Below the pieces are notes generated by a model. It searched no databases. It was not told the origin of the DNA and was given only the letters and a program-made list of their open reading frames with translations. A stretch of 49,205 nt of DNA from positions 98,730 through 147,934 of the forward strand of contig JANWZD010000008.1 in the NCBI GenBank assembly GCA_025054935.1, given 5' to 3'. The translations under genes were made by a program, and so were the position numbers. The stretch comes from Dehalococcoidia bacterium. Its GTDB lineage: Bacteria; Chloroflexota; Dehalococcoidia; SpSt-223. Of this stretch, positions 1 through 49,205 are shown piece by piece (the first letter of the stretch is position 1; each line of letters opens with the position of its first letter).

Positions 1-321
1 TGGTGACCACGACATCGCCTGCTTGGGGAGCAACCTCGTCGTGAAAGGCTGCGCCCCGACCCCCCGCGATCAAGGCGTTGCGAGCGGCAATGGCGGCGAA
101 GAGCGGCGCGCGATGGTGCAAGTCCGGATAGCTAGGCCGGTAGGCGACCGCGACGTGGATGACAAGCAGTTCGCGCCGGCGAGCGCCCGAGCAGCAGCGT
201 CGAGCAGCGCTTCGACCGCCGGCCGCATGGCGATGCGGTCGGGGCCGAACGTTCCGGCTGGGTGGACGAGGTCGTCCTGCAGATGCATCGCGAGCAGCGC
301 AAGCGAGGAAGAGCGGGTCAT
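1..321 (-). pseudogene. Isochorismatase-family cysteine hydrolase, frameshifted and cut by window edge
   Basis: The minus strand from the ATG at 321 reads an isochorismatase-like N-terminus (about residues 8-20: LALLAMHLQDDLVHP). It loses homology after LLDAAAR, near 185-205. Shifting frame recovers the rest of the domain, ELLVIHVAVAYRPSYPDLHH followed by RAPLFAAIAARNALIAGGRG, running off the left edge. Family members use a DxQ motif carrying the catalytic Asp; here that position reads His (MHLQ), a one-base change. The gene is divergent from the hydrolase at 360, with 38 bp between starts. The frameshift plus the Asp-to-His change suggest decay, but an assembly indel cannot be excluded. The family assignment rests on motif recognition; the C-terminal half with the catalytic Cys lies outside the window. 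Confidence 0.6.
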
Positions 322-359
322 GGGGCTATACTCCGCGCCAGAGGAAAGTGGAGAAAAGC

Positions 360-2063
360 ATGACGATCGAGCGCCACTATCTCTCTGTCGGCGAGCGCCG
401 TGTCCACTACCGCCGCGCCGGCAGCGGGCCGCCGCTCGTCATGCTCCATGCCGCGCCGAACAGTTCGCTCGTCCTCGAGCCGCTGATCACCGCGCTCGCC
501 GCGGCGCGGACGGTGATCGCGCCCGATGCTCCGGGCTACGGCGAAAGCGCGCCGCTCGCGGTGCGCCGGCCGACGATCCACGACTACGCCGTCGCTCTTG
601 GGGAAACGCTGGACGCGCTCGGCCTCGATCGTGTCGATCTCTACGGCTCGCACACCGGCGCGAAGACGGCGGTCGCGCTCGCCCTGCTGCGGCCCGACCG
701 TGTCCGCAAGCTCGTGCTCGACGGCTACGGCCTGTACACCCCTGAGGAGCGCGATGACCTGATCGCTCACTTCTGTCCGCCGATCGAGCCCGACTGGGCC
801 GGCAGCCATCTCGTCCGCGTCTGGGCGCTGCGGCGCGACATGTTCATCTTCTGGCCCTGGTATCGCCGCATCCCCGAGGCGCGGCTGCCGCTCGACCTGC
901 CGACACCGGAACGGCTGCACGAGCTGGTCGTCGATTTCCTGCGCGGCGGGACCTTCCCCTGGCTCGGCCACCTCGCCGCATTCCGCTACGACGGGCTCGC
1001 CGCGATCCGGCAGGTAAGCGTGCCGACCCTCCTCTTCGCCGGCGAGGGCGACCCGCTTCGCCCACACCTCGAGCGGCTGACGGCAGGCGGAACGCTCCGC
1101 GTCGAGCCTGTGCCAGCGGGAATGCACGATGCCAGCGCGCTCGCCGAACGGACGCTGTCCTTCCTTGCCGGCGACGGTCTGCCGCCGGCCGCGCCGCCGC
1201 CTCCAGCGGTGGCAAGCCGCCCCGGCGTTATCCGCCGCCGCTACGTGCCGAGCCGGCTCGGGCCGATCCTGGCGCGGTTCAGCGGCGAGCTGGGCAGGAA
1301 GCGTCCGCTCGTTCTCTTCCAGAGTTCGCCTGGGTCAAGCGAGCCGCTCGAGCCGCTCCTCGCCGAGCTTGCGAGCGACCGCTTCGTCGTCGCCTTCGAC
1401 ACGCCCGGCAACGGCGACTCCGTTCCGTTCCCGGGTGAGCCGACCATCGACGACCTCGCCGCAGTCCTCGGCGACGCGATCGACGCGCTCGGCATCGACG
1501 ACTACGACGTCTACGGCTACCACACGGGCGCGCTGATCGGCGTGCAATCGGCGCTCGACCGGCCGACGCGCGTCCGCCACGTCATCGCGGACGGCATTCC
1601 GCTCTATCCGCCGGCGCTGGCCGCCGAACTGCTAGAGCGCTACGCGCCGCCAATGACGATCGACCCGCACGGGGGACATCTTGTCTGGGCGTGGAACTTC
1701 CGGCGCGATATGACGCTCTGGTCGCCGTGGTACCGCCGCCAGATGCGCTCGGCGCGCCGACGCGACCCCTACCCCGACCCTGAAGAGCTGCATTGGGCAA
1801 CGGTCGATTTTCTGAAGTCGGCGACGACCTATCACGTCAACTATTGGGCCGCGTTCCGCTATCCGACAGCGGAGCGGCTGACGCGCCTCAAGACACCGGC
1901 GCTGATGACGACGAAGCGGGGGGATTCGCTCGCTAGGGGCGTGCCGGAGGCGGCGCGGCTCGCGCCCGCGGCTGAGGCGCAGGACCACGCGGGGATCTCC
2001 TCTCCAGAAGCGCGCGCCCAAACTGCCGCACTCTTCCGCGCCTTTCTCGACCGGGAGCCGTAA
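360..2063 (+). CDS. Tandem (two-domain) alpha/beta-fold hydrolase-like protein
   Basis: A 567-aa protein made of two fused alpha/beta-hydrolase domains, about residues 1-270 and 285-567. Each has an HAAPNSS/QSSPGSS oxyanion-type region, a DxPGxGxS strand turn and a nucleophile elbow. The elbows read GSHTG (His98) and GYHTG (His388), so the residue that is normally Ser is His in both halves. The C-terminal His of the triad appears kept in each half (AGMHDAS, QDHAGIS). I chose the ATG at 360 because GAGGAAAG lies just upstream and homology starts immediately; longer in-frame extensions upstream overlap the divergent gene. The reaction is unknown. The fold is certain, and catalysis by a normal Ser triad looks unlikely. 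Confidence 0.85.
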   Translation: MTIERHYLSVGERRVHYRRAGSGPPLVMLHAAPNSSLVLEPLITALAAARTVIAPDAPGYGESAPLAVRRPTIHDYAVALGETLDALGLDRVDLYGSHTGAKTAVALALLRPDRVRKLVLDGYGLYTPEERDDLIAHFCPPIEPDWAGSHLVRVWALRRDMFIFWPWYRRIPEARLPLDLPTPERLHELVVDFLRGGTFPWLGHLAAFRYDGLAAIRQVSVPTLLFAGEGDPLRPHLERLTAGGTLRVEPVPAGMHDASALAERTLSFLAGDGLPPAAPPPPAVASRPGVIRRRYVPSRLGPILARFSGELGRKRPLVLFQSSPGSSEPLEPLLAELASDRFVVAFDTPGNGDSVPFPGEPTIDDLAAVLGDAIDALGIDDYDVYGYHTGALIGVQSALDRPTRVRHVIADGIPLYPPALAAELLERYAPPMTIDPHGGHLVWAWNFRRDMTLWSPWYRRQMRSARRRDPYPDPEELHWATVDFLKSATTYHVNYWAAFRYPTAERLTRLKTPALMTTKRGDSLARGVPEAARLAPAAEAQDHAGISSPEARAQTAALFRAFLDREP

Positions 2064-2093
2064 TCCCGTCGACTATCGGCGGTATGAAAAACT

Positions 2094-2121
2094 TTGATTG
2101 CAGATGCAACCCTGCTACACT
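2094..2121 (+). promoter_or_regulatory. Putative sigma70-type promoter for the binding-protein gene
   Basis: TTGATT at 2094-2099 and TACACT at 2116-2121 are separated by 16 bp, in a locally AT-richer stretch after the preceding stop codon. The start codon lies about 60 bp downstream. This is consensus matching only. Confidence 0.4.
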
Positions 2122-2180
2122 GAAGCCGGAAGATTGGCAGCGCGTCACCCGGAGGAGGGCCGGGGATGCAGGAGGAAGGG

Positions 2181-3746
2181 ATGAGGTCTGTCCTGACGAC
2201 CTTGCTCGTAGCAGCCATGCTCGGCGCCGCCTGCGCGCCAGCCGCGCCCACGCCGCAGCCCACGACCGGAGGAGCGCAAGTCCCTGCGCCGCAGCGGGCG
2301 GCGGAGCAGATCTTGCGCATCGGGTCGGCAGGGCTCACGACGCTCGGGCCTGAGTCGGTGCTGGTCAACTTCAACCATATCCAGTTCGACTCCCTGCTCA
2401 ACTTCGGTAAGGACTTTGTCATCCAGCCGGGCGTCGCCGAGAAGTGGGATCTTCAGCCGGATGGCACGACGTGGCGGTTCACGCTGCGCAAGGACATGAC
2501 CTTCGGCAACGGCGAGCGGCTGACCGCCGATGACGTCGTCTTCACCATCGAGATGCTGCTCCAGCCCTCACCGACGAACACCGTCGGGCGCCAGTTGCTC
2601 TTCACCACCGGCGCGCGGAAGGTCGATGACTACACCGTCGATATCTTGACCAAGCAGCGCGACTACTCGCTGCTCTATGTCGCGCCGAATGTCTTTATCG
2701 TCTCGAAGAAGGCCGTCGAAGCGGTGGGCGGCTACCGCGAGTTCGTCACTAATCCGAAAGGCGGCGGCTCCGGCCCGTTCGAGTACATCGAGGGCAGGAC
2801 GACCGACCAAGTGATCTACCGCTTGCGAAGCACGCCGCATCCCTACCGCAAGCCGAACGCGACCGAGATCCGCTGGCGCATCATCCCTGACCCAAGCCAG
2901 CGCATCAACGGCATCCGCGCGAATGAGCTTGACATCGTCCTCGGGGTCACCAACCCCGACCTCATCGACGCGGCGCGGCGCGAGGGGATGAACGTGCTCG
3001 CCGAGAGCGACAGCTATGTCAACATCCTGTTCAACAAGCGTGAGGCTGAGCAGACAGCGCTGCGCGATATCCGCGTCCGCCGCGCCCTCAACTACGCCGT
3101 CGACAAAGAAGCAATCGCGCGGACGATCTACCGCGGCTTCGGCACCCCGATCGGCCAGCTCGGCGCGCCGACCTCGCCGATGTACAACAAGAACATCCCG
3201 CCCTATCCGTATGACCCGAACCGGGCGAAGCAGCTCCTCGCCGAGGCTGGCTATCCGAACGGCATTACCCTGCAAGGGCTCCAGTTCTCGAACGCCGACC
3301 CCACGGGCGTCGCCCTCTTCCAAGCGGTCCATTCCGCGCACCGCGACGTCGGGATCAATTACCAACTGTTCCCGCTCGAGCAATCGCAGTACGTCCAAGT
3401 CGCGCTCGGCCAAGCGCCGCGCACGGAGCTGATCTCAGCCGGCGGCACCAACCCGAACGGCATCTTCTCCTTCAGCTGGCAGTTCCTGAAGTGCGACCAG
3501 CCGCCGCAGGTCGTCCTCTGGTGCGTCCCGGCGATGGACGAACTGCTGTCGCGCGCCTATGCCGAGCCAGACACCAACCGCCGCTGGACGATCCTGCAGG
3601 AAGCAATGAAAGCGTGGGCGGACGACGTGCCCATGGTCTTCCTCGTTGCCACCGCCACCTTCGTCATCACCTCGGCGAAGACGCAGGGTTTGGTGCGCAC
3701 CACGCCGTCGTATTGGAACTACGACCCGGCCTATAAGATCCAGTAA
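2181..3746 (+). CDS. ABC transporter substrate-binding lipoprotein, family 5 (oligopeptide/nickel type)
   Basis: A 521-aa periplasmic-binding-type protein. The N-terminus MRSVLTTLLVAAMLGAAC is a short signal with a Cys that is a likely lipidation site, though the lipobox has Gly at -3 and so is not perfect. A Thr/Pro-rich linker follows. The family-5 signature is clear: WRFTLRKDMTFGNGERLTADDVVF at about residues 95-118 (quoted in part: RKDMTFGNGERLTADDVV). Later segments (RRALNYAVDKEAIARTIY, YDPNRAKQLLAEAGYPNG) also match the family. I chose 2181 because AGGAGG is placed ideally and the signal peptide starts there; the in-frame ATG at 2166 is an alternative that adds five residues. No permease or ATPase gene adjoins it, so the partners must lie elsewhere. 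The substrate is unknown. Confidence 0.9.
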   Translation: MRSVLTTLLVAAMLGAACAPAAPTPQPTTGGAQVPAPQRAAEQILRIGSAGLTTLGPESVLVNFNHIQFDSLLNFGKDFVIQPGVAEKWDLQPDGTTWRFTLRKDMTFGNGERLTADDVVFTIEMLLQPSPTNTVGRQLLFTTGARKVDDYTVDILTKQRDYSLLYVAPNVFIVSKKAVEAVGGYREFVTNPKGGGSGPFEYIEGRTTDQVIYRLRSTPHPYRKPNATEIRWRIIPDPSQRINGIRANELDIVLGVTNPDLIDAARREGMNVLAESDSYVNILFNKREAEQTALRDIRVRRALNYAVDKEAIARTIYRGFGTPIGQLGAPTSPMYNKNIPPYPYDPNRAKQLLAEAGYPNGITLQGLQFSNADPTGVALFQAVHSAHRDVGINYQLFPLEQSQYVQVALGQAPRTELISAGGTNPNGIFSFSWQFLKCDQPPQVVLWCVPAMDELLSRAYAEPDTNRRWTILQEAMKAWADDVPMVFLVATATFVITSAKTQGLVRTTPSYWNYDPAYKIQ

Positions 3747-3774
3747 CTCGCGCCCCGGCGCGGCCCGTGCGATA

Positions 3775-3808
3775 CTCGGGACGGAGAGACGCGATGCTCC
3801 GTCCCGAG
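3775..3808 (+). promoter_or_regulatory. Perfect 12-bp inverted repeat enclosing the start codon of the MNT-HEPN gene
   Basis: CTCGGGACGGAG (3775-3786) pairs perfectly with CTCCGTCCCGAG (3797-3808) across a 10-nt loop. The loop ends in the ATG at 3794-3796, and the best Shine-Dalgarno match (GGAG) lies in the 5' arm. As RNA it could hide the ribosome site; as DNA it could be an operator for autorepression; it could also help end the upstream transcript, although no U-tract follows. The pairing is directly visible; the role is inferred. Confidence 0.7.
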
Positions 3809-4486
3809 CTTGCTGTTGCCCCTGACGCCATCGCTGCTGTCTGCCGCCGCTACGGCATCATGCGCCTCAGCCTCTTCGGCTCGGCGCTGCGTGAGGATTT
3901 CCGTCCGGAGAGCGACCTCGACCTGCTTGCCGACTTCGCCCCGGATGCCGGTCTTGCGCGCTTTGCGGCTGCCGAGGCGCTGAGTGCCCTGTTTGGCCGG
4001 CCGGTTGACCTCGTCGACCGGCAGGGGCTTGCGCCACGCCTGCGCGCCGGCATTCTTGCCAGTGAACGGCTACTCTATGAGCGCCATCCGGACGGGAGCG
4101 AGACGATGCTCCCAGTCGCCATTGAGGAGCTGGCACCGCCAATGGCCAAGGACGAGCGCGCTTACCTCGAAGACATGCTCGCCGCCGCCGAAGAGCTGCG
4201 CGCAATCGTGGCCGGGCTCGACCGAGCGGAGTTCTCCTCAAACCGGGTCGTTCAGCTTGCGGTGCTGCATCTCATCCAGACGATTGGCGAAGCAGCGAGC
4301 AAGGTGTCGCGCGAGACGCGTGAGGCGCATCCGGACATTCCGTGGGCGGCGATGATAGGGATGCGCAACCGCATCGTTCATGCCTACGACCGCCTTGACG
4401 ACGACCTGGTCTGGCAGGTCGCCCGCGAGCAGATGCCGCCTCTTATCGCCTCGCTGCGCCGCCTCGTAGCTAATACGGAAGCGTAA
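3794..4486 (+). CDS. Single-chain MntA-HepT-like protein (nucleotidyltransferase fused to HEPN domain)
   Basis: A 230-aa protein that joins the two halves of a MntA/HepT toxin-antitoxin pair. Residues 1-100 are an MNT-type minimal nucleotidyltransferase with the exact GSX10DXD motif (Gly29-Ser30, Asp41, Asp43) and a third acidic position, Asp72 (VDLV). Residues 118-225 are a HEPN/DUF86 domain with the RX4HXY motif at Arg191, His196, Tyr198. In the family, HepT is an RNase and MntA inactivates it by adding AMP to the motif Tyr; the pair is usually two adjacent genes with the toxin first or second. Here all key residues are present in one open frame. I chose the ATG at 3794 over the GTG at 3767 because GGAG lies 7-8 bases upstream. 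An internal ATG at 4106, after GGAGCGAG, could give HEPN alone. No separate partner gene adjoins it. Confidence 0.85.
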   Translation: MLRPELAVAPDAIAAVCRRYGIMRLSLFGSALREDFRPESDLDLLADFAPDAGLARFAAAEALSALFGRPVDLVDRQGLAPRLRAGILASERLLYERHPDGSETMLPVAIEELAPPMAKDERAYLEDMLAAAEELRAIVAGLDRAEFSSNRVVQLAVLHLIQTIGEAASKVSRETREAHPDIPWAAMIGMRNRIVHAYDRLDDDLVWQVAREQMPPLIASLRRLVANTEA

Positions 4487-4513
4487 CCGCGCTTCTTCGA
4501 GAATCCATGTCTC

Positions 4514-5501
4514 CTAGTGCGCAAGACGGAACCGCCGCACGAGCTGGCGCGTTGCCAGCGCCTCCGCCAACTCGTGGCGCACGACGCCCTCCCGCGCCAG
4601 AGCCCGTATCTCCGCTTCGTTTGCGGCGTGCTGCAGCGGCGAGGGGAATAGTCGGAGAAAACGGTCGCTAGCTGCTCAGCGGTGTGTGCCGGTCAGAGAA
4701 CCGCGCGATCCGGGGAGCCCTGGCTGATACTGCGTGAAGACGAGCTCCCCTTCCGAGAGGAAGATAGGTACCGACGTTAGCCAGTAATCGGTATAGCCAA
4801 CAGTTGCTTGTTCGGCAATCAAGGTGCGCTGAAGCTCGCGAAAGGCGGCTTCGTCGAGCCAGCCGACATCGCGCTGCAAATCGCTCCACATTGTGGCGAG
4901 GGTGCCAAGGCCGAGAAACCCGAGCCAGACAATACCACCAGCCAGCCCGAGTGGCCGCAGGTCGCGGAGCAAGCGGGCGAGAGTACTGCCGATGACCAGA
5001 GCCGCCGCACACCGAAGATAGTGCGTCGAGAAGAGGTCGGCGAGGTTCGCGGCGCCGACAAGCAGGCACCGAGATTGCCGATGAGAAGCCCTGCGACAGC
5101 AGCAATGGGCAGCTTCGAGAGCGGAAGGGGGTGAGGGTGAGAAGGGCGAGCAGCACTCCACGGTTCCACCACCCGAAGAGCCTGACCAGCCGAAAATCAC
5201 TCGCCTCGCAGACAGCCGTGACTGAAGAGCAGGAGTAAGCCGGCTCCCCGCTGAGCGACGCTGCTGCCCCAACCAGCCAAGAGAGGGGGATTTTGCGGCG
5301 ATGCTGCTGGCCCGGGTAATAGGGCGCGTAACGCCCCTTGCTGATTTCGCGGGCAAGCAGCGCGAAAAACGCCTCATCGGCGTCGAAGTTCGCCTGCCAG
5401 TGCCACGTGCTGAGCGCTGGCGGGACAAGCGCGAAGTCCACCATCAGTATCGCAACGAAGAGGACGGAAGCAGCGCGTCGCTGCGGCGCGCCCTCGGCCA
5501 T
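4514..5501 (-). pseudogene. ArnT/GT39-like membrane glycosyltransferase, broken by several frameshifts
   Basis: Reading the minus strand from the ATG at 5501, the first frame gives an N-terminal transmembrane segment, then the NFDADEAFFALLAREISKG region typical of GT39/GT83-like membrane transferases (acidic DxDE pair after TM1). Coding character then jumps to a second frame near 5130-5165 (LPIAAVAGLLIGNLGACL), to a third near 5070 (VGAANLADLFSTHYLRCAAA through TDYWLTSVPIFLSEGELVF), and again near 4690-4700 into a tail ending EALATRQLVRRFRLAH at the stop codon at 4514-4516. At least three shifts are needed, and the usual central transmembrane region is missing, so this looks like a true pseudogene. 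It relates in theme, not as an obvious copy, to the two large membrane proteins at 10.4-15.4 kb. Confidence 0.6.
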
Positions 5502-5645
5502 TGCCTAAGAGCATTCTCCAGCGGGGCGACTCGTTGCGGCTCTCCGCCGGCTGCTTGTATCCATCACGCTTGCGACCCGTTGGCTACTGCAGGGGGCGCC
5601 GCATTTCAGCCGCTGCCTCCTTGCCGCGCTCGCAGGTGAGCGCCG

Positions 5646-7316
<1,671 letters not shown>

Positions 7317-7332
7317 GCTCGACCTCCCCTCG

Positions 7333-7845
7333 CTACTCGACGCGAAGCACGCCGTACATGAAGTGATGTCCCGTGCCGCAGTATTCGTGACAGACGAAGA
7401 GATACTCCCCGGGAATATCGAACTTTGCCGTGGCGCGGGCGATCTGGCCGGGGATGATCATCATGTTGATGGCAGTGTTCTGAATCTTCAGGCCGTGCAG
7501 CACATCGCGGGAGGTGACAATAAAGGTCACTTCCGATCCGCGCGGCACCGTCAGTTCGACGCGGCGCGACTTATCGTCGGGCGTGGCAGCGATCCAGCGC
7601 CAGATCTCCGCGACGATCACCGCTTCATAGCGGTTCGGCCCAACTTGGCGCAGACCGGGGCGATCAAAAGGGGGCGTCTCGTTGACCCGAGTGGGGTCGA
7701 TCCGGCCGTAGTCGGCTTGGACATTGATCCCCATTGCGAACGAGCTCAACGCGATCGCGACGATCATCGCCACCGGGATCGCGATGCTCGGCAGGATCCA
7801 GGCAAACTCGTAAAGATAGATCGACAGCCGGTCGGAGCGCTGCAT
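7333..7845 (-). CDS. cbaB: Cytochrome c oxidase subunit II (CuA), ba3 type
   Basis: A 170-aa protein with one N-terminal transmembrane helix (about residues 10-38) and a cupredoxin domain. It carries the binuclear CuA site that accepts electrons from cytochrome c. The CuA ligands are visible: His in DVLHGLKI, then CHEYCGTGHHFM with two Cys, a His and the Met. The length matches the short ba3 subunit II of Thermus (about 168 aa) rather than aa3 subunits. Its start codon overlaps the stop of the small upstream gene by one base (TGATG), so translation is probably coupled. Confidence 0.95.
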   Translation of the reverse strand: MQRSDRLSIYLYEFAWILPSIAIPVAMIVAIALSSFAMGINVQADYGRIDPTRVNETPPFDRPGLRQVGPNRYEAVIVAEIWRWIAATPDDKSRRVELTVPRGSEVTFIVTSRDVLHGLKIQNTAINMMIIPGQIARATAKFDIPGEYLFVCHEYCGTGHHFMYGVLRVE

Positions 7846-7967
7846 CAGTGCCCTCCCATGCCGTAGCGCAAAACGGTGAGGTAGACATTGGTCCAGAGGA
7901 TAACGAGAAGGAGCAGAAATCCAACGGTGATCAGCAGTGCGCCGCGCGGCGGCTCATGATGATCCAT
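7845..7967 (-). CDS. cbaD: ba3 oxidase small subunit IIa-like membrane peptide (40 aa)
   Basis: A 40-aa reading frame on the minus strand, starting at an ATG 5 bases after AGGAGG. The peptide starts MDHHEPPRGALLITVGFLLL, continues with one hydrophobic helix (about residues 9-31) and ends YGMGGH. It overlaps the subunit II start by one base. In Thermus the ba3 oxidase has a 34-aa single-helix subunit IIa encoded directly before subunits II and I; position, length and topology agree here. Similarity is by topology and synteny rather than a motif. It is short enough to be missed by gene callers. Confidence 0.75.
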   Translation of the reverse strand: MDHHEPPRGALLITVGFLLLLVILWTNVYLTVLRYGMGGH

Positions 7968-8136
7968 CGCGTCCTCCTGTATCGCTACTGCCGATGATGG
8001 CACAGCCTATCACAGATGACATGAGCCATTCGGCCGGTCCGATTGGGCCGTTCCCCAGCCTTGGGAGGGCACCAGCGCTCACTTGACAGCCTGCACGCAG
8101 CCCGGTCCCCGCCTGCCCGAGGTCAGCGCCAGCCGT

Positions 8137-8172
8137 CGCCCCCGAGGCTCGGACGATGGGAGCCCGGGGGCG
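8137..8172 (-). terminator. GC-rich stem-loop, possible terminator
   Basis: CGCCCCCGAGGCTC (8137-8150) pairs with GAGCCCGGGGGCG (8160-8172) with one bulged base and a 9-nt loop. It lies just downstream of the minus-strand surface-protein remnant and upstream of the oxidase operon. There is no clear U-tract, so termination is only a suggestion. I see nothing else in 7968-8199. Confidence 0.35.
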
Positions 8173-8199
8173 AGCCCCTCAGCCCTCGGGGGGGGGCGC

Positions 8200-9030
8200 T
8201 CATTCCGTCGGCTGATTGACCGGCATTAGCGGTATGAGTTGGCGCTGTCGCCACTCGGTCGGTGTCGGGCTCGGGGTGGCCGTCGGCGTCGGGCTGACGA
8301 CGTGGAACGGCAGGCCGTTGGAGACGCTGTCCGCGGCCTCCCCGTAGCGCGCCGTCACGGTCGCCGTCTTCGGCGTCTGCACGCCGGCTGCGCTAATGGC
8401 CACGCTCAGCGTCGTGCTGTTCAGGATCGTCGTCGGCCGCACGCTGCCGTCCCCGAGCGCCGCTGTCCCGGACAGAAAGCCCCTGCCCGTCACGAGGAGG
8501 GGGAAGGGGCCGCTGCCCGCCAGCCTGCTCGCGGGATCGAGCGCGGTCAGTGTCGGCTTGCCGCTGGCCTCATCCGCGCCGACATCGCAGGCAGGGCCGA
8601 CCGGCCAGGCGACGCCGCGCTGGTCGGTGGGCGGGCAGGTGCCGGTGGCGGCGTTGATGGCCGGGCTGCCGGCGAGTAGGGCGCGGGTGAGCGTCGGGCC
8701 GCCGTTGTCTGCCAGCGGACCCAGCAGCGGGTCGGCCGTCGTCCCATCCGCCGTGCCGTTCGCCGTGCTGCAGGAGCTATCATCGAGGAAGTTGAGGCCA
8801 GTGAGTGTCCGCTGAGGCGCAAGCCTGATGAAATTGCTGAGCGACCCTTGGCCGCACGCGACGCCGGCGATGGATGCGGCCCGGCCTGAGGGCTGGAGCA
8901 GCAAGCGCTCTCGCCAGGCAGGGGCGCACTGCTGTCTCCCTCCGGACGGATGACGGCCGGCGGCAGAATCGAGTGCGACGAGGCACTCTCCGCTTCCGCC
9001 GCAATGCGCGCCGAGGATGGCGCGGCGCAT
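8200..9030 (-). pseudogene. C-terminal part of a choice-of-anchor-Q / beta-helix surface protein
   Basis: The minus strand reads the end of a parallel beta-helix (choice-of-anchor Q) protein: GQGSLSNFI, then DPLLGPLADNGGPTLTRALL, AGSPAINA, and TDQRGVAWPVGPACDVGADE. An IPT/TIG-like Ig domain follows (LTALDPASRLAGSGPFPLLV, GRGFLSGTAALGDG), then a Thr/Pro-rich tail PTPTATPSPTPTEW and LIPLMPVN. Whole proteins of this kind have several hundred more N-terminal residues with a signal peptide; here no signal or earlier beta-helix repeats are seen in any frame upstream, and residues before about 8900 look like noise. The gene therefore seems 5'-truncated. Such proteins are secreted and stay near the cell surface. 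Confidence 0.6.
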
Positions 9031-9456
9031 CAGCAGCGCGGAAGCTGCTCGGCCTCGTTAGCGGTGCCTTCTGCCTTTTCCCGGCCGCGACGCCCTAGCC
9101 GAGGTGAGTGTGCGAGAGGAGCGCGGTTCGAGAAGCGCGCGGGGGCGGCAGGCCGGCCGCACGGCGCCGGATGAGCGTTAGCGGCGCCTCGCCGCGGGAA
9201 GGCGCCGCTCTGCCGGGACGGCCGCCTGAGAGCTCGGCGCCGATTGCGCTCGCGAGCGGCTCACGGTGCGTCGACCTAGGCGCGCTTCCTTGCCGTGCGA
9301 CCGACTGCACGGCGGTGGAGGGCCAGTCTCGGGCTGCTCCTGCCGTCTACGCGCCGAGGTTGCCCCTCCGGCCTGCAGGTCGGGAGGATGCCGACCTCAC
9401 ACCGCTTCCCCATCGAGCGAGATCGCATCGCGAGGGAGGGGGCTCCGCACGGAGCG
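9031..9456. other. Gene-free stretch
   Basis: 426 bp between the surface-protein remnant and the SDR gene. No reading frame with recognisable protein, no RNA gene and no strong hairpin is seen. It may hold the eroded 5' part of the 8200-9030 gene, but I could not recover homology. Confidence 0.4.
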
Positions 9457-10278
9457 CTACTGGGCGGGGATGCTCGCCAGCATCGCCTGCAGCCGCTGCG
9501 CCAGCTCGTCCTTGTCGTCGGGGTGCGTGAACAGATAGAGCCGCCCTTCGCGGATACCTTCGAACGCGCGCTCCGCCACGCGCTCGGGCGCCATGCCGGT
9601 GGCGACTGCCTGCTGCATCTTCCTGAGTGTAGCGTCGTCCCAGCCGGGGGGGATGGGGTCGGAAAGCGCTGGCGGCCGGTGCGCTTCCGAAGCGAGAAAG
9701 TTCGTTCGCACCCAGCCGGGCAGCAGCACCGACGCGCCGACTGCAGCGTTCCTCATTTTGAGCGACACCGCGAGATGCTCGGTCAGCCCGACCACCGCGT
9801 GCGTAGAAACCTGATACGGCCCGCTAGGATGAAACGGCAGGACGCCAGCGATCGAGGCGGTGTTGACAATGTGACCTTCTTCCTGCTGAAGCAAAAGAGG
9901 CACAAAGGTGCGCACACCGTGGATCACGCCCCAGAGATTGACCCCCAGCACCCGCTGCCAATCTGCGAGGGTGCTCTCCCAAACCGTCGTTCCTGCGCCG
10001 ACCCCGGCATTGTTGAAGACAAGATGGACCGCTCCATACTCGTCGAGCGCTTCTTGTGCCAGCCGGTCGACCGACACCGGGTCGGCGACGTCGACCGGAA
10101 CGGCGAGCGCAGTCGCGCCTTCGCCTTTGAGAATGCGCTCGGTCTCCTCAAGCGCCGCAACGTCGATGTCGGCAATGACGACCTTCATTCCTTCAGCGGC
10201 GGCTTTCTCGGCGAGCGCGCGCCCGATCCCGCTCCCTGCGCCCGTAATGACCGCCACCCGATCTGCAAAGTCCTGCAT
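9457..10278 (-). CDS. Short-chain dehydrogenase/reductase with Thr replacing the catalytic Lys
   Basis: A 273-aa classical SDR: Rossmann motif TGAGSGIG (about residues 12-19), Asp-rich NAD-type strand end (IADID), NNAG (89-92), and catalytic Ser142 (NTASIAG). The YxxxK motif reads YQVST, with Tyr155 present but Thr159 where Lys is expected; codon ACG differs from the Lys codon AAG by one base. Lys normally lowers the Tyr pKa and binds the cofactor ribose, so activity should be strongly reduced unless this is a base error. A GLTEHLAVSL helix and a C-terminal extension with DDKDELAQRLQAML are typical of a large actinobacterial/chloroflexal SDR group. It stands alone. The substrate is unknown. 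Confidence 0.85.
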   Translation of the reverse strand: MQDFADRVAVITGAGSGIGRALAEKAAAEGMKVVIADIDVAALEETERILKGEGATALAVPVDVADPVSVDRLAQEALDEYGAVHLVFNNAGVGAGTTVWESTLADWQRVLGVNLWGVIHGVRTFVPLLLQQEEGHIVNTASIAGVLPFHPSGPYQVSTHAVVGLTEHLAVSLKMRNAAVGASVLLPGWVRTNFLASEAHRPPALSDPIPPGWDDATLRKMQQAVATGMAPERVAERAFEGIREGRLYLFTHPDDKDELAQRLQAMLASIPAQ

Positions 10279-10420
10279 GCATGCTCCATGCGCCGGCGAA
10301 TGCGAGCGAGGCCGACGCTGCTCAACGATAGCCGTTTTACGAGCAGCAGGGCGAGCGGGCGGCGCGCTCCGCCTGCAGACGAGCCGCGAACGTCGCCGCG
10401 CTGCAGGCAGGGCGAGAGGA

Positions 10421-13153
10421 CTACTTCTCGATGCTTGCGACGATCGTGCGGCCGGTGCCGTCGGGAGTAGGAAGACGCGCCAACGTCGCCGGATCGTAGA
10501 GACCGACGGCAAGGCGATAGCGGCCAGGCGCAAGGCGCTCGAGCGGGATCTCGTGCCGGTCGGCGACGATTTCATCGCGGAGCCACGCGGTCGTAGGAAC
10601 CTCGCCCGGCGGGCCGTCGTGCTGAGCGAGCGGCGTTTCGCTCTCCCCGACGAGATGGGCAAAGACGCTGTAGGGCGCGGCGGTCGGCCCTGCGCTCCGC
10701 CAGTAGAGCGTTACGACGAGGGCGTCGGCTTCACGGTCGAGCGCGCCGACAAGCGGACGCTCGGCGCCGTTCACCCGCTGCGCGAGCGTATAGCCGACGA
10801 GCGTCGGGCCGCCGTCGTAGTGTCCCTCGACTCGCCGCGCCGCGGCAGGGATCTCATAGCGCGCCGCGCGGCCGCGCACCACCACCGTGCCGAGCGAGAG
10901 GGCGTCGGTGGTAAGGAATGGGAGCGGTCCGGCGAGCGGGGCTGCTCTACCCTCTATCCGCAGGCGAAGACGAGCGTGATACTCGCCGGGCGGCGTTGCA
11001 GCGGGAAGCGGTAGGCGGGCTTGGACTGCTCGCACGTCGGCGCCCGCCGGGATCGCGACGCTCCAGCTCGCTCCTCCGTCCGTCAGCTCGATCACCGCCT
11101 CGGCCGCCGGCCGGTCCCCGGCCCAGAAAGTGGTGAGCGTCAGCGTTCCTCCGAGCGTCGTCTCGCTCGGCCCGATTGCGCTTCCGAGCAGCTCCACTGG
11201 CCCGAAGCGGCCAGCGGGTCCAGCCGGAACGGCGCGTGCCGGCCAGCCCCCCGTTGGAGGGCGAATCGTCAGCTCGCCGATTACCGTCTCCGGACGCGGC
11301 GCAGCATCGCCCGCGTGGTGGAGGGGCAGCATCCGTCCCGTCTCAGCGTCGTAGGCAGAGAGCAGCAGCTGGTAGCGGCCGGGCGGCGTGCCCGGCAAAA
11401 GCGGGATGTACCACTCCGCCCGATAGATCGCACCCGGGCGCCATTCGGCGAGCGGATAGAAGGGGTTCGGCGCGAGATCAAACTGGCCCCAGACTAGGCG
11501 CGCGTCGTCCCGCAGTTTCGTCGAGATGCGCACATCCCGGTCGAGCTTGCTGCCGGCCCGCCAGTACAGCGTCAGCTTGACGGTGCAGAGAACCGGCTCC
11601 GGGGTGCAGCGCGGCGAGACGGTCCCGTCAGCGAGGTCAGCGATATCGTAGCCGACAAGCGAAAGGCGGCCATCGATCTCGATCGCAGTGCTCTCACTCG
11701 GCGTCGGCTCCCACCGCCCGGGCGGCGCCGGCAGCCAGAGCGAAAGAAGAATGTTCTTAAAGCCCCGCTCGTCCACTTTGGTCGCGTTGCGCACCAGCCA
11801 GAAGGTAAGGTCATCGACATCCTCGCGGACGTATTGGCTGAGCACGACCCAGTAGCGGCGAGCGCCGGCGGTGCGGGCGTGGAGTGCTGCCGCAATCTGC
11901 TCCCGGCTCTGTCCGACGATGTCGATCGTTTCGGCCCGACGATAGGGTTTCGTGGCGTAGTAGTCATAGGCGATCCGGCCGTCGGGCGAGAGGAAGATGA
12001 GGAGATCGCCCTCCTCGAGGCGGCTTTCGATGAACTGGGTTGCCGGGCGCCACGCTTCCTTGAGAAGGATCCCCCGAATGTGGGTGTCATACCACGGCGG
12101 CGCGTTGAAGGCGACCCAGATGGCAAGCGGCGCGACCGCGAGCGGCCGCCAGCGCGCGCCGAGGACGACGACGCTGCCAGCCGTCGCGAGGAACACTGCC
12201 GGGAGGAGCGGGCTCAGATACCGTTCGAGGAAGATCGGCATCCGACTGAAGAGGAGCGCGGCGAGCACGGCCGGAGCGAGGAAGTAGGCGCCAAGATAGG
12301 AGAGGCGCTGCCGGTAGGCTGTGTCGCGCCGCCCAAACGGCAGCAGCCCGATTGCCGCCAGCCCGCCGAAGACGAGCCACGCCGTCGCGTGGTCGATCTC
12401 AGGCATGATCGTGCCGAACCCGCGCAGCAGCAGCCGGATGAGGTCGGGAAACGCCGGCGCGCCGTAGTAGCTTCCCACCGGCGGTCGAGGCAGGGTGAGC
12501 GCCCACAGCTGCCAAGCCGCAAGCGGCAGATACGGCACGGTCAGCAGGGCAAAGGCGGCGCCAAAGCCTTTCCAGCAGCGGCGGAGATCGTGCGGGCGCG
12601 CAGCTGCGTAAACGAGGGCGGCGGGGATGAGGAGGGCGCCGAAGACGTGGGTGTACATTGCGAGGCTGGTCGTCACAAGGAAGGCGAACCAGAGGAGGAG
12701 CCGATTGTCAGCGAACGCGCGGACGAGCAGGTAGCCGGAGAGCACACTCAAGAGGACGAGGATGGCATACATCTTCGTCTCTTGGCTGTAGAAGATGAGG
12801 AACGAGGAGCACGTCGCGAGCGCCGCGGTCGCTAGCCCAAGCGGCCATCCGCCGAGCCGGGCTCCGAGTGCGCCCATCACCGCCACCGAGAGGACACTCG
12901 CGATCAGGGAGAGGAACCGCAGCGCAAATTCGCTGGTCCCGGCCAGGGTCACCCAGCCGCGCAGGAGGATGAAATAGAGCGGTCCGTTCTCCCCGACCGA
13001 GGTCAGCCGGCTGAACAGCTCGCCTAGCGGCGCCGACGCGAGGCGCAGCGCGTCCGCTTCATCAAGCCAAAGGCTTTCGTAGCCAAGGTGGTGCACCCGC
13101 AGCGCGAACGCGGCAAGGCAGAGTGCGGCCAGCACCCACCGGCGCCAGCTCAT
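10421..13153 (-). CDS. Large membrane protein, GT39-like, with C-terminal beta modules
   Basis: A 910-aa protein. Residues 1-370 hold about ten transmembrane helices with the SLWLDEADALRLA acidic loop after TM1 and QETKMYAI, as in GT39/PMT-like and ArnT-like glycosyltransferases (DUF2723/EpsG-like relatives also possible). Residues 370-480 form a soluble domain (LEEGDLLIFLSPDGRIAYDY). The C-terminal half contains three related beta-rich modules with the pattern LVGYxL, LTLYWRA, then PPGRYQLLLSAYDAETGRML or RYRLAVGLYDPATLARLP. Its start overlaps the stop of the upstream gene by ATGA, so the two are probably co-translated. It probably acts on polyprenyl-phosphate sugars at the membrane; donor and acceptor are unknown. 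Confidence 0.75.
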   Translation of the reverse strand: MSWRRWVLAALCLAAFALRVHHLGYESLWLDEADALRLASAPLGELFSRLTSVGENGPLYFILLRGWVTLAGTSEFALRFLSLIASVLSVAVMGALGARLGGWPLGLATAALATCSSFLIFYSQETKMYAILVLLSVLSGYLLVRAFADNRLLLWFAFLVTTSLAMYTHVFGALLIPAALVYAAARPHDLRRCWKGFGAAFALLTVPYLPLAAWQLWALTLPRPPVGSYYGAPAFPDLIRLLLRGFGTIMPEIDHATAWLVFGGLAAIGLLPFGRRDTAYRQRLSYLGAYFLAPAVLAALLFSRMPIFLERYLSPLLPAVFLATAGSVVVLGARWRPLAVAPLAIWVAFNAPPWYDTHIRGILLKEAWRPATQFIESRLEEGDLLIFLSPDGRIAYDYYATKPYRRAETIDIVGQSREQIAAALHARTAGARRYWVVLSQYVREDVDDLTFWLVRNATKVDERGFKNILLSLWLPAPPGRWEPTPSESTAIEIDGRLSLVGYDIADLADGTVSPRCTPEPVLCTVKLTLYWRAGSKLDRDVRISTKLRDDARLVWGQFDLAPNPFYPLAEWRPGAIYRAEWYIPLLPGTPPGRYQLLLSAYDAETGRMLPLHHAGDAAPRPETVIGELTIRPPTGGWPARAVPAGPAGRFGPVELLGSAIGPSETTLGGTLTLTTFWAGDRPAAEAVIELTDGGASWSVAIPAGADVRAVQARLPLPAATPPGEYHARLRLRIEGRAAPLAGPLPFLTTDALSLGTVVVRGRAARYEIPAAARRVEGHYDGGPTLVGYTLAQRVNGAERPLVGALDREADALVVTLYWRSAGPTAAPYSVFAHLVGESETPLAQHDGPPGEVPTTAWLRDEIVADRHEIPLERLAPGRYRLAVGLYDPATLARLPTPDGTGRTIVASIEK

Positions 13154-15453
13154 CGGGCTGGCTCCAGCAGGCCGACGTCGAGCGCGTCGCCCGGCGCGTC
13201 GCGGCGAAGGAGGCGAGCGCCAGTCGCGGGGTCGTAGAAGCCGATGACGAGCCGAGCACCTGCCACCGGCGGAGAGGGCATGGGCACTTCGCGGCGGTCG
13301 ATGACGCGCTCGCCGACGAGCCAGCGCGAAGTCGGATAGGCATTCTCAACCGGTTGGCCATCGTTCTGGGTGAGGAGCTGACCGTCCGGACCGACGACGT
13401 GAACGAACATCGTGTAGTCGCGGTCGATCGGGCGGATCGCTGCGAGCCAGGTCGACACATGCCACGCCGGCGGCCGCGTGTCGCCGGGCGGAAAGCGGCG
13501 TGCCGGGACGACCGTCGCGCCGTCGACGCGAATAAGGCCGCCGAAGTCAGCGCTCAGGGAGATCGCCGGCGGGTCGCTGCCGGGCGGGTCGGCAAGTTTC
13601 GTCCAGCCGATCACCGGACTGGTGCCGATATCGCGTCCGCGAACGCGCGCCGGCAGCCGCTCGCCGGTCGTGAAATCGTACACCCCGGTCTCAACGCGCA
13701 GCAGCACCGGTCCCTCAGTCAGATACTCGATGTACACCGGGATCACATCCTGATAGACCTCGCCGACGATCCAGTCGCGCGTCGGGCGCAGCCCGAGCCC
13801 GGGATAGGTGTCGTACCAGCCGACCTTGCGGTTGTCGCGAGCGAAGAGATGGACGAAGACGCTGTAATTGCGGTCCATCGGCTGGAGCGCCTGCCAGGTC
13901 AGCCGCACCGGGACCCGGTCGGCGTGGCGGTAGGGGCCGGGAGGAACCTCGGCGGCAAGCAGCCGGATCGAGTCGCCGAAGTCGATGTCGAGCCGCGGCG
14001 CGAGCGCGGCGACCTCCTCGGCGGTGAGCGGCGGGGGCGGGGTATACGCCGGCAGGATAAAGCGGAAGGGCAGCACCAGCGCAACGAGGGCCATTGCTCC
14101 GCCAAGTGCAGCCGCGCCGCGCTCGCCAAACTGCCGCGGCAGCGCGCCGACCAGCCCGAGCGCGAAGAGCAGCGCCACGCCTGCCATCGCGGGGAAGAGC
14201 AGCCGCCCTTGGGAGGCAAGGGTGGTCTGCGACCAGCGCAGCAGCGCGATGGCGACGATCGCCAGCCACGCGAGCACAAGCAGCGTCGTTCCGCACTCGA
14301 CCGGGCCGGGATACGGCGTTCCGCTGCGGGCGCGCCACCAGCGCACCCCAACGATGCCCAACCCCGCGAGCGCGAGCAGCGACAGCAGGTCGTAGAACAG
14401 ATAGGTGGCGCGGTCGGCGAGGATATTGACGCCGCCGAAGAGTGCCCAGAATGAGATTCGAAACCCCTCGAACTCGTTGACGATCAGTTCCCAGATCGGC
14501 GGCGGCGGGTTGCGGGTGTTCACGATCTGGAGGAAGATCGACAGCCCTGTCGGCTCGCCGTAGAGGATCTGATTGCGGACATACCACCAGCCCGCGATCA
14601 GGGCCGCAAGGCCGAAGACGACGACCCCATGGGCGACCAGCCAGCCGAGCGCGCGCCGTCGCCACGCCGCCCAAAGCAGCGCTCCGCCCGCCAGCGGCAG
14701 CAGGCCGAGCGCGGTCAGCTTGGTGAGCGCTGCCAACCCCAGCACGAGCCCGAGCACGGCGCTGTTTCGAAGCGAGGGGGCAACGACGGCGGCGCGAATC
14801 CGGTCGACCCCGAGCAGGCCGATCAGCGTCATCAGGTTGTCATTGTTGACGGCGGCGCTGATAAAGAGGAACTCGGGGTTGAAGGCGGTGAACGCTGCTG
14901 CGCCGAGGGCGACGGCGGGCGCGCCCGGCAGGCAGAGCAGCACGAGGCGATGGACGAGCCAGACACTCGCTGCGCCCATCAGCAGCGACGCGAAGCGGAT
15001 AATGGTGACGGCGAGGCCGGCGCCGTGCCAGCGCTCATTCGGCTGGTGGATGGCGAGGTTCTTGTTGCCCGGTGTCAGCGGCACGCCCACCATGGCATGG
15101 GGGTTCGGCTCGATCCCGCTCCCTGGCAGCCCTTGGTCGGCCCAGAAGGTGAGCGCCGCGCCCAGCGCGTAGTAGAGCGGCGGCTGGCCCCCTTCCTGAC
15201 GCGCGATGTTGTCCTCCGGACGCGGCTGCTGGATCGGCAGCCCCATTCCCCGCTGCAGGAACTGGACAAAGGGGTAATGCCAAATCTCATCTGACGCTTC
15301 GAACGGCGGCGTGGCGAAGAGATACACCGTTCCGATGGCGAGAAACGCCGCGAGGATGAGCTGCAGTCCGCGCGGCGTGACGTGTCGTGGTGCTACGCGC
15401 TCCGGCGTGCGGGAGTGCGCCGGCGAGGCACTGGGCAGGCGAAGAAGAGCCAT
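13150..15453 (-). CDS. Large membrane protein, GT39/DUF2142-like, with C-terminal beta modules
   Basis: A 767-aa protein, first gene of the pair with the 910-aa protein. Residues 25-480 contain about eleven transmembrane helices. After TM1 there is TPPFEASDEIWHYPF, an acidic loop like those of DUF2142 and GT39 families, then EGGQPPLYYALGA. The C-terminal 270 residues contain two copies of the beta module found three times in the downstream protein: RHADRVPVRLTWQALQPMDR plus NYSVFVHL, and TRPPAWHVSTWLAAIRPIDR plus DYTMFVHV, each ending in a VxxGxYDxxTGxRL turn. Shared modules and overlapping genes suggest the two work on the same envelope glycan. I chose the ATG at 15453. No signal for regulation is seen. 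Confidence 0.75.
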   Translation of the reverse strand: MALLRLPSASPAHSRTPERVAPRHVTPRGLQLILAAFLAIGTVYLFATPPFEASDEIWHYPFVQFLQRGMGLPIQQPRPEDNIARQEGGQPPLYYALGAALTFWADQGLPGSGIEPNPHAMVGVPLTPGNKNLAIHQPNERWHGAGLAVTIIRFASLLMGAASVWLVHRLVLLCLPGAPAVALGAAAFTAFNPEFLFISAAVNNDNLMTLIGLLGVDRIRAAVVAPSLRNSAVLGLVLGLAALTKLTALGLLPLAGGALLWAAWRRRALGWLVAHGVVVFGLAALIAGWWYVRNQILYGEPTGLSIFLQIVNTRNPPPPIWELIVNEFEGFRISFWALFGGVNILADRATYLFYDLLSLLALAGLGIVGVRWWRARSGTPYPGPVECGTTLLVLAWLAIVAIALLRWSQTTLASQGRLLFPAMAGVALLFALGLVGALPRQFGERGAAALGGAMALVALVLPFRFILPAYTPPPPLTAEEVAALAPRLDIDFGDSIRLLAAEVPPGPYRHADRVPVRLTWQALQPMDRNYSVFVHLFARDNRKVGWYDTYPGLGLRPTRDWIVGEVYQDVIPVYIEYLTEGPVLLRVETGVYDFTTGERLPARVRGRDIGTSPVIGWTKLADPPGSDPPAISLSADFGGLIRVDGATVVPARRFPPGDTRPPAWHVSTWLAAIRPIDRDYTMFVHVVGPDGQLLTQNDGQPVENAYPTSRWLVGERVIDRREVPMPSPPVAGARLVIGFYDPATGARLLRRDAPGDALDVGLLEPAR

Positions 15454-15480
15454 CGTCGGGATGCTAGCGGTTCCGCTGAG

Positions 15481-15504
15481 CCGGGCGCCGAATCAGGCGC
15501 CCGG
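15481..15504 (-). terminator. 9-bp perfect stem-loop after the isocitrate dehydrogenase gene
   Basis: CCGGGCGCC (15481-15489) pairs with GGCGCCCGG (15496-15504) across a 6-nt loop, 5 bp beyond the stop codon on the minus strand and ahead of the next gene. There is no U-run, so it could be a Rho-independent terminator of weak type or an RNA 3'-end stabiliser. Confidence 0.5.
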
Positions 15505-15508
15505 TGCG

Positions 15509-16522
15509 CTACACCTCGTGCTGAACGATTTTGCGGGCGATCGCCTCGCCCATCTCGCTAGTGCTGGCGTGGCCGCCGAGATCGAAGGTGACGGTCTTGC
15601 CCTCAGCGATCACGGCGCGGACGGCGGCGGTGATGCGTCGGCTTGCTTCGTCCGCGCCGAGATACTTCAGCATCATCGCCGCCGCAAGGATAAGCGCTGT
15701 CGGGTTGACCCGGTTCATGCCGATGTACTTCGGCGCGGTGCCATGAACCGCCTCGAAGACGGCGCACTCCTTGCCAAAGTTGCCGGAGGGCATCACGCCG
15801 AGCCCGCCGATCAGTCCGGCGCAGAGGTCGGAGAGGATATCGCCGTACAGGTTCGGGCAGACGATCACGTCGTACTGCTCTGGCTTCTGGACCAACTGCA
15901 TCGACATGTTGTCGACGATCCGGTCTTCGAACCGAATGTCGGGATACTCCCGGGCAACTTCCTGCGCGACCCGCAGGAACAGGCCATCGGTCAGTTTCAT
16001 GATGTTTGCTTTGTGGACAGCGGTCACCAGCCGGCGGCCTTCGCGCCGAGCGTACTCGAAGGCGAAGCGGACAATCCGCTCTGAGCCCCGCCGGGTGATG
16101 ATCTTGATGCTCTCAGCAGCGTCTTCCCCGACCATGTGCTCGATGCCGGCGTAGAGGTCTTCGGTGTTCTCGCGGATGACGACGAGGTCGATATGCTCGT
16201 AGCGGCTGCGGACCCCTTCGAGGCTGCGGGCAGGGCGGACATTGGCGTAGAGATCGAGCTCTTTGCGGATCGCGACGTTAACGGAGCGGAAGCCGGACCC
16301 AACCGGGGTCGTGAGCGGGCCTTTCAGCGCGACTTTGTTGCGCCGGATTGACTCGAGGGTGTCGAACGGCAGCGGATTGCCCACTCGGAGCAGCGCTGCT
16401 TCCCCGGCAAGCCGTTCTTCCCAGATGATCTCAACGCCGGTCGCCTCGACGACGCGCCGAGCTGCGGCGACGACGTCAGGGCCGACGCCGTCGCCAGGTA
16501 TCAAGGTGACGGTGATGGCCAT
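15509..16522 (-). CDS. NAD-type isocitrate dehydrogenase (isocitrate/isopropylmalate dehydrogenase family)
   Basis: A 337-aa beta-decarboxylating dehydrogenase. Seen: [10 protein letters not shown] at the N-terminus; substrate-loop [18 protein letters not shown] at about 84-101; [25 protein letters not shown] with the catalytic Lys; [18 protein letters not shown] with the metal-binding Asp residues; and the HGTAPKY cofactor loop. The Ser-x-Asn before the Arg/Lys in the substrate loop is the isocitrate pattern; isopropylmalate enzymes carry LLxLRK and homoisocitrate enzymes differ again. This points to NAD-dependent isocitrate dehydrogenase of the TCA cycle, similar to the IDH3 subunit type, though homoisocitrate cannot be excluded from sequence alone. 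I chose the ATG at 16522 because GGGAG precedes it at good spacing; the ATG at 16543 lacks one. Transcribed alone, divergent from 16582. Confidence 0.85.
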
Positions 16523-16581
16523 CGCGTGCTCCCTTCTCCCCATACGGTATCATCAGCGCAAGGCCGATTCGAGGAGGTCCC

Positions 16582-16815
16582 ATGGCGGTGGTCGACGATC
16601 GGGTATGGACAGTGCGCTTTCGCCGCGAAGTGGCCGACCTCCTTCGTCAGCGCGCTGCTGCAGAAGGGAAGACCGTCCAGCAGGTGATCATCGCCGCTGT
16701 TGAGCGCTATTTCGGTCTCGAGGAGGCCGGCTCGCCGGCCGTGCCGCGCGAGCAGGATCTCTATCAGTATGGCGGCGGCGAGGCAGTCTCGCGGCCGGGC
16801 GGCCGCCACGCCTAG
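16582..16815 (+). CDS. Small ribbon-helix-helix-like protein
   Basis: A 77-aa protein with GAGGAGG 4 bases before its ATG. Residues 7-45 (VWTVRFRREVADLLRQRAAA then EGKTVQQVIIAAVERYFGL) fit a beta strand followed by two helices, the ribbon-helix-helix fold of CopG/Arc-like DNA-binding proteins. The tail is polar with DLYQYGGGE. It could be a local regulator or an antitoxin; no toxin adjoins it. It is divergent from the isocitrate dehydrogenase, 59 bp away, so it could act on that shared region. Its stop overlaps the convergent DLH-like gene stop (CTAG). Confidence 0.6.
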   Translation: MAVVDDRVWTVRFRREVADLLRQRAAAEGKTVQQVIIAAVERYFGLEEAGSPAVPREQDLYQYGGGEAVSRPGGRHA

Positions 16816-17648
16816 CTGCGCAGCGTTGTTTCGAAGAACATGACGGCGCGCTCCCACGCCTGCCGCGCTCCGGCCTCGTTGTACTCGACATTCGCCTCGT
16901 TGAGAAATCCCCGTTCAACCCCCTTGACAATCACCGCCGTGAACGTGATCCCAGCTCGTCGCGCTGCTTCCTCAAGCTGCGGCACCGCCGCGACCTGACG
17001 GCGGTCATACTCGGCGTAGAGGCCAAGCACCGGCGCCTTGATGCGCGCCAGCCGCGCCGCCGAAGGCGGCTCGCCGCCGACTACAACGACCGCGCGGACT
17101 TGGGGCAGCTCGGAGGCGGCCACCCAAGCGACTGTTGCGCCGTAGTCAAGGCCGAAGAGCCCGAGCGCGCCCTTGTCGACAAAATCGAGCCCCTCAAGAT
17201 AGCGTGCTGCCGCCACGACATCCCCGGCGGCGCGGTCAGGCGGGAGGCGGTTGAGGAGCGTGCTGATCGCGGCCAAATCGCCGGCATTGTCGGTGCCGCC
17301 GCTGCGCGAGAGGAAGTCGATGGCGAGAGCGAGATAGCCCCCTTTGGCGAGCCGGCGCGCCATCTCCTTGGCATTCGGGCCGAGCCCGCGTCCATCGGGG
17401 AGAAGGAGAAGGGAGGGGAAGGGCCCGCGCCCACGTGGCCGGGCGCGGTAGGCGAGGATGCGGTCGCGGTCGACGAGGAAATCGACGGCGCCAGCGTCAA
17501 TGGCGGGGTCGCTCGGGCTGACTGGCGTGCCCGGGCCGGGGATGGGCGTTCGGGTGGCTGGCGGCGCCGCCTGTCGGACGCCGAAGCAGGCCGTTCCGGC
17601 CAGGGCGAGGGAGCTGACAAGGAGCGACCGGCGCGAGACGGCGTGCAT
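16812..17648 (-). CDS. Exported dienelactone-hydrolase-like protein with altered catalytic residues
   Basis: A 278-aa alpha/beta-hydrolase of the dienelactone hydrolase (DLH) family, with SLLLLPDGRGLGPNAKEMAR and YLALAIDFLSRSGG typical of the fold. The N-terminus has SRRSLLVSS then a hydrophobic run ending GTAC, a Tat-like signal with possible lipid attachment at Cys21. The nucleophile elbow is GLDYG with Asp168 where DLH has Cys; the triad His position in GVERGFLN is Arg246; the acidic residue Asp215 is kept. It is therefore likely to be a non-hydrolase or to work by another mechanism. It is last in a three-gene operon, its ATG overlapping the previous stop by one base. I chose 17648 because the signal starts there and longer forms overlap the upstream gene. 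Confidence 0.75.
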   Translation of the reverse strand: MHAVSRRSLLVSSLALAGTACFGVRQAAPPATRTPIPGPGTPVSPSDPAIDAGAVDFLVDRDRILAYRARPRGRGPFPSLLLLPDGRGLGPNAKEMARRLAKGGYLALAIDFLSRSGGTDNAGDLAAISTLLNRLPPDRAAGDVVAAARYLEGLDFVDKGALGLFGLDYGATVAWVAASELPQVRAVVVVGGEPPSAARLARIKAPVLGLYAEYDRRQVAAVPQLEEAARRAGITFTAVIVKGVERGFLNEANVEYNEAGARQAWERAVMFFETTLRS

Positions 17649-17857
17649 CAGCGACTGCCGAACGGCCACCACCGACGCGGCTTCGGTTCCCAGTAGGTGC
17701 GGCCGCCATGATACTGGCCAGCGCACGACATCACGGCCTCGCGCACCGACAGCTTCTCCTTGCCGAGCGTCAGGGCTGGGTTGCCGCACAACCCACGCTC
17801 TTCGTCGCCCGGCTCGTACCACTTGCAGGTGCCGCAGCGCTTCTCAGGCTTGCTCAT
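17648..17857 (-). CDS. Small four-cysteine protein, possible metal or iron-sulfur binder
   Basis: A 69-aa protein, MSKPEKRCGTCKWYEPGDEE at its N-terminus and ending GRTYWEPKPRRWWPFGSR. Cys8, Cys11, Cys24 and Cys45 form CX2CX12CX20C, suited to zinc or a 4Fe-4S cluster. I do not recognise a named family; the combination of CxxCxWYEP, GxCxNP and GRTYW looks like a conserved small-protein pattern. It overlaps the rhodanese by four bases (ATGA) and the DLH-like gene by one base, which suggests joint production. Pairing with a rhodanese hints at sulfur or cluster chemistry. Function unknown. Confidence 0.6.
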   Translation of the reverse strand: MSKPEKRCGTCKWYEPGDEERGLCGNPALTLGKEKLSVREAVMSCAGQYHGGRTYWEPKPRRWWPFGSR

Positions 17858-18225
17858 GCCATCGCGCCAGCCGGGGCTCCCCGCTCGAAGGGATAGTCTC
17901 GCTCCAGCCATTCCTCAACTGTGCCGACGAGGGCGACAGCGCGAACGGGAAGCCGCTTGCGGACGAGCTGGACTGCCCGGGCGCTTGTCTCTTCGTTGGG
18001 GCAATCGCAGTAGTAGACAATCGTCTTGGCTGGCGGCACGGTTTCAGCGTGCTTGACAACCTCTTTGAGGTCGAGCCGGACCGCGCCGGGCAGCCGAAAC
18101 TGCTCATAGGCAAACGGCGCGCGGAGATCGACGAAGACCGCCTCGCCCTGGTCGAACAGCGCCTTCGCTTCTTCTTGCGAGATCCGCTCCGCCTCGCTGA
18201 AGTCCACCTTCTGTTTCACAACCAT
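17854..18225 (-). CDS. Rhodanese-like sulfurtransferase
   Basis: A 123-aa single-domain rhodanese. The active loop YYCDCPNEETSARA at about residues 71-84 holds the persulfide-forming Cys (YCxCPxExTSA pattern), and VFVDLRAPFAYEQFRLPGAV is the conserved N-terminal entry. It transfers sulfane sulfur from a donor to a thiophilic acceptor in the cytoplasm; donor and acceptor are not known. I chose the ATG at 18225 because GAGGAG lies 6 bases upstream; a GTG directly before it is less likely. It is the first gene of an operon with the Cys protein and the exported DLH-like protein. Confidence 0.85.
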   Translation of the reverse strand: MVVKQKVDFSEAERISQEEAKALFDQGEAVFVDLRAPFAYEQFRLPGAVRLDLKEVVKHAETVPPAKTIVYYCDCPNEETSARAVQLVRKRLPVRAVALVGTVEEWLERDYPFERGAPAGAMA

Positions 18226-18416
18226 CACGGTCTCCTCAGGCGGCAGACAGGCTGCGTTCCCGTCGCCATAGTCGATCGAACTGTAGCACGGCGCGGGCGC
18301 CGGCGCGCGACCCCGCCGTGGGTGCGCTATGATGGTGCTGCGTGCTGAGAGGCAGCGCGGCGGAGAGCGAAGAAGCAGGAGCCAGCTCGGCCACTGCCGC
18401 GCGGAGGCGAGGTGCC

Positions 18417-19400
18417 GTGCTTGTCTCCGACCTGGGTGAATTCGGCCTGATCGACCGCCTTGCTGCCGCGCTCTCCTCGCTTCCTCGCTCGGACCTCCTC
18501 GTCGGGATTGGCGACGACGCCGCCGTCTGGCGCAGCGGCCGCTCGCTGACGATTGCCACGACCGACACGATGGTTGACGGCATCCACTTTCTGAGCGCGC
18601 AGGCCGACCCGGTCGCAGTCGGCTGGAAGGCTGCCGTCTCGAACCTGAGCGACATCAACGCGATGGGCGGGATGCCGCGCTATGCGCTCGTCACGCTCGG
18701 GCTGCCGCCCGACACGCCGGTCAGCTGGGTCGACGGACTGTATGCTGGCCTGCGCGCTCTCGCTGAGGCGGGCGCTGTCATTGCGGGGGGCGATATTGTC
18801 CGCTCGCCGGTGCGCTTTCTTACTGTCGCCCTCACCGGCGCGGCGCCGGCGCGACGGGACTGGCGGCGGGCGCTCTTACTCCGCTCGGCCGCCCGACCGG
18901 GGGATATCGTCGCGGTGAGCGGCACACTTGGCGGTCCTGCAGGCGGCCTGCTGATCCGGCTCGGCGAGCGCGATGCCCCGCCGTCGCTACGCGCTGCGCT
19001 GCTTGCTGCTCACGACCGTCCGCAGCCGCCGCTCGGCTTAGGAGCGCGGCTCGTTGCGCTCGGCGTTCGCTGCGGCATGGACCTGAGCGACGGGCTTGCG
19101 GGCGACCTGCCGAAGCTGTGCGCGGCCTCGGGCGTCGGCGCGGAGATTGAGCTAGCGCGCTTGCCAATTCATCCCGCGCTGCGTCAGGCGTGGCCGGAGG
19201 AGGCGCCGACGATCGCTGCTACCGGCGGGGAGGAATACGAACTGCTTGTCACCTGCCGCCCGGCGGTCTGGCGGCGCGTTCTCGCTGCTGGCTTGCCGCT
19301 CACCGCGATCGGCCGGATCGTCGCCACGCCGGGGGTCCGCTTCGCGGGTGCAGCAGGGCCGCTCGTCGGCTGGGATCATCTTGCGCGGAGCGGCGCGTGA
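18417..19400 (+). CDS. thiL: Thiamine-monophosphate kinase
   Basis: A 327-aa protein that phosphorylates thiamine phosphate to thiamine pyrophosphate with ATP. Motifs in order: LVGIGDDAAV (Mg-ATP binding), TDTMVDGIHF (substrate), WKAAVSNLSDINAMG, AGGDIVRSP, and MDLSDGLAGDL near residue 223. I chose the GTG at 18417 because GGAGG lies 9 bases upstream and the family N-terminus (LGEFGLIDRL) follows at once; a GTG at 18342 would add 25 unconserved residues. A TATGAT hexamer at 18328-18333 could be a -10 box but I see no matching -35. It leads an operon with tsaE, tsaB and a small transporter, with overlapping starts. Confidence 0.93.
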   Translation: MLVSDLGEFGLIDRLAAALSSLPRSDLLVGIGDDAAVWRSGRSLTIATTDTMVDGIHFLSAQADPVAVGWKAAVSNLSDINAMGGMPRYALVTLGLPPDTPVSWVDGLYAGLRALAEAGAVIAGGDIVRSPVRFLTVALTGAAPARRDWRRALLLRSAARPGDIVAVSGTLGGPAGGLLIRLGERDAPPSLRAALLAAHDRPQPPLGLGARLVALGVRCGMDLSDGLAGDLPKLCAASGVGAEIELARLPIHPALRQAWPEEAPTIAATGGEEYELLVTCRPAVWRRVLAAGLPLTAIGRIVATPGVRFAGAAGPLVGWDHLARSGA

Positions 19401-19852
19401 TCGAGCGCAAGACGCGCAGCGCCGACGAAACGCGGGCGCTGGGCCGAGCGCTGGGGGCGGCCGCCGAGCCGGGCGCGGTCCTGCTCTTGCGCGGCGACCT
19501 CGGCAGCGGCAAGACGACGTTCGCTCAAGGGGTCGGCGAGGGACTAGGCGTGAATGAGGTGACGAGCCCGACCTTCATTCTTGTCGCCGAGCATCGCGGC
19601 CGGCTGCCGCTCTTTCATGTCGACCTCTACCGCCTGGGCGACGTGGAGGACCTCAGCGCCCTTGGGCTCGACGATGTCCTTGGCCGGGTCGGCGTTGTCG
19701 TCGTTGAATGGCCCGAACGCTACCTCGGCGCCTGGCCGGAGGAGCGTCTCGACATCGATCTCAGCGGCGAGGATGACGAGCGGACGATCACCTTTCGCGC
19801 GACGGGCCCGCGCCATGCTGCGCTGCTGCGGCGGGCGGGGATAGCGCCGTGA
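19397..19852 (+). CDS. tsaE: tRNA threonylcarbamoyladenosine biosynthesis ATPase TsaE
   Basis: A 151-aa P-loop ATPase. GDLGSGKTTFAQGV at about residues 33-46 is the Walker A motif, SPTFILV the conserved segment after it, and VVVVEWPERY the Walker-B-like region with its Glu and Trp. TsaE works with TsaB and TsaD to form t6A at position 37 of ANN-decoding tRNAs. The GTG start at 19397 overlaps the thiL stop by GTGA. TsaD is not in the window. Confidence 0.93.
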   Translation: MIERKTRSADETRALGRALGAAAEPGAVLLLRGDLGSGKTTFAQGVGEGLGVNEVTSPTFILVAEHRGRLPLFHVDLYRLGDVEDLSALGLDDVLGRVGVVVVEWPERYLGAWPEERLDIDLSGEDDERTITFRATGPRHAALLRRAGIAP

Positions 19853-20490
19853 TCCTCGCCATCGACACTGCGGGCGAGCTGACGGGGCTGGCGCTCTGGA
19901 CAGGGGAACTGTGCGCAGAACTCGTCTGGCGATCTGAGCGTCGGCAGACGGCGGAACTGCTGCCGCGCTTGATCCGTCTGCTTGCCGACAGCGGCCATTC
20001 GTTCGACGACGTGCGCGGGCTGGTCGTGGTCACAGGGCCTGGCAGTTTCAATGGAATTCGCGTCGGGATCGCCACCGCTCAAGGGTTTGCGCTCGCCCGC
20101 CGCCTGCCGCTCGTCGGCGTTTCCCTGCTCGAGGGGATGGCGTGGCCCTATCGAGCGCTCGGTCGGGTCGGGACGGTAGTTGCTGCCGGCCGCGACCGGG
20201 CGGTAGCGGTCTTTGAGAAAGAAGGGACTGGAATTGCGACCGTCCTAGCCCCGACAATCGTGTCTGCCGCGCAAACGGCCGGAGCCCTGACGGGGTGTCA
20301 GGTCATCGTGAGCGCGGTGGGTAAGCTCGATGAGGTGGACGGGCCGATAGTGGTCGGTGTCGCAGCGCATCCGCGTCCTGGGATCATCGCCGAGCTTGGT
20401 GCCGAGCGATTGCGCGCCGGCGTGTCCGGTCCTGTCGAGCCGCTCTACCTGCGCGCCCCTCAGATCACGCAGCCGAAGGCGCAAGCATGA
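19849..20490 (+). CDS. tsaB: t6A biosynthesis protein TsaB
   Basis: A 213-aa ASKHA-fold protein. It starts MILAIDTAG and has VVTGPGSFNGIRVGIATAQG at about residues 60-79, the family GPGSFTGIR motif with Asn for Thr. It scaffolds TsaD for threonylcarbamoyl transfer to tRNA and has no catalytic role of its own. The C-terminus (SGPVEPLYLRAPQIT) is the TsaB end. The GTG start overlaps tsaE by GTGA and its stop overlaps a candidate start of the next gene by ATGA. The usual neighbour rimI is absent. Confidence 0.92.
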   Translation: MILAIDTAGELTGLALWTGELCAELVWRSERRQTAELLPRLIRLLADSGHSFDDVRGLVVVTGPGSFNGIRVGIATAQGFALARRLPLVGVSLLEGMAWPYRALGRVGTVVAAGRDRAVAVFEKEGTGIATVLAPTIVSAAQTAGALTGCQVIVSAVGKLDEVDGPIVVGVAAHPRPGIIAELGAERLRAGVSGPVEPLYLRAPQITQPKAQA

Positions 20491-20522
20491 CGACCGTCGC
20501 GGCGCCGTCCAGAAGGAGGACG

Positions 20523-20906
20523 ATGATCCAGGCGTTCGGCCTTCTCTTCATCGGGATTTGTCTTTCCGTTGTCGGCGAGTTGCTGTTGAAGCATGGGGTC
20601 AACAATGTCGGCCGCACCCTCGAACTGTGGCCGCTCTCTGAGCTCGCGGGGACGCTCTGGAGCGTCTTTACCAATCTTTATGTTCTTGCCGGCTTTGCCT
20701 GTGTCTTCAGCGCGTCGATTTTCTGGCTTGCGGTGCTGTCGCGGGCCGAGATCTCGCTCGTTTACCCGATGCTCAGCATCTCGTATGTGATTGTCGTCAT
20801 CCTCTCCTATTTCATCTTCCGCGAGAACGTCACGCTGCTGCGGCTGGCAGGATGCCTCGTCATTGTCGGTGGCGTCGCGATGGTTGGGCTAAGCTATCGA
20901 ACCTAA
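20523..20906 (+). CDS. Small four-helix EamA/SMR-like membrane transporter
   Basis: A 127-aa membrane protein with four hydrophobic helices (about residues 2-21, 45-65, 72-92, 101-122), the size and topology of small multidrug resistance or ArnE/ArnF-like proteins. LSVVGELLLKHGVNN in helix 1 has a Glu, but four residues from where EmrE has its coupling Glu14, so drug export is not assured; lipid or sugar-lipid flipping like ArnE/F is another reading. AAGGAGG precedes the ATG at 20523 closely. The ATG at 20487, which overlaps the tsaB stop by ATGA, is the alternative start and would add 12 polar residues. Probably cotranscribed with thiL-tsaE-tsaB. Confidence 0.7.
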   Translation: MIQAFGLLFIGICLSVVGELLLKHGVNNVGRTLELWPLSELAGTLWSVFTNLYVLAGFACVFSASIFWLAVLSRAEISLVYPMLSISYVIVVILSYFIFRENVTLLRLAGCLVIVGGVAMVGLSYRT

Positions 20907-20998
20907 TCCCGTCGCGCTGTTTGCGCAAGCAGGCATGGCACAGCAGTCGCGATGGCGGGGCGACGATCTCGAACCTACCCCCTGCCCGGAGGCTCGCG

Positions 20999-21415
20999 AT
21001 GGTAAAGCTGACGCTGATGTATCGCGCCAAAGAGGATGGCCAATTTTTCAACGAGGACCACTACCACAAGGTCCATGTTGCCGAGGCGCTCAAATTTGTC
21101 GGCAAGTATGGCTGCCGGAAACTCGTGCTCGGCCGCGTCATCGAGGATATCCCGGAGCGCGCTGGCACGAAGCCGCCCTTTTACCGAATAACAGAGCTGT
21201 ACTTCGACACGATCGAAGATGCGCGGCGCTGCATCTTCTCCCCCGAAATGCTGGCGCTCAATCCCGACGGCCGGAATTATCACAACACCAAGGCGGAGTC
21301 GTTCTTCAACGAGGTCGAGGAATACCATTTCGACGAAAACGGGCTCTTCACCGAAGCGAGCGGCGAATGGGCGGACTACTTCAACCGCCGCCGTGCCCAT
21401 TTCCGCGGCGAGTAA
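20999..21415 (+). CDS. EthD/dimeric alpha-beta-barrel domain protein
   Basis: A 138-aa protein with GGAGG 6 bases before its ATG. MVKLTLMYRAKEDGQFFNED and YHKVHVAEALKF match the EthD-type ferredoxin-like fold, in which a strand is followed by a DxFxxxYxxxHxPL-like segment; here the corresponding His-rich segment is HYHKVHVAEA. EthD proteins act beside oxidative enzymes or as small lyase/monooxygenase-like domains, and the exact role is not predictable. The C-terminal third (EEYHFDENGLFTEASGEW) is not part of the core. It stands alone, 92 bp after the transporter gene. Confidence 0.6.
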   Translation: MVKLTLMYRAKEDGQFFNEDHYHKVHVAEALKFVGKYGCRKLVLGRVIEDIPERAGTKPPFYRITELYFDTIEDARRCIFSPEMLALNPDGRNYHNTKAESFFNEVEEYHFDENGLFTEASGEWADYFNRRRAHFRGE

Positions 21416-22453
21416 CAGGTCCTCCCGAGCGGCTGTCGGCGCGCGGCGCTTTTCGTGCTGCCGACTGTCCGCCTCTCTCCTCCTGAGCGACCGTTTGCCC
21501 GACAGGACACCGTGGGGCTGCGTCCATCTCCGCAGCGGGGGTGCTGCTGGAGGAGCCCCGTAGCGAGGGCGTGTCGCCGCTTCTGGCGGCGGTCTGCCGC
21601 TCCGTGGCAGAGAGGTGAAGGGGGGCACGCCTGCCATAAACAGAACCGGGCGTTGCTGCGCTGGACGCCTGTCACAGCGGCAGACACTGGGACGGTGAGC
21701 GGTCGGCTGTTCCCGTCATTGCGCGGTCCGCTGCAAGCGGGCCGTGGCAATCCCGAACGGAGCGGGCGTGATCTGGTCCTCAGAGGGGTTCCCGCGGAGG
21801 TCGGAGGGGCTACGCTCGCTGCGCTCGCTCGCAACGACGGTCAGGTCGGGCGGTCCATCTTGGGTGCTCTGGTGGCGAGTTCAGGTGGAGCAAGAAGCGC
21901 GTCCTGAGTGCTCTCATGGTCAGGGGGCAGAAGGGGGAGCATGCCTTTGGTGTTCGGGTAGTCAGGGCGGGTACGCGCGCCTCATCCCTGCCGAGGCGGG
22001 GTGCGGGACTGTCCCGACACCAGCTGGTCTGACGCTGATGCCGCCGCGACGCCGCTCGGGGCGCGTCGGGAGCTTGGCTGACGAGGGCGAGGAACAGGAA
22101 CGGCTCCTCCGGGCTGGACAATCTCCGACCTGGGGAGAGGGAAGCAGCGCAGTTCCCTGTGGACGGGAGGCTCTGCCGCCCGGCTTCTGCAGCCGCATGC
22201 TTTGCGTGGCGGGTGCGCAGCGAGCGCCGCCCGAGACCGGAGAGATGCTGCTCACCGCTCAGCAGCTGCTTCGCGCGGATGGGGCGGGTGAGCGCGACAG
22301 TAGCGCACGGGCGCTGACGCCGTCTTCCGCCGGCGCGGAGTTCGCGCTGCAGCGCGGCCTCCAAGTGGGCTCCCGCGTGCTTTCCAGCGCGAACTCGCAT
22401 CGGCAGGGCGGCTTGGCGTAGCATAGCGTTCATCATCCGGAGGGAACCCGCCG
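21416..22453. other. Gene-free stretch containing one repeat copy
   Basis: About 1 kb without a convincing gene. Open frames here run through GC-rich sequence without recognisable protein. The clear content is the 157-bp repeat at 21697-21853. No RNA gene is seen. A Shine-Dalgarno for the methyltransferase gene lies at 22439-22444. Confidence 0.5.
21697..21853 (+). repeat. 157-bp dispersed repeat, copy A (REP/MITE-like)
   Basis: Near-identical, in inverted orientation, to 29204-29360. Its core at 21714-21839 begins CGTCATTGCG and ends CGCAACGACG, imperfect terminal inverted repeats. Inside are hairpins TCCGCTGCAAGCGGGCC and GCTCGCTGCGCTCGCTCGC, and the sequence CCGTGGCAATCC typical of palindromic repeats in many Chloroflexota. 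Noncoding; no transposase. Confidence 0.8.
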
Positions 22454-23614
22454 ATGCGCCGCAGCACCGACCGCATCCTCACCACCCACACGGGCAGTTT
22501 GCCGCGACCGCAGCGGCTTGTCCAACTGCTGTACGCTCGCGACCGCGGCGAGCCTATCGACGAAGCAGAGTTCGAGGCCGCAGTCAGCGCTGCGGTGAAA
22601 GAAGTCGTCGACAAGCAGATCGAATCGGGCATCAGCATCGTCAACGACGGCGAGATGAGCAAGGTGATGTACTCGACCTATGTCGCCGACCGTGTCACCG
22701 GCTTCGGCGGCGAGGCGAAGATCCCCCCCAGCGGCGCAGCCGACCTCGAAGAGTTTCCCGAGTGGGCACAGCGGATGTATGCCCAGCGCAGCAGCGGCGG
22801 CGCCGGGATCGCGCGCCGGCCAGCTTGCGACGGACCGATCGTGTACCGCGACACAGCGGCGGTTGACCGTGACATCGCCAACCTGCGCGCCGCGCTCGCC
22901 GGCCGCGAGACGGCCGATGCCTTCCTCAGTGCCGCCTCGCCCGGCGTTGTCGCCGTCTTCTTAGAGAACCAGTACTACCCGACCCACGAAGCGTTCGTTT
23001 TCGCCATTGCTGAGGCGATGAAAACCGAGTACGACCGCATCGCCCAAGCTGGCTTCGTGCTCCAAGTGGACTGCCCTGATCTCGCAATGGGACGGCACAC
23101 CAAATGGCGCGACCTCTCCTTCGAAGAGTTCCGAAAGGTCGCCCAGACAAATGTCGCTGCCCTCAATCATGCGCTGCGCGATATCCCCGAGGAACAGATC
23201 CGCATCCATCTCTGCTGGGGCAACTACGAAGGCCCGCACACGCACGACGTGCCGCTGCGCGACATCCTCGACATCGTGCTCAGCGTTCGAGCGAGCGGCA
23301 TCTCGTTCGAGGCGGCAAACCCGCGTCATGCGCATGAGTGGAAAGTGTGGCAGGAGGTCCCCCTGCCGGAGGGAAAGGTACTCATTCCGGGCGTCCTCGA
23401 TTCGACGACAAACTTCATTGAGCATCCCGAACTGGTCGCCCAGCGCATCATCCAGTTCGCCACAATCGTCGGCCGCGAAAATGTCATTGCCGGCACCGAC
23501 TGCGGCTTCTCGACCGCTGCCGGTGCAATGAATGTCGTCCCCTCGATCACGTGGGCGAAATTCCGGGCGATGGCCGAGGGCGCGGAACTAGCGACCAAGC
23601 AGTTGTGGAAATAG
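22454..23614 (+). CDS. MetE C-terminal-domain-like, zinc-dependent methyltransferase (cobalamin-independent)
   Basis: A 386-aa TIM-barrel protein of the methionine synthase II C-terminal family without the MetE N-terminal barrel. Seen: TTHTGSLPRP at residues 10-19, GISIVNDGEMSK at about 58-69, QVDCPDLAMG, RIHLCWGNYEGPH with a zinc-type His-x-Cys, and GTDCGFST with the later Cys ligand. Such short proteins transfer a methyl group to a thiol; in archaea the donor is a corrinoid protein, and some bacterial relatives act on other sulfur substrates, so homocysteine is not certain. GGAGGG precedes the ATG at 9 bases. It is alone, convergent with the pilus operon. Confidence 0.85.
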   Translation: MRRSTDRILTTHTGSLPRPQRLVQLLYARDRGEPIDEAEFEAAVSAAVKEVVDKQIESGISIVNDGEMSKVMYSTYVADRVTGFGGEAKIPPSGAADLEEFPEWAQRMYAQRSSGGAGIARRPACDGPIVYRDTAAVDRDIANLRAALAGRETADAFLSAASPGVVAVFLENQYYPTHEAFVFAIAEAMKTEYDRIAQAGFVLQVDCPDLAMGRHTKWRDLSFEEFRKVAQTNVAALNHALRDIPEEQIRIHLCWGNYEGPHTHDVPLRDILDIVLSVRASGISFEAANPRHAHEWKVWQEVPLPEGKVLIPGVLDSTTNFIEHPELVAQRIIQFATIVGRENVIAGTDCGFSTAAGAMNVVPSITWAKFRAMAEGAELATKQLWK

Positions 23615-23706
23615 CGGCGCTCGCACCGGCGACACAGACGCTGAAGTGCGCTCCGCGCGCCCACGCGACGAAATGTGCTGCTGGCGCGGGCAAACCATCG
23701 CGAGCC

Positions 23707-24138
23707 CTACGCTGACAGGAGAGCAACGACTGCGCCGAGCGCTAACGCGGGGCCGTAGGGAAAGAATGCGCGGCGCGAGCGGCCGCTGGCGAGAAGCGCC
23801 AGCGCGACGGCCGCTCCCGCGCCGGTGCCGACGATCAAGGCGACAGGGAAGCTCGGTCCAACGACGAGCCCCACCACGCCCGCCAGCTTGACATCGCCAC
23901 CTCCAAATGCGGCGGGGCCGCGGCGCAGACTGAGGCGGCGCAGCAGCCAAAACATTCCGAAACCGGCTGCTCCTGCAATGAGCGCAGAGGGGAGCGAGCC
24001 GTTTCCTCGGGCGAGAAGCATTGCCGCGATCGCGGCGGAAAGAAGCAGGGTGTCTGGAATGCGGCGCGTCCGCAGGTCGACGATGGCGATCAGACCAAAG
24101 ACAGCAGTCCAAACGAAGACTGCGACGGAGCCACTCAT
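23707..24138 (-). CDS. Prepilin peptidase (A24, short form without methylase domain)
   Basis: A 143-aa membrane protein with about five helices. The catalytic Asp pair is visible: IVDLRTRRIPD and GGGDVKL of the GxGDxKL motif. The N-terminal methyltransferase part of full-length PilD (CxxC zinc domain) is absent, as in TadV/CpaA or FlaK-like short forms. It cleaves the leader of type IV pilins or archaellin-like subunits. It is last in the operon; its ATG overlaps the PilM stop by ATGA. Pilin genes are not in the window. Confidence 0.88.
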   Translation of the reverse strand: MSGSVAVFVWTAVFGLIAIVDLRTRRIPDTLLLSAAIAAMLLARGNGSLPSALIAGAAGFGMFWLLRRLSLRRGPAAFGGGDVKLAGVVGLVVGPSFPVALIVGTGAGAAVALALLASGRSRRAFFPYGPALALGAVVALLSA

Positions 24139-25016
24139 AGCGACTTCAAGGCGAGCCCGATATTGACGAGATAGCGTTCCACGGGGAAGTCAGGAGGATA
24201 GTCGAGGGGAGGTTGGGGCGCGACAACCGGATGACCGGTGAGCGCCTCGATAGTTGCGACGAGGTGGGGGTCGATCACATCCTCGCCCGAGAGGAAGATC
24301 GGCGCAGCAGTCGGCAGCGGCGCCGCGCGAGTGGCATCGTTGTAGTAGCGTACGGTGCGCGAGAGCTCGTCGGTCAGCCGGCCGAGCAAGAAATCGCGCG
24401 AGCCGGCTCCCTCCCCGAGGTAGACGGTGCGCAGCAGCATCGGCAGGTCGTCCACCACGATGACGATGTCGAGCGTCTGAGACTCGAGGTGGGCAACGAC
24501 CGCATCCTTGCCGCCGACCGCGCGATAGAGCGCGAGCGGCTTCAGGTCGATGGCAAGCGGCTGGATGCCGGCGATCCGGAGCGTGTCGATCAGGGTCATC
24601 ACGGTGTCGCGCGGCGTTGCGAGGAGGAAGACCCGGGGCGCGTGGCTAGTGCGCGGGTCGATCGCTTGCCAATAGAGCGTGACGTCGACGAGCGTTTCGG
24701 GCAGCACCTTCCGCGCCTCGATCTCCACCGCCTCGGCGAGGCGTGTGTGCGGGGCTGCGACCGTGATGATGCGCGACACCGCGCCGAGGCCAGACGCCGC
24801 CGCCACCACCCGCGAGCGCGGCAGCCCGCGGCGGTGAAACGTCTCACCGATCAGGGCGCCAATCGCGTTGGGGTCGCCGATCTGACCGTGACGCAGCAGC
24901 CGCTCGTCGAACGGAATATCCGCCCAGAATTCGACCTCGCTCCCGCGCGTGCCGAGCAGCCGGATCCGCGAGCCTTCAAGGGAGAGGGTGACCAAGCGGC
25001 GAGGAAGGAGCTTCAT
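24135..25016 (-). CDS. pilM: Type IV pilus assembly protein PilM
   Basis: A 293-aa actin-like (ASKHA) cytoplasmic protein. MKLLPRRLVTLSLEGSRIRL is the N-terminal strand pair; ARKVLPETLVDVTLYWQAID at about 95-114 and VFLLATPRDTVMTLIDTLRI are typical PilM elements; IFLSGEDVIDPHL and YLVNIGLAL end the fold. PilM binds the N-terminus of PilN to link the motor to the inner-membrane complex. The INLLP partner motif occurs in the PilN of this operon. I chose the ATG at 25016; it overlaps the PilO stop by ATGA. A longer start at 25058 would add residues inside the upstream gene. Confidence 0.8.
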   Translation of the reverse strand: MKLLPRRLVTLSLEGSRIRLLGTRGSEVEFWADIPFDERLLRHGQIGDPNAIGALIGETFHRRGLPRSRVVAAASGLGAVSRIITVAAPHTRLAEAVEIEARKVLPETLVDVTLYWQAIDPRTSHAPRVFLLATPRDTVMTLIDTLRIAGIQPLAIDLKPLALYRAVGGKDAVVAHLESQTLDIVIVVDDLPMLLRTVYLGEGAGSRDFLLGRLTDELSRTVRYYNDATRAAPLPTAAPIFLSGEDVIDPHLVATIEALTGHPVVAPQPPLDYPPDFPVERYLVNIGLALKSL

Positions 25017-25573
25017 TCTTTCTGCGCGTACGCGGTCATCTCGATCTGCAGCGTCCAAATGTTGTTCTGAAAGATCGCGCTCTGGCCGTTGATCACGAGC
25101 GTGGTGTACTGGCTCGTCTCCAGCCTGTTCAGAAAGACCATCAGCTGCCGGAGGTCGCCCCGAGCAACAACGCTATAGCGCACCGAGCGGTACTCGTTGT
25201 TCCCAAAACGCTCAACCCCCTGCGCGCCGGTCTCGCGCTTGGCGACCTCCACGCCCGTCTGATTGGCAGCAAGAGCGATCAGGGCATTGATGCCGAGATG
25301 GTCGATCTCTTTGGGGAAGATCGAAGGATTGGTCGCAAACTGCGTCTCGAGCTCGGCGATCTCCCGTTTCAAGGCCTCGAGATCGTCTGGCCGGCGCATT
25401 GTCGCCAGCGACGCTTCGACCGCGAGGGTCTGGCGCTGGACACGGTCGCGCTGATCTTCCGTGAAGGAGTAGCCCGCGAACAGGACGAGGTCGAGGACGA
25501 GCGCGGCGGCGACTAGGGCAAGCAAGACCGCCTCAAGACGGCTCAATGGGAGACGCCGCAGGCGCGCGATCAT
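25013..25573 (-). CDS. pilO: Type IV pilus assembly protein PilO-like
   Basis: A 186-aa protein with a short cytoplasmic N-terminus, one membrane helix (about residues 15-35), a coiled coil (about 45-80), and a ferredoxin-like domain (GDLRQLMVFLNRLETSQYTT at about 138-157). This is the PilO architecture, which pairs with PilN in the inner membrane. It follows PilN with ATGA overlap and precedes PilM, the reverse of the M-N-O order common elsewhere. Confidence 0.8.
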   Translation of the reverse strand: MIARLRRLPLSRLEAVLLALVAAALVLDLVLFAGYSFTEDQRDRVQRQTLAVEASLATMRRPDDLEALKREIAELETQFATNPSIFPKEIDHLGINALIALAANQTGVEVAKRETGAQGVERFGNNEYRSVRYSVVARGDLRQLMVFLNRLETSQYTTLVINGQSAIFQNNIWTLQIEMTAYAQKE

Positions 25574-26904
25574 GGACGCGCTCCAAAGCGGCGCTCCCCC
25601 TCCCCTGAGGGAGCAGTGACGGTCACGGCGCTGGAGGTCGTCGCAGTCGGAGCGGTGGTCGCGGTAGGGGGTGGGGTTGGGAAAACAGGCACCTGCCCGG
25701 CGCCGGGCCGCACTTGAGCGACGATCGTAAAGGTGTACGTCGCCAGAGGAGGCCGCTCTGCTGTGCGGGGTCCTTCCTCAGGCGGAAGAAGAGCGGCCGC
25801 AGTGATGACGTGGCCGTCAACCTCGGGCGGAGCGGGCCGGGATGATCCCGCCCGGCCACTCAACCGCTTGAAGGTGATATCCCAAATATGAAAGCCGGTC
25901 ACGCCCGGGACGTTCGTCGAAAGCCCGCTCGCGGCATCCGCCCTGACGCCGACAAGCGTGACGGCATAGACCCCCTTTCTTGGAACTTGGAATTCGAACG
26001 TGCCGTCGCTGGCGGTCCGCTCCTCCGAAATGCCCTCGCCGGTGAGACGCACCGTGATCCCCCGCACCGCTCCCTCGTTCTCGTCAACGATCTTGCCGCG
26101 GATGAGCGACGGGCGGTCGACATTCCCGGGAATAGTGGTGCGGATCGAACTGACGACCCGAAACTCGGCTGCGGCAGGGGGAGCAGACGTCGGAGTAGCG
26201 GCAGCAGGGCGCGTTGGGGTCGGGAGCGGCGGCAGAATCGTGACGGTCGGCAGGGGAGGAGGCGTTGCGGTCGGCTGGGGCGCAGGCATGGGCGTCGGCT
26301 GCGGCGGAAGCACGGGGGGCGGCCCGGCGCTGACAGGCGGCAGGCCGCTGCCGGGCGGCGCTTCGCTGATGTTTTGGAGGACAACCGAGGCGAAGAGCGG
26401 CGAACTGCTCAGCTTCTGGGCGAAACCAGTGATACTGGCGTCTGACGAGCCCGTGCCTTGGATAAGCACTTGATAGTTGCGCTGCTGAATAGTGCTGAAG
26501 CCCATATCGGCGGGCGCCGCGGTCAGGATCGCCTGATAGACCTGCGACCAGGAGACACGGCGCTGGTTCAGCTCCTGATAGTCGTTTTGGAGCGCATCAA
26601 GCTGCTGCTGGAGCGAGGCGAGCTTCCCTTGATACTCCTGGGCGGTGGCGTCGACCACGGCGAGGGCGGCGCGCGTCGTTTGAGCGCGCGAGAGGCGAGC
26701 GCTCCACCGGATCAGTTCGTCTTCGGCCCGCAGGCGGAGCTGCAGGAACATCAGCGCGCCGACGGCCAAGGTCAGGAGCACAAGCGCAAGAACGGGCGCA
26801 AGTCCCGCGCCCGTTCGTCGTCGGTACGCCGGCGGAAGAAGGTTGAGGTCGATCGGCCGAGGCCGGCGCTCGACCGGCGGCCGCGCGGCGCTGCTGATCG
26901 CCAT
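25570..26904 (-). CDS. pilN: PilN-like pilus protein fused to a carboxypeptidase-regulatory-like domain
   Basis: A 444-aa protein. Residues 17-25 (PIDLNLLPP) are the PilM-binding motif of PilN; a membrane helix at about 34-57, a coiled coil (about 60-120) and the PilN ferredoxin-like domain (to about 195) follow. A Pro/Thr-rich linker of roughly 60 residues leads to a beta-sandwich of the carboxypeptidase-regulatory type (SLIRGKIVDENEGAVRGITV, then TASDGTFEFQVPRKGVYAVT), and a second Pro/Thr tail. PilN is usually near 180-220 aa, so the extension more than doubles it. It starts the four-gene operon PilN-PilO-PilM-prepilin peptidase, each gene overlapping the next by ATGA. PilB, PilC, PilT and PilQ are not here. 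Confidence 0.8.
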   Translation of the reverse strand: MAISSAARPPVERRPRPIDLNLLPPAYRRRTGAGLAPVLALVLLTLAVGALMFLQLRLRAEDELIRWSARLSRAQTTRAALAVVDATAQEYQGKLASLQQQLDALQNDYQELNQRRVSWSQVYQAILTAAPADMGFSTIQQRNYQVLIQGTGSSDASITGFAQKLSSSPLFASVVLQNISEAPPGSGLPPVSAGPPPVLPPQPTPMPAPQPTATPPPLPTVTILPPLPTPTRPAAATPTSAPPAAAEFRVVSSIRTTIPGNVDRPSLIRGKIVDENEGAVRGITVRLTGEGISEERTASDGTFEFQVPRKGVYAVTLVGVRADAASGLSTNVPGVTGFHIWDITFKRLSGRAGSSRPAPPEVDGHVITAAALLPPEEGPRTAERPPLATYTFTIVAQVRPGAGQVPVFPTPPPTATTAPTATTSSAVTVTAPSGEGERRFGARP

Positions 26905-27475
26905 CGCGCTCTACTCGGAGAGTCCAGCTAACCTGGCTGCTCGCGCCGCATTCTACCATCTCCTCCGGCAGTTGCTAGAAGATCGGAACGAGCGGCGGTC
27001 TTTCTCCCTTCTTTGGTTATACGCCCCCGTGCTTGCATAAGCAACATGCATAGAGAACTGCTTGCGCCGGCTGGATCCACAGAATACGATACGCGCGTCC
27101 CGAGTGGTTGAGCCATCCGCGCGGCGACGGCTCAATCGCGGCCCTGCAGGCGGAAGGGAGACCAGCCGGTCCGACTTCCTCTCAGCGGTCTGTCGGAAGA
27201 TGGACCTGCCGGCCTGCAGACGGCGCCGACTGGCAGGCATCGTTGCATGGCGTGCTTGTCAGCACTTCCTCAAGCCGGCGACGGCGCGAGGCGGTGGGCG
27301 CAGCGGCGAGGGCACTTCCCTCGCAGCGAGCGTCACACGGCGTTGACTTCAGGGTCGCGAGTGCTGGCGTCCCCTTCCCCAGCGAGCAATCGCTGAGGCA
27401 AGCGGGCGCAGCGAGCGCCGGCTCCGGCGGTCTGCAAGATCACTCGGGACTTTCTCTTGCCTTACACTTTTCGCG
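26905..27475. other. Intergenic region between the pilus operon and the M48 gene
   Basis: 571 bp between divergent genes. It holds the pilus promoter at 27016-27044. The rest is GC-rich with no recognisable gene. A TACACT hexamer at 27463-27468 lies 8 bp before the M48 start codon. Confidence 0.5.
27016..27044 (-). promoter_or_regulatory. Sigma70-type promoter of the pilus operon
   Basis: On the minus strand TTGCTT (27039-27044) and TATAAC (27016-27021) are separated by 17 bp, in the only AT-richer stretch upstream of the PilN start, which lies 112 bp downstream. No other gene is in a position to use it. Confidence 0.55.
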
Positions 27476-28570
27476 ATGACGGATCCCAACCGGCAAGAGC
27501 GAGCGCGGCGGTATGCCGCGCTGCAGCGTCGGCTGCTGCTGATCGAGATTGCGCTTGGCGTTGGCTACCTCGTCGCTGTCCAATTCAGCGGGGCTGCCGT
27601 CTGGCTGCGCGACTGGATGCCCGAGCCGCCGGCGCTCGGTGCGCCCCTTTTCGCTGCCGTTGTAGCGTTCTTCTACCTGCTGCTGAGCGCCCCGTTCAGC
27701 TACTATGGCGGCTACCTCCTTCCAAAGCGATATGGCTTGCTCGTTCAGTCCTTTAGCGGCTGGCTCGCCGACCGGCTGAAGGCGCTCGCGATCAGCGGAG
27801 TGCTCGGCCTAATCGTGCTCCAAGCGCTCGTCGCTCTGTTGCAGTGGACGCCTGACTACTGGTGGCTTGGCGTTGCGGCCTTCCTGCTCTTGCTCACGGT
27901 CGTGCTGGCGAACGTAGCGCCAGTGCTGATTGTGCCGCTCTTCTTCCGGATGCGCCCGCTTGAGGATGACGACCTCGTTCGTCGGCTGGTGGCGCTCGCG
28001 GAACGGGCAGGAACGCGCGTGCGCGGCGTCTACGTCCTCGAGATGAGCGGCAAGACGACGGCCGGCAATGCGGCGTTGATGGGCTTGGGCGCGACCCGCC
28101 GGATCGTGATCGGCGACACGCTGCTTGCGAACTCCACCCCCGCCGAGATCGAAGTCGTGCTCGCGCATGAGCTGGCGCATCATGTTCATCGCGACATTGC
28201 GAAGGGGATCGTCGTCCAAACGTCGGTCACCCTCGTTGGCCTCTGGCTGGCGAATGGGTTTCTTCAGTGGGGCGTCGCGGCGCTTGGGCTAAAGGGGGTG
28301 AGCGATCTTGCGGCGCTGCCCCTTGTCGCTCTGGCGCTTGGTCTTTATGGGCTCGTCAGCCAGCCGCTCACGAACTGGTATAGCCGGCGTATCGAGCGCG
28401 CTGCCGATCGCTATGCTCTTGAGGTGACGCGCGACCCGGCTGCCTTCATCTCGGTGATGACAAAACTGCACGATCAAAATCTGAGCGAAGCTGACCCGCC
28501 GCTCTGGGCAAAGATCTGGCTCTACGACCATCCTCCCTTGCGCGAGCGGCTCGCCCTCGCCGGCGCCTAG
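27476..28570 (+). CDS. M48 family membrane metalloprotease (Ste24-like)
   Basis: A 364-aa protein with about six membrane helices. The zinc site is HELAHH at about residues 226-231 with the third ligand Glu in RIERAADRYAL; the family segment KTTAGNAALMGLGATRRIVI precedes it. Overall layout resembles Ste24/M48A with membrane helices on both sides rather than HtpX (shorter). In bacteria such proteases take part in membrane-protein quality control; the substrate is not known. The ATG at 27476 has no Shine-Dalgarno, and TACACT at 27463-27468 would give an almost leaderless message. Confidence 0.87.
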   Translation: MTDPNRQERARRYAALQRRLLLIEIALGVGYLVAVQFSGAAVWLRDWMPEPPALGAPLFAAVVAFFYLLLSAPFSYYGGYLLPKRYGLLVQSFSGWLADRLKALAISGVLGLIVLQALVALLQWTPDYWWLGVAAFLLLLTVVLANVAPVLIVPLFFRMRPLEDDDLVRRLVALAERAGTRVRGVYVLEMSGKTTAGNAALMGLGATRRIVIGDTLLANSTPAEIEVVLAHELAHHVHRDIAKGIVVQTSVTLVGLWLANGFLQWGVAALGLKGVSDLAALPLVALALGLYGLVSQPLTNWYSRRIERAADRYALEVTRDPAAFISVMTKLHDQNLSEADPPLWAKIWLYDHPPLRERLALAGA

Positions 28571-29203
28571 CCTGCGCTGTGAGCGTCGGAGGCGACCGCG
28601 CGATGTGTATCCTCGCCGGCGCCTTGCCAGCAGAGCCGAGGAGGCACCCTCGCCGCTCTTCCTCCTGCCGCACGATGACCGGCCGATGACATGGTGCTCG
28701 TCGCCTGCTCGGCGCGCTCTCTCGCACCGCCGGAGCATGGGATCACGGTCGGCAGGTTGCGCGACGCTCTCCCCTGCGTCACCACCTGTTCGTGTCTGCC
28801 TCAACGGCCGGCGTTGAGCACCTCACCCCTCCTCGTGCGACCAGATGTTGATCCCCTCGCTCAGCAAGACGCTTCACCGTGTCCTATCCTCGTTCCGCTC
28901 TCCCCGAGGCCGAGACCGCTCGGGCATCCGGGCAGCGATCGAGAGCGTTGTCGCGCCCTGCCGGCGGTCAGGCTCGCGTTCGCCGCTGTCGCAATGCGTC
29001 CCCCGCCTTGGTCGCCGTCTTCCCCTCCTCCCTCTGTCGGGACAAGCAAGCGGCACGCAGGGCGAGAGCTGCCTCACCCGAGTTGGCCATCGGTGCGCTC
29101 AGGGTGCGCTTCTTGCCCGACCGCCGCAGCCGCTAGGCGCCCAAGATACGCCTCGGGCTCCGACTGCTCCGGGCGCCAAAGCACGCAAGGTACGCTTCTC
29201 GCC

Positions 29204-29360
29204 CCGCCCGACCTGACCGTCGTTGCGAGCGAGCGCAGCGAGCGTGGCCCCGCCGACCTCCGCGGGAACCCCTCTGAGGACCAGATCACGCCCGCTCCGG
29301 CCAGGATTGCCACGGCCCGCCTGCAGCGGGCCTCGCAATGACGGGAACGGCCGACCGCTC
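29204..29360 (-). repeat. 157-bp dispersed repeat, copy B (REP/MITE-like)
   Basis: The reverse complement matches 21697-21853 over its whole length with only scattered changes. The core at 29218-29343 (126 bp) is bounded by CGTCGTTGCGAG and CTCGCAATGACG, which match in 11 of 12 positions as inverted repeats. Inside are GCGAGCGAGCGCAGCGAGC and GGCCCGCCTGCAGCGGGCC palindromes. Noncoding. Confidence 0.8.
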
Positions 29361-29386
29361 GCTTGGCAAGGAGCGTCCTTCCCTAA

Positions 29387-29492
29387 CGTCGTTGCGAGGG
29401 CGCCGAAGGCGCCCGCGGCAACCCCGTTCGAAGCAGGGAGATGCTCCGGCCAGGATTGCCACGGCCCGCTTGCAGCGGGCCTCGCAATGACG
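29387..29492 (-). repeat. 106-bp dispersed repeat, copy C
   Basis: The same architecture as copies A and B but shorter: ends CGTCGTTGCGAG and CTCGCAATGACG, inner hairpins GGGCGCCGAAGGCGCCC and CCCGCTTGCAGCGGG, and a short spacer sharing CTCCGGCCAGGATTGCCACGG with copy B. It differs from B in the left hairpin, so the hairpin modules seem interchangeable. Confidence 0.75.
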
Positions 29493-29535
29493 AGGAGGTT
29501 AGTGGTCCTGCTCTTCCACTGCCTGCTGGATATGC

Positions 29536-29560
29536 GCGAGGCGCGTGCCTCGCAATGACG
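29536..29560. repeat. Solitary palindromic half-unit
   Basis: GCGAGGC (29536-29542) and GCCTCGC (29547-29553) form a perfect 7-bp stem with a 4-nt loop, directly followed by AATGACG, the family end sequence. Confidence 0.5.
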
Positions 29561-30676
29561 GTTAGGATGTCCCCTCACCCGCGAGCGCGCCTCTGCTCGA
29601 CACGTTGGAACGGCATCGCTTTGGAACGACAACGAGAGTGGGTATTCATCCGTGAGGTAAGAACCTGCGGCGCATCCCGCAACGACGGCAAGGAGAGGCG
29701 CCCTGGTGAGGCTCGGCGACCGTTTTCGCGCGCTCCGAGACTGCTGCTCATACTGGCGGTGAGGATGATCGCCCCGGAGGCGCGGCGCGCGTTTTTGGGT
29801 AACGGCATTGCTGCCCGACATAACGGCCAGGATGGCGCTCTCTCAACGCTCACGTGGTGGGGCATGGCGCGCACGCGCAGTCCTCGCAACGACAGGAGAT
29901 GACGACTACTCGACACGGCAGGGGATTGTGGTGCCTCGCAATGTGGAGCAATCGGCTGCGCCGCTGGGGCAGAAGGCCAGAGCAACATGGTTCACCCGCT
30001 CCCTCTCGCGCCGTCGTCGCGCTGATGGACCTTGCGATGACATAAGGCTTGCGCGGCAGTCGGGGCTGCGCTGCTCGTGGAGCCTTGCCTTGGCTGAGAG
30101 CGCGATGGCGGAGGGCCTGACGAATCGCGCTGCGCGCACCCACGGCTGCGCGGCGATAGTTGCCCAGCTCCAGATGCCGCGTGACGAGATGACACGTCGC
30201 TGCGCGCCGGCGCGGGGTGATGGGCGTCCGGCACGCTCCTGTCAACGCTGGCGGCCGGACCTAGGTAGAGAGGGGCACAGATGACAGGCGACATGCGGCG
30301 GAGGTTCGGTCCGCTGTTGCCGGGCTGCATCGCGACTGTGGGACGCACGATGCGGCGGAGGGCCGCGAGAGATCGCCAGAGAGAATACTGGGCGCGCTTG
30401 AGGCGTGAAGGCACGGGTGCGCGAGGGAAGCGCCGGCGCGGCCAATGCTGCCCCGCGAGTGGCATGAGCGAGGCGGGAGTGCGGAGGAGGCGGCGGGAAG
30501 TTGCTGAAACGAGGCAGGATGCGTCGGCTGCTGCCCGCCGTGCTGCGATGGCGGCCGCAGGTTGGGAAGAGGCTGGCGACGGAAGAGCGCGGCGAGTCAA
30601 GGATGACGTGAGAGGCTGAAAGGACCTAGCAGGAGCGCTCGCGAGGACGGCTGGAGAGGGTCGTGACGTCGCCGGA

Positions 30677-31402
30677 CTAGCGCGGCCAGAGGTTCAACTC
30701 TTGAGTCCAGGCGCGGGCAGACTGGCCGAGAAGATAGTCGACAGCGTCGGCGACATCCTCCGGTTCCATGAACTTCTCGCCGGCCGCGCGACTTGCCAGC
30801 TTCTGCTCTCGGCTGCGCGTCCCAAAATCGGTCAGTACCGAGCCGAGGATGATGGTGCTGACCTTGATCCCGTAAGGCTCAAGCTCGAGGGCGAGCGATT
30901 CATTGAACAGCGTCAGTCCGGCCTTGCTTGCTGAGTAGGCCGAGAGCCCTGCATACCCGCGCTTCGCCGCCCCTGAGGCGATACCGATGATCCAGCCGCC
31001 GCCGCTCGCACGGAGATGAGGAATTGCTGCCTTCGCGCAGTGAAAGGCGCCGACGAGGTTGACCTCGATTGTCTCGCGCCAAGTTGCAGTACTCGTCTCT
31101 TCGACGGTGCCCCGGCCCGAGATACCAGCGTTGTTGACCAGCAGGTCGAGCCGGCCGAAGTGTCCCACCAGTCGCTCAACAGCCGCCCGCACCGCGTCCC
31201 AGTCCGCCACGTTCGCGGGCAGCGCCAGCGCACTGCCGCCCTCGGCTGCGATCAGCGCCACAGCGTGGTCGAGCCGGTCGGCACGCCGCCCGAGCAGACC
31301 AACTGCCATGCCGCGGCGCGCGCAGCGCTGAGCAATTGCCAGCCCGACCCCACTGCCCCCACCCGTGATCAGCCCAACTTTGCCCTGCAGGTGGCGATCC
31401 AT
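30677..31402 (-). CDS. Short-chain dehydrogenase/reductase
   Basis: A 241-aa classical SDR with an intact active site: Rossmann motif TGGGSGVG (about residues 11-18), NNAG, catalytic Ser in IASGAAKRG, and YSASK at about 150-154. LGSVLTDFG and the C-terminal MEPEDVADAVDYLLG are typical. Substrate and cofactor choice are not evident; GLLGRRADRL after the second strand favours NADP(H). I chose the ATG at 31402 because the Rossmann strand follows directly. It is divergent from the alpha/beta hydrolase at 31507. Confidence 0.88.
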   Translation of the reverse strand: MDRHLQGKVGLITGGGSGVGLAIAQRCARRGMAVGLLGRRADRLDHAVALIAAEGGSALALPANVADWDAVRAAVERLVGHFGRLDLLVNNAGISGRGTVEETSTATWRETIEVNLVGAFHCAKAAIPHLRASGGGWIIGIASGAAKRGYAGLSAYSASKAGLTLFNESLALELEPYGIKVSTIILGSVLTDFGTRSREQKLASRAAGEKFMEPEDVADAVDYLLGQSARAWTQELNLWPR

Positions 31403-31506
31403 GCCGTCATCGTACCATGGCAGGAGGAGGCGGCGGCGCAGTCGGTCGGCGAGCACCATGGGCCAGACAGCCGACCCGCTATGCTGTCATCGAGAGGAGG
31501 AGACCG

Positions 31507-32316
31507 ATGGGGAAGCTTCGGCGCGCCTTCGTCGATGTTGAAGGGCGGCAGCTGCACTATCGGGATGGGGGCGCCGGCGACCCGCCACTACTCGTGCTGG
31601 CGCAATGTCCGGCGTCATCAGCCGAGTGGATGGTGGCGCTGCCGTTGCTGGCTGCGCGGCGGCGCGTCATCGCCTTCGACCTGCCTGGGCTTGGCGACTC
31701 AGAAGAACTGCCGGAACCGCCGCTCATGAGCGATTACGCCCGGGTGACAGCAGCCTTCCTCGCTGCGCTTGGGCTCGGACCCGTCGACGTGCTCGGCCAT
31801 CACAGCGGGGCCGCAATCGCGGTGGCGCTGGCCGCGGCGTTCCCTGCCGCAGTGCGGCGGCTCGTGCTCGTCGGCGTGCCGATCTATCGCAGCTGGGAGC
31901 AGCGCTATCGCATCCTTGCCCGCGCCGTCCCGAACGATTTCGACGCTACCGGCGAGGCGGTTGGGCACGGCTGGGCACGCACGGCGGCCTCCCTGCGCGA
32001 GGCGGGCGTCCCGGACGATCGCGTGCCGGAGTACACCCGGCTGGTCTGGATCGCGCGGCTCCAAGCCGGCACCTACTGGTATCGGCCGTACGTGGCAATC
32101 GCCGTCTGGAACGACGCTCTGGCAGCGCTCGACCACGTGGAACAGCCCGCAATGATCGTCGCAGTGGCGGGCGACGGCCTGGCGCAGGAGGCGGACTGGC
32201 AGGCGCAGCGGCTGCGCGGCGGCCGACTGGCGCGCCTTGAGCGCGGCGGCAGCTTCCCGCATCTCGGCAATCCGGTCGGGCTCACCCAGATCGTGGACGC
32301 CTTTCTTGCCGACTGA
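31507..32316 (+). CDS. Alpha/beta-fold hydrolase-like protein with His in the nucleophile position
   Basis: A 269-aa single-domain alpha/beta hydrolase. AGGAGG lies 6 bases before the ATG. Domain marks: FVDVEGRQLHYRDGG, CPASSAEWMVALPLL (oxyanion region), FDLPGLGDSE, the elbow LGHHSGAA, and a C-terminal GGSFPHLGNP with the triad His. The elbow places His99 where Ser, Asp or Cys would be the nucleophile. It resembles each half of the tandem protein at 360-2063 in this feature. The reaction is unknown; a non-hydrolytic role is possible. Confidence 0.85.
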   Translation: MGKLRRAFVDVEGRQLHYRDGGAGDPPLLVLAQCPASSAEWMVALPLLAARRRVIAFDLPGLGDSEELPEPPLMSDYARVTAAFLAALGLGPVDVLGHHSGAAIAVALAAAFPAAVRRLVLVGVPIYRSWEQRYRILARAVPNDFDATGEAVGHGWARTAASLREAGVPDDRVPEYTRLVWIARLQAGTYWYRPYVAIAVWNDALAALDHVEQPAMIVAVAGDGLAQEADWQAQRLRGGRLARLERGGSFPHLGNPVGLTQIVDAFLAD

Positions 32317-32476
32317 CGCGCCCGGAGGGGCACTCTTCCCAACGCCGTTCTTCTCCGCAAGCGGATGCAGCAGAGGCGGAAGCAGCCTCGCGGAGCGCAT
32401 GCCTGAACCCGTCCTCGCAGCGAGCTGGCGGGGTAACCGGCAGCAAACGCCGTCGCGGCGCAAAAGCTCAATCTCT

Positions 32477-32490
32477 CATAAAGCTTTATG
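32477..32490. promoter_or_regulatory. 14-bp perfect palindrome upstream of the bcp promoter
   Basis: CATAAAGCTTTATG is a perfect palindrome in an AT-rich patch, 9 bp before the putative -35 box of the peroxiredoxin gene. It could be an operator for a dimeric regulator; no regulator gene adjoins it. Confidence 0.45.
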
Positions 32491-32499
32491 CGGAAATGG

Positions 32500-32528
32500 C
32501 TGACTCTCGGCGCGTCTCCTGCTACTGT
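32500..32528 (+). promoter_or_regulatory. Putative sigma70-type promoter of bcp
   Basis: CTGACT (32500-32505) and TACTGT (32523-32528) are separated by 17 bp and end 33 bp before the ATG at 32562. It rests on a consensus match and position. Confidence 0.45.
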
Positions 32529-32561
32529 GAGAGCGCAAACTTTTTGCGCAAAGGGGCATCC

Positions 32562-33041
32562 ATGATCAACGAAGGCGACCGCGCGCCAGACTTCACCCTC
32601 CCGACCGTCGGGGGAACAATCTCGCTCGCCGACTTCCGCGGCAAGCAGCCAGTGCTGCTCTATTGGTATCCGAAGGACGACACGCCGGGCTGCACGACTG
32701 AAGCGTGCTCCTTCCGCGATAACATCGCCGTCCTTCAGCGCTATGGCGTCGCAGTGCTGGGCGCGTCGCCGGACAGTGTCGAGAGCCACGCGAAGTTCGC
32801 CAAAAAGCACAACCTGCCCTTCCCCCTCCTCGCCGATGTTGATCACTCGGTTGCCGAAGCGTACGGCGTCTGGGTAGAGAAGAGCATGTACGGCAAAAAG
32901 TACTTCGGCATCGAGCGCACGACCTTCCTCATCGGGCCGGACGGCACGGTCCTGCGCGTCTGGCGCAAGGTAAACCCGAACAAGCACGTTGAGGAAGTGA
33001 TCGCGGCGTTGAAGGAGATGCAGCCGGCAGCGACCGCCTAG
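32562..33041 (+). CDS. bcp: Peroxiredoxin, Bcp/PrxQ type
   Basis: A 159-aa thiol peroxidase. DRAPDFTLP at residues 6-14, YPKDDTPGCTTEACSFRD at about 41-58 with the peroxidatic Cys in PGCT and a second Cys five residues later (GCTTEAC), the resolving position in Bcp/PrxQ. It reduces hydrogen and organic peroxides using thioredoxin-like donors. I chose the ATG at 32562, after AAAGGGG; a longer start at 32496 lacks homology. It has its own promoter and a palindrome upstream. It is not obviously in operon with the next gene. Confidence 0.93.
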   Translation: MINEGDRAPDFTLPTVGGTISLADFRGKQPVLLYWYPKDDTPGCTTEACSFRDNIAVLQRYGVAVLGASPDSVESHAKFAKKHNLPFPLLADVDHSVAEAYGVWVEKSMYGKKYFGIERTTFLIGPDGTVLRVWRKVNPNKHVEEVIAALKEMQPAATA

Positions 33042-33082
33042 CTGCCCGAGGTCGAGACTGTCGGCTCGTTGATCGAGAACCC

Positions 33083-34102
33083 ATGGACGGTTCGCTCGCC
33101 GCGACCGAAGACGCACTCTCTCTCGCGCCGCTGCTCCCTGCCCGCCTGTCGCGCCGCGCCGTGCTTGCTGGGCTGGGCGCGCTCGCGCTCCCCAGCAGCC
33201 TGCCGGACGGCGAGGAGCGTCCGCTCCTTCGCCTCTTCTACAGCCCGGACTATGTCGGCGCGGCCTACAGCTTCGAGACGACGCGCAAGGCCGGCTGGAT
33301 CGCGCAGTCTTTGCACGATGACCCGATCCCCGGCGTCGTGATCGAGGCGCCGCCTTCCCTAACCGAAGAAGACCTCCTCGCCATCCATGCGCCCGCGTAC
33401 GTCGCTGCGGTCCGAACAGGAACGCCGCGCGCTCTCGCCGAGTCTCAAGGCTTTCGCTGGGATCCGGGCCTCTGGCGGATGGCGGTCGCGATGGGAGGCG
33501 GGGTCGTCCACGCCGCGCTCGCCGCGCTGACCGACGGCGTCGCCGGCTCGCTCAGTCTCGGCCTCCACCACGCCCGCCGCGAGCGCGGCAACGGCTTCTG
33601 CACCTTCAACACGCTCGTTCTCGCCGCCCACGCCGCTCTCGCTGCCGGCGCTGGGCGGGTCCTCATCCTCGACCTCGACGCGCACTGCAGCGGCGGAACA
33701 AGCGCGCTCATCGCCGGCGACCCGGCGACCCGCCTCCTCGATGTCTCCGTCCACCCCTTCGACCGGTATACGCCAGCGCCCGGCAACACGCTCGACCTCG
33801 TTCGCCGTGCCGCCGACTATCTGCCGACCATCGAGCGGCGCCTCGCCGAGCTCGACAGCGAGGCGTTCGGGCTTGTCCTCTATTACGCGGGGATGGACCC
33901 GCATCAGCATTGCCCGATCGGCGGCTTGCCCGGCATCGACGGCGCGATCCTCGAAGCGCGCGAGCAGCTCGTCTTCGGCTGGGCACGCCGGCGCCGGCTG
34001 CCGATCGCCTTTGTTCCCGGCGGCGGCTACACCGGCCCCTTGCTGAGCCGAACTGCGCTTGTCGCCCTCCATCGACTGACAATCGCCGCCGCCGTCGCCT
34101 AG
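33083..34102 (+). CDS. Tat-exported histone-deacetylase-fold (arginase-like) zinc hydrolase
   Basis: A 339-aa protein of the class I/II HDAC superfamily, which also includes acetoin utilisation and acetylpolyamine amidohydrolases. Active-site elements: LGLHHARRERGNGFCTFN (about 159-176; His162-His163 pair), LDLDAHCSGGT (Asp199 and His201 as zinc ligands), AGMDPHQHC (Asp272, third zinc ligand), and PGGGYTG (the stabilising Tyr). The N-terminus has RLSRRAVLAGLGALALPSS (residues 21-39), a Tat-like signal with twin Arg, preceded by 20 residues. Relatives are normally cytoplasmic, so export is unusual. The substrate is unknown; acetylated polyamines or cell-surface N-acetyl groups are guesses only. 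The ATG at 33083 has a weak ribosome site. Confidence 0.78.
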   Translation: MDGSLAATEDALSLAPLLPARLSRRAVLAGLGALALPSSLPDGEERPLLRLFYSPDYVGAAYSFETTRKAGWIAQSLHDDPIPGVVIEAPPSLTEEDLLAIHAPAYVAAVRTGTPRALAESQGFRWDPGLWRMAVAMGGGVVHAALAALTDGVAGSLSLGLHHARRERGNGFCTFNTLVLAAHAALAAGAGRVLILDLDAHCSGGTSALIAGDPATRLLDVSVHPFDRYTPAPGNTLDLVRRAADYLPTIERRLAELDSEAFGLVLYYAGMDPHQHCPIGGLPGIDGAILEAREQLVFGWARRRRLPIAFVPGGGYTGPLLSRTALVALHRLTIAAAVA

Positions 34103-34106
34103 CGAC

Positions 34107-34144
34107 CCGTCCGGCGCTCCTGCCCGCAGTGGGAGCATCGGCGC
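34107..34144. repeat. 38-bp direct repeat, first copy
   Basis: Starts CCGTCCGGCGCTCCTGCCCG, just after the HDAC-like stop codon, and recurs 73 bp downstream with two changes. Noncoding. The region 34103-34672 holds nothing else I recognise. Confidence 0.6.
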
Positions 34145-34179
34145 CACCGCCGGGAGCTCGTCGAGCACCAGCAGCGGCA

Positions 34180-34217
34180 CCGTCCGGCGCCCCTGCCCGC
34201 AGTGGGAGCATCGGCGG
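34180..34217. repeat. 38-bp direct repeat, second copy
   Basis: CCGTCCGGCGCCCCTGCCCG onward; differs from the first copy by T to C at position 12 and at its end. The 73-bp spacing suggests a local tandem duplication. Confidence 0.6.
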
Positions 34218-34672
34218 CTGCCCGCGCCGCTCTTGGTCCATTCCCCGCACGGCCGCAATGGGGCGTGGAGCGCGCGCCGGCCGGTCGAGAGCAGAGGCGG
34301 GTTCTGCGCTCCCAGCGGGCAGATTACTCGGTGGGGCCGCTGAGCGTGACGGCGCTGCCTCTCTGTGCTGCTGGCGCGGCTGGAATGAAGACAGGGCCAC
34401 GGCGAGGTCAAGGCCGCTCCACATTGAGGGGCAGCCGCGGCGCGCCGCGACCGCGGCGACTGTCGCGGAGGTGCGCTGTTCCTCGAATGCCGTTCTCTCC
34501 TGCAGCTGCAGAAGCGCGCCGTCGCTCCGCCCGGGAGATGCGGGAGGTACGCCTTGGAAGCCTGCCGCACGCGGGGGACAGCGCCGCTGCGGGCGCTGAG
34601 CGAGCGCGGGCGCAGAGGCCGGCTGCCGTCGAACCGCTCGCCTGCGGCCTCGGTCGGTTATCGTTACGGCGC

Positions 34673-35222
34673 CATGCTGCTCGACTGGCGGCGACATGAC
34701 CACAACGCGCGCCATCGTGAGGGGGTCGACCGCGCTCTGCTCCCGCTCGGCAGCCGCGTCGAGCACGTCCTAGACCTCGCCCGCGCTCTCGGCCGGGACA
34801 TGACAGCCCAGAGGAAACGGCTGCCTCACGCTGAAGGCACTGCCGCGTTGATGGCGCGGGATGCGCACAAGCGCGCGGTCGGGAGGTGGGTGGATGACGC
34901 GTTCGCCCGCTTGCGCCGCACCTTCGGTCATGCCGTCGCCGCCGGCCCGGTCCACGAGGGGACGGCCGATGCCGAGGTCTGGCGCGCCCTCCAGCCCGGC
35001 CGCCTCTTCATCACGCACGACGTCGGTCGAGCCCGTGGCTGGCCGCCGCTCGGCGCCGACAGGGGCGACACCAGCGGGTCGCGGGAGCGCGGCTGCGCTG
35101 CGTGGGGCGTCACCGGCGCCCGCGACCGAGCAGGGTTCCGCGGGGTCGAGTGGAAGGCTCTGCCGCTGCAGAAGCGCCGGCTCGGCATCCCGCCGAACCC
35201 GCAGCGCGGGGCCGCTGCGTAG
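34673..35222 (+). CDS. Hypothetical protein, possible remnant of a DUF5615 PIN-like toxin
   Basis: A 183-residue frame from an ATG at 34673 with high third-position GC, so it may have been a gene. A central segment, GHAVAAGPVHEGTADAEVWR then ALQPGRLFITHDVG, matches the GHxVxxxxxxGxxDxEVWxxA and GRxxIThDxD pattern of DUF5615 PIN-like proteins, which often pair with a DUF433 antitoxin. The later part (GWPPLGADRGDTSGS onward) does not continue the fold, the second Asp of the ThDxD motif is Gly, and the first 80 residues are unrecognised. No Shine-Dalgarno and no antitoxin gene are seen. It is probably a decayed fragment. Confidence 0.3.
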
Positions 35223-35232
35223 AGGAAGCGCC

Positions 35233-35976
35233 GTGCGGGTTCTCGACCTGCATCCGTGGGAGGTCTCGCCCCGCGAAGCGGCGGCGATCCAGCGACGGCT
35301 GCGCGACCGGCTCGTGATCGCGAACGGGCCGCTGCTCGCTGACCTCCGCCTAGTCGCTGGCGCCGACACTGCCTACCGTCGCGAGGGCAGGATGACAGTC
35401 GCGTACAGCGTCGTTGTGGTGCTGCGCTTCCCGGAGCTCGATGTGGTCGAGACACGCCGCGCCCGCCTCCCCGTCGCTTTTCCGTACGTGCCCGGGCTGC
35501 TTGCCTTCCGGGAAGCCCCGGCGATCCTTGCGGCGTTCCGGCAGGTTGAGCGCGTGCCCGATGTCGTCCTCGTCGATGGCCACGGCTATGCCCACCCGCG
35601 TCGGCTGGGGTTGGCGTCGCACCTCGGCCTGCTGCTCGATGTGCCGACTATCGGCTGCGCCAAGTCGCGGCTCGTCGGCCACGCTGCGGACCCGCCGAAC
35701 GAGCGCGGGGCGGTCAGCCTGCTCGTTGACCGCGGAGAGGTCGTTGGCGCGGCGGTGCGAACGCAGGCGGGGCATGCGCCGCTCTATGTCTCGCCGGGCC
35801 ATCGGATCGGGGTTGAGCGGGCGATCGAGATCGCGCTCGCCTGCTGCCGCGACGCCTTCCTCCCAGAGCCGACGCGCCGCGCCGACGCGATCGTCAACCG
35901 GGCGGCGCGCCGCGACCGCGCCGCCGAGCAGGGCAGCGGCTGCCGGGAGCACTCGACTGGCGAGCCGGCAACTTGA
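35233..35976 (+). CDS. nfi: Endonuclease V (deoxyinosine 3' endonuclease)
   Basis: A 247-aa protein that cleaves DNA near deoxyinosine; it initiates repair of deaminated adenine. Seen: VAGADTAY (catalytic Asp, about 42-49), FPYVPGLLAFREAP (wedge region with the PYIPG-type motif), and VLVDGHGYAHPRRLGLASHL (second Asp and the Gly-x-Gly-x-x-His-Pro-Arg motif), GCAKSRL. I chose the GTG at 35233 because GAGGAAG lies 5 bases upstream; family proteins start near there. The C-terminal 25 residues are extra, Ala/Arg-rich. Confidence 0.92.
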   Translation: MRVLDLHPWEVSPREAAAIQRRLRDRLVIANGPLLADLRLVAGADTAYRREGRMTVAYSVVVVLRFPELDVVETRRARLPVAFPYVPGLLAFREAPAILAAFRQVERVPDVVLVDGHGYAHPRRLGLASHLGLLLDVPTIGCAKSRLVGHAADPPNERGAVSLLVDRGEVVGAAVRTQAGHAPLYVSPGHRIGVERAIEIALACCRDAFLPEPTRRADAIVNRAARRDRAAEQGSGCREHSTGEPAT

Positions 35977-36076
35977 CCGCGATTTCACCCCCTGCGTACA
36001 ATCGCAGCGCGGGCGGCTGTGCCCGTTCTTGCCCTGCGGATCGAACCGGGCGGCTATTTCGGGCGTGGGTGGACCA

Positions 36077-36967
36077 ATGCGACGCTTCGGCTATCTTGCT
36101 CCCAAGAGCGTCTCGGAGGCGGTCTCCGTGCTTGCCGAGCACGCGGCGGTCGCGAAAGTGATCGCCGGCGGGACCGACCTCGTCGTGCAGATGAAAGACG
36201 GCGTTCGTCGTCCCGAGGTCGTGATCGACATCACGGGCATCGACGAACTGCGGCTCCTCGAGGAGCGCGATGATGGCCTCCATCTTGGCGCGCTCGTCCG
36301 GATGGGCGAAATTGAGACCCATCCGCTGATCATCGAGAAGTATCCGATCCTTGTCGATTCGGCGAAGCTGGTCGGCTCAAAGCAGGTGCGCAATCTCGCC
36401 ACCATTGCGGGCAATACCTGCAACGCCTCGCCCGGCGCAGACACCCCTCCTGCCCTGATCGCGCTCGATGCTCAGGTGCACGTCCTTGGTCCGCGGGGGC
36501 CGCGCGTTGTGCCGATCGACCGCTTCTTCGTCGGTCCCGGCCGAACTGTCCTTGAGCCGGGCGAGCTGGTGACGAAGTTCGTCCTTCGCAAAGCGGCGCC
36601 GAATGAGGGCGCGTACTACGAGCGGCACACGCCGCGCAAGGAGCTGGATATCGCGGTTGTCGGCGTCGGGGCGTGGGTGCGGCTGAACGGCGAAACGATC
36701 GAAGACGCGCGGATCGGCCTCGCCGCCGTTTACCCGACGCCGCTGCGAGCGACCGAAGCCGAGGCGGCGCTGCGCGGCAAGCCGTTCGGCCAAGCCGCGC
36801 TCGACGCCGCTGCGCTCGCTGCGGTGGCGCAAGCGCGCCCGATCAGCGACGTCCGCGGTTCAGCGGACTTTCGCCGCTGGCTGATCGATGTTCTTGTCCG
36901 CCGCGCCGTCACCAATGCGGTGGCACGAGCGCGCGGCGGGGGCCCGCGGGCCGGCGAAACGCATTAG
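36077..36967 (+). CDS. Molybdenum hydroxylase FAD-binding subunit (CoxM/XdhB-like)
   Basis: A 296-aa FAD subunit of the xanthine dehydrogenase / CO dehydrogenase family. KVIAGGTDLVVQMK at about 28-41 and VRNLATIAGNTCNASPGAD at about 104-122 are the two FAD motifs. It carries electrons from the iron-sulfur subunit to an acceptor. The C-terminal CODH_C-like domain (IGLAAVYPTPLRATEAEAAL) is present. It leads a three-gene operon, followed after 45 bp by the 2Fe-2S subunit. Confidence 0.9.
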   Translation: MRRFGYLAPKSVSEAVSVLAEHAAVAKVIAGGTDLVVQMKDGVRRPEVVIDITGIDELRLLEERDDGLHLGALVRMGEIETHPLIIEKYPILVDSAKLVGSKQVRNLATIAGNTCNASPGADTPPALIALDAQVHVLGPRGPRVVPIDRFFVGPGRTVLEPGELVTKFVLRKAAPNEGAYYERHTPRKELDIAVVGVGAWVRLNGETIEDARIGLAAVYPTPLRATEAEAALRGKPFGQAALDAAALAAVAQARPISDVRGSADFRRWLIDVLVRRAVTNAVARARGGGPRAGETH

Positions 36968-37012
36968 GTCCCAAGGTTGGCCGGCGGCGGCTCCGGCCCC
37001 AAGGAGGTTGCC

Positions 37013-37519
37013 TTGCTGAAAGAACGCGTGGGACACGCCACCGTCACTATCCGGTGTGTCGTCAACGGTGTCGAGCGGACGGTGACAACGGTTCCGAACC
37101 GGACGGCGCTTGAGCTCATCCGGGAAGACCTTGCGCTCACGGGCGCAAAAGAAGGCTGCGGCACCGGCGACTGCGGTGCCTGCACGATTATCGTCGACGG
37201 ACGGCCGGTCAACGGCTGCCTGCTTCTTGCGCCGATGCTCGACGGCAAGACGGTGCTCACCGTCGAAGGGGTCGCTCGCGGCGGCAAACTGCATCCCGTC
37301 CAGCAGACGATGGTGGAGATGGGCGGCTTGCAGTGCGGCTTCTGCACGCCAGGCTTTGTGGTCACCGCCGTCAACTTTCTCGAACACAACCTGAACCCCA
37401 CTGAAGAAGAGGTCCGCGTTGCCATCGCCGGCAATCTCTGCCGCTGCACCGGCTACAGCAAGATTGTGGACGCGATCCTCGAAGCGGCCAAGCGGATGCG
37501 GGAAGGAGAAGGACGATGA
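37013..37519 (+). CDS. Molybdenum hydroxylase 2Fe-2S subunit (CoxS/XdhC-like)
   Basis: A 168-aa protein with two 2Fe-2S clusters. EGCGTGDCGACTIIVDGRPV then NGC provides the plant-ferredoxin cluster; LQCGFCTPG and NLCRCTGY provide the second. I chose the TTG at 37013 because AAGGAGG ends 5 bases upstream; the TTG at 36977 has no ribosome site. Its stop overlaps the next start by ATGA. It passes electrons from the Mo centre to FAD. Confidence 0.92.
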   Translation: MLKERVGHATVTIRCVVNGVERTVTTVPNRTALELIREDLALTGAKEGCGTGDCGACTIIVDGRPVNGCLLLAPMLDGKTVLTVEGVARGGKLHPVQQTMVEMGGLQCGFCTPGFVVTAVNFLEHNLNPTEEEVRVAIAGNLCRCTGYSKIVDAILEAAKRMREGEGR

Positions 37520-39843
37520 CCGAACTGAAAGTCGTAGGCAAGGCGCTGCCCCGGATTGATGGGCCGGAGAAGGTGACCGGGCGGACAGTCTATGCCGCCG
37601 ACATGCAGCTGCCAGGAATGCTCCACGCCAAGGTGCTGCGCTGTCCCTACCCGCATGCCCTCATCAAGCGGATTGATACGAGCAAGGCAAAGGCCTACCC
37701 GGGCGTCGTCGCGGTCGTCACCGCTGACGATCTGCCCCCCGCCGACCGCGACCCGTCTGTCCGTTCCCATGCCGTCCTCGTTGAGCGCGAGGCGATCTTC
37801 GAGGGCCAAGCGGTCGCTGCGGTCGCCGCAGAAACGCCCTACATCGCCGAGGAGGCGCTCGACCTGATCGAGGTCGAGTATGAGGAACTGCCGGCCGTGC
37901 TCGACCCGGAGGAGGCGATCAAGCCCGACGCCCCGCCGACCCGTCGTCCTCTCGATGAGATCGATGTCAGCGAAATCGAAGGGCACGTGACGGTAGACAT
38001 CTCCACCGCCGACGATGCCGAGGCGCATCGCCGTTCCCCCAACATCTCGAACCGGCTGCACTTCGTGCGCGGCAATGTCGAGAAGGGGTTCGAAGAGGCG
38101 GACATCATCGTCGAAGGGCGCTTCGACTCGAAGATGGCGCACCAAGCCTATCTCGAGCCGCAAGCGTGCGTCGCCCATTATGACGCGACGGGCAAGCTGA
38201 CGATCTGGACGCCGACCCAAGGGCAGTTCTATCAGCGCAACGAAATTGCCCGCATCCTCGGTCTGCCCCACGAGAAGATCAACCTTGTCGGCACCGAGGT
38301 CGGCGGTGGCTTCGGCGCAAAGGTGGCTCCCCTCATCCAGCCGCTCACCGCGCTCTTGTCGATGAAGACCGGCCGTCCGGTGAAGCTCGTGCTGACCCGC
38401 CGCGAAGACCTGATGAACTCTGTCCCTGCGCCGCGCGGGATCGTCGAGGGGAAGATCGGCGCGACCAAAGATGGGCGGCTGACGACGTTCAAGGCGCGCA
38501 TCATCTTCGACTCGGGCGCCTTCCCCGCGGGAACGCCGGTGGGCGCAACGATGATGATCGCGGCCTGCTACAAGTTCGACCACCTCGATGTCGAAGGGAT
38601 CGAGGTGCTGACGAACAAGTGCGGCGCGGGCGCCTACCGCGCGCCGGGCATGCCGGAAGTGACCTTCGCGATCGAGCAGCTGGTGGACGAAGTCTGCCGC
38701 CAGGGCGGCTTCGACCCGATCGAACTGCGCAAGAAGAATGTCTGCCGCGAAGGCGACCTGATGCCGAACGGCCGGCCGTGGCCGAAGATCGGGCTGTACG
38801 AATGCCTCGAAGCGCTTGAGAACTCCGAGCTGTGGCGGACGCGCCACCAGACGAAGAACGGCGGCAAGCCGCGCGGGGTAGGGGTGGCCATCGGCGCGTG
38901 GCCGGGCGGCATGCAGCCGGCGAGCGCGCTGGTCAAGATGAATGAGAACGGCACGTTCAAGGTCGTGGTCGGCTCGAACGACATCAGCGGCGTCAACACC
39001 AGCTTCACCATGATCGCCGCAGAAGAGCTGGGCGTGCCGATGCACATGGTGACGACGGTCACCGCCGACACCGACACCGCTCCGTACGGCGGGCTTGCCG
39101 CCGGTTCCAAGACGCTCTACTCGGGCGGCAAGTCAGTGCAGGCGGCAGCGCAGGATGCGCGCCGGCAGATCCTCGCCATCGCCTCGCGCGAGCTCGACGC
39201 CAACCCCGAAGATCTCGTTATCGAAGATGGCGTCGTCTTTGTCCCCGGCACCGACAAGAAGATCACCTTCCAGCGGATCGCCGCGCTGACAATGGGCTTC
39301 GGCAGCCGCTACGCGCCGGTGGTCGGCCGCGGCGGCGAGGTGATCCGCAACCAAGCGCCCGGCACGACCGCTCAAGCCGTCGAGATTGAGCTCGACCCAG
39401 AGACCGGCAATGTCACCGTCACCCGCGCTGCTGTCGCGCAGGATGTCGGGAAAGCGATCAACCGGCTCTCCATCATCGGCCAGATGGAAGGCGGGGTGAC
39501 CCAGTGTCTCGGCATGGGCCTGACGGAGGAATTGATCTTCGATGAGCGCGGCAAGATGCGGAACCCGGTCTTCCTCGACTATCGCCTGCTTACCGCGCTT
39601 GACGTGCCGCGGATCGAGACCCTTATCGTCGAAGTGCCGTCGCCGGAGGGACCGTTCGGCGCCCGCATCGCTGGCGAGCCGTCGATCATCGCGGGAAGCG
39701 CGGCGATCGCCAACGCCCTGCGCGATGCCACGGGGCTGCGCTTTTACGAGGCGCCGATGACCCCCGAGCGGGTCCTGCGCACCCTGCGAAAGGCAGGCAC
39801 GGCGGTCAGTCATCCGGTCGTGCTCGGCGAGGCCGCTCTCTAA
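37516..39843 (+). CDS. Molybdenum hydroxylase large Mo-cofactor subunit (CoxL/XdhA family)
   Basis: A 775-aa catalytic subunit. Seen: DGPEKVTGRTVYAADMQLPG (N-terminal domain), GGGFGAKVAPLIQPL (cofactor loop), GAGAYRAPGMPEVTFAIEQL (active loop), and RIAGEPSIIAGSAAIANAL with the conserved GEP Glu near the C-terminus. True aerobic CO dehydrogenase (form I) has AYxCSFR in the active loop; this protein has AYRAPG, so it is a different hydroxylase, such as an aldehyde, purine, nicotinate-like or aromatic-acyl-CoA enzyme. No MobA/CoxF-type accessory gene is in the window. A strong terminator follows 20 bp later. Confidence 0.88.
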   Translation: MTELKVVGKALPRIDGPEKVTGRTVYAADMQLPGMLHAKVLRCPYPHALIKRIDTSKAKAYPGVVAVVTADDLPPADRDPSVRSHAVLVEREAIFEGQAVAAVAAETPYIAEEALDLIEVEYEELPAVLDPEEAIKPDAPPTRRPLDEIDVSEIEGHVTVDISTADDAEAHRRSPNISNRLHFVRGNVEKGFEEADIIVEGRFDSKMAHQAYLEPQACVAHYDATGKLTIWTPTQGQFYQRNEIARILGLPHEKINLVGTEVGGGFGAKVAPLIQPLTALLSMKTGRPVKLVLTRREDLMNSVPAPRGIVEGKIGATKDGRLTTFKARIIFDSGAFPAGTPVGATMMIAACYKFDHLDVEGIEVLTNKCGAGAYRAPGMPEVTFAIEQLVDEVCRQGGFDPIELRKKNVCREGDLMPNGRPWPKIGLYECLEALENSELWRTRHQTKNGGKPRGVGVAIGAWPGGMQPASALVKMNENGTFKVVVGSNDISGVNTSFTMIAAEELGVPMHMVTTVTADTDTAPYGGLAAGSKTLYSGGKSVQAAAQDARRQILAIASRELDANPEDLVIEDGVVFVPGTDKKITFQRIAALTMGFGSRYAPVVGRGGEVIRNQAPGTTAQAVEIELDPETGNVTVTRAAVAQDVGKAINRLSIIGQMEGGVTQCLGMGLTEELIFDERGKMRNPVFLDYRLLTALDVPRIETLIVEVPSPEGPFGARIAGEPSIIAGSAAIANALRDATGLRFYEAPMTPERVLRTLRKAGTAVSHPVVLGEAAL

Positions 39844-39862
39844 GCGCAAGCGCGCGATCATG

Positions 39863-39890
39863 ACCGCCCCCGTGAAAACGGGGGCGGTTT
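39863..39890 (+). terminator. Rho-independent terminator of the molybdenum hydroxylase operon
   Basis: ACCGCCCCCG (39863-39872) pairs perfectly with CGGGGGCGGT (39879-39888) around a TGAAAA loop, followed by TT then CGATT. A 10-bp perfect GC-rich stem placed directly after the last gene, before the next gene on the same strand. Confidence 0.8.
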
Positions 39891-39918
39891 CGATTCGGCA
39901 CCGTTCGGAGAGAAGGCG

Positions 39919-40845
39919 ATGGCTGTGCTCGCAATTGATCTCGGCGGAACGTGGGTGCGCCTCGCGCTCTTTCGTGAGGCCGATGCGCCCCCAGCACGGG
40001 TGACGCGCTTTGCGACCCAGCCCGAGGACGGCTTCGAACGCGTGCTCGACCGGATTGCTGAGGCGGCGCGCGCGCTCAGGGCAGGAGAGCCGATCAGCTG
40101 CGCCGGCCTGGCTGCTCCCGGTCCGCTCGACCCGGCGCGCGGCGTGCTGCTTCGCCCGCCGAACTTGCGCGGGTGGCCTGCTGAAGCGCCGATCGGTGCT
40201 GCACTCAGCGAGCGGATAGGGGTGCCGGTCTTCGTCGACAACGACGCCAACGTCGCGGCGCTCGGCGAATGGCGGGCTGGCGCGGGACGCGGGGTCGACC
40301 ATCTCATCTATTTCACGGTCAGCACCGGCATCGGGGGCGGCGTTATCCTCGGCGGGCGGGTGGTTCACGGGGCGCACGGCTACGCCGGCGAACTGGGACA
40401 CATGGTCATTCAAGCGGACGGGCCGCCCTGTTTGTGCGGCGGGCGGGGCTGCCTTGAGACCCTCGCTTCCGGCACGGCGATCGCCCGTCTTGCGCGCGAG
40501 CGGCTTGCTGCCGGCGAGCCAAGCCGGCTCACGCCGGACGCAACCGCAGCAGAGGTGTTCGCCGCTGCCGCTGCCGGGGATCGGCTCGCTGCGGCGATCG
40601 TCGAGCGAGCGATGTGGCACTTAGGGATCGGCGTCGTCAACGCTCTCCACCTGTTTGATCCGGCGCTGGTCATTCTCGGCGGCGGCGTCACCAACGCGGG
40701 ACGGCTGGTCTTCGACCCGGTCGCGCGCGCGGTCGCGCGCTTGGCGATGCCCGCCTTTCGGCACACCCCGGTCGTCCGGGCAGCGCTGGGCGACGACGCC
40801 GGCCTCTACGGCGCCGCCGCCCTCGCTTTCGGCGCGCCAGGCTAG
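39919..40845 (+). CDS. ROK-family sugar kinase (probable glucokinase)
   Basis: A 308-aa ROK protein. AIDLGGTWVRLALF at about residues 5-18 is the phosphate-binding motif; VFVDNDANVAALGEW carries the catalytic Asp; GYAGELGHMVI and CLCGGRGCLETLASG contain the zinc-binding His and Cys set of ROK kinases. No N-terminal DNA-binding domain, so it is a kinase rather than a ROK repressor. ROK kinases usually act on glucose, mannose, fructose or N-acetylhexosamines; specificity cannot be told. Its stop overlaps the stop of the convergent gene (CTAG). Confidence 0.9.
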   Translation: MAVLAIDLGGTWVRLALFREADAPPARVTRFATQPEDGFERVLDRIAEAARALRAGEPISCAGLAAPGPLDPARGVLLRPPNLRGWPAEAPIGAALSERIGVPVFVDNDANVAALGEWRAGAGRGVDHLIYFTVSTGIGGGVILGGRVVHGAHGYAGELGHMVIQADGPPCLCGGRGCLETLASGTAIARLARERLAAGEPSRLTPDATAAEVFAAAAAGDRLAAAIVERAMWHLGIGVVNALHLFDPALVILGGGVTNAGRLVFDPVARAVARLAMPAFRHTPVVRAALGDDAGLYGAAALAFGAPG

Positions 40846-41477
40846 GCAATCGCGACAACGAAGGTGAAGCGGCCGACGAGCCCGTGCTCGCTCTCCTGCA
40901 CCTCGAGGAGGAGCCTGGGGTCGAAGATGCGGTCGCGAGCGTTAGCGGCTTCGTCGGGGAAGAACAGCTGGGTCGTCAGGACAGGTCCGCCGGGCGCCTG
41001 CACCTTGACATGGATGTGGCGCGTGCGTCCCGGATAGAGCCCGGGCACGATCGTCTCCAGCGCATACACGCCGTTCTCATCGGTCAGGGTGTGACCGCGC
41101 AGTCGATAGCCCGCTGTGTCGTAGCGACCGCGCTCGTCCGCCTGCCAGATATCGACCACGGCGCCCGCGATCGGCTGTCCATCCGGCGCGAGCACTTGCC
41201 CGGTGAGCAGGATTGGCGTTCCCGAGACACCCTCCTCGATCAGGGAACTGCGCAGCGGCGAGTCCGGCTTGAAGTACGGCCCTTCGGTCATCGAGGGCGT
41301 CAAAGGCAGCTCCTGCTCGGCGGCGACAACCGGGGGCCAGGCAGCTGGCTTGCCGGTTTCCGCGCTGACGGGGAGCGAGAGGATCACCCCGCTCGCTCCC
41401 AGCACCAGTCCGCAGGCTGCCATGACAAGACGGCGCGCTGCCGGCAGAAGCAATGCGCGATGATGCGCTGCGACCAT
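40842..41477 (-). CDS. Exported intradiol ring-cleavage dioxygenase-like protein
   Basis: A 211-aa protein with a signal-type N-terminus (residues 8-42, RALLLPAARRLVMAACGLVL then GASGVILSLPVSAE). The mature part is an intradiol dioxygenase fold: TEGPYFKPDSPLR, VVDIWQADERGRYDTAGYRL, TDENGVYALETIVPGLYPGR then TRHIHVKV. Iron ligands of the family are two Tyr and two His; GRY, PGLY and RHIH supply them. The segment between the second Tyr and the first His is only 5 residues, shorter than in protocatechuate dioxygenase. Secreted relatives are common in GC-rich bacteria and act on unknown aromatic substrates. GGAGGG lies directly before the ATG at 41477. Confidence 0.8.
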   Translation of the reverse strand: MVAAHHRALLLPAARRLVMAACGLVLGASGVILSLPVSAETGKPAAWPPVVAAEQELPLTPSMTEGPYFKPDSPLRSSLIEEGVSGTPILLTGQVLAPDGQPIAGAVVDIWQADERGRYDTAGYRLRGHTLTDENGVYALETIVPGLYPGRTRHIHVKVQAPGGPVLTTQLFFPDEAANARDRIFDPRLLLEVQESEHGLVGRFTFVVAIA

Positions 41478-41971
41478 CGACCCTCCTCGCGAAATCAGTG
41501 CGGTGTTCAACGGCTGGGCGTCCTGCGTGCTGCCAACGTCCGAACAGTGTAGTGCTCGGGAGGCAGACAGAGTTTCAGGCCTGCGGATGGCCCACTTCCA
41601 CTCGGGCGCGGCGCTGCCATCGATCTGATGCGGCTGTCGTTCCAGCGGCTGCCGCCTGTTGGTCGAGTGATGAGAAGGATGGGTGCTCGCCGCTCTGCGA
41701 GCGCGAGGGGCGAGCGCCTGCCGAGGGTGTCGCGAAGCTGGCGGCCGGCTCGGGATGACGGGATAGCCGAGGCGGCTCATAGTTTCGCCTCGGCGGGAAC
41801 TGAGCAGACGCGGCGCCCGCGGCCGGCCCGGCTGACCGATCTTCTGCCGACGAGATAGGAGGGATCGGTGGAGGCTGAGCGGAACAGCACGGTCGGAGCG
41901 TCCCAAACGGCACTTCCGTCCGGCGGCGCGAGCGCGCATACTACTTTTGCCACCGCTGTTGGAGGAAAGCG
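41478..41971. other. Gene-free stretch with one stem-loop
   Basis: 494 bp between divergent genes. Apart from the stem-loop at 41766-41794 and GGAGG before the stress-protein start, I see no gene or repeat. Confidence 0.45.
41766..41794. other. Perfect 9-bp stem-loop
   Basis: GCCGAGGCG (41766-41774) pairs with CGCCTCGGC (41786-41794) across 11 nt. No U-run on either strand. Role unknown. Confidence 0.4.
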
Positions 41972-42466
41972 ATGTACGACCCGATTATCCTCGCGCTCGA
42001 CGGCTCTGATTTGGCCGCGGAAGCCATCCCTCACGCTATCGCTCTGGCCCGTGACTTCGACGCGGAGATCCTGATCGTTCGGGCGGTCGAGTTGCCCCGG
42101 GAGTATTACGAAGTCGCCCCGTACATGGCGCCGGCAATCGCCTCGAGTTTGATCGATGAGGCGTATGAGCAGGCAGAGGCGTATGTCCGAAGCCAAGTCG
42201 AGGCGCTGCAGGCGAAGGGGCTCCGCGCCCGCGGGCGCTGCCGGAGCGGCGACCCGGCGACGGTCATCCTCGAAGCAGCCGATGAGCATCGGGGCGGCGT
42301 CGTCGTTATCGCCACCCATGGCCGCTCTGGCCTCAGCCGCTGGGCGATGGGCAGCGTCGCCGACCGCGTCGTCCGTCATTCGCCGGTTCCGGTCCTGCTC
42401 ATTCGGTCGGGACAGCCGATCCCGGCGCCCCGGGCGGAGAAGGCCGAGTCGACGACGAACTCGTAG
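41972..42466 (+). CDS. Universal stress protein (UspA family)
   Basis: A 164-aa single Usp domain. IILALDGSDLAAEAIPHAIA at the N-terminus and ATHGRSGLSRWAMGSVADRV at about 128-147 contain the ATP-binding GX2GX9GS motif, so it belongs to the nucleotide-binding Usp class. GGAGG lies 6 bases before the ATG. A Glu/Thr-rich tail follows the domain. It ends 12 bp from the convergent proline dehydrogenase gene. It may respond to general stress; targets unknown. Confidence 0.92.
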   Translation: MYDPIILALDGSDLAAEAIPHAIALARDFDAEILIVRAVELPREYYEVAPYMAPAIASSLIDEAYEQAEAYVRSQVEALQAKGLRARGRCRSGDPATVILEAADEHRGGVVVIATHGRSGLSRWAMGSVADRVVRHSPVPVLLIRSGQPIPAPRAEKAESTTNS

Positions 42467-42478
42467 CGCATCCAACCG

Positions 42479-45370
42479 TTAGAGGCTCTCCGGGACGAAG
42501 CCGTGCCGCATGGTGTTCTCGCTGACGACGCGCGGCTCGACAAACTGGCGCAGATAGTCTGGTCCGCCCGCTTTCTCGCCGATGCCGGAGATGCCGAGCC
42601 CCCCGAACGGCTGACGGCCGACGACCGCGCCGGTGATCTTCCGGTTCAAGTAGAGATTGCCGACGCGGAATTCGCGCGCTGCCCGCTCGAGATGACGCGG
42701 GTTGCGGGAGAAGACGCCGCCGGTGAGCGCATACGGGACGCTCATCGCCAGCCGCAGCGCAGCGTCGAAATCGGGCACGTGGAACAGCGCGAGCACCGGC
42801 CCGAAGATCTCCTCGCGCGCGAGCGGTCCCTCCTCGGGCACGTCGCCGAAGAGGACCGGCGGGACGTACCAGCCCGGCCTGGCAGGCGTCGGGGCTGCGG
42901 CGAGCAGTCGGGCGTGTGATCTCCCCCACGCGATCACCTCGGTGATCCGCGCCTGCGCCTCGGCGCTGATCACCGGAGGGACGAAGGTAAACGGGTCTTC
43001 AGGCGGTCCGACGACAAGACTTTCGACCGCCGGGACGAGCCGTTCGACCACGTCGCGGAAGGCCGAACCGACAACGATCAGCCGGCTGGCAGCGCTGCAC
43101 TTCTGCCCCGCGAAGCCGTAGGCCGAGACAAGCGTTCCAGCGATCGCGAGGTCGAGGTCGGCATCCTCGTCAACGATGAGGGCGTTCTTGCCGCCCATCT
43201 CAGCGATCACCTTCTTGAACCCGCGTGCCTGCGGGCGCGCTGCAGCCGCGATGATCGCCTGCCCGACGGCACTGCTGCCGGTGAAAGCAATGAGAGCAAC
43301 CTCGGGATGCTCGACAAGCGCCCGCCCCACGGTCTCCCCAACGCCGGGCAGGCAGTGCACCACTTCTGCCGGGACCCCTGCCTCATGGAGCAGGGCGACG
43401 AACCGCAGCGCAATCAGCGGCGACTGCTCGGCCGGCTTGACGAGAGCGCAATTGCCGGTGACGAGCGCGGCCGACGTCATCCCGGTGACGATCGCGAGCG
43501 GAAAGTTCCACGGCGCAATCACCGCCGCGACGCCGCGCGGTTCGGCGAGATAGAGGTTGCGCTCGCCGAGCACGCTGCCGAGTGTCTGCGGGGCGAGGAC
43601 GCGCTCGGCGTCGTCGGCGTAGTAGCGGAGATAATCGATCGCCTCGGTGACATCGCCGTCTGCTTCAGCCCACGGTTTGCCGGATTCCACGACCATCAGC
43701 GCCGCAAGGTCGAAGCGGCGAGCCTCCATCAGTTCGGCTGCCCGCCGCAGCAGCGCTGCCCGCGCTGTGACGGGGCGGTCGCGCCAGCTCGGGAACGCCG
43801 CCGTTGCGACGGCGACGGCCGTCTCGACATCGGCTGGCGTCGCCTGAGCGACCTCCCCGACAACCCGCGCGGGGTCGCTCGGGGAGCGGATCTGCTCGAA
43901 CACGCGGCCGGCGACCTCGCGTCCGCCGATGCACAGCGGATGGCGCTCCGCACGGAGCCGGGCAAGCGCGTCCCGCATCTGCTGCCGGGTCTCCGGCGCG
44001 AAGAAGCGCGCTGCCGGCGCGTTGACAAAGCTGATCGTCGGCCGCGCCGGCGAGGTGACGGCGCGAGACGAAGGCGCGCGGAGCGCCGCGCCAGCGTTGA
44101 ACCATGCTTGGTTCGAGGTGTTCTCGAGGAGGCGGCGGACGAGATAGGCCATGCCCGGGATGATCGCCCCAACCGGCACATAGACCCGTGTCCGGTAGCC
44201 GTCCTTGGCCAGTGTCTCGCGGATCCCCTCCGCCATGCCGTAAAGCACTTGAAACTCGAGGTCGTGCTTGGCGAGGCCGCGCCGCTGCGCCTTCACCGCA
44301 GCTTGGGCGATCGAGCGCGGGTTGTGCGTGCCGAAGGCGGGGCGGAGCGCCGGCCACGCGTCGAGCAGGGCATCGGTGCAGCGCTCGAAGGACTCATCGG
44401 TCTCCTCTTTGCGCTCATAGACAGGAACTGGCCAGCCATACTGGCTAGCGACGGCGCGCTCTTCGTCCCAGTAAGCGCCCTTAACGAGGCGGACCGTAAT
44501 CGGCGTGCCCCGCCGCTCGGCGAGCGCCCGCAGCCAGGCAATGTCCTCGAGGGCGTCGCGAAGATACGCTTGGACGACGATGCCAAAATGCGGGTAGCGC
44601 GCGAACTCGGCCTCGGAGACTTGGCGGGCGAAGGTGAGATGGGTCAGGTTCTTGAAGCGGTACTGCTCCATGTCGACATTGACGAAGACGCCGTGCTGCA
44701 TAGCCCGCTGCAGCACCGGGCGGAGCCGGCGGAGGATCACCTCGCCGACCGCTTCTGGGGCCGCCGGCTCGAGGTGCGGCGCGAAGGCGGAGTACTTGAG
44801 CGAGATGTTGAGGGCGGCGGCGTCCTCCCAGACCGGCCCGTGCGGCGTCAGCCGCTCGGCCTCGCGGGTCAGCAGGTCGAGCAGGTCAAGATAGCGGCGC
44901 TGGTAGGCATCGGCTTCAGCGTCGGACAGGCACGCCTCGCCGAGCAGGTCGATCGTGTGGCCGATGCCGTCGCGCGCCAAGCGCTCGAGGCGAGACCGAG
45001 CAGCGCGCGGCGACTCGCCGACGATGAAGCGGCGCGCCATCTCAATGACGCCGAGCCGGACGAGCTGCGTCAGGATCGGGCGGAAGGTCGCGTGGCTAGC
45101 CCACTCCGCCACCTGACCGACAAGCGGCGCCTCCAGTCTGTCGAAATACTGCTGGACGTGGTCGGCAACTGCTGCCGGTGTCCGCAAGGCGGGGAGCACG
45201 TCCACAAAGCGGAGCAGCTGCGTGCGGAACACGGGGTCAGCGGTTGCCCGTTCGAGCACCTGCTGCTGGAACCAGCGCGGTGAGAGCAGAACTCCATTCG
45301 CGGCTTGGCCGGCTGCTGCCAGCCGCTCAGCAAGCGCGTTCACCTGGCGGTCGAGTGCCGGATCGATCAT
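42479..45370 (-). CDS. putA: Bifunctional proline dehydrogenase / delta-1-pyrroline-5-carboxylate dehydrogenase
   Basis: A 963-aa fused enzyme that oxidises proline to glutamate in two steps, FAD-linked then NAD-linked. The proline dehydrogenase barrel (about residues 60-420) shows ITVRLVKGAYWDEER, FGTHNPRSIAQA and YRTRVYVPVGAIIPGMAYL then VRRLLENTSNQAWF. The aldehyde dehydrogenase part (about 450-940) shows VAAVIAPWNFPLAIVTGMTS, AEMGGKNALIV with the general-base Glu, and GFAGQKCSAASRLIVV with the catalytic Cys. There is no N-terminal ribbon-helix-helix DNA-binding domain and no C-terminal extension, so it is not an autorepressor. I chose the ATG at 45370, as earlier frames lack homology. Confidence 0.93.
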   Translation of the reverse strand: MIDPALDRQVNALAERLAAAGQAANGVLLSPRWFQQQVLERATADPVFRTQLLRFVDVLPALRTPAAVADHVQQYFDRLEAPLVGQVAEWASHATFRPILTQLVRLGVIEMARRFIVGESPRAARSRLERLARDGIGHTIDLLGEACLSDAEADAYQRRYLDLLDLLTREAERLTPHGPVWEDAAALNISLKYSAFAPHLEPAAPEAVGEVILRRLRPVLQRAMQHGVFVNVDMEQYRFKNLTHLTFARQVSEAEFARYPHFGIVVQAYLRDALEDIAWLRALAERRGTPITVRLVKGAYWDEERAVASQYGWPVPVYERKEETDESFERCTDALLDAWPALRPAFGTHNPRSIAQAAVKAQRRGLAKHDLEFQVLYGMAEGIRETLAKDGYRTRVYVPVGAIIPGMAYLVRRLLENTSNQAWFNAGAALRAPSSRAVTSPARPTISFVNAPAARFFAPETRQQMRDALARLRAERHPLCIGGREVAGRVFEQIRSPSDPARVVGEVAQATPADVETAVAVATAAFPSWRDRPVTARAALLRRAAELMEARRFDLAALMVVESGKPWAEADGDVTEAIDYLRYYADDAERVLAPQTLGSVLGERNLYLAEPRGVAAVIAPWNFPLAIVTGMTSAALVTGNCALVKPAEQSPLIALRFVALLHEAGVPAEVVHCLPGVGETVGRALVEHPEVALIAFTGSSAVGQAIIAAAARPQARGFKKVIAEMGGKNALIVDEDADLDLAIAGTLVSAYGFAGQKCSAASRLIVVGSAFRDVVERLVPAVESLVVGPPEDPFTFVPPVISAEAQARITEVIAWGRSHARLLAAAPTPARPGWYVPPVLFGDVPEEGPLAREEIFGPVLALFHVPDFDAALRLAMSVPYALTGGVFSRNPRHLERAAREFRVGNLYLNRKITGAVVGRQPFGGLGISGIGEKAGGPDYLRQFVEPRVVSENTMRHGFVPESL

Positions 45371-45698
45371 GGCCTGAGCTCCCTGAGGCGCCGGCGACGG
45401 CGCCCGCGCAGCAATGGTACAGCGGCGGGCCGGCGGTGAGCGGGGCGCTTCCCGCTCGACCAAGCGAGGACGAAGAGGTCGCAAGGCGGTCGCGGGGAAC
45501 ACTGGCTCCCGCCGTCTGGCCGAGTGCTGCGCTGTGCGAGAGGGGCTTCCGGGACCAAGGCGCACTGCGCCTCTCCGTACAGGCGACAGAGCGGCAATCC
45601 CGCTGTTCGCTCGCCGCGCTCCCTCCGTGCGCGGACCGCTCGGCTGCCGCAGATGCTGTGCTGCGCAGGAGGGGCACAGCTCGTGAAGGGGGGTGCCG
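45371..45698. other. Gene-free stretch
   Basis: 328 bp between putA and the CoA-transferase operon. No gene, repeat or strong hairpin recognised. The putA promoter should lie here but is not distinct. Confidence 0.4.
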
Positions 45699-46361
45699 TT
45701 AGAAGGTGATCTCCGTTACATCCGGCGCGACTTGGAGCGGCGCCTCGGTGCGCGCTTGCACCTCCTCGACGGTGTGGCCGGGAGCGACCTCGCGCAGCAG
45801 CAGCCCGGCGGGCGTCACCGCGATGACGGCAAGGTCTGTGACGACGAGCGAGACGCAGCGCCGCCCGGTCAGCGGATAGGTGCAGCGGCGGACAATCTTC
45901 GGCTCACCGCGGCGCGTCGTGTGCTCCATCGCCACGATCACCTGCTTTGCGCCGGTGACGAGGTCCATGGCGCCGCCGATGCTGCCGATGCCGCGCTCGG
46001 GGCGCATCCAGTTGGCGAGGTCGCCCGCTTCGGACACCTGCAGCCCGCCGAGGACCGTCGCGTCGAGATGGCCGCCGCGGATCATCGCGAAGGCGGCCGC
46101 ACTGTCGAAGAACGACGCTCCGGGCAAGAGTGTCACAAACTGGCCGCCGGCATTGCGGATGTCGAGGTCTTCTGTCCCCGGCGCGGCGAGCGGACCGTAG
46201 TTGAGCGCTCCGTTCTCAGAGTGGAGGACGACGTTGGCGAACTCGGGGATGAAGTTTGAGACCAGTGTCGGGATGCCGATCCCGAGGTTGACGTAGCGCG
46301 CCCCGCTCTCCCGCAGCGCCCGGGCGACGCGCAGCGCGATCAGCTCGCGGTCGAGCGGCAC
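45699..46361 (-). CDS. CoA-transferase subunit B (3-oxoacid type)
   Basis: A 220-aa subunit of a family I CoA-transferase. VVLHSENGALNYGPL at about residues 44-58 contains the SENG motif with the Glu that forms the covalent CoA thioester. GARYVNLGIGIPTLVSNF is the N-terminal signature and GAMDLVTGAKQVIVAMEHTT a later one. With subunit A it moves CoA between acyl groups, such as succinyl-CoA and a 3-oxoacid; the pair is similar to AtoD/AtoA and PcaI/PcaJ, and the substrate cannot be fixed. It starts with GTG, 4 bp after the subunit A stop. Confidence 0.88.
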   Translation of the reverse strand: MPLDRELIALRVARALRESGARYVNLGIGIPTLVSNFIPEFANVVLHSENGALNYGPLAAPGTEDLDIRNAGGQFVTLLPGASFFDSAAAFAMIRGGHLDATVLGGLQVSEAGDLANWMRPERGIGSIGGAMDLVTGAKQVIVAMEHTTRRGEPKIVRRCTYPLTGRRCVSLVVTDLAVIAVTPAGLLLREVAPGHTVEEVQARTEAPLQVAPDVTEITF

Positions 46362-46365
46362 TGCC

Positions 46366-47040
46366 CTACTCCCGCGCCGCGAGGCAGAGGCGATCGACGT
46401 AGATGCCGGGCGTGCCGATCCGCTCGGGGTCGAGCGCGCCGACGGGCACGATCGCTTCGACTTGGCAGATCACGATGTCGGCCGCGGTCGCCATCACTGG
46501 GTTGAAGTTCCGCGCCGTGCCACGGTAGACGAGATTGCCCATCGTATCAGCCTGGAAAGCGCGGATGAGCGCGTAGTCAGCGCGGATCGGCCGCTCGAAC
46601 ACATACTCGCGTCCGTCGATGACGCGCACCTCCTTGCCCGCGGCGGCAACCGTTCCGACGCCGGTCGGGGTGTAAAAGCCGCCGAGGCCGGCGCCGCCGG
46701 CGCGAATCCGCTCGACGAGCGTTCCCTGGGGGACGATCTCGACCTCGATTTGGCCGGCATTGAACTGGCGCTCGAGCGCGGTGTGCGCCGTCTCGCTCGC
46801 CGGCACCGGGAAGGAAGCGATCACCTTGCGAATGAGGCCGCGCTCGGCCAAAAGGTCGGTGTTGTCGTGGACGGAGATGTTGTTGGTGATGATTGTCAGG
46901 TCGCGCGCGCCATGCCGCGCGAGGGCGCGCACCAGTTCGAACGGCTGGCCGCCGCCGGCGAACCCGCCGATCAAGATGCTTGCCCCGTTCGGGATGTCGG
47001 CGACCGCCTCGTCGGGCGTCAGCACCGGAACGACGATCAT
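46366..47040 (-). CDS. CoA-transferase subunit A (3-oxoacid type)
   Basis: A 224-aa partner of subunit B. GASILIGGFAGGGQPFELVR at about 19-38 is the CoA-binding GGF motif; RDLTIITNNISVHDN, EVEIVPQGTLVERIRAGGAG and FYTPTGVGT follow the family pattern. Its ATG overlaps the stop of the M24-like gene by ATGA. Order in the operon is M24-like, subunit A, subunit B, all on the minus strand. Confidence 0.9.
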   Translation of the reverse strand: MIVVPVLTPDEAVADIPNGASILIGGFAGGGQPFELVRALARHGARDLTIITNNISVHDNTDLLAERGLIRKVIASFPVPASETAHTALERQFNAGQIEVEIVPQGTLVERIRAGGAGLGGFYTPTGVGTVAAAGKEVRVIDGREYVFERPIRADYALIRAFQADTMGNLVYRGTARNFNPVMATAADIVICQVEAIVPVGALDPERIGTPGIYVDRLCLAARE

Positions 47041-48179
47041 TGCACGACGTAGCGCAGGCCTTGCCGGCCGAGGATGCGCGGTCCATCCTCGCCGACGAGG
47101 ACACTTGTGCCGACGATCGTGATCACGCTGTTGTCAGGCGTCATCAGATGAGGAAAGACGGTGAACGCCATGCCGGGGCGGAAGATGATCTCGGTCGGCG
47201 GTCGGTACCCGTCGAAGCCGCGGACGCAGATCATCTGCCAGCCCCCGGTGCTCTGCCCGGTCGCCAGCGGGCCGTGGCACCACAGCCCACGCGCCGGCAC
47301 GACGTCGCCGCATCGCGCCGCCTCGCTTGTCGTCCCGCCCGGCCGCAGCGCGGCGACAACACAGCGCGCCACCTCGAGCGCCGTCTCGAAGAGGGTGTGC
47401 ACCTCGGGCGGCGGCTCACCGAGCGCGATTGGAAAGCCGCGATAGGCGCGGAAAGGGCCGCGGGCGGCATTGCTCTCGAAAAAGACGTAATCCCCCCGCT
47501 GCAAGGTCCGGCTCGCTGCTGCTGGGTCGAGGATGCTTGTCGAGCGGTCCATTGCCGCTGCCCGTGCCGAGAGCGCCGACAGTCCCAGGTCGCGCTCCTT
47601 GGAGAATGCATGGGTGGCGGCGACGACCTCCGCCAGCGAGACGCCCGGCCGGACGGCGTCGACGTAGAAGTCGATTACGCGGTCGAGATCCTCGGCGGCG
47701 CGCTCCAGCAGCGCTTGCTCCTCGGGCAGCAGCAGGTTGCGGACGGCCTCGTAGGCCTCGGTGACAGTGTCGAACCGGGCGGCCGGGAGGTCGGCCTTCA
47801 GGCGTTCGTACAGCAGGTGGGGGATCCCGCGGGTGCGCAGGCTGTCGACCTCGACGAGACCGATGGCGCCCCGGTCGAGCCGGCGCGCCCGCAGTTCGCC
47901 GATCAGCTCGTCGCTGTAGTCAATGCCGCCGTTGCGCACCTCGATGATTGCCGTGCGGCGGACGAAGGGAACGAGCGCTTTCGGCTGCACCCAGAGGACT
48001 GCCTCACCCTCGGCGGGGAAGAGCGCGAGCCCATGCGTTCGGCATTCGCCAGCGACATATTCGAGATTGGCGTTCAACGGCGGCGCCAGCCCGTAGACGA
48101 CCAGCGCGTCCAGCCCGCGCTCGGCCATCATGGCACGGAGCGCGGCATGGCGGCGGGCGTAGGTCTCGCGTGACAGCAC
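47037..48179 (-). CDS. M24-fold (creatinase/aminopeptidase P-like) protein lacking metal ligands
   Basis: A 380-aa pita-bread-fold protein with a creatinase N-terminal domain (RHAALRAMMAERGLDALVVY) and a C-terminal M24 domain. M24 peptidases need Asp, Asp, His, Glu, Glu as metal ligands. Here the DxG...D region reads RGDYVFFESNAARGPFRAYR, with Glu in place of the first Asp and no Asp at the second; the EPG region reads PGMAFTVFPHLM with Phe for Glu; the last ligand region reads ITIVGTSVLVGEDG without the RIED Glu. It is thus likely to be metal-free, as in creatinase, or a non-enzyme. The GTG at 48179 follows GAGGAA by 5 bases. It is first in the CoA-transferase operon, which suggests a lyase or hydrolase step feeding an acyl group to CoA. 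Confidence 0.75.
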   Translation of the reverse strand: MLSRETYARRHAALRAMMAERGLDALVVYGLAPPLNANLEYVAGECRTHGLALFPAEGEAVLWVQPKALVPFVRRTAIIEVRNGGIDYSDELIGELRARRLDRGAIGLVEVDSLRTRGIPHLLYERLKADLPAARFDTVTEAYEAVRNLLLPEEQALLERAAEDLDRVIDFYVDAVRPGVSLAEVVAATHAFSKERDLGLSALSARAAAMDRSTSILDPAAASRTLQRGDYVFFESNAARGPFRAYRGFPIALGEPPPEVHTLFETALEVARCVVAALRPGGTTSEAARCGDVVPARGLWCHGPLATGQSTGGWQMICVRGFDGYRPPTEIIFRPGMAFTVFPHLMTPDNSVITIVGTSVLVGEDGPRILGRQGLRYVVQ

Positions 48180-48269
48180 GGCGTTCCTCGCTGCAATGCA
48201 CACTGTACCACGCTTGACGGCGGCAGCGGCGGCGGGCGAGCATGCCGCAGGATGATCTGAGGAGGAGGA

Positions 48270-48956
48270 ATGAAGCCCCGGTCCACTCGAGGCAAGATCC
48301 TCTACATTGGCGACGCTGTCGGTGAGCGCGGACGCGAGTGGTTCCACCGCACCGACTATCCAGACGGCACGACGGTCTTTCGCACCATCTCCGAGATTGA
48401 CGACAGCCAGATTGTGCGCGATGTGGTCTGGTCGGTCGATGCCAAGTTCCGTCCTCGCGAGTGCTACGAGCGGCTGGTAGTGCGCGGCGCCGTGAGCATG
48501 GGCTGGTTCAAATTCGAAAAGGACTATTGCCTCGTCGAGGGGTACTACGCTGACCTTGGCCGAGTGTCGCAGCGGCTGGACTACACTCACGAGCCGACGT
48601 TCCTCGCCTGCCATCCGCTCGTCGGCGACTGTCTCGCTGTTGCCGGGTACGACTTTGAGAAGGGCGGCCGCCAAGTGCTGCACGGGATCACGACCTCGCC
48701 AACGGTTAATGGTTCGACCGGCCCGATCGCCACGCGCAGCAGCCATCCGGTTGAGTATCGCGGCTGGGAGACGGTCGACACTCCGATTGGCCCGGTCGGC
48801 GCGCATCACTTCTGTCTCTACTACGGCCCGAATAACGAGAAGAGCGAAGAGATCTGGTGCGGCGAGGACTTCAGCTTCGTCCGCGTTCGCAACGACGAGC
48901 TAGCGACGACTTATGAGCTCGTTGAACTCGAGACATGGGAAGGCAGAGGCGCCTGA
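48270..48956 (+). CDS. Unrecognised conserved-looking protein
   Basis: A 228-aa protein with GAGGAGGAGG right before its ATG. It has no signal peptide or membrane helix. Notable parts are ILYIGDAVGERGREWFHRTD, YPDGTTVFRTISEIDDSQIV, GWFKFEKDYCLVEGYYADLG, and GPVGAHHFCLYYGPNNEKSE with a His pair; strand-rich, with many Tyr and Trp, it could be a lipocalin- or DUF3108-like beta barrel. I do not recognise the family. It is divergent from the CoA-transferase operon with 90 bp between starts, so they may share regulation. Confidence 0.6.
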   Translation: MKPRSTRGKILYIGDAVGERGREWFHRTDYPDGTTVFRTISEIDDSQIVRDVVWSVDAKFRPRECYERLVVRGAVSMGWFKFEKDYCLVEGYYADLGRVSQRLDYTHEPTFLACHPLVGDCLAVAGYDFEKGGRQVLHGITTSPTVNGSTGPIATRSSHPVEYRGWETVDTPIGPVGAHHFCLYYGPNNEKSEEIWCGEDFSFVRVRNDELATTYELVELETWEGRGA

Positions 48957-48961
48957 CCAAC

Positions 48962-49000
48962 GCGAGCAGGGGTCGGCGTCTCTGCTCTTCCCCTGCTCGC
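48962..49000 (+). terminator. 11-bp perfect stem-loop, probable terminator
   Basis: GCGAGCAGGGG (48962-48972) pairs with CCCCTGCTCGC (48990-49000), loop 17 nt, followed by TTGTGGG; it begins 5 bp after the stop codon of the 48270 gene. The U-tract is weak. Confidence 0.5.
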
Positions 49001-49148
49001 TTGTGGGTGCCATCCGGGCGCGAGGAAGGCGGGTCCTCCCCGGATGAGGCGCCTCGAACTGCGCCGGCGGTTATCGCGAGCCGGTCGATGCTGGCGCGTC
49101 CTGAGACTCAGTTCTCCCCAGAACGGAGGAGCGCCCTTGTCATGGCGC

Positions 49149-49205
49149 CGTCATTGCGAGGCCGAGGGAACCGAGGCCGTGGCAATCCCGATCGCAGCCC
49201 GCACT
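49149..49205 (+). repeat. Dispersed palindromic repeat, copy D, cut by the window edge
   Basis: CGTCATTGCGAGGCC, then an inner segment GAGGGAACCGAGG, then CCGTGGCAATCCCG, the same frame of conserved ends as copy A with a different inner hairpin. It runs past the right edge, so its full length is unknown. Confidence 0.65.

What the first reader, a model, noticed from the sequence alone, without database searches (positions are those of the whole stretch)
3767..4486. MntA and HepT joined in one polypeptide
Both halves of a polyAMPylating toxin-antitoxin pair sit in one 230-aa chain with all motif residues intact: GSX10DXD (Ser30, Asp41, Asp43) and RX4HXY (Arg191, His196, Tyr198). In the known systems two proteins meet and the MNT protein adds AMP to the HEPN Tyr. 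In a single chain the antidote cannot be lost by proteolysis or dilution, so it may be a self-silenced RNase that needs a trigger, or not a TA system at all. An internal ATG at 4106 after GGAGCGAG could release a HEPN-only product.
Basis: partly seen in the sequence, partly recalled or inferred. Interest (0 to 1): 0.8.

Follow-up and report, generated by a model that had tools for sequence, protein, structure and literature searches.

The report
Single-chain MntA–HepT toxin–antitoxin fusion
One gene joins an antidote enzyme and its RNA-cutting toxin in a single protein with both active sites intact; such fusions turn up repeatedly in this phylum, and most still carry an internal start signal that could make the toxin on its own.

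Summary
ATG 3794–4486 encodes one 230-aa chain with an MntA-type nucleotidyltransferase (GSX10DXD) and a HepT-type HEPN RNase domain (RX4HXY). MNT–HEPN fusions are known but called occasional, and fused HEPNs were said typically to lack catalytic residues. Here at least nine fused chains in Chloroflexota all keep both motifs, lie in several separate places in a tree of two-gene pairs, and in two lineages are under purifying selection; so the proposed refutation (dead relatives) fails. Two-gene relatives overlap by about 8–14 nt in another frame; the window has 65 extra nt that bring the frames into register. The linker carries two in-frame ATGs with Shine–Dalgarno sites (4106 and 4142; 4142 matches the ancestral hepT start). 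Such signals at the HEPN border occur in 7 of 9 fused genes, against 8–10% of ordinary coding segments. Best model: a fused HepT/MntA system giving a self-neutralising chain and probably some free HEPN toxin. The gene lies on a ~1.9-kb segment absent from two same-genus genomes. A base error is not excluded: plasmid pUO1 shows that small indels can create such a frame. Toxicity, AMP transfer and expression are untested.

The parts
3830..4087 (+). MNT (MntA-type nucleotidyltransferase) domain, residues 13-98
   Evidence: PF18765/PF01909 above cut-off; 1wot and MntA 7bxo by fold
3878..3922 (+). GSX10DXD motif (G29, S30, D41, D43); third Asp D72 at 4007-4009
   Evidence: conserved in all fused chains
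4076..4080 (+). vestige of the ancestral mntA/hepT overlap: TAT (Y95) with ATG 4077 and TGA 4078, both now out of frame with HEPN
   Evidence: sequence compared with two-gene junctions
4080..4141 (+). linker, net +65 nt relative to the two-gene arrangement; low-confidence region in the model
4094..4108 (+). internal initiation signal 1: GGGAG (4094-4098) and ATG 4106 (M105), within a weak hairpin
4124..4144 (+). internal initiation signal 2: GAGGAG (4124-4129) and ATG 4142 (M117), at the position of the ancestral hepT start
4175..4462 (+). HEPN (HepT) domain, residues 128-223
   Evidence: PF01934 93.7 bits; 7ae8 HEPN toxin by fold
4364..4387 (+). RX4HXY motif: R191, H196 (RNase), Y198 (AMP acceptor in known systems)
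   Evidence: PMC7641770
3775..3808 (+). hairpin after the upstream solute-binding-protein gene; holds the Shine-Dalgarno in its 5' arm and ATG 3794 in its loop; a similar hairpin follows the orthologous gene in G401, which lacks the fusion
3787..5644 (.). species-specific segment (fused gene plus decayed minus-strand gene) absent from the syntenic site in G401 and G400

Best explanation
A type VII (HepT/MntA) toxin-antitoxin pair whose two genes became one reading frame. Shown: the fused frame, both intact catalytic motifs, independent recurrence of such fusions in Chloroflexota, purifying selection on two other fused lineages, and in-frame start plus Shine-Dalgarno signals at the HEPN border. 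Inferred: the full-length chain folds as tethered MNT and HEPN domains, the MNT half transfers AMP from ATP to Tyr198 of HEPN (within the chain or between chains of an oligomer), and so the HEPN RNase is kept off from the moment of synthesis. Also inferred: initiation at ATG 4142 and/or 4106 yields some free HEPN (114 or 126 aa), which the fusion silences in trans, so that the toxin-antitoxin logic survives with the fusion acting as the antitoxin.
For: Domains and motifs. Nine fused chains, all with both motifs. Tree: fused rows in several places, at least three label changes forced by well-supported branches; all nearest kin of the window protein are two-gene pairs. dN/dS about 0.12 (MNT, G319/G570) and about 0.17 (whole chain, G568/G627). 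Internal start+SD in 7 of 9 fused genes (4 of 6 lineages) against 8-10% of 20-25-codon coding segments and 42% of true two-gene junctions. ATG 4142 aligns with the hepT start of the two-gene relatives. Model pLDDT 89.9; the halves match MntA 7bxo/1wot and HepT-type 7ae8. Chemistry from PMC7641770.
Against: No experiment and no expression data. Both halves score below NCBIfam's equivalog cut-offs for MntA and HepT (49.6 and 41.2 against 60). The internal start may be a relic, and G023 has none. ATG 3794 sits in a strong hairpin inherited from the upstream gene, and no sigma-70-like promoter was found, so expression is uncertain. The next gene is a decayed remnant. The window gene itself has no close fused orthologue, so selection on it could not be tested.
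Confidence: 0.5

Rival explanations
1. A self-silenced RNase made only as the fused chain: the MNT domain keeps HEPN modified or masked in cis until a trigger (phage protein, protease, phosphodiesterase, ATP drop) releases it, like CapRel or EzeT.
For: Both motifs are intact; the fused chain of G023 has no in-frame ATG/GTG/TTG in its linker, so there the fusion must be the only product; precedents for fused toxin-antitoxin chains exist (PMC9712102, PMC4826407).
Against: The window and most other fused genes keep strong internal start signals; no sensor domain or phage context is present, and the chain holds nothing beyond the two TA domains and a linker.
Confidence: 0.2
2. Not a fusion in the living cell: an assembly base error, or a decaying pair, hides two ordinary overlapping genes.
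For: In the next frame a TGA at 4123-4125 would end MntA just before hepT ATG 4142, so one missing base in about 4080-4122 would restore two genes. Plasmid pUO1 (L037) shows how easily this arises: its fused frame (675 nt) differs by small indels from the two-gene version (677 nt, about 99% identical) that other plasmids carry. The neighbouring minus-strand gene is broken.
Against: No long homopolymer in the linker; the neighbouring long genes (solute-binding protein, oxidase subunit I) are intact; the linker is 65 nt longer than a normal junction rather than one base off; other fusions are conserved between species; domain scores are as high as any in the set.
Confidence: 0.17
3. A domesticated nucleotidyltransferase: the MNT half modifies a small molecule or another protein and HEPN is only its substrate-binding domain, as in kanamycin nucleotidyltransferase, AadA or GlnE-type enzymes.
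For: Same domain order; whole-chain Foldseek matches to AadA, AAD(9) and kanamycin nucleotidyltransferase; PMC3710099 describes this route for fused MNT-HEPN proteins.
Against: Those matches superpose badly (rmsd about 10-13 A, TM about 0.3), whereas each half fits MntA or HepT alone; the RNase residues and the AMP-acceptor Tyr are kept in all nine fused chains, unlike the domesticated enzymes.
Confidence: 0.1

Closest known systems
HepT/MntA (HEPN/MNT) type VII toxin-antitoxin system, Shewanella oneidensis SO_3166/SO_3165
   Same: Same two domains in the same order, PF01934 and PF01909, GSX10DXD and RX4HXY motifs
   Different: Two genes and two proteins there; one chain with a ~20-aa linker here. 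AMP transfer shown there, not here.
MNT-HEPN fusions already noted in surveys (pAgK84, PMC2701414; 'HEPN-M occasionally fused to MNT', PMC3710099)
   Same: Same architecture class
   Different: Reported only in passing, without biochemistry; fused HEPNs were said typically to lack RNase residues, while these keep them. No internal start signal was described in the passages read.
CapRel and EzeT fused toxin-antitoxin proteins
   Same: Toxin and antitoxin in one self-silenced chain
   Different: Unrelated domains and toxic activities (tRNA pyrophosphorylation, UDP-GlcNAc kinase); the antitoxin there is not an AMP-transferase.
Aminoglycoside nucleotidyltransferases (AadA, AAD(9), kanamycin nucleotidyltransferase)
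   Same: Nucleotidyltransferase followed by a HEPN-like helical bundle in one chain
   Different: HEPN-like domain without RNase motif (PMC3710099); two-domain arrangement does not superpose.

Membership tests
HepT/MntA type VII toxin-antitoxin system | HEPN domain of PF01934 with RX4HXY | tested here: met
   93.7 bits against cut-off 23.5; R191, H196, Y198
HepT/MntA type VII toxin-antitoxin system | MNT domain of PF01909 with GSX10DXD | tested here: met
   31.6 bits against cut-off 21; S30, D41, D43
HepT/MntA type VII toxin-antitoxin system | Two adjacent genes making two proteins, antitoxin first | tested here: not met
   One open frame; domain order is kept
HepT/MntA type VII toxin-antitoxin system | Scores above NCBIfam equivalog cut-offs NF047752 (MntA) and NF047751 (HepT) | tested here: not met
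   49.6 and 41.2 bits, cut-off 60 each
HepT/MntA type VII toxin-antitoxin system | AMP transfer from MNT to the HEPN tyrosine silences the RNase | not testable with these tools
   Needs protein chemistry
Fused single-chain toxin-antitoxin (CapRel/EzeT-like in principle) | Toxin and antitoxin domains in one chain | tested here: met
   subject to the base-error caveat
Fused single-chain toxin-antitoxin (CapRel/EzeT-like in principle) | Toxin part toxic alone and silenced in the whole chain | not testable with these tools
   Needs expression experiment
Aminoglycoside-type nucleotidyltransferase with HEPN substrate-binding domain | HEPN lacks RNase residues | tested here: not met
   Residues intact in nine of nine fused chains
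Aminoglycoside-type nucleotidyltransferase with HEPN substrate-binding domain | Both domains superpose together on AadA/KNT | tested here: inconclusive
   TM about 0.3, rmsd about 10-13 A, but the model's domain orientation is uncertain (pTM 0.62)

The most novel reading that the evidence does not exclude
A nested-gene toxin-antitoxin system: one gene makes, from two in-frame starts, a full-length MNT-HEPN protein that acts as the AMPylating antitoxin and a shorter HEPN-only protein that is the toxin; the arrangement evolved several times from two-gene pairs.
Probability: 0.33. Interest if true: 0.68.

Novelty: new variant of a known kind. Interest (0 to 1): 0.47.

Why it matters
[quoted passage not shown] In the crystal structure the nucleotide is not near the target tyrosine, so how AMP transfer happens is also open. 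Natural fusions fix the ratio and distance of the two partners, which makes modification within a chain against between chains testable. A nested HEPN-only start would be a simple way to keep a toxin-antitoxin logic in one gene. The set also corrects the impression that fused HEPN domains are dead.

Tried and rejected
Stop-codon loss as the origin of the fusion: rejected, because two-gene junctions are in a different phase (49 of 52 in phase 2) and the window linker is 65 nt longer. Delftia pUO1 as a further natural fusion: set aside, since it differs by small indels from the two-gene version in other plasmids. Linker as a genome-wide palindromic repeat: no second good copy in the genome. Phage or plasmid context: no viral contigs relative; few, weak phage hits; no plasmid record where one place covers 80% or more of the window protein. 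Close orthologue of the fusion: none. Start-region duplication as origin of the linker: 22 of 26 columns alike with the ATGs in register, about 0.3% of SD-bearing ATG pairs are as alike, but only about 4% by plain local alignment against random pieces; kept as a hint.

Full report
Observation. The frame is open from GTG 3767 to TAA 4486; the likely start is ATG 3794 with GGAG upstream, giving 230 aa. Pfam finds Polbeta/NTP_transf_2 in residues 13-98 and HepT-like in 128-223, all above cut-off. No other copy of either family was found in the genome.

Known background. HepT/MntA was shown to work by transfer of three AMPs to the Tyr of RX4HXY by the GSX10DXD enzyme, with two separate genes (PMC7641770). 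Fusions have been noted before: 'HEPN-M ... occasionally fused to MNT' and 'a HEPN-MNT fusion on ... pAgK84' (PMC3710099; PMC2701414). PMC3710099 adds that HEPN domains fused to MNT typically lack the RNase residues. So the architecture is not new; intact catalytic residues in the fused form are the point of interest.

How common, and alive or dead. Searches over up to 738 Chloroflexota genomes (the highest handle given is G737) gave nine fused chains without an internal stop: the window, two in G319, and one each in G570, G544, G568, G627, G023 and G189 (the G189 frame contains undetermined bases). All keep GSX10DXD or GSX11DXD and RX4HXY. The list is a minimum, because long outputs were cut. 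Related fused genes of two genera show purifying selection: dN/dS about 0.12 in the MNT half of G319/G570, where the HEPN half is too diverged for a reliable dS; about 0.17 over the whole chain of G568/G627. In a tree of joined MNT and HEPN domains the fused rows lie in several places, with at least three changes forced by well-supported branches; the window protein's nearest rows are all two-gene pairs. That tree was built before G570, G544, G568 and G627 were found, and it includes the pUO1 frame. Fusion has therefore happened more than once, and the window case looks separate.

How the frames were joined. In 49 of 52 two-gene junctions hepT lies in phase 2 relative to mntA, usually starting 8-14 nt before the end of mntA, at a 'TATG' inside its last codons. 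The window keeps a TATG at 4076 (Y95), but the HEPN-type N-terminus (MAKDERAYLEDML) starts 65 nt later at ATG 4142, in the mntA frame. The fusion thus needed a net insertion, not mere loss of a stop. Part of the linker (4090-4112) resembles the start region of the gene (3777-3800), with the two ATGs in register: 22 of 26 columns, as alike as about 0.3% of SD-bearing ATG pairs of the window; this is a post hoc hint.

Internal start. ATG 4106 has GGGAG and ATG 4142 has GAGGAG upstream. Across fused genes, an in-frame ATG or GTG with a predicted SD energy of -5.6 kcal/mol or better sits at the HEPN border in 7 of 9, or 4 of 6 lineages if related genes are counted once. The same test is passed by 8-10% of 20-25-codon segments in 17 ORFs taken as genes in the window and by 42% of true two-gene junctions. 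With a rate of 10%, four or more of six has a probability near 0.001 (my binomial). The G319, G570 and G544 linkers differ widely yet keep the ATG at the same place. G023 has no start codon there. The simplest reading is that many fused genes can still make HEPN alone; retention as a relic is possible.

Structure. AlphaFold2 with 28 rows gave pLDDT 89.9 but pTM 0.62, with the linker low: two good domains, uncertain relative placement. Foldseek finds MntA (1wot, 7bxo) with the first half and the HEPN toxin (7ae8, 7ae9) with the second; whole-chain matches to AadA-type enzymes superpose badly. NCBIfam's MntA and HepT models match below their equivalog cut-offs.

Locus. In G401, a same-genus genome without the fusion, the orthologues of the upstream solute-binding protein (88%) and the downstream oxidase subunit I gene (88%) are neighbours, 187 bp apart. 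DNA similarity ends at window 3786 and resumes at 5645. G400 shows the same neighbours with a decayed solute-binding-protein gene. The fusion and a broken minus-strand gene therefore lie on a species-specific segment, or one lost by the relatives. The 3775-3808 hairpin (-27 kcal/mol) holds the fusion's SD in its stem and ATG 3794 in its loop; a similar hairpin follows the solute-binding-protein gene in G401, so the start of the fused gene seems to be built on the older gene's 3' hairpin. No sigma-70-like promoter was seen. Expression is therefore an open question.

Caveat. Plasmid pUO1 (Delftia) has a fused frame of 675 nt, while about 99% identical plasmid copies have 677 nt and two overlapping genes. 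Such a frame can come from small indels, natural or erroneous. For the window this is not excluded, since a single added base in 4080-4122 would end mntA at TGA 4123-4125. Against it: no long homopolymer, intact long neighbouring genes, a linker much longer than a normal junction, and species-conserved fusions elsewhere.

Verdict. Observation confirmed; interpretation partly supported. A fused derivative of HepT/MntA, a new variant of a known kind. It is not filed as a canonical type VII member because the two-gene feature and the equivalog cut-offs were tested and not met; that it works like one is likely but unproven.

Noticed in passing
window 4668-5501 (-): Broken membrane-protein gene: the N-terminal part reads in one frame, the C-terminal part in another, and an in-frame stop follows; no Pfam match. 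Looks like a pseudogene on the same species-specific segment.
   Followed up: partly
window 159-2063 (+): One 634-aa frame holds two alpha/beta hydrolase domains in tandem (two Abhydrolase_1 stretches).
   Followed up: no
G400 and G401: The solute-binding-protein family of window 2166-3746 gives 73 and 67 matches in the two same-genus genomes, an extreme expansion.
   Followed up: no
L073 (G319), L074 (G570), L075 (G544): Related fused genes share a well-conserved MNT half (92% and 72% aa identity to G319) but much more different HEPN halves (75% and 39%), as if the toxin half were exchanged or evolving fast.
   Followed up: partly
L036, Rhodospirillum rubrum plasmid NC_007641, about 2773-3432: MNT and HEPN in the same frame separated by one TGA and no start codon before HEPN; a relative of the pUO1 frame.
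   Followed up: partly
L037, Delftia plasmid pUO1, 1779-2453: The collection's gene table lists only a DUF86 gene that begins inside the fused frame, so such fusions may be under-reported in databases.
   Followed up: partly
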